Of a stretch of 34,634 nucleotides of DNA, positions 1-34,634 are shown piece by piece (position 1 is the first letter of the stretch; every line of letters starts with the position of its first letter). A model generated the notes under the pieces. That model ran no database searches. It was not told the origin of the DNA and saw nothing but the letters and a program-made list of their open reading frames with translations. Location of the stretch: NCBI GenBank assembly GCA_016926755.1, contig JAFGNZ010000055.1, forward strand, positions 1 to 34,634, in the 5' to 3' direction. The stretch comes from Myxococcaceae bacterium (GTDB taxonomy: Bacteria; Myxococcota; Myxococcia; Myxococcales; Myxococcaceae). The translations under genes were made by a program, and so were the position numbers.

Positions 1-1178
1 ATCTCCCGCGCCACCACGCCGAAGCCCTTGCCGTGCTCGCCGCTGCGCACCGCCTCGATGGCGGCGTTGAGCGCCAGCATGTTGGAGCGGTCCGCCAGCT
101 CCTTCACCGTCTTGGTGATGGCGCCGATCTGCTGCGTGCTCTTCCCCAGATCGTGGATGCGCTGGGCGATCTCCTGCACCTCGGTGCCCAGATCCGCCAG
201 GCCGGCGATCCCCAGCGCGATGGACGCATTGCCCTCGCGGCCCAGCATGTCGGCCCGCTCGGCCACGTTGAGCACGGCGTTGGCCTTCTGGGCCGCCACC
301 GAGGAGACCTGCCGCAGCTCCTCCATCGTGATGCGCGTCTGGTGCAGCGCCGCCGCCTGGCCGCTGACCGTCTCCTGCTGCTGCTCCGCGGAGCGGCGCA
401 TGTTCGCCGCGGACTCCGCCAGCATGCCCCCCGAGGCACGCAGCTCGTGGTGGATGGTGCGCAGGCGCTCCACCATCTCCCGGAAGGCACCCGCCAGCTG
501 CCCCACCTCATCCCCGGAGCGGACGGGCACGGCGAGCGTCAGGTCCCCGTTCTCGCTGATCTCTCGCGCCACCCGCGTCAGCGCGCGCAGCGGGCGCACC
601 AGCGAGCGCCTCAGCCCGAAGGCCAGCAACAGCGCCACGGCGATGCAGCCCAGCACCCCGCCGACGAAGAGCCGGGTGCTCCGCCAGAAGTCCGGCTGCA
701 CCTTCAGGAAGGACGAGCGCACCTCGCCCGCCTCGCCCTCCACGAGCCGGTCCAGCTCCTGGGCGTGCTCGTGGAACCGCGTGGCCAGGGCCTGGAGGTC
801 CTCCCACCCTCCGACGAAGATGAGCACGCGGCCCTCGCGCAGGGCTTCGGCGAAGCGCCTCCGCACGGTGTCGAGCCGCTTCAGCGGATAGCCCTGGTCC
901 TGAAGCACGGCGAGCTGAGCGGCGAAGGCCTTCTCCAGCTCGAGCAGCTCGGCCTCCGCCCCCGTGCCCCGAGCCGAGCTCAGCCGGAGGGTGACTTCAT
1001 GGTGGATCGTCCTCAGCTCGGAGAGCGCCATCGTCCAGTCGAAGGAGCGCTCCAGCTGGGTCTCCACCCTCCGGGCAAGTCGGTACGAGGAGACGATGTG
1101 CGCTCCGCCCAGTAAGGCGAACGCCACTCCCAGTAACACGAAGGATGCGTACAACCGGCGGCCGATACTGGCCCTCAT
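1..1178 (-). CDS. Methyl-accepting chemotaxis protein, C-terminus cut by the window edge
   Basis: This is a chemoreceptor that senses a stimulus outside the membrane and signals through a CheA-CheW-type kinase complex. The frame is open to base 1, so about 392 residues are visible. There are two membrane segments (about residues 9-30 and 170-190), a roughly 140-residue helical periplasmic domain between them, and a HAMP region (about 190-245) containing SGDEVGQL. After that comes the signalling coiled coil, ending in the conserved ADRSNMLALNAAIEAVRSGE region and then VVAREI. The receptor tip is therefore present but the return helix lies outside the window. The ATG is preceded by a good ribosome site (CTGGAGGAC) 1-9 bases upstream. 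The ligand cannot be deduced. The family call is firm. Confidence 0.95.
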   Translation of the reverse strand, partial: MRASIGRRLYASFVLLGVAFALLGGAHIVSSYRLARRVETQLERSFDWTMALSELRTIHHEVTLRLSSARGTGAEAELLELEKAFAAQLAVLQDQGYPLKRLDTVRRRFAEALREGRVLIFVGGWEDLQALATRFHEHAQELDRLVEGEAGEVRSSFLKVQPDFWRSTRLFVGGVLGCIAVALLLAFGLRRSLVRPLRALTRVAREISENGDLTLAVPVRSGDEVGQLAGAFREMVERLRTIHHELRASGGMLAESAANMRRSAEQQQETVSGQAAALHQTRITMEELRQVSSVAAQKANAVLNVAERADMLGREGNASIALGIAGLADLGTEVQEIAQRIHDLGKSTQQIGAITKTVKELADRSNMLALNAAIEAVRSGEHGKGFGVVARE

Positions 1179-1418
1179 CAGTCCTCCAGGGCCAAGAGTC
1201 CTTCGGACAGGGGAGCCTATGCAACAGGTAGGCTCACCCTGGACTGTAGGCGCGTCTCCCCCCTCCCCCTCCAGGCCAGTCTCCCAAGGGAGGAAGAGCG
1301 CCCAAGGCCACGGAGACCCAACGCAGTGCGTAGTGCTGGCCGTGAGAGGCGAGCCACACGGGCTGTGCCAGTCCCCCCCTCTGCTTTGTGTGCCTCGCCT
1401 ACTAAGGTACGTCCGCCC
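1179..1418. other. Divergent intergenic region
   Basis: This 240-bp spacer separates the chemoreceptor (leftward) and the methyltransferase (rightward), so it must carry both promoters. I see no convincing -35/-10 pair, palindrome or RNA structure. The one clear signal is the chemoreceptor ribosome site at the left edge. Confidence 0.5.
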
Positions 1419-2069
1419 ATGGCGCCCGATACGAACGAGGAGCACATCCGGCAGGCCTACGGGGAGATTGCCCCCGCCTACGAGGTCCTCTTCCCCTCCC
1501 TCCACCGGTACGGGGACAGGGTGGAGCGCTTCCTCGAGCAGGCGGTGACGCCAGGCTGCCGCGTGCTCGACGTGGGGTGCGGCACGGGCCTGCTCACCCG
1601 GGGGCTCGAGGCCTCCGTGGAGGTGGTGGGGCTGGACCTCTCGCCGGAGATGCTGGCGCTGGCCCGGCAGGGCAGGCCGACGGGCACCTGGCGCGTGCAC
1701 AGCTACCACCAGCCCATTCCCCTGGAGCTGGGGCGCTTCGACGTGCTGCTGGCCATCGGCTGCCTGGACTTCTGCGAGGACCTGGGCCAGGTGCTGAAGT
1801 ACTTCAGCGCCGCGCTGAGGCCCGGGGGGCGGATGCTCTTCACCGTGCTGGAGCGGCGGCCGGGGCTGGACGGGCACGAGGTGCCGCGGCGCCAGGTGCG
1901 GACGGCGGGGGCGTCGGTCTGGCTCTCCTTCCCCTCCTTCGAGGAGACGACCGGAGCGCTCACGGCCGCGGGGCTGCTGCCGCTGGGCTACTCCCACGCG
2001 CCCGGCTGGGTGCACCTGATGGAGCAGCGGACCATGTACTTCGGCTGGTGGGACGTGGCGCGGCGCTGA
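1419..2069 (+). CDS. Class I SAM-dependent methyltransferase
   Basis: A 216-residue soluble protein that should transfer a methyl group from S-adenosylmethionine to an unknown acceptor. The glycine-rich SAM motif LDVGCGTGLLT lies at about residues 50-60, and the acidic end of strand 2 follows in VVGLDLSPEMLALAR. Strand 4 is seen as FDVLLAIGCLDFCEDL and the post-motif as LRPGGRMLFTVLE. It resembles the ubiE/Methyltransf_11-25 type used on small molecules. The ATG at 1419 is chosen because homology-like sequence starts there; an upstream in-frame start at 1326 would add 31 low-complexity residues. Only a weak AAGG lies upstream. It is a single gene with no obvious partner. Confidence 0.85.
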   Translation: MAPDTNEEHIRQAYGEIAPAYEVLFPSLHRYGDRVERFLEQAVTPGCRVLDVGCGTGLLTRGLEASVEVVGLDLSPEMLALARQGRPTGTWRVHSYHQPIPLELGRFDVLLAIGCLDFCEDLGQVLKYFSAALRPGGRMLFTVLERRPGLDGHEVPRRQVRTAGASVWLSFPSFEETTGALTAAGLLPLGYSHAPGWVHLMEQRTMYFGWWDVARR

Positions 2070-2100
2070 GACTCCCCTGCCCCAGACGTGTACCTCTCTC

Positions 2101-2129
2101 TTGACTTGAAGTAAGTAAACGTTTACTTA
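2101..2129 (+). promoter_or_regulatory. Candidate tetR operon promoter
   Basis: TTGACT at 2101-2106 matches the -35 consensus well. Seventeen bases later TACTTA (2124-2129) is a plausible -10. Transcription would then begin about base 2136, practically at the tetR ATG (2137), implying a leaderless message. This agrees with the absence of any ribosome site before that ATG. The assignment rests on pattern only. Confidence 0.5.
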
Positions 2130-2131
2130 CT
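2110..2131. promoter_or_regulatory. Perfect 22-bp palindrome, probable TetR operator
   Basis: The half-site AGTAAGTAAAC is followed immediately by its exact reverse complement, giving a 22-bp dyad with no spacer. It lies 5 bp before the TetR start codon and overlaps the spacer and -10 of the candidate promoter. Its length, symmetry and AT-richness within GC-rich DNA are typical of a TetR dimer operator. Negative autoregulation of the whole efflux operon is the expected behaviour. Confidence 0.8.
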
Positions 2132-2136
2132 AGCCC

Positions 2137-2736
2137 ATGGCCCGAAGGCTTCCACAACCCGAGCGGCGCGCCCAGATCGCGGATGCCGCGCTGCGCATCA
2201 TCGAGACGCGTGGCATCGGGCAGCTCACCGTGGCCGCGCTCGCCGAAGAGGTCGGCATGACAGGGGGCGCGCTGTACCGGCACTACGCGTCGCTGGAGGC
2301 CGTCCTCGAGGCGGTCGCGGAGCGTGTCTCCGAGCTGCTGGATGAGAGCCTCCCCGATCCGAGCCTGGCGCCCCTCGACTGGCTCGAGCGCTTCATCAAG
2401 TCCCGCTCGACGGCGGTGTCCGGGCATCCAGGGCTGGCGCGGCTCCTCTTCTCGGATCAGTTCGCGCTGGCGATGCCCCAAGCGAGCATCGCGCGGCTCC
2501 GGGAGGCGATCCTGAAGACCTTCGGGGGCATCGCCGCAGCACTCGAGCGCGGTCAGGAGCAAGGCGTGATCCGCCGGGATCTCGCGCCGCTCGCGCTGGT
2601 TCCAGCCGTCGCCGGGATCGTTCAGGTCCTGGTCCTCGCCCAAGGCGGCAGGGTCCTGGAGGGGATGATGTCGGCCGACGTGGCCTGGCCGATCCTCCGC
2701 GCCCTGCTGATGCCTCCCAAGGAAGGTGCTGCATGA
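2137..2736 (+). CDS. TetR-family transcriptional regulator of the efflux operon
   Basis: A 199-residue repressor. The N-terminal helix-turn-helix is clear: RRAQIADAALRIIETRG, then LTVAALAEEVGMTGGALYRHY (about residues 10-50), which is the TetR_N signature. The C-terminal helical domain would bind a ligand of unknown identity. The stop overlaps the next start (ATGA at 2733-2736), so it is translationally coupled to the adaptor gene and heads the operon. No Shine-Dalgarno sequence precedes the ATG, and the palindrome directly upstream leaves room for only a very short leader. It most likely represses its own operon until an exported compound binds it. Confidence 0.93.
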   Translation: MARRLPQPERRAQIADAALRIIETRGIGQLTVAALAEEVGMTGGALYRHYASLEAVLEAVAERVSELLDESLPDPSLAPLDWLERFIKSRSTAVSGHPGLARLLFSDQFALAMPQASIARLREAILKTFGGIAAALERGQEQGVIRRDLAPLALVPAVAGIVQVLVLAQGGRVLEGMMSADVAWPILRALLMPPKEGAA

Positions 2737-3896
2737 AAGCTGCCGCTCTCATGGGCGCGCTCAAGCGCTCGTGGCTGATCCTCGTGCTGGTCGCCCTCGG
2801 CGCGGGCCTCGTGCTCTACAGCCGGCTGCGCCCCGTCGAGGCCTCGAGGGTGCGGGTCGAGACCGGCCCGGTCCTTCGGGAGGCGAGCGGGACCGGGACG
2901 CTGGAGAGCGAGGCCCAGGTCAACGTGGCCTTCACGGTCGCGGGGCGCATCGGCGAGATCCGCGTGCGTGAAGGGCAGCACGTGCGGGCCGGAGATGAGC
3001 TGGCGTGGCTCGATCCTCGAGAGCCTCAGCAGCAGCTGACGGTAGCGCGCCGGAACCTCGAAGCCGCGACCGTCAGCCTCAAGCGCAGCGACGCGGACAT
3101 CCGCCGGGCCCAGGTGACCCTCGAGGCCGCGCAGCGCGAGGCGCGCCGTGTGGACGCGCTCTTCGAGGGTGGCGCCGCCACGCTCGCGGCTCGGGACGCG
3201 GCCCACGAGCGGCTGGCCCGCGCCGAAGCGGAGCTCGAGGCCGCCACGGCTGCCCGGCAGCACGGGGCGAGCAGCGTCGAGCTGGCGCGCGCGTCAATGG
3301 ACGTCCAGGCTCAGCGCTCAGGCGAGGCAAGGCTCCTGAGCCCGCTCGAGGGCATCGTCGTCCGGCGGCTCCACGAGCCAGGGGACGTCATCACGCCCGG
3401 GCAGCCGGTGCTGGTGCTCGCCTCGAGCACGAAGGTGCTCGCCAGGATCTGGCTCGATGAGACCGTGCTTCACGAGCTGCAGGAGGGGCAAGAGGCCCGG
3501 GTCGTGCTCCGGGGTGAGCCATCACGCAGCTACCGGGCCCGCGTGGATGCCATCGCCGCCGAGGTTGATCGACAGACCCATGAGGTCCTCGTGGACCTGG
3601 AGCTCCTCGAGCGCCCGCAGCGCCTCGCCTTCGGGCAGCGCGTGGATGGCTTCGTCACGCTCGAGGCGGTCCCCGCCGCGCTTCGCGTGCGCCAGGGGGC
3701 GTGCGATCTCGCGCGAAAGACGTGCTTCGTCGAGCGCGGCGGACGTGTCGCGGAGGCGCAGGTGGGGTTGGGGCTCGTCGGGAGTGACTGGGTGGAGGTC
3801 CGCACCGGCCTCGCCAAGAACGACGTCGTCCTGGTGCCGCCCGCGAACGGCAGCCGCCTGGCCGCCGGGCACCTCGTCGCTGGGGCGCGGCCATGA
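2733..3896 (+). CDS. HlyD/DevB-type membrane fusion (adaptor) protein
   Basis: A 387-residue periplasmic adaptor that would link the inner-membrane ABC pump to an outer-membrane channel. An N-terminal membrane anchor spans about residues 12-29. A split lipoyl-like domain is seen at GRIGEIRVREGQHVRAGDEL (about residues 70-90) and again at LLSPLEGIVVRRLHEPGDVI. Between them is a helical hairpin rich in Ala, Arg and Glu (about 95-200). Beta-barrel and membrane-proximal parts follow. It overlaps tetR by 4 bp and the permease by 4 bp. An internal ATG at 2751 is an alternative start. No TolC-like gene is present, so the outer-membrane partner must be encoded elsewhere. Confidence 0.9.
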   Translation: MKAAALMGALKRSWLILVLVALGAGLVLYSRLRPVEASRVRVETGPVLREASGTGTLESEAQVNVAFTVAGRIGEIRVREGQHVRAGDELAWLDPREPQQQLTVARRNLEAATVSLKRSDADIRRAQVTLEAAQREARRVDALFEGGAATLAARDAAHERLARAEAELEAATAARQHGASSVELARASMDVQAQRSGEARLLSPLEGIVVRRLHEPGDVITPGQPVLVLASSTKVLARIWLDETVLHELQEGQEARVVLRGEPSRSYRARVDAIAAEVDRQTHEVLVDLELLERPQRLAFGQRVDGFVTLEAVPAALRVRQGACDLARKTCFVERGGRVAEAQVGLGLVGSDWVEVRTGLAKNDVVLVPPANGSRLAAGHLVAGARP

Positions 3897-5026
3897 ACCT
3901 CGCGTGGAGGGACATCCGGCATCAGGGGCCTCGCTTCGTCGTGACGGGCCTGGGGCTCGGGCTCCTCTTCGCGATCGTGCTCGCCATGGGCGGCATCTAC
4001 CGCGGCATGGTGGAGGACGCGGTGTTGCTCGTGAACCAGATGGGCGCGGATCTATGGCTGGTTCAGCGCGACACCCGGGGGCCGTTCGCCGAGCGCTCGG
4101 TGGTGCCGGAGCTCCTCGAGACTCGCGCCCGCGGAGTCCAAGGCGTGCAGTGGGCGCGCGGGTTCACGACGATCACCGTGCAGCCGCAGCACTCGGGCCG
4201 CGTCCTGAGGCTCACGCTCGTCGGGCTGGCCTGGCCTGACGAGCGGGGCGGTTCACTGCCGCTGAGCACGGGGCGGCCGCTGCTCAGCGCCCACCGGGAG
4301 CTCATCGTGGATCGCTCCCTGGGCCTCCTCCCTGGGCAGACGCTGGAGCTGGGTGACGAGAGCTTCACCGTGGTCGGGCTGGGCCAGGGGCTCGTCTCTT
4401 CCGGTGGAGATGCGCTCGGCTTCGTCACCCAGAATGATCTCGCCGCCATCCAGCGGCACCTCGCCCCCGAGGCGCTGCGGCTCGCGCGCTCGTCGGGCGC
4501 CCCTCCGGCCGATCCAGGGATCTCCGCCGTGCTCGTCCGCGTGGCGCCGGGCGCCTCCGTCGAGAGCGTGCGCGCGCGGCTCGCGCAATGGGGGGACGTG
4601 TCCGTCTACACGACCGAGGAGCAGCGGGCGCTCCTGCTCGAGGGGGTCGTCGACAAGGCCCGCCGGCAGATCGGCCTCTTCCGAGCCCTGCTCGCGATCG
4701 TGTCCGGCATCGTCGTCTCGCTGGTGATCTTCAACATGACGGTGGCGAAGACCCGCGAGATCGCCCTGGTCAAGCTCATGGGGGCCCGGTGGACCGTCGT
4801 GGTGAGCATGATCCTGCAGCAGTCCGTGCTGCTCACGGTGCTCGCCTACGCCTTCGCGCTCGTGCTCTCGCAGCTCGCCTTTCCCTACTTCCCGCGCCGC
4901 GTCGTCGTCGGTGGGGGTGAGCTGGCCGGCGTGCTGGGGCTCTCGATGGCCATCGCGCTCGTCGCGAGCACCCTGGCCATCCGGCGGGCGCTTCGGATTC
5001 CGGCAACCACGATCCTGGCGGGATAG
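3893..5026 (+). CDS. ABC transporter permease, FtsX/MacB (DevC-like)
   Basis: A 377-residue inner-membrane permease. It has one N-terminal membrane helix (about 17-37), a large periplasmic domain (about 40-260), and three C-terminal helices (about 265-290, 300-335, 345-370). The start MNLAWRDIRHQGPRF followed by GADLWLVQRDTRGPFAERS resembles DevC-type permeases of the DevBCA exporters. The FtsX core appears as VAKTREIALVKLMGARW. The adaptor-permease-ATPase order is the same as in DevBCA systems. Such pumps export lipids, peptides, haem-related or toxic compounds; the substrate here is unknown. Confidence 0.9.
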   Translation: MNLAWRDIRHQGPRFVVTGLGLGLLFAIVLAMGGIYRGMVEDAVLLVNQMGADLWLVQRDTRGPFAERSVVPELLETRARGVQGVQWARGFTTITVQPQHSGRVLRLTLVGLAWPDERGGSLPLSTGRPLLSAHRELIVDRSLGLLPGQTLELGDESFTVVGLGQGLVSSGGDALGFVTQNDLAAIQRHLAPEALRLARSSGAPPADPGISAVLVRVAPGASVESVRARLAQWGDVSVYTTEEQRALLLEGVVDKARRQIGLFRALLAIVSGIVVSLVIFNMTVAKTREIALVKLMGARWTVVVSMILQQSVLLTVLAYAFALVLSQLAFPYFPRRVVVGGGELAGVLGLSMAIALVASTLAIRRALRIPATTILAG

Positions 5027-5028
5027 CC

Positions 5029-5736
5029 ATGCACGTCATCGAAGCGCAAGGACTCTGGAAGACGTACGGCAAGGGCGAGACCGAGGTGGTGGCGCTGCGC
5101 GACGTCTCGCTGCGCGTGAGCCGGGGAGAGGTGGCCGCGCTCCTCGGGCCAAGTGGCTCTGGCAAGTCGTCGCTCCTCACCACGCTCGGGCTGCTCCAGT
5201 TTCCGGATCGAGGCTCGGTGCGCATCGGCGAGCTCGAAGCGGTGATCGAGGGACGGCTCCGCGTCGATGCGGCCCGCGTTCGGCGCGAGCGCATCGGCTT
5301 CGTGTTCCAGAAGGCGAACCTCATCCCCTTCCTGAACGCCCTCGACAACGTGCTCGTGGCGTTCGAGATCAACAACCGCGGGGGCCGCGAGGCGCGCCAG
5401 CGCGCCGCTGCGCTCCTCGACTACCTGGGGCTGGCGGACAGGCTGGCCCACATGCCGGACGAGCTCTCAGGAGGGCAACAACAGCGCGTCGCGATCGCGC
5501 GAGCCCTGGCCATGGAGCCACCCGTCATCCTCGCCGACGAGCCGACCGCCGCCCTCGATGGGCGGAGGAGCCGCGATGTCATGCAGCTCTTCCGAAGAGT
5601 GGCTCATGAGCGAGGGACCGCGGTCGTCATCGTGACGCACGACCATCGGACGCTCGACGCTTTCGACACCGTTCACGAGATGGAAGACGGCGTGCTGCGC
5701 ACCACCCCCCACCCCAGCGCTGCCCCAGCGCACTGA
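5029..5736 (+). CDS. ABC transporter ATPase (MacB/DevA/LolD class)
   Basis: A 235-residue ATPase that powers the preceding permease. Visible motifs are Walker A GPSGSGKS (residues 40-47), the Q-loop in [11 protein letters not shown] (about 91-101), the signature LSGGQQQR (146-153), Walker B VILADEPT (166-173), the D-loop ALD, and the switch histidine in VIVTHD. All are intact. It begins 2 bases after the permease stop, so it belongs to the same operon. An unusual acidic stretch ([17 protein letters not shown]) follows the first third, in the region that normally contacts the nucleotide-free lobe. Confidence 0.95.
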
Positions 5737-5755
5737 CCCACGAGGACCCCACACC

Positions 5756-6244
5756 ATGAAACTCCCTGAGACATTCCATTTCCTGCGCCTCGGCTGGTGG
5801 ATGACGCACATGGCCGCGATCGGAGCCATTGCCGCATTGGGCTTTCACTTCGGCAGTGCCCACTCCGGGCACGGCGCGGAGCACAAGCCCGCCGTGGCAG
5901 CGGCGCCCGGAAGCAACGCCGTGAGGGACGAGATGCGGCTCCTGGAGCGAGCGCTGGGTGGGGGAGCGGCCCACTTTGCCAGCGGGGATCTCCGGCCGAT
6001 CGAGCACGCCCTGCACGAGGTGCATGCCGCCCGGGAGCGCACGACCGAGGCCATCCGGAGCGGCGGCTACCGCCCGCCACGCAACGGCGACCAGTTGGAG
6101 CGCTTCCTGGAGCTGGACAAGGACTTTCACACTCAGCTCGAGGCGCTCGCGGGTGCGGCGGCGCGAAATGACCCCAAGGAGGCCGGAGCAGCGCTCGGCC
6201 GGGTCATGCAGGGCTGCCAGGGCTGCCACGCAGAGTACCGCTGA
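5756..6244 (+). CDS. Cytochrome c'-like haem protein, membrane-anchored
   Basis: A 162-residue protein with one N-terminal hydrophobic segment (about 14-31, an uncleaved anchor or signal), a helical body rich in Ala, Glu and Arg, and a haem-attachment motif CQGCH at residues 154-158, five residues from the end. A C-terminal CxxCH on a four-helix body is the hallmark of the cytochrome c' family, whose members bind NO or CO at a five-coordinate haem. It starts 19 bp after the ATPase stop with a GAGGA ribosome site, so it is probably the last gene of the TetR operon. A small electron-transfer cytochrome is the alternative reading. Confidence 0.75.
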   Translation: MKLPETFHFLRLGWWMTHMAAIGAIAALGFHFGSAHSGHGAEHKPAVAAAPGSNAVRDEMRLLERALGGGAAHFASGDLRPIEHALHEVHAARERTTEAIRSGGYRPPRNGDQLERFLELDKDFHTQLEALAGAAARNDPKEAGAALGRVMQGCQGCHAEYR

Positions 6245-6510
6245 GCTCGCCTGGAGAGGCCCGCGGCCCGTAAGCTCGCGCCATGCTCCTGCTCGGGCTG
6301 CTTCCGACCGCAGCGCTCGCTTCGAGCGAGATGTGCGCTTCGAGCGCTCGAAGCTGAAGGGGATCGACGGGTCGGGCGTGTCCGGGATGTGTCGGGCGCC
6401 AGACCAATACCCGCGTGAGGCGCGGTGGGGTAGCTCCCTGGAGGGAGCGAACCGGCGTGCTGGCTGTTATGGTCGGTCCACCTTCCTGGGATGGGTGTCT
6501 GGCGTTCGCC
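6245..6510. other. Intergenic region with palindromes and a possible gene remnant
   Basis: This 266-bp stretch separates two export operons. A 24-codon reading frame (6283-6357) encodes a peptide starting MLLLGLLPTAALAS, which looks like a signal peptide cut off by a stop soon after the predicted cleavage site. Two related hairpins lie inside it (CTCGCT-TCG-AGCGAG and the palindrome at 6337-6354). GTCGGGCG occurs twice just downstream. It may be the scar of a lost secreted-protein gene, or a termination and promoter zone. Confidence 0.35.
6337..6354. repeat. Perfect 18-bp palindrome
   Basis: Half-site GCTTCGAGC is followed directly by its reverse complement. A second copy of the CGCTTCGAGCG core lies about 20 bp to the left. 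It could fold as a hairpin ending the cytochrome operon or serve as a binding site for the next one. There is no T-tract on either side. Confidence 0.5.
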
Positions 6511-7761
6511 ATGGCGCAGAGCGTGAGGGGTTCCAGAGTCGCGAAGTGGGCGCGGCGGCACCCGCTCTGGGCGGGGCTGCTCGCGGCGGTGGCGCTGTTG
6601 GTCGTCCTGGGCGCTCTCCGCTCGCTGCGAGGCGCCGAGGTGGAGGCCCTGCACGTCACCCGGGGGCCGATCGTCCATCGGATCGTGGTGAGCGGCAGAG
6701 TGTCCCCGCCGGCACAGGTGTCGGTGGCCAGCGTGCTCTCTGGCACGGTGGAGACGGTGGCGGTGGAGGAAGGGGCGCAGGTAGAGCCGGGCCAGGTGCT
6801 GCTGAAGCTGGAGAGCGCGACGTGGGAGGCGGATGTGGCCCGGGCCCGCGCCGGAGTCGTCCAGGCCCGCGCCCGGCTCAGCCAGCTGCTGAATGTGAGC
6901 GCTCCGCAGCGAGCCCAGGCCGTCCGCCAGGCCGAGGTGGCGCGGGACCAGGCCGAGCGCGCCTTCGAGCGATCTCGCACGCTGCTCGAGGCGGGCGCCG
7001 TCACGCAGGAGCAGTTCGATCAAGCTCGGAGCGCGCTGGAGGTCGCGCGCAGCCGCCTGACCAGCGCCCAGGCCGAGGCCACCGCCAGCCTCCAGGGTGG
7101 GGCCGAGCTCCAACTCGTGGAGGCCGGAGTGGAGCAAGCGGAGGCGGAGCTGAAGGCTGCCCAGGAGCGGCGCGATCAGGCCACGCTGAGGGCGCCAGTG
7201 CGCGCGGTGGTCCTGCGCCGAGAGGTAGAGCCGGGGGACTCGGCGCAGCCGGGCCGGGGGCTGCTCACGCTGGCGCGGATGGGAGAGACGCGCCTCACCG
7301 TGGAGCCGGATGAGCGCAGCCTCGCCTTCATCCAGAGAGGGCAGCCCGCGCTGGCCTCCGCGGACGCCTTCCCCGGGGAGCGCTTCGCCGCGGTCGTGGA
7401 GACGGTGGCTCCCTCGGTGGATCCGAGCCGGGGCACGGTGGAGGTGAAGCTCGCGGTGCCGCAGCCGCCGGGCTACCTGCGGCCGGGGATGACGGTGTCC
7501 GTGGAGATCGAGGTGGGGCGGCGCGAGCGCGTGCTGGTGCTGCCCTCGGAGGCGGTGCGGGACATGGCCTCGGAGCAGCCCTGGGTGCTCGTCCACCAGG
7601 ACGGCCGCGCCGCGCGCAGGGATGTGACGCTGGGGCTGCGAGGAGAGGAGCGGGTGGAGGTGGCTCGAGGGGTGAAGGAGGGAGAGTTGGTCCTGCTGCC
7701 CTCCTCTCGGACGCTGCGCCCGGGCCAGCGCGTGCGGCCTCGGGTGCGAGAGGGACGGTGA
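6511..7761 (+). CDS. HlyD/AcrA-type adaptor protein of second ABC exporter
   Basis: A 416-residue membrane fusion protein. It has an N-terminal anchor (about 18-37) and a lipoyl half-motif TVEVEEGAQVEPGQVLLKLE-like segment (about 80-105). A long helical hairpin follows (about 110-225), rich in Gln, Ala and Glu, with the turn at AGAVTQEQFDQARSALE. The second lipoyl half is TLRAPVRAVVLRREVEPGDS, followed by beta-barrel segments and PGMTVSVEIEVGRRERVLVLP. The ATG at 6511 puts the anchor near the N-terminus; longer starts at 6415 and 6469 are possible because no strong ribosome site is seen. It is the first gene of an adaptor-permease-ATPase operon. Confidence 0.9.
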   Translation: MAQSVRGSRVAKWARRHPLWAGLLAAVALLVVLGALRSLRGAEVEALHVTRGPIVHRIVVSGRVSPPAQVSVASVLSGTVETVAVEEGAQVEPGQVLLKLESATWEADVARARAGVVQARARLSQLLNVSAPQRAQAVRQAEVARDQAERAFERSRTLLEAGAVTQEQFDQARSALEVARSRLTSAQAEATASLQGGAELQLVEAGVEQAEAELKAAQERRDQATLRAPVRAVVLRREVEPGDSAQPGRGLLTLARMGETRLTVEPDERSLAFIQRGQPALASADAFPGERFAAVVETVAPSVDPSRGTVEVKLAVPQPPGYLRPGMTVSVEIEVGRRERVLVLPSEAVRDMASEQPWVLVHQDGRAARRDVTLGLRGEERVEVARGVKEGELVLLPSSRTLRPGQRVRPRVREGR

Positions 7762-7767
7762 GAGGCC

Positions 7768-8979
7768 ATGCCGTTCGAGCTCTTCGTCGCGCTGCGCTTC
7801 CTGCGAGAGGGACGGACCCAGACGACGCTGCTCCTGGCGGGTGCCTCGGTGGGGGTGGCCGTCATCGTGTTCCTCTCCGCGTTGATCGACGGGCTCCAGG
7901 TGAGCCTGGTGGCGCGGACGCTGGGCTCACAGCCACACATCATCGTCCGGGCACCGGATGAGGCGGCGCGGACGCTGACGGACTCGCCGGAGTCGCTGGT
8001 GCAGGTGGTGAGGCCGGCGCAGCGGCTGCGCTCCGTGGACCAGTGGCAGCAGGTGCGAGGGCTGCTGGAGCGCACGCCGGGCGTGGAGGCCGTATCTCCC
8101 GTGGTGGCGGGGCCGGGCTTCGCGTCACGAGGCGCCGCGAGCCGCGCGGTGGCCATCCGCGGGGTGGAGCCGGAGCCTTTCTCCCGGGTCATCGACGTGC
8201 CCTCGCGGCTGGTGGCGGGCACCTGGCGGCTGCGCGGCGCCGAGGCGGTGATTGGCCAGGAGCTGGCGAAGGAGCTCGGGCTGGAGCTGGGAGACAAGCT
8301 GCGGCTGTCCGCGGCGGAGGGGCGCGCGGACACCTTCCTCATCACGGGCATCTTCGATCTGGGCAACAAGGACGTGAACGAGCGCTGGGTGCTGGTGCCT
8401 GTGCGGGCGGCGCAGACGCTGCTGGATCTGACAGGCGGCGTGTCCTCGCTGGAGCTGAAGATCACCGACCTGTTCGGCGCGCAGGAGCTGGCGGCGGAGC
8501 TGGAGCGGCGCACGGGGCTGGTGGCCGAGAGCTGGATGGCGCTGAACGCGCAGCTGCTCACCGCGCTGCGTTCGCAGAGCAGCTCGCGGTACATGATCCA
8601 GTTCTTCGTCATCGTGGCGGTGGCGCTCGGCATCGCCTCGGTGCTGGTGGTGTCGGTGGTCCAGAAGTCGCGGGAGATCGGCATCCTGAAGGCGATGGGG
8701 ACGCCCACGTCCAAGGTGATGCGGGTGTTCCTCATCCAGGGGGCGGTGGTGGGCGGAGTGGGCTCGGTGGCGGGCAGCGCGCTGGGCTCGGGGCTGGCGC
8801 TCTTCTTCACGGGGCTGATGCGCAACCCCGACGGCTCGCCCTTGTTCCCCATCACCCTGGAGCCGCGGCTGTTCCTCACGGCGGCGGGCGTGGCGTTCGT
8901 CACCGGACTGGTGGCGGCGGTCGTGCCGGCGCGGCGGGCCTCCCGGCTGGATCCCGCAGTGGTGATCCGCAATGAGTGA
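7768..8979 (+). CDS. ABC transporter permease, LolC/LolE-FtsX type
   Basis: A 403-residue permease. It begins with the LolC-like start [19 protein letters not shown] and a first membrane helix (about 18-40). A large periplasmic domain follows (about 45-265), then three C-terminal helices (about 270-300, 318-350, 368-395). The cytoplasmic coupling motif [20 protein letters not shown] is characteristic of LolC/E and FtsX. It follows the adaptor by 6 bp and overlaps the ATPase by 8 bp. The combination with an adaptor argues against true lipoprotein release and for export of a lipid, peptide or small molecule. Confidence 0.92.
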
Positions 8980-9685
8980 GCCCGTCCTCCAGGTTCAGGC
9001 CGTCACCAAGGACTACGGGGAGGAGATCGTCACCCGGGTGCTGCACGGCATCGATCTGACGCTGCGACCGGGCGAGTTCGCGGCCCTGATGGGGCCATCG
9101 GGCTCGGGGAAGAGCACCCTCCTCAACCTGATCGGACTGCTGGACCGGCCCACGGGGGGCAAGGTGTTCATTCAAGGGCAGGACACCTCCCAGCTGGATG
9201 ACGACGGGCTGGCACGAATGCGGGCGCGGACGCTGGGCTTCATCTTCCAGTTCCACCACCTGCTGAGCGCCTTCAGCGCGCTGGAGAACGTGATCATGCC
9301 GCTGCTGGCGGACCGGGGCCGCCCCACGGCGGAGATGCGAGCGCGGGGGCTGTCGCTGCTCCAGGCCGTGGGGCTGGGCGAGCGCGCGGAGGCTCCGCCG
9401 AACAAGCTCTCCGGCGGGCAGCAGCAGCGGGTGGCCATCGCGCGGGCGCTGGTGATGTCACCAGCGCTGGTGCTCGCGGACGAGCCCACGGGGAACCTCG
9501 ATACAGGCACCGCCGCGCAGGTGTTCGAGCTGCTGCGCCGCTTCAACGTGGAGCAGGGCACCACCTTCCTCATCGTCACGCACGACCCACGGCTGGCCGC
9601 GCGCTGTGACCGCATCATCGAGATCGTCGACGGGCGCATAGAGAGGGATGAGCCCGTGACGGGAGGCCATGCCCCCGTCGGTTGA
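8972..9685 (+). CDS. ABC transporter ATPase, LolD-like
   Basis: A 237-residue ATPase with Walker [10 protein letters not shown] (41-49), Q-loop FIFQFHHLL (90-98), signature [15 protein letters not shown] (146-160), Walker [13 protein letters not shown] (166-177) and switch His in LIVTHD. The FQFHHLL sequence after the Q-loop is typical of LolD. Its start lies inside the permease reading frame, so the two are translationally coupled. It is closer in sequence to LolD than the first ATPase in this window, so the two exporters are not recent duplicates. Confidence 0.95.
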
Positions 9686-9699
9686 CGTGGGCGAACGCC

Positions 9700-9870
9700 T
9701 CAGTTCATCCGCGCGTCGGGTTCGATCTCCTGGAGCTCCTCCCAGAGCGCGCGCACCGGGTCCTGGTGGCCGCGCGCGCTTCCCGCCGGGGCCACCCCGA
9801 TCCCAAACCGCGTCCGTCGCAGCTGACTCACAAAACTCCTCCGCGTGAGCTCATCCCACAGTCTCCGCAT
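9700..9870 (-). CDS. Possible small protein (56 aa), unrecognised
   Basis: A short frame beginning ATG at 9870 encodes MRRLWDELTRRSFVSQL and ends WEELQEIEPDARMN. The residue mix (amphipathic, basic start, acidic end) looks more protein-like than a random antisense frame. It sits in the only sizeable gap between the LolD-like ATPase and the binding-protein gene, opposite in direction to both. A weak AGGG lies 8-11 bases before the ATG. I recognise no family; it may be a shortened remnant or simply chance. Confidence 0.4.
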   Translation of the reverse strand: MRRLWDELTRRSFVSQLRRTRFGIGVAPAGSARGHQDPVRALWEELQEIEPDARMN

Positions 9871-9945
9871 AGCTGCGCACCCTGGTTCCTCGGCTAGACT
9901 CACGAGTTTATCAGGAGCGGATTGCTTCATCCCGGAAGGGGTCTC

Positions 9946-10935
9946 ATGAGCGCTCGTTTCAAGATCTTGATGGCGGTGGCCGTCGCGCTGGTGGTTGCAG
10001 GGGCGGCGTTGGGGCTCACGCTCATGAACCGGAGTGACACGCTGGAGGTCCAGCAGCCCCCGCCCGTGGAGGCCAGGCTCCCGTGGCTGATCGGCCTGTC
10101 CCTCCACATGACGACGGACGACTACGGCGTCTACATGAGCAAGGCCTTCCAGGAGACGCTCGATGCCGCCAAGGTCGACTACATCATCACGGATGCCCAG
10201 CACCGGGGCGAGAAGCAGAAGGAGGACATCGAACGGCACACCGCCCGGCGGGTGGATGCGCTGGTGATCGTCCCCACCGATGATCAGCTCATCACCCAGG
10301 AGACCAACAAGGCGGCGGACCTGGGCATCCCCATCGTCGCGGTCACAGCGATGCCCGGCTCGCGGGTCACCACCACCATCCTGGGCCGCGATCGCGACAA
10401 CGGCTTGGACGCCGGAAGGCTCCTGGCCCAGAAGCTCGGCGGCAAGGGGAAGGTGATGGTGCTCAATACCCCGACGGACCTCACCCGGCTGAACCTGCGC
10501 CTCGAGGGCTTCCGGGAGGCCATCCAGGGGACCGCGCTGGAGGTCGTCGCCACCAAGCGGAGCGTCAGCAAGGAAGGGTGCATGGCGGCGGTCGAGGAGG
10601 TGCTGCGCGAGCACCCGGATCTCCAGGGCATCTTCGCGCCCTTCGGCACGGCGCTCATCGGCTCCGCCTCGGCCGTCCGCGCCCGGGACCGCAAGGACAT
10701 CGTCATCACCGGAATCGACGCCGACTTCGAGGTGCTCAAGCTCATCCAGGAGGGCCGGGTGGCCGCCACGCTCGCACAGTACCCGAGCGAGCATGGACGC
10801 CTGGCCGCCCAGGCCGCCCTCCGGATCCTGCGCGGCGAGCCACCCATGCCCTCCGTCGATGCCCCGTTCCAGGTCGTCACCCAGGAGAACGCCGCGGCCA
10901 TGGCCCGAGAGCTCTGGGGCCGAGAGCTCCCCTGA
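9946..10935 (+). CDS. Periplasmic sugar-binding-type protein (RbsB/LuxP/TorT fold), membrane anchored
   Basis: A 329-residue type I periplasmic binding protein. After a hydrophobic N-terminal segment (about 5-27) with no clear cleavage or lipoprotein site, the fold reads LPWLIGLSLHMTTDDYGVYMSKAFQETLDAAKVDYIITDAQ-like. The RDRDNGLDAGRLLAQKLGGKGKV segment is typical of ribose/galactose-binding proteins, as are IFAPFGTALIGSASAV and the hinge ITGIDAD. The ATG at 9946 has GGAAGGGG six bases upstream. No permease or ATPase of a sugar importer lies nearby. Instead a sensor kinase follows 52 bp downstream, so a signalling role as ligand-binding partner is more likely than transport. Confidence 0.88.
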   Translation: MSARFKILMAVAVALVVAGAALGLTLMNRSDTLEVQQPPPVEARLPWLIGLSLHMTTDDYGVYMSKAFQETLDAAKVDYIITDAQHRGEKQKEDIERHTARRVDALVIVPTDDQLITQETNKAADLGIPIVAVTAMPGSRVTTTILGRDRDNGLDAGRLLAQKLGGKGKVMVLNTPTDLTRLNLRLEGFREAIQGTALEVVATKRSVSKEGCMAAVEEVLREHPDLQGIFAPFGTALIGSASAVRARDRKDIVITGIDADFEVLKLIQEGRVAATLAQYPSEHGRLAAQAALRILRGEPPMPSVDAPFQVVTQENAAAMARELWGRELP

Positions 10936-10987
10936 AGCGCCCAGGCTCCCACAGGGTGGTGGAGCCGCCCAACGGTCGACGTGCCCC

Positions 10988-12505
10988 ATGAGGATCTCGC
11001 GGCGTGCAGCCTTCCTTCCCGCGCTCGCCCTGCTGCTGGTGCTGGGCGGAGTCACCCTCTACTCATTCCTCAGCCTCCGCCGGGCCATGGCTCGGTTGGA
11101 CCTGATCGTGCAGGAGGTGCTGCTGGCCAACGAGGCGAGCGACGAGACGGAGCGGCTGCTCCGGTACGTCGCCGACGCCATCGTGGCGCGGGATGACGCG
11201 AGCCAGGCCCAGGTCGCCCGGACGCTGTCGTCCATCCAGGAGCGGCTCGAGACCTTCGGCACGGGCGCGCAGGCGCCGGCGACGCACCGCCGTCTGGAGT
11301 CGCTCCGGCGGATGAAGCTCACCTGCGGCCAGTACAGCCAGCGCATCTTCCAGCTCTCCAAGGAAGGCCACATCCCCGAAGCCGTCGCCGCGAAGGGCGA
11401 GCTGGAGCGGATCCTCCGGTTCATGAAGGAGGACATCAACAGCCTGGTTGCGGGCGAGCTGCTTCACTTTCGCGGCATGAGCGCCGAACTCAGCCAGCAG
11501 GCGGCACGGATGGCGGTGCTGATCGTCGCGGCCACCGGCGCCATCCTGCTGGCGAGCTTCCTCCTGCTGGGCTTTGCCTTCAGGGACGAGCTGCGCAAGC
11601 GTGAGGAGCTCAACGCCGAGCTGGAGGAGCGGGTCCGCGCCCGGAGCCGCGAGCTGGAGGCGACGCAGCGTCAGCTCGTGGAGGCCGCCCACCTCGCGGG
11701 CCGGGCCGAGGTCGCCGTCAGCGTGTTGCACAACGTGGGCAATGTGCTCAACAGCCTGAACATCAATGCCACCCTGACGGCGGAGGCCCTCAGAGAGCTC
11801 CCCCTCCAGAAGCTCACCCGCACCTGCGAGCTCATCGCCCGGCATCGCGAGGAGCCGGGGTGGCTGCGGGAGGATCCGCGCGGCAAGCTGGTGCCCGCGT
11901 TCCTCGAGCAGCTCGGCCAGGAGCTGGAGAAGGAGCGCAACCGGCTCGTCGCCCAGCAGCGCGAGATGCTCGAGCATGTCGAGCACATCAAGCAGGTCGT
12001 CGCCCTGCAGAACACCTACGCCGGCAGGATGCGGCTGTTGGAGCAGGTCTCCCTCACCGAGCTCATCGAGCTGGCGCTGCGGATCAACCATGGAGACCTG
12101 ACTCGGCACGCCGTGGAGGTGGTGAGGCGCTTCGAGAAGCTGCCGGAGCTGCAGGTGGAGAAGCACAAGGTGCTGCAGATCCTGGTGAACCTCATCTCCA
12201 ACGCCCAGCGGGCACTGGTGGAGGGGCGCGAGGCGGGGCGGCAACTCATCGTGCGCCTGGGCTGGGGCGAGCCGGGCCGCTGGCGCGTCGAGGTGGAGGA
12301 CAACGGGATAGGCATCGCGCCCGAGCACCTCGAGAAGCTCTTCCACTTCGGGTTCACGACGCGCAAGGCCGGCCATGGCATCGGGCTGCATTCGTGCGTC
12401 CTGGCCGCGCAGGAGATGGGGGGCACGCTGGTCGCTCGCTCCAGGGGCCTCGGGCAGGGGGCCAGCTTCATGCTGGAGGTGCCGCTGGAGCGCGCCTCTC
12501 GCTGA
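10988..12505 (+). CDS. Membrane sensor histidine kinase
   Basis: A 505-residue hybrid-free sensor kinase. It has membrane helices at about 8-29 and 175-197, and between them a roughly 145-residue helical periplasmic domain. A coiled coil follows (200-235). The phosphoacceptor is probably His248 in AVSVLHNVGNVLNSLNIN, the variant H-box typical of HNVGN-type kinases. The ATP-binding domain has N-box NLISNAQRAL (401-410), DNGIG (438-442), the F-box FHFGFTTRK (452-460) and GHGIGLH (462-468). No receiver domain or response-regulator gene is adjacent. It lies in an operon with the binding protein, as in LuxP-LuxQ or TorT-TorS; the partnership is inferred. Confidence 0.92.
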   Translation: MRISRRAAFLPALALLLVLGGVTLYSFLSLRRAMARLDLIVQEVLLANEASDETERLLRYVADAIVARDDASQAQVARTLSSIQERLETFGTGAQAPATHRRLESLRRMKLTCGQYSQRIFQLSKEGHIPEAVAAKGELERILRFMKEDINSLVAGELLHFRGMSAELSQQAARMAVLIVAATGAILLASFLLLGFAFRDELRKREELNAELEERVRARSRELEATQRQLVEAAHLAGRAEVAVSVLHNVGNVLNSLNINATLTAEALRELPLQKLTRTCELIARHREEPGWLREDPRGKLVPAFLEQLGQELEKERNRLVAQQREMLEHVEHIKQVVALQNTYAGRMRLLEQVSLTELIELALRINHGDLTRHAVEVVRRFEKLPELQVEKHKVLQILVNLISNAQRALVEGREAGRQLIVRLGWGEPGRWRVEVEDNGIGIAPEHLEKLFHFGFTTRKAGHGIGLHSCVLAAQEMGGTLVARSRGLGQGASFMLEVPLERASR

Positions 12506-12526
12506 CGCCCAGGCGAAGGAGCAGTG

Positions 12527-12545
12527 CCGGCCAGCAGCAGGCCGG
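12527..12545. terminator. Hairpin between convergent genes
   Basis: CCGGCC pairs with GGCCGG across a 7-base loop (AGCAGCA). It lies in the 48-bp gap between the kinase stop and the end of the converging DUF3422 gene, where it could stop transcription from either side. There is no T-tract, so intrinsic termination is uncertain. Confidence 0.4.
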
Positions 12546-12553
12546 ACAGCGCT

Positions 12554-13888
12554 TCAAGCTTCATGGCTCTTGTCCCCCACGATCGTGCGGTGCAGCTTGC
12601 GCAGCGACCGCCAGACGGCGAAACCGACCAGCGGCACGGCCAGCGCGGCCGTCGTCTCGCCGCTGAGCGGCCAGCCCAGCCCGTGCGCCCCCTTGGCCAG
12701 GTAGCTCACCAGGCCGACGATGTAGTAGGTAATGGCCGCCACCGACAAACCCTCCACCGTGGACTGCAGCTTGAGCTGCAGGTCCTGCCGCTGGTTCATG
12801 GTGGCCAGCAGGGCCTGGCTGCTTTGCTGCTGCTCGATCTCGACGCGCGTGCGCAGCAGGTTGCTGATGCGCGAGACGCGCTGCGACAGTGCATCCTGCC
12901 GGCGCGTCACCCACTCGCAGGTGCTGCGCGCCGGCGTCAGCCGCCGGTCCATGAACTCGCGGATGGTCTGCATGCCGACCAGCCGGCTCTCGGCAATGTC
13001 ATCGATGCGCTTGTCGACCAGCTCGAAATAGGCCGCGCTGGCCGAAAAGCGCGAATGGGTGGCGGCGTACTGGCTCTCCACCTCACCGGCCAGCCTGGTC
13101 AGGCGGTCGAGCAGGCGCGGCTCGTCGTTGCGCGTGGCGGTGCGGATGGCCCCGGCCAGCTCGGCCAGCTCGCGCTCGGCCGTGCCCAGCACGCCGGAGG
13201 CCTCGCGCGCGGCCGGCAGGCCCAGCAACGCGGCCATGCGGTAGGTCTCGATCTCCAACAGGCGCTGCACCAGCCGGCCCAGGCGGCGCGGCGTCATGTG
13301 AGCCCCGGCATCGGCTGTGCTGCCCAGCGGATCGACGAACAGCAGGATGCGCGAAAACCCATCGGCATGGATGGCGAAGTCCGTGTAGACCTCGCCGGCG
13401 CCGCCCGCCACGCTGGAGGCGACCAGCGAGTCCTCGTGCAGCACATGCCGTATCAGGCCGCGAGCCCCCTCCTGCTTGGGCAGCGCCCACAGGTGCAGGC
13501 TGGCCAGGCACTGGCCCGGCAGGGCGGCCAACCAGTCCTGCGGCACCACCTCGATGGCGGGCTCGGGCTCGCGCTCGGCATAGGTGTCGGTCGGCAGCAC
13601 GCGCAGGAAGGTCCAGGACACGAACTCGGTATGCAGTTCCCAGCGCAGGCGAAACGATCCCACCTCCATGCGGAAGTGGGTGGTCTGGGCATCCGGCAGC
13701 GGCAGGTCGTGGTCGCGCAGCAGGGCCACCACGTGGGCGCGGCTGGCCTCGCGCTGGGTCGCATCGCACAGCATGATGACGTGCGAGATCGCCAGCGGCG
13801 TGCTCATCGCCTCGGGCGGACGGGCATGGATTTCGTTGTGCAGGGCCACCCTGTGCGGGTGCTGGAAGGGGTGGTGTGTCGGTGGCAT
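12554..13888 (-). CDS. DUF3422 family membrane protein
   Basis: A 444-residue protein of unknown function. The N-terminal LHNEIHARP motif (about residues 17-25) and the overall length match DUF3422. The long middle is helical, with a region like RFSASAAYFELVDKRIDDIAE, then a coiled-coil-like stretch (RISNLLRTRVEIEQQQSSQAL). Two C-terminal membrane helices follow (about 385-402 and 410-428), ending in a basic tail. The ribosome site GAGAGGAC precedes the ATG. To my knowledge DUF3422 is common in beta- and gammaproteobacteria. Its richness in His, Met and Thr and its codon choice look different from the flanking genes, so transfer is possible. Nothing in the context suggests a role. Confidence 0.88.
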   Translation of the reverse strand: MPPTHHPFQHPHRVALHNEIHARPPEAMSTPLAISHVIMLCDATQREASRAHVVALLRDHDLPLPDAQTTHFRMEVGSFRLRWELHTEFVSWTFLRVLPTDTYAEREPEPAIEVVPQDWLAALPGQCLASLHLWALPKQEGARGLIRHVLHEDSLVASSVAGGAGEVYTDFAIHADGFSRILLFVDPLGSTADAGAHMTPRRLGRLVQRLLEIETYRMAALLGLPAAREASGVLGTAERELAELAGAIRTATRNDEPRLLDRLTRLAGEVESQYAATHSRFSASAAYFELVDKRIDDIAESRLVGMQTIREFMDRRLTPARSTCEWVTRRQDALSQRVSRISNLLRTRVEIEQQQSSQALLATMNQRQDLQLKLQSTVEGLSVAAITYYIVGLVSYLAKGAHGLGWPLSGETTAALAVPLVGFAVWRSLRKLHRTIVGDKSHEA

Positions 13889-13943
13889 GGCGTCCTCTCA
13901 TCTTCCATTGTGACGCAAGGCTGTGACAGCTCGATGGCGGCCC

Positions 13944-13967
13944 AGCCGATCGCGAAAAAAACCGGCT
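13944..13967. repeat. Short inverted repeat around an A7 tract
   Basis: AGCCG (13944-13948) pairs with CGGCT (13963-13967). The loop carries seven A residues (13955-13961), which is seven T residues on the minus strand. It lies between the DUF3422 start and the big inverted repeat, downstream of the ThDP-enzyme operon, and could help termination on the minus strand. It is also in the right place to carry the DUF3422 promoter. Confidence 0.35.
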
Positions 13968-13987
13968 CTCCTGCGGGCTTGGTGGGG

Positions 13988-14056
13988 CTCGCGCGATGGG
14001 CGGGTTGGACCCGGCCCGCATGGAGGACGATGTCGTGGGTCCATCCATCGCGCGAG
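13988..14056. repeat. Large imperfect inverted repeat after the ThDP-enzyme stop
   Basis: CTCGCGCGATGG at 13988-13999 is exactly repeated in reverse complement at 14045-14056. Inside it TGGACCC (14006-14012) pairs with GGGTCCA (14037-14043). Together they form 19 paired bases interrupted by a 6-versus-1 bulge, with a 24-base apical loop. It begins 4 bases after the stop codon of the minus-strand operon. It could be that operon's terminator or RNA-stabilising 3' structure, or a small mobile palindrome at the edge of inserted DNA. Confidence 0.6.
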
Positions 14057-14060
14057 CGCT

Positions 14061-15776
14061 TCAGCCATCCCGCTCGCAGAGGACATTGAGGAGCACGTGG
14101 CGGCTGCCCGTGCGAACCAGCGTGAGCGCCTCGCGCAGGCGATCGGGCAGCTCGGCGGGTGTCTCCGCTCGCAGGCCGATGCCGCCACACGCCTCCGCCA
14201 CCTTCTCGTAGTCGATGGGGTGGGAGAAGTCGGTGAGCGGGAAGCGCCCGGTGCGCACGCTCCAGCCCTCCGGGTGCGAGCCCCGGACGCTGCGCTTGAT
14301 GGTGCTCCAGCCCTGGTCGTTGAAGACGATGACGAGGATGGGCAGCGCCTCGGCCGCGGCGACGTAGTGCGCCGACAGCGGGGTGTTGAACAGGTAGGAG
14401 CCGTCCCCCACCGTCACCACCACCGTCCGCTCCGGCGCGGCGAGCTTCGCCCCCAGCGCCGCGCCGATGGACCACCCAAGCCCGCTGGCGAACGAGTTCT
14501 CGAACCAGCTCCCCGGCCGGCGCCGCGGCACCATCAGCGGATCCAGCGGGTACTCGTTGAAGAGGAGGACGTCGTCATCCACGAGCTGGCCGATGACGCG
14601 CGACAGGTGCGCCTTGGTGATGCGTGGCGCGGTGGCGGCCCGCTCGGCCTCGGCGCGCGCGGTGCCGAAGGTGCGCTCGTGGAGCGAGGCCAGCTCCGCC
14701 CGCGGCGCCCCGGCCTCTCCCAGCCGGTCCGCGAGCGCGCGCAGCGTGGCGGATGGATCCCCGGCGAGCGTCAGGTCCGAGGGGAAGCCCCGGAACGGCA
14801 GATCCGCGAAGAGCGGATCCACGCCCACCTGGATGACCCGCGCATCAGGAGCAGGCCGCGTCCACGCGGGGATCCACGGCACCGGGCACTCCACCGCGAG
14901 GATCAGATCCGCGCCCCCCACGTGCGGCCTCGGATCGAAGCCCAGGTGGTGCGGGTGCTCGGTGGGGAAGTTGTAGAAGTTGCGCTTGCCGTGTTCGATC
15001 ACGCCGAGCCCCGCGCGCAGCGAGAGGGCCTCGAGCGCCTCCGGGCCGCCGGGGTGCCGCCCGAGATCGGCGGTGATGACGAGCGGCCTCCGGGCCTCGC
15101 GCAACCACTGGCGCGCCGTCTCCAGCGCGGCCTCGTCCGGCCGGGAGGGCTGCGCGGGCCGCTGCCGGGGCTGGAGCGAGAGCGTCGCCGCGGGGGCCAG
15201 CTCGCACAGCGGCTCCTTGGGCAGCGTCAGGTACACCGGCCCGGCCGGATCGCTCGCCGTGATGGCCAGGGCGCGGTCCACCACCGTCTCCAGCGAGTGC
15301 GGCCCCTTGAGCTCGTAGTCCCACTTGGTGAACTCGCGGAAGCTGGCCGCCTGATCGAAGGTGTCCTGCCCCCACTGGACGAAGTTGGTGCGCACCCCTG
15401 CCCTGCCCTCCTCGTACCAGGGCGTGCGGCCCGCCATCGCCAGCATGGGGATGCGCGAGCGCCGGGCGTTGATGAGCCCCATGCCGATGTTGGCGGTGCC
15501 CACGTTGACGTGGACCATCACCGCCTGCGGCCGGCCGGACAGCAGCGTGTGGCCGTGCGCCATCGCCACCGCCGTGTTCTCGTGAGGCACTTGCACCACG
15601 CGCAGCTTGAAGGCCGGCTCGTCCGCCATGCGGGCCAGGCCCTCGATGAGGGGCGTGAAGTCCGTCCCCGAGTTGGCGAAGAGCACCTCCACGCCGCGCA
15701 GGGCCAGCAACCGCAGCAGGCGCTGAGCGGTGGTCTCCTCGGGTGCGACGGCCAGGGGGCTCACGGGCTCGCTCAT
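14061..15776 (-). CDS. Thiamine diphosphate-dependent enzyme, acetolactate-synthase-like
   Basis: A 571-residue ThDP enzyme with the usual three domains. The N-terminal pyrimidine-binding domain holds the activating glutamate in VPHENTAVAMAHGH (about residue 65). The middle domain is VYLTLPKEPLCEL onwards. The C-terminal diphosphate domain has the metal motif GDGSYLFNTP ending in ND. It should decarboxylate a 2-oxo acid or join two carbonyl compounds. Glyoxylate carboligase normally lacks that glutamate, so this is not a canonical one. The ATG overlaps the stop of the ring-opening amidohydrolase (ATGA), so it is the third gene of the operon. It may process a keto-acid released by the first two enzymes; the substrate is unknown. 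Confidence 0.88.
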   Translation of the reverse strand: MSEPVSPLAVAPEETTAQRLLRLLALRGVEVLFANSGTDFTPLIEGLARMADEPAFKLRVVQVPHENTAVAMAHGHTLLSGRPQAVMVHVNVGTANIGMGLINARRSRIPMLAMAGRTPWYEEGRAGVRTNFVQWGQDTFDQAASFREFTKWDYELKGPHSLETVVDRALAITASDPAGPVYLTLPKEPLCELAPAATLSLQPRQRPAQPSRPDEAALETARQWLREARRPLVITADLGRHPGGPEALEALSLRAGLGVIEHGKRNFYNFPTEHPHHLGFDPRPHVGGADLILAVECPVPWIPAWTRPAPDARVIQVGVDPLFADLPFRGFPSDLTLAGDPSATLRALADRLGEAGAPRAELASLHERTFGTARAEAERAATAPRITKAHLSRVIGQLVDDDVLLFNEYPLDPLMVPRRRPGSWFENSFASGLGWSIGAALGAKLAAPERTVVVTVGDGSYLFNTPLSAHYVAAAEALPILVIVFNDQGWSTIKRSVRGSHPEGWSVRTGRFPLTDFSHPIDYEKVAEACGGIGLRAETPAELPDRLREALTLVRTGSRHVLLNVLCERDG

Positions 15777-16876
15777 GGCTCCCCCACCCGCGCCACCAGG
15801 GCCAGGGTGCCTCCCCCCAGCGGGCCGTGATGCTCGGCCCGGGTGGAGACATAGACGCGCGTCTCCCCCAGCACGGAGGCCAGCACCGAGGAGAGCACGC
15901 AGCGCGAGTAGCGCGTGTCACTGATGTCGTCGTCCGTCAGCATGGTGTGGCGCTGGCCGCGGATGCTCCCGCGGGGATCCGCCTCGCTCTTGGCGAAGAC
16001 GCCCACCAGCTTCTGCGCCTCCTTCGGATCCGGAGGGACGGTGACGCGCATGCCGAGCTGCTCGGCCACGTCCCGGATCGTCCGCGTGTCGAGCATGTCC
16101 TCCAGCACGCCGTGAGCCACCTGGAGCTCCCCTCCCCAGGCCGGGCTGTTGGCCAGCACGAGCACCTCCGTGCGCTCCAGCCCAGGCTTGGCCGAGCACG
16201 AGGCCACGCCGGAGTAGAGGGACCAGTCGCGGCAGATGACGTCGTCGGAGAGCCGCGCCTCGGGCACCTCGCCCAGCGCCAACGCCACGCCCAGCGCGGA
16301 CGCGCCGCGCGAGTGCACCATGTCGCTGCGCAGCTCACGCCCCGCCTTCCGGGCCGCCTCCGCCTCGGCGAAGGTGGACGCGGGGATGGCGCCCTTCATC
16401 TGCACCAGGTGCACGTCCGCCAGTGACTCGAGCTGGAGCCCCTCGGCCACCTCGCGGACGGCTCGCGCCGTCTCCAGCACCTGCGGCATGCGGCCGATCT
16501 CCTCGGGCCGGAAGGCGCGCGTGTAGCCGATGCCCATGGCCAGGCGCTTGAGCCCGGGACGCGCGGGGGCCGGCGCGGGCTCACGCACGAACACCACCAT
16601 GTGCGGCGTCACCACGCCCTCGGTGCCCCCGGAGAAGGAGAAGATGACGCGGTCCTGGACCCGCTCCGGCGCCAGGCCCAGCCGCGGGCCGAGCAGGTGC
16701 TCGAGCGCCGTCATGGCCAGCTCACGGGTGAAGTCGTTGCGCCCCCCGTTCCCCTCCGTCTTGCCGATGACGCACAGCACGTCCTCGGCGCGGTAGCGGC
16801 CCTCGTCCAGGGCCTGCCGCAGCTGGGACACGTCCGCGGGGCCGCTCGTCGGGTAGTTGAAGGCGCGGATCCTCAC
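15773..16876 (-). CDS. Ring-opening amidohydrolase, cyanuric acid hydrolase/barbiturase family
   Basis: A 367-residue enzyme of the AtzD/barbiturase family, which hydrolyses a C-N bond in cyanuric acid, barbiturate or related rings. The family's threefold Ser-Lys arrangement is visible. The lysines are in GKTEGNG, VQMKGAI and VFAKSEADP. The serines are in FSFSGGTEG, DWSLYSGVASCSA and VYVSTRAEHHGP. The arginine of HSRGASALG and the RGQRHTMLTDDDI block are also conserved. The VSTRAEH sequence differs from the VSGGAEH of AtzD as I recall it, in the last serine site, so specificity may differ. The start is GTG at 16876, overlapping the TGA of the AllA-like gene. The natural substrate is not known. 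Confidence 0.9.
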   Translation of the reverse strand: MRIRAFNYPTSGPADVSQLRQALDEGRYRAEDVLCVIGKTEGNGGRNDFTRELAMTALEHLLGPRLGLAPERVQDRVIFSFSGGTEGVVTPHMVVFVREPAPAPARPGLKRLAMGIGYTRAFRPEEIGRMPQVLETARAVREVAEGLQLESLADVHLVQMKGAIPASTFAEAEAARKAGRELRSDMVHSRGASALGVALALGEVPEARLSDDVICRDWSLYSGVASCSAKPGLERTEVLVLANSPAWGGELQVAHGVLEDMLDTRTIRDVAEQLGMRVTVPPDPKEAQKLVGVFAKSEADPRGSIRGQRHTMLTDDDISDTRYSRCVLSSVLASVLGETRVYVSTRAEHHGPLGGGTLALVARVGEP

Positions 16877-17451
16877 AGCGAGACCCTGAGGATCTTCCCG
16901 GTGCGCTGACGGATGTCGATCTTGAAGACGTCGCCGCGGTCCATCTCCTCGGCGCCCTGCTGGCTGGCCAGCGCCTCCACCACCTCGGCCGAGTTCGCGG
17001 TGAAGACGGTGACGGGCCGCTGGAGGGCCATGGGGAAGTCGTGCCACGTCCCCAGGTGGATCATCACCCCGTGGCCAGGCGGCAGGATGAAGGTGCGGAC
17101 GTCCTCCAGGTCCGGCGCGCTCGCGCCCCGCTGGTGGTTGGGCTTGCCGAGCACGAGCGCCAGGGGCGCGTCCCCCAGGCCGATGAAGAGCTGGGTCATC
17201 CGCAGGTGGCGCTCGAGCCAGGTGATCTCCGGCGGCCGCGGGTGGATGCGCGCGGTCCGCACGACGGCCTGCTCGTGGTACTGGAACGCCAGGTTGTGCC
17301 CCTCCTCGACGGCTCCCTTGTAGAAGGGGATGGGCAGCCCGGAGTTGGGGACATCCGTTCCAATGAAGACGCCGTACTCGGCGATGTTCTCTCGGGTCGC
17401 GTGGAGGGTGGGGACGTTGATGATGGCGGCTGAAGTCGGGAGTCTGTCCAT
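16873..17451 (-). CDS. Ureidoglycolate lyase (AllA) family protein
   Basis: A 192-residue cupin-like protein of the ureidoglycolate lyase family. It carries the family block WLERHLRMTQLFIGLG and the later TFILPPGHGVMIHLGTWHDFP, where the Gly-Val-x-x-His and Trp-His positions match AllA. AllA splits ureidoglycolate into glyoxylate and urea; a ureido-acid is a sensible substrate type here. It is somewhat longer than E. coli AllA (160 residues). The ATG at 17451 is preferred over an in-frame TTG at 17488-17490 that adds 13 residues. It is the first gene of the three-gene operon, and its TGA overlaps the GTG of the amidohydrolase. No other allantoin-pathway gene is nearby. Confidence 0.82.
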   Translation of the reverse strand: MDRLPTSAAIINVPTLHATRENIAEYGVFIGTDVPNSGLPIPFYKGAVEEGHNLAFQYHEQAVVRTARIHPRPPEITWLERHLRMTQLFIGLGDAPLALVLGKPNHQRGASAPDLEDVRTFILPPGHGVMIHLGTWHDFPMALQRPVTVFTANSAEVVEALASQQGAEEMDRGDVFKIDIRQRTGKILRVSL

Positions 17452-17522
17452 GGCCCGGGGAATCCTGCGCGGCTCCGGGTCTTTGTTCAATTCTCGACAC
17501 AGCCAAAGGCGAGCAGAAAGCC

Positions 17523-17548
17523 CCCTCCCTCACGTCCATGAGGGAGGG
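17523..17548 (-). terminator. Rho-independent-type terminator of the lipoprotein gene
   Basis: A 10-bp perfect stem (CCCTCCCTCA / TGAGGGAGGG) with a 6-base loop (CGTCCA) lies 18 bp after the lipoprotein stop codon. Read in the minus direction it is followed by GGCTTTCTG, a modest T-rich stretch. It also lies upstream of the ureidoglycolate lyase gene and would insulate it from read-through. Confidence 0.65.
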
Positions 17549-17565
17549 AGCCCCGCGGCGGGCGC

Positions 17566-18630
17566 TCAGTGCCAGGAGCAGGAGTCGTAGAGCTGGCCCC
17601 CGTTGGTGTCCACGGAGCCGGCGGTCTGCCAGTTGATGTTGAAGCTGGCGCCCGTGCCCTCGTAGGTGAACGAGACGGCGGCGTTCAGGATGAGCTGGTG
17701 GGCGCACCGGGTCTCGGACCACGACTTCGTCGCCGCACCGTCCGGCGAGTTGCCGACCATGTTGCCCGTGTTCTCGCAATCGCAGGTGTAGCCGAGGTTG
17801 GCCCAGCAGCTCGACGAGTTGCTGAAGCCGAAGCCCGAGCTCCGGCAGGAGCCATCACCCGCCACGTAGCAGGAGATGCCCATCTCCTGCCGGCCCACCG
17901 TCTTGCCCACCAGCGTGATGCCGAAGACGTTCTTGTACTCCACGGTGTAGCCGCCATAGGTGAGGGTACGCCGGGTGCTGGCGGGGTTGGAGTTCAGCGA
18001 GCAGGTGCCCGCCAGCGCGGACGGACCGGCCGGCCGCTCCACCTGGACGAGCTGCTCCACGGGAGCCCACCCCTCCGCCTGGAGCCGGCGCCGGTTCTGG
18101 AAGAACGCGTCGAGCTGCTGCACGACGGGATCCATCACGATGCACGAGCCCTCGTCCACCCAGCAGATCTCCAGCGCGCGGTGCTCGGACGAGGCCGCGT
18201 CGAGCGCCACGCTGACCGCCAGCAGCCGGTACGTGGCTCCGTCGAGGGACCGGCCCAGCTGCTCGAACCCGCTCAGCCACACGGGCGAGGCCCACTCATC
18301 GAGCGCCGGGACGCGCAGCTCCTGGCGCACGCTCGTAATCTCGGTGCCGCGCTGATCCATCTGGATCCACTGGCTCGGCACCCCGAGCAGCTCATTCACG
18401 GGGCGCTCGGCGATGTCACGCACGGCCCCGGCCTGCAGCGCCTTCACCTCGAAGTCCACCTGGCCCGTCGCCGCCTCCTCGTAGGCCTCATAGACCTGCT
18501 CCGCGTACGCCGAGCCGTCCTGTGACACGGGAGCCGACTCATCCAGGCTCGCGCCGCCACAGCCCCCGAGCCACAGGCTCGCGGACAGGGTGGAGATCAG
18601 CAGCCGAGGTACCAGCGGGGAGCGTCGCAT
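17566..18630 (-). CDS. Cysteine-rich secreted lipoprotein, unrecognised
   Basis: A 354-residue protein. The N-terminal signal MRRSPLVPRLLISTLSASLW leads to a lipobox ending at Cys24 (LGGC), so it should be lipid-anchored. The N-terminal half contains hydrophilic sequence with repeated Glu and Gln. The C-terminal domain (about residues 205-354) carries many cysteines (SCR, SCW, TCDCE, RCAH, SCSWH), implying several disulfides and a compact extracellular domain. The Gly-, Ser- and Asn-rich pattern with aromatic residues suggests a beta-rich fold. I do not recognise a family. It is a single gene, with a terminator after it and an AT-rich promoter zone before it. Confidence 0.8.
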   Translation of the reverse strand: MRRSPLVPRLLISTLSASLWLGGCGGASLDESAPVSQDGSAYAEQVYEAYEEAATGQVDFEVKALQAGAVRDIAERPVNELLGVPSQWIQMDQRGTEITSVRQELRVPALDEWASPVWLSGFEQLGRSLDGATYRLLAVSVALDAASSEHRALEICWVDEGSCIVMDPVVQQLDAFFQNRRRLQAEGWAPVEQLVQVERPAGPSALAGTCSLNSNPASTRRTLTYGGYTVEYKNVFGITLVGKTVGRQEMGISCYVAGDGSCRSSGFGFSNSSSCWANLGYTCDCENTGNMVGNSPDGAATKSWSETRCAHQLILNAAVSFTYEGTGASFNINWQTAGSVDTNGGQLYDSCSWH

Positions 18631-18700
18631 CGGGGGAGTCCTTTGGAGAGAGGGAGATGCCTCTGTGGCACTTCTTCCATAGAAGGCCGGAAAGTCTGAT

Positions 18701-18717
18701 TTTCACATAAAGTGAAA
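18701..18717. promoter_or_regulatory. Inverted repeat in AT-rich divergent promoter zone
   Basis: TTTCAC (18701-18706) and GTGAAA (18712-18717) flank a 5-base spacer, ATAAA. A TTGACT element (18717-18722, minus strand) overlaps its right edge and is a candidate -35 of the Cys-rich lipoprotein gene. The region around it (18690-18720) is distinctly AT-rich for this genome. It is a candidate operator or recognition site for a dimeric regulator; this is inference from symmetry only. Confidence 0.4.
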
Positions 18718-18846
18718 GTCAAGTGGGTCCGCGCGGTTGGGGGCGGGACTCAGTCCGCTTCACCTACCTCTCAGCACAACCGGAGGCGTGCTCGCACCGA
18801 TAATCATTGCAAGGAATCCTCCTTTCTCCGTTCCGAGAGCCCTCAC

Positions 18847-19938
18847 ATGTCCAAGATCGACGGAAGCAAAGACAAGTCGAAGTCCCACTCGACGCACAAG
18901 TCCGAGGAGAAGAAGCCCGCGGAGAAGAAGCCCGAGGTCGAGAAGACGGGTGGCAACACGAGCTCGATCCAGAACCAGAACAAGGCGAAGGGGTTCTCCT
19001 CGGAGTCCACGTTCACCGCGGATGCGGGCAAGGCTCCGGTGGAGCTCTCCGAGAGCCAGCCCGTTGGGGAGACTCAGGCTCCCATCAACCAGGAGGCGCT
19101 CGAGGCTGCCTATGACTCCGTGGTGACGACCGTGAACGAGGTCCTGCATCCGGAGCCGCCAGCGGAGCCAGCCGGGGCGACCGAGGTGTTCGAAACCGCC
19201 GTGACCGCGGCCCTCGAGACGCTCAAGGAGCAATACCCCGACATGCCGCCGGAGGAGATGATGGACTACGCCATGGCCGCGGCGGGCGCGGCGCTGGTCG
19301 GGAACAGTCCGGACCTGATGGGCAAGCTCCGCCTGGTGGACGGGAGCTCGCGCCTGGTACAGCTGATGGAGGCTTTGCCCCCCAACGCAGGGATGGGCCA
19401 GGATCTCGCGGCGCCCACGGACCTCAACCCAGCGTTCAACGACGGCACGCCCAACCAGGCCTTCCACTGTGGCTTCTTCATCCTGGCCGGCTATGCGAGC
19501 CAGGGGGACCCCACCAAGGTGGGCATCGCTCGCGCCGGCAACCTCGCCCACGAGCTGTTTGAGGGCGGGTCCTCGGTCGCGGACTTCCTCGCAAGTGAGG
19601 CATCCATCCAGCTTGGAGCCGCCCTCTACAAGATGGGCCAGACCAACGACTGGAATGTCGTGAAGCAGGCTCCTGCCCTCATCCAAGGGGTCCTGGGCAA
19701 TGGTGAGCCGGCTCCCTACCAGATTGCTGGCGAGACGGTGGATGCCACGGAGCTCTCCCGGAACGCGAGGCAACTCACCGAGGAGGTGATCAGCGAGGTG
19801 CGGGACATGGGCGTGACGGCCATGGTCAGCGCGGTCGAGACGTTCCAAGACAACGTCCTCGCGCCGATCGGGCCGGCGATTGAGAGGTTCCTGACGCCCA
19901 TCCTCACCCCCGTCGCGCGGTGGTTCATCCAAGGCTGA
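18847..19938 (+). CDS. 363-aa protein with charged low-complexity N-terminus, unrecognised
   Basis: The ATG at 18847 is taken because the sequence changes character there. Residues 1-60 are rich in Lys, Ser, Glu and Pro (HKSEEKKPAEKKPEVEKTGG) and look disordered. Residues 60-130 are acidic and helical. A folded part then runs from about 130, with NDGTPNQAFHCGFFILAGYASQGD (about 198-221), HELFEGGSSVADFLASEASI and QLGAALYKMGQ. No signal peptide or full membrane helix is seen. A candidate -10 (GATAAT, 18799-18804) lies 42 bp upstream. The kinase gene follows 90 bp later, in the same direction. It might be a kinase substrate or secreted factor, but there is no direct evidence. Confidence 0.75.
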   Translation: MSKIDGSKDKSKSHSTHKSEEKKPAEKKPEVEKTGGNTSSIQNQNKAKGFSSESTFTADAGKAPVELSESQPVGETQAPINQEALEAAYDSVVTTVNEVLHPEPPAEPAGATEVFETAVTAALETLKEQYPDMPPEEMMDYAMAAAGAALVGNSPDLMGKLRLVDGSSRLVQLMEALPPNAGMGQDLAAPTDLNPAFNDGTPNQAFHCGFFILAGYASQGDPTKVGIARAGNLAHELFEGGSSVADFLASEASIQLGAALYKMGQTNDWNVVKQAPALIQGVLGNGEPAPYQIAGETVDATELSRNARQLTEEVISEVRDMGVTAMVSAVETFQDNVLAPIGPAIERFLTPILTPVARWFIQG

Positions 19939-20028
19939 GCCCTGACCAGGGCACTCAGGGGGAATACAGTTTTCTCCATTTAAACCTGCTACACTGGGAG
20001 TCCCCCTCATTCGGGCCCAGGAGCAGGG
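19939..20028 (+). promoter_or_regulatory. Gap before kinase gene with candidate -10 element
   Basis: GCCCT/AGGGC forms a small stem around 19938-19952, just after the 363-aa protein stop. Further on the sequence is AT-rich, and TACACT at 19990-19995 is a plausible -10. The kinase ribosome site AGGAG is at 20019-20023. The pair could be one operon or two units; the short AT-rich gap favours separate initiation. Confidence 0.35.
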
Positions 20029-22680
20029 ATGAGCGATCCAGCGAGCGCCAGCGGCAGGGAGGCCGCCACCCAGGAGGTACCGCCGGGGAGGTGGACGCCC
20101 ACGCCCAAGGAGGATCCCATCGCCGAGGGCAGCCGCATTGGCCCGTACCGCCTCCTGAGCAAGCTGGGTGAGGGGGGGATGAGCGTGGTGTACCTGGCCT
20201 CCCGGGACGAGGCCCCGGAGTCCAGGCCCGTGGCCCTCAAGTTCGTGCTGCGCGGACCGGTGGAGCGCTTCCACATCGAGCGGCGGATCCTCGGCGCCCT
20301 GGACCACCCGAACATCGCCCGGCTCCATGAGGTGGGGAGCACGGACGAGGGCGTCCCCTACTTCGTCATGGAGTACGTGGAGGGGGCGCGCATCGACGAG
20401 TATTGCGAGCAGGCCCAGCTCTCCATCACCCAGCGGCTCCAGCTGTTCCTGAAGGTCTGCGCCGCGGTGCAGTACGCGCACCAGAACCTGGTGGTGCACC
20501 GCGACATCAAGCCCGGCAACATCCTCGTGAGCCGTGATGGAGAGCCCAAGCTGCTCGACTTCGGGATCGCCAAGCTGCTGGCTCCCGAGGGCATGGAGGG
20601 CCTCCCGGATGCCACGCGCACGGGAGTGCGGCTCCTGACGCCCCGCTACGCCAGCCCCGAGCAGCTGCGCGGCGGCCCCATCACCACCGCGACGGACGTG
20701 TACTCGCTCGGCGTGCTGCTGTACCAGCTCATCACCGGCGAGCTGCCCTACGACTTCAAGTCCCAGAGCATCGAGGATGTCGAGCAGGCCCTGTCGAGCG
20801 CCGAGCCGAGACGGCCGAGCCAGCGCGTGGCGAGGGATCGCTCGCGGAGCATCACCGCTCCGGTGCCGACGGTGTCCCTCAACAAGGGGGCTGGCGCGGA
20901 GGAGCCGCGAGAGGCGGGCTCCCGCCGCTGGGCATGGATGCGGCCGGGCCGGCTGCTCGCGTGGCTGCGGGCCCGCCGTGACTTCGGCCCGGATCTGGAC
21001 AACATCGTCCTGATGGCGCTGCGCAAGGAGGCGGCGCGGCGCTATGCGTCCGTGGAGCAGCTCTCGGAGGACCTGCGGCGCTATCTCGGCGGGCGGCCCG
21101 TGCTGGCGAGGGACGACACGCTGGGCTACCGGCTGGGGAAGTTCCTCCAGCGCCACCGGCTCCCGGTGAGCCTGGCGGCGGGCACCTTCCTGCTGGTGCT
21201 CGGGTTCGCGGTGCTGCTGGCCCTCCAGGTGGAGCGCACGGCCCGGGAGCGGGATCAAGCCCGCCTGGAGCGCGACAAGGCCGAGAAGCTCGTCTCCTTC
21301 ATGCGAGACATCTTCGAGGCGTCCGATCCCGCCATTACCCGCGGGGGCACGCTCACCGCCCGGCAGCTCCTGGAGCGCGGCGCTGCTCGCGTGGAGAAGG
21401 AGCTGGTGGATCAGCCAGAGCTCCAGGCCGGGCTGATGATCACCATCGGCAACGTGTACGTGAACCTGGGCGAGTATGAAAAGGCGCAGCCCCTGCTGGA
21501 CGCCGCGGGGGAGCTGCGGCGCAGGCAGGAGGGCGAGCGCGGCAGCGGCTTCGCCGAGAGCGTGTACGCCCGGGCGACGCTGCACGCGGCCCAGGGGCAC
21601 CTGGAGGAGGCCGAGGCCGGGCTGCGCCAGGCGCTGGCCATCTTCCGGGAGCAGCTCGGCCCGGAGCACGTGAAGGTGGGGGAGGCGCTCTCCCGCCTGG
21701 CGACGGTGCGGGCCACGCGGGGAGACATGGCCGGCGCGGAGGCGTTGGCGAAGGAGGCGCTGGGGCTGCAGCGGCGGATCCTGGGCGAGGAGCACCCCGA
21801 GGTGGCCTCGGTGCTGAACACGCTGGCCGGCATCCACTCCTCGCGGGCGGAGCACGGCGAGGCGGAGCGGCTGCACCGCGAGGCGCTGGCCATCCAGCGC
21901 AAGGTGCTGGGCGAGGATCACCCGCAGACGTTGAGCACGTTGAAGGACATCGCCGCGACGCTGTACGCGAAGACGGAGTACGCGGCCGCGGAGCCGCTCC
22001 AGCGGGAGGTGACGGAGCTGTCCCGGAAGGTGCTGGGCGCCGAGCACCCGGACTACGCCCACGCGCTCACCATGCTCGGGCTCATCCTCTACGCGGAGCA
22101 CCAGTACGCCGAGGCCGAGCCGTACTACCGCCAGGCGCTGGCCATCCAGCGCAAGGCGCTCGGGGCCGAGCACCCCGCCGTGGCGTGGACGACCAACAAC
22201 CTGGCCGCCCTGCTGTACGAGAAGGGAGACGCGGCGGCCGCCGAGCCGCTCTACCACGAGGTGCTCGCCAGCTGGCGCAAGTCCCTGGGGCCCCGGCACG
22301 CGCAGGTGGGCCACGGCCTGCACGGGTTGGGGCGCGCATTGGTGGCGCTGGGGCGCTTCGCCGAAGCGGAGAAGGTGCTCCGGGAGAACCTGGTCATCTG
22401 GCGCGAGTCGCTCCCGGCGGGCCACTGGCGCCTGGCCCAGGGAGACAGCGTGCTGGGAGGGTGTCTGGCGAAGCTGGGGCGCTACGCGGAGGCGGAGCCG
22501 CTGCTCGCCGGGAGCTTCCCCCTCCTCGAGAAGAGCAAGGGGCTGCGCAATCCGGAGACGCAGCTGGCGCTCGAGCGTCTGGTGGAGCTCTACCGGGCCT
22601 GGCGCAAGCCGGTGGAGCTGGCCCGCTACGAGGCGCTCCTGGCGCAGGCGCGACGGGCGGTGGAACCGTCAGGGCCCTGA
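20029..22680 (+). CDS. Membrane Ser/Thr protein kinase with C-terminal TPR repeats
   Basis: An 883-residue Hanks-type kinase. The Gly loop LGEGGMSVVYLA starts near residue 46, the ATP-binding Lys is at 71 (VALKF), the catalytic HRD is at 157-159, DFG is at 177-179, and SPEQL is at the activation-segment end. A roughly 60-residue low-complexity insertion (about 255-315) precedes the last helix of the kinase domain. A single membrane helix spans about 379-400. The periplasmic C-terminal part (about 415-870) is a long run of TPR/Kinesin-light-chain-like repeats with recurring HPEVASVLNTLA-type units, a protein-binding surface. The arrangement is common in myxobacteria. Residues needed for catalysis are all present. 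The stimulus and substrate are unknown. Confidence 0.95.
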   Translation: MSDPASASGREAATQEVPPGRWTPTPKEDPIAEGSRIGPYRLLSKLGEGGMSVVYLASRDEAPESRPVALKFVLRGPVERFHIERRILGALDHPNIARLHEVGSTDEGVPYFVMEYVEGARIDEYCEQAQLSITQRLQLFLKVCAAVQYAHQNLVVHRDIKPGNILVSRDGEPKLLDFGIAKLLAPEGMEGLPDATRTGVRLLTPRYASPEQLRGGPITTATDVYSLGVLLYQLITGELPYDFKSQSIEDVEQALSSAEPRRPSQRVARDRSRSITAPVPTVSLNKGAGAEEPREAGSRRWAWMRPGRLLAWLRARRDFGPDLDNIVLMALRKEAARRYASVEQLSEDLRRYLGGRPVLARDDTLGYRLGKFLQRHRLPVSLAAGTFLLVLGFAVLLALQVERTARERDQARLERDKAEKLVSFMRDIFEASDPAITRGGTLTARQLLERGAARVEKELVDQPELQAGLMITIGNVYVNLGEYEKAQPLLDAAGELRRRQEGERGSGFAESVYARATLHAAQGHLEEAEAGLRQALAIFREQLGPEHVKVGEALSRLATVRATRGDMAGAEALAKEALGLQRRILGEEHPEVASVLNTLAGIHSSRAEHGEAERLHREALAIQRKVLGEDHPQTLSTLKDIAATLYAKTEYAAAEPLQREVTELSRKVLGAEHPDYAHALTMLGLILYAEHQYAEAEPYYRQALAIQRKALGAEHPAVAWTTNNLAALLYEKGDAAAAEPLYHEVLASWRKSLGPRHAQVGHGLHGLGRALVALGRFAEAEKVLRENLVIWRESLPAGHWRLAQGDSVLGGCLAKLGRYAEAEPLLAGSFPLLEKSKGLRNPETQLALERLVELYRAWRKPVELARYEALLAQARRAVEPSGP

Positions 22681-22769
22681 GGCCCCCACTGAAGCTCCCT
22701 CTGTACCAGTCCGCGGCCCTCCCCAGGCCCCCCCTGCCGTCCCATGCGCGGTGTAGTAGCCTCTCGGGC

Positions 22770-23429
22770 ATGAGAATCGACCGCACGACGCTGATCAGGA
22801 CCAAGCCCCGCCTCCTCGCCCAAGGCGCAACCAACCAGCTCGCGGACGAGTGCATCGCGGACGTGCAGACCCACTTCACCCAGCTTCACGACGACGTCAA
22901 GAGCATGGAGGCCCATCTGACGGCGCCGCTGAACGAGGCCATCACCAACCGGCTGAAGTGGGCGTTCGGCGACGACTCGTGGACCACCGTCAAGAAGGTG
23001 AAGGCGCACGTGACCACGATGCGCAAGGTCATCGAGCGGGCCGCGAACCTGACGGTCACCTACTCGTCGGTGTTGGGCGACAACCCGAATATCTACGCGC
23101 ACGTCTACCCGCACAGCCTCAATCCCATGATGGCGGGCAGCCTGTTCATCTACATGGACTGGCGCTACACCATCCAAGAGGAGGACGAGCTCAACAACCG
23201 CTACCTCACCCTGGTTCACGAGTTCAGCCACCTGGCCTGCAAGACGAAGGACTACCAGTACGTGCCCAAGTGGTCGGCGGCGCAGCGGCTCGCCGGCAAT
23301 CGCGGCCAGTGCATCGACACGTACAGCGCCGAGGTCTTCGACGTCGACAAGGCCGTCGACAATGCCGACAGCTACGGGTACTTCTTCGCGGCCACGTTCG
23401 CGCGCGCCGTGGGTTGCACCCACCCGTAG
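22770..23429 (+). CDS. M35-type (aspzincin, Lys-specific) metallopeptidase-like protein
   Basis: A 219-residue protein with the zinc motif HEFSH at residues 150-154 and the downstream KTKDYQY, which supplies the Asp (161) expected of aspzincins. The C-terminal NADSYGYFFA is the usual M35 ending. The family hydrolyses peptide bonds, some members before lysine. No signal peptide or propeptide is visible, so either it is used inside the cell or the secretion signal is absent. The ATG at 22770 lies 89 bp after the kinase stop; no strong ribosome site is seen. It is directly followed in the same frame by the ATP-grasp remnant. Confidence 0.85.
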   Translation: MRIDRTTLIRTKPRLLAQGATNQLADECIADVQTHFTQLHDDVKSMEAHLTAPLNEAITNRLKWAFGDDSWTTVKKVKAHVTTMRKVIERAANLTVTYSSVLGDNPNIYAHVYPHSLNPMMAGSLFIYMDWRYTIQEEDELNNRYLTLVHEFSHLACKTKDYQYVPKWSAAQRLAGNRGQCIDTYSAEVFDVDKAVDNADSYGYFFAATFARAVGCTHP

Positions 23430-23815
23430 GCGGGTGAGTCCTCGCCCCGTGACGACGCCGAGCAGGCGAAGGCGTTCTTCCAGGAGCTGGACGGCCAGGT
23501 GGTGGTCAAGGCGTTCCGCTCTCCCCGGAACGAGTTCCTGGAGACGCGCCGGGTCCAGCTCGGGGACTTCGAGTACAAGGAGAACCTCCAGGCGACCCCT
23601 GCCATCTTCCAGGAGCTCGTCGCGGGGGATTCGGACCTGCGCGTGGTGGGGATTGGCGAGCACCTGTTCGCGGCCCGTATCCGCCCCAAGCAGCAGCTGG
23701 TCGACTTCCGGATGGCGGCCCGGCCGGAGCTGGAGCGCTTCGAGCTGGATGACCAGACGGCCGCCGGGCTGCGACGGCTGATGCGGGAGTTTGGGATTAC
23801 CTACTGCTCCATCCC
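23430..23815 (+). pseudogene. Remnant of an ATP-grasp enzyme (peptide-modifying or MvdC/D-like)
   Basis: After the M35 stop codon the same frame continues with DDAEQAKAFFQELDGQVVVKAF, where KAF matches the ATP-grasp lysine strand. ATPAIFQELVAGDSDLRVVGIGEHLFAARI, DFR and GLRRLMREFGITYCSI follow. This corresponds to the central ATP-grasp region. The first half of such a protein is missing. It also breaks off right after YCSI, where a metal-binding Asp, Glu and Asn segment should follow. No start codon or ribosome site leads into it. It is a decayed or recombined fragment; a natural alternative is that it is part of a larger fusion broken by the single TAG. Confidence 0.65.
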
Positions 23816-23841
23816 AGGAGCCCCCAGCCCCGGGGTGATCC

Positions 23842-24420
23842 TCAAGGCAGGGCTTGGATGGCGTGGAGCCGGAGCGGTTGCCCCTCCGCCTCGGGGTACC
23901 CCAGCTCAAGCACGAAGCCCTCCTCACCCAGACGGCGCGAGGCGAGCTGGTCACACAGCTCCGTGGAATCACACTCGAGGTGCTCCGTCTGTTGCAGCAG
24001 GAACCCGCTGCCTTCACGCACGAGCATGTTCTCGGTGTAGTGGCCAGGAGGTGCCTGCCGGAACTGCATCGTGAAGTGGGCGCCAGCCTCTACCGGATGG
24101 GTCTCCAGGACGCGGAGGAAGGTGAAGCGCACACCCGGATCATCCTGCAGGCTCGTGCTGTACTTCTCCACCTCGAGCTCAACGCGCTGCTCCACGCCCC
24201 ACTTGAAGGTGAAGCCTTCATCCTTGAACGCGTCGGGCGTGAAGTGATCGATATTCAGCTTGTCGTCGGTCCGCTCCTCGCGCGCCCGCATGGCCAGCGA
24301 GACGCTGCACTCGACGCAGGTGTAGCCCGGCTCCAGATACGGAGCGATCTGGTAGGTGCGCACCTCGCCCCCACATCCGACCCACACCAGTACTCCCAGC
24401 AGAAAACCCTTTCGCAGCAC
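23842..24420 (-). CDS. Small lipoprotein with CxxC, unrecognised
   Basis: A 192-residue protein starting at GTG 24420, chosen because a ribosome site AAGGGGGT lies 8 bases upstream and a hydrophobic segment follows immediately. LGVLVWVGC ends in Cys16, a non-canonical lipobox (Trp at -3). A CVEC motif lies at 35-38, in GYTCVECSVS. The remainder is a mixed alpha/beta sequence with repeated VRFTFLR and FTMQFRQAPPG strands, plus two more cysteines late in the chain. The CxxC may be a metal or redox site, but no thioredoxin context is seen. It is a probable lipoprotein; family unknown. Confidence 0.7.
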   Translation of the reverse strand: MLRKGFLLGVLVWVGCGGEVRTYQIAPYLEPGYTCVECSVSLAMRAREERTDDKLNIDHFTPDAFKDEGFTFKWGVEQRVELEVEKYSTSLQDDPGVRFTFLRVLETHPVEAGAHFTMQFRQAPPGHYTENMLVREGSGFLLQQTEHLECDSTELCDQLASRRLGEEGFVLELGYPEAEGQPLRLHAIQALP

Positions 24421-24601
24421 GCCAATACCCCCTTGAGAGTCGATCCGGCCGCGTGTCCTGGCCCGGAATCCCGGGAGGCCGCGGCCTGGGCTCGTGGAAG
24501 CACGCCGCGTGCCGGGGGTCGGCACTCCGCTCTGCCCGCGCGCTGGGGCTGGGCTGTCTGGACAGCAGGGCCCGCGGGGCGCCCAGGAATCCATGGCGCC
24601 C

Positions 24602-24615
24602 TGACACGGCTGTCA
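24602..24615. terminator. Small hairpin in intergenic gap
   Basis: TGACA pairs with TGTCA around a four-base loop CGGC. It sits beside the larger stem at 24624-24656 in the gap between two minus-strand lipoprotein genes and may aid termination. It could equally be chance. Confidence 0.35.
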
Positions 24616-24623
24616 TGCGAAGG

Positions 24624-24656
24624 ACGCCAGGCACCCGTGTCGAGGCTGCCTGGCGT
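24624..24656 (-). terminator. Strong stem-loop after the alpha/beta-hydrolase lipoprotein gene
   Basis: ACGCCAGGCA and TGCCTGGCGT form a perfect 10-bp stem with a 13-base loop, 6 bp after the stop codon of the gene ending at 24663. No T-tract follows in the minus direction, so it may be a weak or factor-assisted terminator. Confidence 0.5.
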
Positions 24657-24662
24657 TGGGTG

Positions 24663-25784
24663 TTAGAGGAAGCCGTCGAGCCACGTCAGCTGGGCGTCCA
24701 CCGTCTCCGCGATCACTCTCGGCTGATCCGAGGAGGAGGGCTCCGTGTACGGATTGCCAATCTCCTTGTGCTTCCACCGGACCCAGTTCTGCTTGTACCA
24801 GCCCCAGTCGAGGTTGGAGCCCGTCTTCGGCGGTGAGCTGCCCGAGTACGCCGAGAAGGCGCGGATCCCCGTCAGCGGAGCGACTTCATCGCCTCCCACG
24901 ACGTGGAAGATGTGGAGCAGCGAGCGACGCGGGAACTGCGCCGTCAGGTCCGTGGCCCAGCCGCCATAGGACGTGAGAGAGGGCCTCACCGGGTTGTTGA
25001 TCTTCTCCCCGAAGGTGCCCAGCTCGCCCTGGGAGTACTTGCACACCCCGTCGAAGGAGGACACGTAGATCGAGATCCCGTCGAGGCTCGGGTTGTTGCG
25101 CAAGGCCTGGGCCATGCGCATCACCAGACAGCCCCCTCGCGAGCTCCCCGCCAGGTAGATGACGCGCGTCTCCGGGCGGACCTGCGCCTCGAGCCAGTGC
25201 ACGAAGCCATTGACGATCTGCTGCTTCTTGTCGCTGGCGAAGAGGTGGTCGAAGTTGTTGTCGTTCACCACGGCCATCCACGTGGAGGCCGGAGGCAACC
25301 AGCCCAGGCTGCGCAGCTTCATCCCCAGCGAGCGCCCGTCCAGCGTGACGTTGGAGCAGGTGACGTCGCCGCAGGACGCGTCCCAGTTCGAGGCCTGTCC
25401 TGTCAGCCCGTTGGAGTGGCCGCTGCTGCTCGAGACCTTCTGCCCGGCCGACATCACCACCAGCGCGTTGCGCACGGCCGGCGCATCCACCTCGGCGATG
25501 CGGATGGCATGCAGGTCGCTGTCCGGCGCCCCCGCCGCCCGGAAGGCCTCGAGGCCGGCCGCGGCCCTGTAGCTCCCGGAGGCGTCCTTGTACACGACGC
25601 GCCGGGACGTCACCGTCCGGCTGCTCCCATTCGGGTACGTGAGGGCGGAGGCCACCACACCGTGCGGCTCGCCGGAGCCCTCCTCCAGCTCCTGTCCACC
25701 ACAGCCAGCCAGGGCTCCTCCCAGGAGCCACGTCAGGGCCGCGCTCGAGAGCGCGGTGCGAAGGAGCTTCGGTCTGCCATGCAT
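24663..25784 (-). CDS. Lipoprotein with alpha/beta-hydrolase nucleophile motif
   Basis: A 373-residue protein with a signal peptide ending in a good lipobox LAGC (Cys28). A Gly-Ser-Ser-Arg-Gly motif (residues 213-217) follows a hydrophobic strand (RVIYLAGSSRGG), which is the GxSxG nucleophile elbow of alpha/beta hydrolases. The Asp and His of the triad are plausibly in the DGVCKYS and HIFHVVGGDE regions. Two extra cysteines near 138 and 143 could form a disulfide. It should be an outer-membrane or periplasm-facing esterase, lipase or peptidase; substrate unknown. It lies downstream of rapZ in the same direction, 30 bp away, but it looks functionally separate. Confidence 0.75.
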   Translation of the reverse strand: MHGRPKLLRTALSSAALTWLLGGALAGCGGQELEEGSGEPHGVVASALTYPNGSSRTVTSRRVVYKDASGSYRAAAGLEAFRAAGAPDSDLHAIRIAEVDAPAVRNALVVMSAGQKVSSSSGHSNGLTGQASNWDASCGDVTCSNVTLDGRSLGMKLRSLGWLPPASTWMAVVNDNNFDHLFASDKKQQIVNGFVHWLEAQVRPETRVIYLAGSSRGGCLVMRMAQALRNNPSLDGISIYVSSFDGVCKYSQGELGTFGEKINNPVRPSLTSYGGWATDLTAQFPRRSLLHIFHVVGGDEVAPLTGIRAFSAYSGSSPPKTGSNLDWGWYKQNWVRWKHKEIGNPYTEPSSSDQPRVIAETVDAQLTWLDGFL

Positions 25785-25814
25785 GCGGTGCCTCCGGGGG
25801 ATTGAAACCGGAGG

Positions 25815-26674
25815 CTACTCCTTCTCGATGTCGCGGTCCCAGAGCTGGATGCGGGGGATCGTCTCCTGGAGCCGCCGCGTCAGCTCGGCCGCGATGGCCA
25901 CCGAGCGGTGCTTGCCGCCCGTGCACCCCATGGCCACCGTGAGGTACGCCTTGCCCTCCTTCTGGTAGCGCGGGAACAGGAACCGGCAGAGATCCACCAC
26001 CTTCTCCAGGAACTGCTGCGTCTCCTCCCGCTCCAGCACGTACGCGGCCACCTTCTGGTTCTTCCCCGTCAGCCCCTTCAGCTCCGGCACGAAGTACGGG
26101 TTGGGCAGGAAGCGCACGTCGAACACCAGGTCCGCCTGCGGCGGCACCCCGTGCCGGTAGCCAAAGGACATCACCGACAGCGAGGGCCCCTCCGCCGGCT
26201 CCGGGCTGAAGCGCGCCTGCACCATCCGCTTCAGGTCATGCACGTTCAGCGCGGACGAGTCGATCACCTGATCTGCCAGCTCGCGCAGGTCCCTCAGCTC
26301 CTCGCGCTCGGCCCGGATGCCCTCGGCCACCGTGCCCTGAGGCGCCAGCGGGTGGCGGCGCCGCGTCTCGCTGAAGCGCCGGACGAGGCTGTCGTCGCTG
26401 GCGTCCAGGAAGAGCACGTCCACCTGGTGCCCCGCGCGGCGCACCTCGTCCAGCACCCGCGGCGCGTCCTTGAGGAAGATGCCCTCGCGCACGTCCACCA
26501 CGAGCGCCATCCGCTCGAACTGGCCGCCGCCCGCCAGCTCCGTCAGCTTGGGCAGCAGCAGCACCGGCAGGTTGTCAATGCAGAAGAAGCCCGCATCCTC
26601 CAGCGCCCGGATGGCCGTGGACTTCCCCGACCCCGACATGCCGGTGATGATGACGATCTGCTTGGCGGGGGCGC

Positions 26675-26678
<4 letters not shown>
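25815..26678 (-). CDS. rapZ: RNase adapter protein RapZ
   Basis: A 287-residue P-loop protein (the Enterobacterial RapZ is 284). The Walker A motif GMSGSGKS lies at about residues 13-20, and GFFCIDNLP follows. [25 protein letters not shown] and the C-terminal [16 protein letters not shown] are diagnostic. In enterobacteria RapZ directs RNase E to GlmZ to control glucosamine-6-phosphate synthase; in other bacteria it binds nucleotides or glucosamine-6-phosphate and its role is less clear. The start is GTG, overlapping the hprK stop. The usual neighbour genes of the hprK-rapZ cluster (HPr and EIIA) are not on the downstream side. Confidence 0.97.
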
Positions 26679-27649
<971 letters not shown>

Positions 27650-27699
27650 CGTCAGGAAGTGGATATCACCCGGCGGACCGTTTGAGATGCTTGCTCGAC

Positions 27700-29169
27700 G
27701 TGCCCCTCGCCCCTCCACCCCCTCCTCCGCCTTCCGAGTACCGCCTGGCCCGGGGCCTGCTGCTCATCGCGCTCGCGGTGGGGACCATACTCCGGGTGCG
27801 GCTGGCGCTCACGGATGATGGGCTGTACTGGCCGGATGAGATCTTCCAGAGCCTGGAGCCGGCGCACCGGCTCGTCTTCGGCTACGGGTTCGTCCCCTGG
27901 GAGTTCATCGCCGGGGCGCGCAACTGGGCCCTCCCCGGGCTGGTCGCGGGGCTGATGGGGCTGGCCCGAGCGCTCGGGCTGGACTCGGCGGGCGGCTACC
28001 TGGGCCTCATCCGGGGGTTCTTCGCGCTGCTGGGCACCGCCGCCGCCTGGGGGAGCTACCGGCTCGCCCGCTCGTACGGTGCTCCCCCGCTCGCCGCCGC
28101 CTCGGGGGCGGCCCTGCTGGCCCTGGCCGCCGTTCCCATCTACTTCGCTCCCCGGGCCATGAGCGAGAACGCCTCCGCCCCGGCCGTGGTGCTCGGGCTG
28201 GCGCTGGCGCTGGCGCCCGACGCATCGCGGCGAGCCCTCGTGGGGGGCGCCTCCCTGCTGGGCCTGGCCGTGCTGCTGCGCCTGCAGAACGGCGTCTTCT
28301 GCGTGGGGCTGGTGCTCCTGCTCCTGGCGCGGCGGCAATGGCGGGCGGCGGGAATCTCCCTGGGGGTGCTCGCCGTGTGGGCGGGCCTCTTCGGGCTGCT
28401 GGATCGACTCACCTGGGGCCAGTGGTTCCACTCGGCCTTCGTCTACCTGGACTTCAACCTCCGCCTGCAGATCGGCACCTTCTGGGGCGTCGCGCCCTTC
28501 AGCTACTACGGCCGCGTGCTGTTCGACGGGATGCGCGGCATCACGCTGGTGGTGGGGGTGTTCAGCCTGCTCGCGCTGCGGCGGGCCCCGGGACTGGCGC
28601 TGCTGGTGGCCAGCTTCTTCGTGCTCCACGCGTACCAGCCTCACAAGGAGCTGCGCTTCCTCGTCCCCTCCTTTGCCCTCTTCGCCGCGCTCGCGGGCGT
28701 GGGGATGGGCGAGGCCATGGGCCTGTTGAAGTCGCACCGCCCGCGCGCCGGGCTGGCCCTGGCCGTGGCGGCGGTGGGGGCCGTCTCCGCGGGGCTCTCG
28801 GGGCGCCTCACCTTCGGGGACCTGGGCCACTACGAGGACACGCGGCCCCAGGTCAGCGCCTATGACGACTCGGGTCCCATCAACCGGCTGCTGAGGGTGG
28901 CGGGCCAGCGCGATGATCTCTGCGGGATCAAGATCGAAGGCCCCGTGCACATCGCCTGGACCGGGGGCTACAGCTACCTCCACCGCCGGGTGCCCCTCTA
29001 CTGGCACCAGGGCCCGAGCCGAAGCTCGGGCCTGTTCAACTACGTCATCACCCCCACCGCGGAGGGCACCGGAGGTGGGGTGGTGACCCGGGACAAGGAC
29101 TACGCCCTGCTGCGCCTCCCCCTGCCCTCCTGTGTGAGCCCCCCGGGCTTCAGCTGGCGGCTGCCATAA
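27700..29169 (+). CDS. GT22-like integral-membrane mannosyltransferase
   Basis: A roughly 489-residue polytopic protein resembling the GT22 (ALG9/ALG12/PIG-B) family, which uses a lipid-linked sugar donor. The first lumenal-type loop carries the acidic pair in YWPDEIFQSLEPAHRLVFG and then FVPWEFIAGARNWALPG, typical GT22 sequence. HKELRFLVPSFALF matches the late conserved segment. Around ten membrane helices are predicted from hydrophobicity. The start is uncertain (TTG at 27682 or 27691, or GTG at 27700) because no ribosome site stands out. It is divergent from hprK with only about 50 bp between. It may modify a lipid or cell-surface glycan; the acceptor is unknown. Confidence 0.8.
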   Translation: MPLAPPPPPPPSEYRLARGLLLIALAVGTILRVRLALTDDGLYWPDEIFQSLEPAHRLVFGYGFVPWEFIAGARNWALPGLVAGLMGLARALGLDSAGGYLGLIRGFFALLGTAAAWGSYRLARSYGAPPLAAASGAALLALAAVPIYFAPRAMSENASAPAVVLGLALALAPDASRRALVGGASLLGLAVLLRLQNGVFCVGLVLLLLARRQWRAAGISLGVLAVWAGLFGLLDRLTWGQWFHSAFVYLDFNLRLQIGTFWGVAPFSYYGRVLFDGMRGITLVVGVFSLLALRRAPGLALLVASFFVLHAYQPHKELRFLVPSFALFAALAGVGMGEAMGLLKSHRPRAGLALAVAAVGAVSAGLSGRLTFGDLGHYEDTRPQVSAYDDSGPINRLLRVAGQRDDLCGIKIEGPVHIAWTGGYSYLHRRVPLYWHQGPSRSSGLFNYVITPTAEGTGGGVVTRDKDYALLRLPLPSCVSPPGFSWRLP

Positions 29170-29228
29170 GCCAACGCTTCCCGCGGGAGGCCGTTCCCAG
29201 AAGCGCCCGGGGTTGCTAAGCCCTCCGC

Positions 29229-29573
29229 ATGTCCAACTGCCTCTTCTGCAAGATTCGCGACGGTCAGATCCCCTCCAAGATCGTCTACAAGGACGACCTG
29301 TGCCTGGGCTTCGAGGACATCAACCCCCAGGCGCCCACGCACGTGCTCTTCATCCCGCTCAAGCACATCGCGACGGCGAATGACGTCGCGATGGAGGATC
29401 GGGAGCTGGTGGGGCACCTCTACACCGCGGCCGCCAGGCTGGCCCAGCAGCGGGGCCACGCCGACAAGGGCTACCGCCTGGTGATGAACTGCAATGACGA
29501 CGCCGGCCAGACGGTGTTCCACCTCCACCTGCACCTGATCGCGGGCCGGCCCATGGGGTGGCCACCGGGGTAG
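29229..29573 (+). CDS. HIT-family (HinT-like) purine nucleoside phosphoramidase
   Basis: A 114-residue HIT protein. HLHLHLIAGR carries the His-x-His-x-His catalytic triad, preceded by LVMNCNDDAGQTVFHLHLH. The early CLFCKI contributes the two cysteines typical of HinT homologues. Length and layout agree with HinT, which hydrolyses adenosine phosphoramidates and acyl-adenylates. It stands alone, 59 bp after the glycosyltransferase. Confidence 0.96.
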   Translation: MSNCLFCKIRDGQIPSKIVYKDDLCLGFEDINPQAPTHVLFIPLKHIATANDVAMEDRELVGHLYTAAARLAQQRGHADKGYRLVMNCNDDAGQTVFHLHLHLIAGRPMGWPPG

Positions 29574-29598
29574 GCCCCCGGCGCGAACCACGGCGCCA

Positions 29599-30627
29599 TC
29601 ACATGCCGCACCGGAGCTCCTTCGAGGGCGCTCGCTGGGGCATCCTCGCGCGCACGGCCCCATCCGGGAGGGCCAGCACCCGAGGCTCGTCCGTGGGCAC
29701 TCGGATGTTCCACTCGACCGTGAACGGGCCCCCTGGCGCGCGCCCCTCCACCGTGTAGAGCCCTGGCGCCAGCCGCTCCACGCGGAAGTGCCCCCTGGCG
29801 TCGCTCGTCACCGTCACCCGCTCCTCGGCCGGTGCGTCCGCGCGCGCCTCCTGCTCCCAGCTATTCACATAGGGCGTGAGCGTCAGCTCGGCCTTGGGCA
29901 ACGCCTTCCCCGTGCCCTGCGCCACCGTGCGCCCGGAGAAGGAGGTCGCCCCCCCCAGCCGCAGGTGCACCGGCGTCCGGTTCCCATTCAGTGGGTGGAT
30001 CAGGTTGAGCCACGTCGGCGCGGAGCCCTCCGTCCTCGCCACCACCAGGTAGTTCCCCGGGCGCGCCGGCATCAACAGCCTCCCGTCATTCCCCGTCGCG
30101 CCCGCCGCCGCCACCCGCCATTCCACCCGCCCCGTCTCCGGGCTCCGCCCTCGGCGCCGATAGAGCCGCACCTGCGCGCGCGACGCCGGCCGCTCCCCCT
30201 CCGTCACCCGCAGCTCCAACACCCCGTCCGCCTCGCTGGCCGCCTCCCCCACGGGCAACGTCCTCGCCTCGTCCGTTGGAACAACGGGGGCCACCGGTGC
30301 CTCGCGCGCGGAGGCGGCGGCCTCGGTCAGATCGCGCACTCCGACCTGGCGCGCCGCCCGCTCCACTGCCCGGCCATACAGCGCCAGGGCCACGGCGGCG
30401 GCCACCACGCCCAGCACCCATGCTCTGCTCAAATGCCTTGTGAGCTCCACAACCTTCAAGCTGTCCCTCGCCTCGCGTGGACGCCCCTGGCCAGCGTCCC
30501 GGTCCTGCCCCTCTCCATCCTCATACATACTCGAATCGCTGCCGGACGTTTTGACCAGCAACAAGCTGTCCTGATTGCCGCATTCTTCCGAGGAGGCGCT
30601 GGAGCCTTTGCCTGCCTGCTCGCCCAT
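29599..30627 (-). CDS. Membrane-anchored protein with carboxypeptidase-regulatory-like domains
   Basis: A 342-residue protein of unknown function. One membrane helix lies at about residues 70-88, after a hydrophilic cytoplasmic tail. The C-terminal part (about 130-320) has two Ig-like segments of the kind SGRTVAQGTGKALPKAELTL and HFRVERLAPGLYTVEG. This CarboxypepD_reg-like fold is common in myxobacterial proteins. The start at 30627 is used; ATG at 30528 is possible and there is no clear ribosome site for either. Nothing indicates an enzymatic role. Confidence 0.65.
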   Translation of the reverse strand: MGEQAGKGSSASSEECGNQDSLLLVKTSGSDSSMYEDGEGQDRDAGQGRPREARDSLKVVELTRHLSRAWVLGVVAAAVALALYGRAVERAARQVGVRDLTEAAASAREAPVAPVVPTDEARTLPVGEAASEADGVLELRVTEGERPASRAQVRLYRRRGRSPETGRVEWRVAAAGATGNDGRLLMPARPGNYLVVARTEGSAPTWLNLIHPLNGNRTPVHLRLGGATSFSGRTVAQGTGKALPKAELTLTPYVNSWEQEARADAPAEERVTVTSDARGHFRVERLAPGLYTVEGRAPGGPFTVEWNIRVPTDEPRVLALPDGAVRARMPQRAPSKELRCGM

Positions 30628-30698
30628 CGACCGAGGCGTTTGATAGCTGCGGGGGGCGCAGGTGTTAGCATCCCAACCGCCTCCCCGAATCCCGCTCC

Positions 30699-31466
30699 AT
30701 GCCCTTCACCCCCCAGATGTCGCCCGCGAGTCGACGCGCGTACTCCCTGCTAGCCCTGCTGCTGGCCAGCGTGTCAGGGGCTGTCAACGCGATCAGCTTC
30801 TTCGCGCTCGGCACGCATACGTCTCATATGACGGGCAACCTGGCCAACGTGGGCGAGTTCCTCTCCAACGGCCAGTGGGGTCTGGCCATCTCCGCGGGCC
30901 AGCTCGTCCTGGCCTTCCTCCTCGGGGCGATGACAGCCACCGTGCTGCTCGACGTGGCACGGCACCGCCAGCGGGGGCGGCACGCCTCGGCGCTCCTGGT
31001 GGAGGCGGGGACGCTCGCGGCCGTGGGCCTGTGGTCCTCCACCCACCCGGGGATGAAGGAGCCCACGCTGCTCTGGGGCCTGTCCTACGCCATGGGCCTG
31101 CAGAACGCGCTCGTCACCCGCGTGTCCGGCGCCGTCGTGCGCACCACGCACATCACCGGCGTCATCACCGACATCGGCATCCAGCTGGTGAAGATGATGA
31201 CGTGGGTGCGCGACGGCGCCCGCGGCCACGGCCTCGGCGGCCTGGTGTGGATGCTGCGCAGGCTGCCCAGCGCCGAGCAGTTCGCGCGCACCCGGCTGCA
31301 CCTCGGGCTCGCCACGGCCTTCACCATCGGGTGCACCGCGGGGCCGCTGCTCTTCTTCCGCTTCGGCACCGCCGCCATGGCCATGCCGTGCGGGGTGCTG
31401 CTCCTGCTGCTGGTGCTCGACATGAGCCCGGCCGGAGCCTACGTGCCCGTGACGCCGAGCAGCTGA
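30699..31466 (+). CDS. DUF1275 (YoaK) family membrane protein
   Basis: A 255-residue protein with about six hydrophobic segments. The DUF1275 signature SGAVNAISFFALG and then TSHMTGNLAN is at about residues 25-50, and a second repeat-like GLSYAMGLQNALVTRVSGAVVRTTHITG is at about 128-155. The function of the family is unknown. There is no ribosome site before the ATG. The next gene is convergent, with the stops only 5 bp apart. Confidence 0.92.
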   Translation: MPFTPQMSPASRRAYSLLALLLASVSGAVNAISFFALGTHTSHMTGNLANVGEFLSNGQWGLAISAGQLVLAFLLGAMTATVLLDVARHRQRGRHASALLVEAGTLAAVGLWSSTHPGMKEPTLLWGLSYAMGLQNALVTRVSGAVVRTTHITGVITDIGIQLVKMMTWVRDGARGHGLGGLVWMLRRLPSAEQFARTRLHLGLATAFTIGCTAGPLLFFRFGTAAMAMPCGVLLLLLVLDMSPAGAYVPVTPSS

Positions 31467-31471
31467 GCCCC

Positions 31472-33139
31472 TCAGCGCCGCAGCTCCGTGGCCCCGAACG
31501 GCTGCTCGTGCGCCGGCGCGCGCGGCGGCGCCTGTCCGGCCTCGCGCGCCCTGGCCGCGCGCCGCTCCACCAGCACGTGGCAGAGCGCCGAGGCCAGCGT
31601 GCACGTCACCATCAGCGGCAGGATGATGGCGTAGTTGCCGCTCAGCTCGTACACCATCATCATCCCCGTCAGCGGCCCGCGCGTCATGGCCGCCACGGCG
31701 CCGCCCATGCCCACCATGGCGTAGGCCCCGCTGGGCGCGGTGACGCCGGGCAGCAGCGCGTGCAGCAGCTCGCCGAAGGCCCCGCCCGCCATCGCGCCGA
31801 TGACCGTCACCGGGAAGAACGTCCCGCCCGAGCCGCCCGAGCCCAGCGTCAGCGCGGTGCCCACCAGCTTGAGCACGCACCCCGAGGCGAGCAGCGCCAG
31901 CGAGAGCCCCCTCACCAGCGCGTCGTTGGCGTACTCGTGCCCCGTGCCCCACACCACCGGGTGCGCCAGCGCCAGCAGCCCCACCAGCAGCCCCCCGAGC
32001 CCCGCGCGCAGGTGCAGAGGCTGCCTGCCGAGCCACGCCGACAGCCGCCCGGGGCGCCGGCCCTGGAAGTACGCCTCCACGCCGTGCAGCGCCTGGATGA
32101 ACGCGTAGGCCAGCCCTCCGCACACCAGCCCGAGCACGGTGTAGAAGAGGATCTCCCAGCCGCTCACCATGGTGTACGCCACGCGCTCCAGCATGGCCGC
32201 GCTGCCCATCACGCCGCGGCTCACCATGGTGGCGGTGACGCTGGCGAGGATGATGGGCGAGAAGACGCGGAGCTGGAACTCGCGCAGGAGGATCTCCATG
32301 GCGAAGATGGCGCCGGCCACCGGGGCGTTGAAGGAGGCGGCGATGCCCGCGCCCGCGCCACTGGCCATCAGGATGGACAGCTCCCTCCGGGTGAAGCCCA
32401 GGGTGCGCCCCACCTCGGAGCCAAAGGCCGCGCCGCCGTAGACGATGGGCCCCTCGCGCCCCGCCGAGCCGCCCGTGCCGATGGTGACGGCCGAGGCCGC
32501 CAGCTTGAGCAGCCCATCCCGCACGGGCAGCTGCCCCTCGCGCTCCATCGCCTTCACCACCTCCGGCACCCCGTGGCCGTGCGTCTCCGGCCTGTCCTTC
32601 AGCAGCCGCCCCACCACCGCGCCGCCCAGCATCGGCGCCAGCAGCACGAGGAAGGGGGACAGGTGCCCCAGCTCCCCGCCCGTGCGGTGCGTGCCGGCCA
32701 GCACCGTGTTCACCGCCGCCAGCGCCACCAGTGGGTAGTAGAGCGACAGCGCCCCCAGCACCAGCAGCGCCAGCACCTCGAGGCGGCGCCTCACCACCTC
32801 CCGCCCATCACCGGGCTTGATGAGGCGGGCCAGCCCCAGCGCCGCCAGTCCCAGGGGGACGCCGACGATGATGAACTCGAAGTGCCAGCGCGCACCCGCG
32901 AGCGCCTCGCCCAGCCGCGGGTGCTTCTCGGAGCCCAGGAAGGGAAGGCCGAAGCTCAGCCCGTTGACGAGCGCGATGAGGTTGGCGAAGAGGCCAGCGG
33001 CCAGGCCGCTGTAGACGCCCACCACCGCCCCCGCCACCGGCAGCACCGAGGGGCCGGGCAACTGCAGCCGTTGTATCGCCGCCAGCAACCGCTGCACCGC
33101 GTCCTGTCTCCAGGCGCGGAGCTTCGAGGAGACCGCCAT
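31472..33139 (-). CDS. ClC-family chloride channel or proton-chloride antiporter
   Basis: A 555-residue polytopic protein. The ClC selectivity-filter segments are visible: GTGGSAGREGPIVYGG (GREGP), FNAPVAGAIFAMEI with the gating Glu in the ClC pattern, and LTLGSGGSGGTFFPVTVIGAMAGGAFG. About 12 or more hydrophobic helices fit the ClC fold. The start ATG at 33139 is the best candidate; the N-terminal tail is basic and cytoplasmic. It may help pH or ion balance; whether it is a channel or exchanger cannot be told. Its 3' end is 5 bp from the DUF1275 stop. Confidence 0.96.
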   Translation of the reverse strand: MAVSSKLRAWRQDAVQRLLAAIQRLQLPGPSVLPVAGAVVGVYSGLAAGLFANLIALVNGLSFGLPFLGSEKHPRLGEALAGARWHFEFIIVGVPLGLAALGLARLIKPGDGREVVRRRLEVLALLVLGALSLYYPLVALAAVNTVLAGTHRTGGELGHLSPFLVLLAPMLGGAVVGRLLKDRPETHGHGVPEVVKAMEREGQLPVRDGLLKLAASAVTIGTGGSAGREGPIVYGGAAFGSEVGRTLGFTRRELSILMASGAGAGIAASFNAPVAGAIFAMEILLREFQLRVFSPIILASVTATMVSRGVMGSAAMLERVAYTMVSGWEILFYTVLGLVCGGLAYAFIQALHGVEAYFQGRRPGRLSAWLGRQPLHLRAGLGGLLVGLLALAHPVVWGTGHEYANDALVRGLSLALLASGCVLKLVGTALTLGSGGSGGTFFPVTVIGAMAGGAFGELLHALLPGVTAPSGAYAMVGMGGAVAAMTRGPLTGMMMVYELSGNYAIILPLMVTCTLASALCHVLVERRAARAREAGQAPPRAPAHEQPFGATELRR

Positions 33140-33231
33140 CCCGCGCAGCTTCGCACAGCGGCAAGGCGAGCGCAGTCGCGAAGATGGCGCCAGGGCGAGA
33201 ACTTCTGGCGCTGGAGCTCACGTCCCCCCGC

Positions 33232-34634
33232 TCAGGGAGTGGCCGGGTGGGCCTCCGGCGCGACGGCTGGCGGAGCGGTAAGCTCCCGCGTCTCCGCCCG
33301 CTGGCTGACGCTCCGGAGCACGGGCAGCACGCTGCTGCGCTCGTCCGTCCAGGTGACCCTGGGTGGCTCCGCCAGCTCCAGCCGGCGCACGCTCGAGCCT
33401 GACTGCAGGAAGGTGCTCCCCCAGGAGAACCCGGCGTCCGGGCTGAGGATCATCCACGCGCTGCGCAGCGCGTCGCCCTGCGTCTCGCTGACCACGAGCG
33501 TGGCGAACATCCCGAAGGCCCGCGCGTGCGCGAGCACGATGGGTACCAGATCCAGGTGCACGTTGCTGATGTGCAGCACCAGCACGCCGCGCGGTGCCAG
33601 GAGCCGGCGGTACAGCGCCACCGCCTCCTCCGTCAGCAAGTGGAGCGGAATGGAGTCCGAGCTGAACACGTCCAGCGCGAGCACATCGAACGCCTGCGCC
33701 TGGCCCCGCTCCAGCTCCTGCTCCAGGGAGATGCGCGCGTCCCCCTCCACCACCTCCACCCGGGCCGGCGTGTCCCTCAAGTAGCTGAAGTAGCCACCCT
33801 CGCCCCAGGCCAGGGAGATGACCTTGGGGTTGATCTCATAGAAGCGCACCGTGTCGCCCTCCCGGGTGAGCGCGGCGCTGGTGCCCACGCCCAGCCCCAG
33901 CACACCGATGCGCAGTCCAGCGGGCAGCCCCTCGGCTTCGCGCAGGCGCCGGTGCTCGGCGATGGCCACATCCAAGCCGCTCCCGGGCGTGTAGTAGGCC
34001 ACGGCCTGCCGCCGGCGCTCGGGGGAGACGAACTGCACCCCGTGAGTGATGGCGCCGTGCTTGAGCGAGTACTGGTGCCGGTGCGCGTCACCCTGGGCGC
34101 TCTCCAGCACCTGCACCACGCCGAAGAAGTTGCGCGCCGTCAGCCGCACCTCGCGCCGGCTGTCCGCCACCGCCACCGCCAGCCCCATCACCACCCCGGC
34201 GAGCACGAACACGCGCAGCATCCGCCCCACCCGCCCCACCCGCTGCTCCCCGGCTGGGCGCGGCAGGAGCACCACCAGCGCCACGAGGCAGCACGCCGCC
34301 AGCGCCAGCGGGTACTCCGCGTAGGTGTCGAAGACGCGCGGCGCCAGGATGCCGACGATGAGGCCCCCCACCACTCCGCCCACCGACACCCAGAGGTAGA
34401 AGGCGCTCAGGTGGCGCGGCGCCGGCCTCAGGCGGTACAGCTCGCCATGGCACACCATGCAGCCGGCCAGCAGCGCCCCGCCGTGTGACAGGAGCAGGAA
34501 GGGCAGCGGGAAGTGAGGCCCCTCGAAGATGGAGCGGATCACCCCGCCCACCGCGACGATGAGGAGCAGGGAGAAGAGGGTGCGCGAGTACAGCGCCTCG
34601 CGCTCGAAGGCGATGATGAAGGTGAGCAGGTACA
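33232..34634 (-). CDS. Membrane-fused spermidine-synthase-like protein, N-terminus beyond the window
   Basis: At least 467 residues are visible and the frame stays open to base 34634, so the start lies outside. The N-terminal visible part is several hydrophobic helices. The C-terminal half is a methyltransferase/aminopropyltransferase fold with GLGVGTSAALTREGD, FYEINPKVISLA and VVEGDARISLE. After these comes LALDVFSSDSIPLHLLTEEAV. This matches the spermidine-synthase-like (SpeE/DUF) fold fused to membrane segments that is common in myxobacteria. The substrate is unclear; such fusions may not make spermidine. The gene ends 92 bp from the ClC start and probably heads the same strand region. Confidence 0.88.
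   Translation of the reverse strand, partial: YLLTFIIAFEREALYSRTLFSLLLIVAVGGVIRSIFEGPHFPLPFLLLSHGGALLAGCMVCHGELYRLRPAPRHLSAFYLWVSVGGVVGGLIVGILAPRVFDTYAEYPLALAACCLVALVVLLPRPAGEQRVGRVGRMLRVFVLAGVVMGLAVAVADSRREVRLTARNFFGVVQVLESAQGDAHRHQYSLKHGAITHGVQFVSPERRRQAVAYYTPGSGLDVAIAEHRRLREAEGLPAGLRIGVLGLGVGTSAALTREGDTVRFYEINPKVISLAWGEGGYFSYLRDTPARVEVVEGDARISLEQELERGQAQAFDVLALDVFSSDSIPLHLLTEEAVALYRRLLAPRGVLVLHISNVHLDLVPIVLAHARAFGMFATLVVSETQGDALRSAWMILSPDAGFSWGSTFLQSGSSVRRLELAEPPRVTWTDERSSVLPVLRSVSQRAETRELTAPPAVAPEAHPATP

Follow-up and report, generated by a model that had tools for sequence, protein, structure and literature searches.

A rare, proposed breakdown operon joining a Group IV ring-opening amidohydrolase, an AllA-like protein, and a ThDP-dependent enzyme in a Myxococcaceae bacterium

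Group IV of the AtzD/barbiturase family of ring-opening amidohydrolases was described by Peat et al. (2013; PMC3758960) as a sub-group of unknown function with the signature Arg195, Met/Thr321, Arg325, Thr345, and Arg346 (AtzD numbering). Group IV was listed there from Sulfobacillus and Acidithiobacillus only, whose unusual physiology it was suggested to serve; the signature of the barbiturases (Group VI) was given as Asn195, His321, Lys325, Val345, and Ser/Ala346. Cyanuric acid hydrolases carry the motif S-G-G-X-E-X-Q-G-P-X-G-G-G-P (PMC9118981). The atzDGEHF operon of Pseudomonas sp. ADP encodes a ring-opening enzyme homologous to the one studied here (44.7% identity), but it contains no AllA-like gene and no ThDP enzyme, and its ring-opening enzyme reads SGG at the third Ser where ours reads STR. 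In E. coli, the gene of glyoxylate carboligase (Gcl), a ThDP enzyme, lies two genes from that of AllA, the ureidoglycolate lyase of the allantoin pathway. Gcl is without the catalytic Glu, and both AllA and ureidomalonase free urea from a ureido acid.

The DNA analysed here (the window) is a stretch of 34,634 nucleotides from a Myxococcaceae bacterium. The three genes and two overlaps proposed by the first-pass annotation could be seen on the minus strand, running from 17451 to 14061:

16873..17451, minus strand: AllA-like (PF04115) bicupin gene, 192 aa (Pfam and NCBIfam profiles, predicted structure)
16873..16876, minus strand: GTGA overlap of the AllA-like stop and the amidohydrolase start (sequence)
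15773..16876, minus strand: AtzD/barbiturase-family ring-opening amidohydrolase, 367 aa, GTG start (profiles, Group IV signature)
15773..15776, minus strand: ATGA overlap of the amidohydrolase stop and the ThDP enzyme start (sequence)
14061..15776, minus strand: ThDP-dependent enzyme of PRK08327 type, 571 aa (profiles, motifs)

The family assignments of all three proteins were upheld by the profiles. Third-position GC was strong (0.94) in the AllA-like and ThDP frames. The greedy ORF list omitted the amidohydrolase, since at its longest extent the frame runs into the AllA-like gene; it contains no internal stops and scored 418 bits against PF09663 (cut-off 25). Co-transcription is suggested by the stop/start overlaps themselves, and a promoter search at the operon revealed no sigma-70-like site. 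The trio is a rare operon, proposed to serve breakdown, that occurs in unrelated bacteria. It had been called an undescribed combination, and a search of open-licence PMC papers found no paper on it; the amidohydrolase sub-group, however, had already been published (PMC3758960), and as a type of enzyme it is therefore not novel. What is new here is the near-constant AllA-like partner, the wider distribution of Group IV, and the two gene contexts described below.

All three Ser-Lys pairs of the amidohydrolase were intact (K39/S82, K161/S228, K296/S344), as had been noted earlier, and so were the three family Arg residues (R51, R190, R325), of which R190 and R325 correspond to the cyanuric-type R194 and R324 of the ADP AtzD. 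The protein also passed the NCBIfam cyanuric acid hydrolase equivalog cut-off (388.3 vs 360). At the specificity positions it carries R190, T321, R325, T345, and R346, the same signature as published for Group IV (the positions were matched by motif, the numbering of the aligned plasmid AtzD being one less here). The cyanuric acid hydrolase motif is replaced by STRAEHHGPLGGGT, and the barbiturase residues are replaced by R, T, R, T, and R, a comparison based on the published Group VI signature. When family members were sorted by the motif at 344–346, exactly six differences were fixed between Group IV and the SGG-type set (26/26 vs 0/10, the ten including the distant L086), namely S80, A163, R183, K230, T345, and R346, the last two because of the sorting itself. 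All six are at most seven residues away from a catalytic position, and a positive charge is gained at three of them. A phylogenetic tree gave the same division, on a long branch with 100/100 support. The predicted structure had a mean pLDDT of 86.4. These residues make the enzyme look unlike a plain cyanuric acid hydrolase, in line with the earlier reading; that identity and a plain barbiturase were both downgraded on the signature residues.

The AllA-like protein passed PF04115 (44.8 bits vs 23) and was predicted to have a bicupin fold, with Foldseek matches to 1xsq (E 1.5e-10), 2bdr, and 1yqc. It shares the core E-x-H, Q, and W-H with AllA of the allantoin pathway. However, it fell below every cut-off of the six listed NCBIfam AllA models (160 to 282), the best ureidoglycolate lyase score being 35.3 bits vs 212. 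It is without P7, F13, P83, F136, and E150, which are present in 8/8 canonical-type AllA proteins, and without R37 (7/8), in whose place all 21 members of its clade have E50; the eight canonical-type proteins were picked by annotation or similarity and not by activity. The placement of the first gene in the ureidoglycolate lyase family thus stands at the level of Pfam and not at that of NCBIfam, by whose models the protein is divergent and not a canonical ureidoglycolate lyase. Since canonical AllA residues are changed, its reaction may differ from urea elimination. In two loci the AllA-like gene looks damaged, with matches split over two frames in L014 and an in-frame stop close to the end in L088. 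A Novosphingobium AllA-like protein of 33% identity occurs in a different, unannotated context.

The block of genes is kept elsewhere, as the first-pass annotation had required: with the amidohydrolase as the sole query, 17 loci were retrieved, of which 16 also encode the AllA-like protein and 13 the ThDP enzyme. An AllA-like protein scoring at least 277 bits was present in 24/25 Group IV genomes and in 0/2 genomes with a cyanuric-type enzyme only. In two genomes the genes are on separate contigs while both proteins are still present: the AllA-like gene adjoins PanE in G195 and lies in an XDH-AllA-amidase-amidohydrolase cluster in G645, whose Group IV amidohydrolase is elsewhere. Pairwise distances of the two proteins were correlated (r = 0.80, 21 pairs, 0/5000 permutations as high) in a Mantel test that ignores shared organism ancestry and, for G195 and G645, pairs genes from different contigs. 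The two proteins are almost certainly functionally coupled. Group IV was found beyond its published range in myxobacteria, Nannocystis, Melainabacteria-type, and Blastocatellia genomes, which argues against the published idea of a function confined to Sulfobacillus and Acidithiobacillus. The genome samples were partial (195, 297, 151, 188, and 289 genomes, each with its centre genome), and their initial screen scored some candidates only. Gene calls in the fetched loci were mechanical, and flank lengths differ between loci, so the absence of a neighbour is unequally testable. In the parts of PMC3758960 available, neither the AllA-like partner nor the ThDP enzyme is mentioned.

The ThDP enzyme of the window scored above cut-off for PF02775 and PF02776, slightly below it for PF00205 (30.2 vs 30.4), and above it for NCBIfam PRK08327 (NF006203; 610.7 bits vs 456). 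Its motifs are E66 in PHENT and GDGS(457)...ND. A glyoxylate carboligase-type ending was downgraded because the Glu that Gcl lacks is present here as E66. In 14/15 genomes with the ThDP gene, the ThDP protein is the C-terminal half of an alpha/beta hydrolase-ThDP fusion (context 2). The window protein is without the N-terminal alpha/beta domain, starting at the linker and covering model positions 275–855, and its operon is context 2 minus that domain. A search for the domain in the rest of the window's genome returned several matching hydrolases (best 95.3 bits), and the one compared by identity (L035) reached 25–28%. PcaD and RutD are among the nearest named families of the domain in relatives; the four fused domains tested scored 118–147 bits against the PcaD cut-off of 255.85 and 75–88 bits against the RutD cut-off of 238.5. 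A PanE-like reductase stands beside the set in 8/25 genomes. The context-2 loci showed no molybdenum hydroxylase apart from that of Nannocystis (L116), which is roughly 12 kb upstream. Of 818 plasmid records matching the ThDP protein, the two inspected (Roseomonas, Diaphorobacter) have contexts without the AllA-like/amidohydrolase pair.

Context 1 comprises six Bacillota genomes (the L017 class) and two A. caldus plasmids, together with G645, where the amidohydrolase is elsewhere. A molybdenum hydroxylase gene lies upstream of the pair and an amidase gene downstream. NCS1-type permease genes occur in three loci (one is a fragment), a cytosine-permease-like gene in G645, an FAH-type hydrolase gene in four of the six Bacillota loci, and an adenine deaminase gene in one (L085). 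The permeases, adenine deaminase, FAH-type hydrolase, and molybdenum hydroxylase suggest nucleobases and a product of 2-oxo or 1,3-dicarbonyl type. The L085 aminohydrolase also passes the NCBIfam 5'-deoxyadenosine deaminase cut-off, a salvage function that falls outside the reading favoured below. In A. caldus, DUF4089, AtzE, AtzG, and HpxZ-type genes follow the Group IV pair, as in atzDGEHF, and the G645 cluster holds a BiuH-type biuret hydrolase (375.6 vs 370).

These last neighbours, like the equivalog score and the full Ser, Lys, and Arg sets, including the two Arg that define cyanuric acid hydrolases, would suit a plain cyanuric acid hydrolase operon leading to carboxybiuret or biuret, with both window neighbours incidental. 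Such an operon would leave the near-constant AllA-like partner unexplained, and with the replaced motif and the strongly supported split from SGG-type enzymes it appears quite improbable. The molybdenum hydroxylases and the NCS1-type and cytosine-permease-like genes, which adjoin the pair or its AllA-like half, could instead belong to an oxidative pyrimidine route in which the amidohydrolase is a barbiturase and the AllA-like protein the missing ureidomalonase, yielding urea and malonate. The urea-freeing chemistry common to AllA and ureidomalonase agrees with this route; it seems improbable given R190, T321, R325, T345, and R346, and a ThDP enzyme for 2-oxo acids has no obvious use for malonate.

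A uricase-free purine route through an alloxan-like ring was also considered. In it, the AllA-like protein would take urea from 5-hydroxy-5-ureido-barbiturate, the amidohydrolase would open alloxan to mesoxalurate, and an amidase with HpxXYZ-type proteins, or an alpha/beta hydrolase with the ThDP enzyme, would finish. This would consume the two urea units that a purine contains and account for the XDH and XdhC genes, the adenine deaminase of L085, and the acylurea-type amidases. Uricase was found in one of 25 genomes (G934, the genome that lacks the AllA-like protein as well), leaving 24 without it. No enzyme for C5 oxidation was identified, however: HpxO was above its 500-bit cut-off in none of the 25 genomes, the best scores being 280.5 (the window's genome), 267.9 (G839), and 253.8 (G198). 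With the context-2 loci also devoid of a molybdenum hydroxylase nearer than that of Nannocystis, the alloxan route is considered unlikely. A search for papers on alloxan, oxonate, and nucleobase use by Sulfobacillus gave nothing usable, and PMC4378227 was without the searched terms. In an orotate- or oxonate-type route, a ring carboxylate would be bound by K230 and R346, and opening followed by urea elimination would give oxaloacetate, or oxalyl-biuret from oxonate. The three added positive charges near catalytic residues in sequence, the FAH-type hydrolases that adjoin the pair at four loci, the oxalurate-type genes of A. caldus, and the BiuH of G645 agree with it, whereas the molybdenum hydroxylase is left unexplained; we regard it as very doubtful.

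The reading we tentatively favour is that the operon breaks down a monocyclic ureide that stems from oxidised nucleobases, the substrate, the order of steps, the urea release, and the ThDP role all being inferred. The Ser-Lys dyad of the Group IV amidohydrolase would open a six-membered ring bearing imide carbonyls, and the added R183, K230, and R346 would bind an extra anionic or strongly oxygenated group on it; judging by their place in the sequence, R183 and K230 may line the pocket. The catalytic dyad would most likely be S228-K161, the counterpart of the Ser226/Lys156 pair favoured in PMC4051656; in PMC3758960 the preferred pair was the one matching S82-K39. Before or after ring opening, the AllA-like bicupin would take urea off a carbon bearing OH and ureido groups, leaving a 2-oxo acid, for example one like mesoxalate or oxaloacetate, which the ThDP enzyme would decarboxylate or join to an aldehyde. 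In other organisms an amidase, in some with an FAH-type hydrolase, would replace the ThDP ending. Ring opening by the amidohydrolase is very likely, and urea release by the AllA-like protein is somewhat probable; the chances that the ThDP enzyme acts on the resulting 2-oxo acid are about even, and any one named substrate is doubtful. The route of ring opening, urea removal, and a ThDP step, as inferred in the first-pass annotation, appears chemically reasonable. Urease was above cut-off in one of the 15 ThDP-type genomes, the window's own, several of the others being draft MAGs; urea is therefore not obviously used in the other 14, which speaks against urea as the product that yields nitrogen. 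The altered AllA residues, the two damaged AllA-like genes, the scarcity of molybdenum hydroxylases in context 2, and the near absence of uricase and HpxO also weigh against this reading.

A wider and more speculative possibility is an undescribed nucleobase pathway that does without uricase and the reductive or Rut pyrimidine routes. In it, a Group IV amidohydrolase of the Toblerone fold would act with its own AllA-like lyase on an oxidised, anionic pyrimidine-type ring, taking it apart to urea and a 2-oxo acid. It would have two interchangeable endings, the alpha/beta hydrolase-ThDP fusion or an amidase with or without an FAH-type hydrolase, and would have spread horizontally among myxobacteria, Melainabacteria-type bacteria, Acidobacteriota, acidophilic Bacillota, and Acidithiobacillus.

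Group IV had no known substrate in 2013 (PMC3758960), and the literature search brought up no later assignment. With its near-obligate AllA-like partner and its two contexts, the group now has a short list of candidate substrates to assay. If Group IV proteins do not act on cyanuric acid, the NCBIfam cyanuric acid hydrolase model mislabels them, which bears on claims of natural s-triazine degradation. A further point against the favoured reading is that the amidase and HpxXYZ/GGT-type genes would suit an acylurea intermediate, and a simple AtzD-then-AllA route leaves none.

The three genes were consecutive on the minus strand, and their stop and start codons overlapped as the first-pass annotation had described; they were arranged as follows.

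17451 to 14061, minus strand: AllA-like, ring-opening amidohydrolase and ThDP genes, with stop/start overlaps GTGA and ATGA
First gene product: PF04115 protein, 192 aa
Second gene product: PF09663 ring-opening amidohydrolase, 367 aa
Third gene product: ThDP enzyme of the PRK08327 type, 571 aa
12554-13888, same strand: downstream neighbour of the trio, DUF3422 protein
17566-18630, same strand: upstream neighbour of the trio, unassigned, probably secreted protein

Neither neighbouring gene had relatives in the fetched loci outside the window's own genome, and no sigma-70-like promoter was found for the trio, a weak guide in a GC-rich myxobacterium-like genome. The proteins of 17566-18630 and 24663-25784 both had lipoprotein-like starts and no Pfam match at the thresholds used, and an 883-aa protein kinase with tetratricopeptide repeats was located at 20029-22680.

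Alignment to the family revealed that the amidohydrolase retained all three Ser-Lys pairs, as had been read from the sequence alone, together with all three family Arg residues. By NCBIfam it would be labelled a cyanuric acid hydrolase, scoring 388.3 where the cut-off is 360. According to the available extracts of Peat et al. (2013; PMC3758960), five specificity residues define six groups in the AtzD/barbiturase family, and Group IV is marked by Arg195, Met/Thr321, Arg325, Thr345 and Arg346; the aligned residues of the window amidohydrolase were R190, T321, R325, T345 and R346. It carried neither the barbiturase signature given in those extracts nor the cyanuric acid motif given in the extracts of PMC9118981, while both Arg residues named there as cyanuric-type were present. 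When 26 Group IV sequences were aligned with 10 cyanuric-type (SGG-type) sequences, exactly six positions (S80, A163, R183, K230, T345 and R346) had a single residue throughout Group IV that never occurred in the SGG-type set. T345 and R346 are among them because the sets were sorted by the 344-346 motif, while the other four are independent of the sorting. In sequence, none of the six was more than seven residues away from a catalytic Ser, Lys or Arg; positive charge is added at three of them. The maximum-likelihood tree separated the two sets with 100/100 support; the separating branch totals 1.38 changes per site, with 0.35 and 1.03 on the two sides of the midpoint root. To our knowledge, no activity is known for any Group IV enzyme, and a search of open-licence PMC papers gave none that describes such an activity. 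Since only Sulfobacillus and Acidithiobacillus had Group IV members, the role of the group was suggested, in the same extracts of Peat et al. (PMC3758960), to be possibly unique to their physiology.

A scan of genome_contigs using the window amidohydrolase as query produced 17 loci, which included Myxococcota (Nannocystis among them), MAGs labelled Melainabacteria or Obscuribacterales with others of the same class, as well as a single MAG of Blastocatellia and two of Bacillota. In genome searches, where each count includes its own centre genome, the phylum of the window had one genome with a family match (of 195), that of Nannocystis three (of 188) and that of the Blastocatellia MAG one (of 297 sampled); the class of locus L007 had nine (of 289) and the class of locus L017 ten (of 151). 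None of the six other genomes of the window's genus had a match. Seven of the ten positive genomes in the L017 class were Group IV by motif, and two of these carried another family member too. This distribution, scattered among distant groups and missing from close relatives, suggests horizontal transfer. Genome G205 also had a distant family member (L086), with 37% identity, the motif SGGTEHQAP and a very long branch, directly after a FAH-type gene; it may represent another unassigned group of the family.

The AllA-like gene adjoined the amidohydrolase in 16 of the first 17 loci. Across 25 Group IV genomes, the AllA-like protein was present at 277 bits or more in 24 and its gene was adjacent in 22; neither of two genomes with SGG-type enzymes only had it. 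The exception, G934, had a 30-bit match only; it was also the sole uricase-positive genome, with no module seen beside its amidohydrolase (L093). In the MAG G195, the AllA-like gene adjoined a PanE-like reductase gene on a contig separate from the amidohydrolase, which remained with the ThDP fusion. The G645 copy belonged to an XDH-AllA-amidase-amidohydrolase cluster, the Group IV amidohydrolase being on a separate contig. Two copies appeared damaged, with a match split over two frames (L014) or an in-frame stop near the end (L088). Distances of the two proteins were correlated (r = 0.80, 21 pairs, 0 of 5000 permutations). The AllA-like protein is predicted to have the AllA fold (pLDDT 85.5; Foldseek E 1.5e-10 to 1xsq), and E80, H82, Q87, F89, W136, H137 and others were common to it and eight canonical-type AllA proteins. 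Its score was far below the AllA cut-offs; position 37 was R in seven of the eight canonical-type proteins but E in all 21 members of the AllA-like clade, and five more positions fixed in the eight were changed. A second protein of the window's genome, on contig C265 (L114/L115), was much closer to canonical AllA (149.2 bits against 160), and this contig also carried a xanthine-dehydrogenase-type gene. AllA-like proteins were also seen on the plasmid of Novosphingobium sp. RL4 (L052; 33% identity to that of the window, different context) and on four other Novosphingobium plasmids.

The pair occurred in two contexts. The first comprised G205, G206, G534, G573, G631 and G633, all of the L017 class, and two A. 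caldus plasmids; here the pair was preceded by genes for molybdenum hydroxylase subunits and followed by an amidase gene, and an ISL3 element lay in between in A. caldus strain MTH-04. An aminohydrolase gene came next in all six genomes, exceeding the NCBIfam 5'-deoxyadenosine deaminase cut-off in L085 (530.6 against 522). FAH-type hydrolase genes were present in L017, L018, L083 and L085. L018 and L085 also had an NCS1-type permease (PF02133), present as a fragment in L017; L085 had an adenine deaminase gene, and L018 and L083 each had a formamidase-like one. Downstream of the pair in A. caldus were XdhC, DUF4089, AtzE-type, HpxZ and gamma-glutamyltransferase genes. The XDH-AllA cluster of G645 contained a biuret-hydrolase-type gene over the NCBIfam cut-off (L112:1541-2275), with a cytosine-permease-like gene (below cut-off) beside it; G645 also had a formamidase fragment. 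The available extracts of PMC12625717 report a similar set in ammonia-oxidising archaea, made up of biuH, FAH-type, gatA-like amidase and codB genes.

The second context, with the ThDP enzyme, was found in 15 of the 25 genomes (the window's, G195, G196, G197, G199-G204, G719, G825, G839, G863 and G964). In 14 of these a PcaD/RutD-like alpha/beta hydrolase preceded the ThDP enzyme in an in-frame fusion, the window being the only one lacking this domain. Such fusions, 810-886 aa long in L002, L005, L007, L008, L013, L015 and L016, occurred in Myxococcota, Melainabacteria-type and Blastocatellia genomes; PcaD and RutD were among the closest named families of the four domains scanned, below cut-off. 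In Nannocystis, about 4 kb separated the fusion from the pair, and in G975 the contig broke off within the alpha/beta domain. Seven genomes (G197, G199, G202, G204, G863, G964 and G975) had a PanE-like reductase adjoining the set. Neither module was near the amidohydrolase in G198 and G934. The trio as first reported was confirmed and strengthened; it represents a new form of operon built on an enzyme group already in the literature rather than a categorically new system.

The molybdenum hydroxylase and nucleobase permeases of the first context point to a nucleobase-derived substrate for the pair, as judged from gene content. The intact three-fold Ser/Lys/Arg set suggests that the ring is monocyclic and bears carbonyl-type oxygens at three sites, and the added positive charges suggest that it carries a further anionic or oxygenated group. 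In the AllA reaction, a carbon bearing hydroxy and ureido groups loses urea and becomes a carbonyl. Ring opening and urea release by the pair, in either order, would then yield a 2-oxo acid, which the ThDP enzyme may decarboxylate or join; FAH-type and ThDP enzymes would each suit a 2-oxo or 1,3-dicarbonyl acid. By general chemistry, release of urea first could give an alloxan-like ring and then the acylurea mesoxalurate, which suits the amidases, while ring opening first could lead from an orotate-type acid to oxaloacetate, which suits the FAH-type enzyme. The route of the first-pass annotation (cyclic ureide opening, urea loss and a ThDP step) is plausible but unproven, and gene distribution counts against part of it. 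Urease over cut-off was found in 9 of the 25 genomes (the six of the first context, G645, G934 and the window's) and in none of the 14 ThDP-type genomes other than the window's. Uricase was found in one of the 25 and HpxO over cut-off in none, although there were weaker relatives, such as one of the window's genome at 280.5 of 500 bits. Molybdenum hydroxylase domains, in 23 of the 25, are too common to discriminate, and in the second-context loci a single molybdenum hydroxylase was seen, in Nannocystis, at a distance of about 12 kb from the pair.

SGG-type amidohydrolases were also seen on plasmids. That of Pseudanabaena (L102) was among the urate genes HpxO, UraD, PuuE and UraH, unlike the atz-type contexts of other loci, and that of Polaromonas (L099) had as neighbours a ureidoglycolate lyase in divergent orientation and a dihydropyrimidinase. 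On enterobacterial and Aminobacter plasmids (L097, L100 and L103), ring-opening amidohydrolases lay by FdrA and DUF1116 genes, a neighbourhood that recalls the allFGH oxalurate genes.
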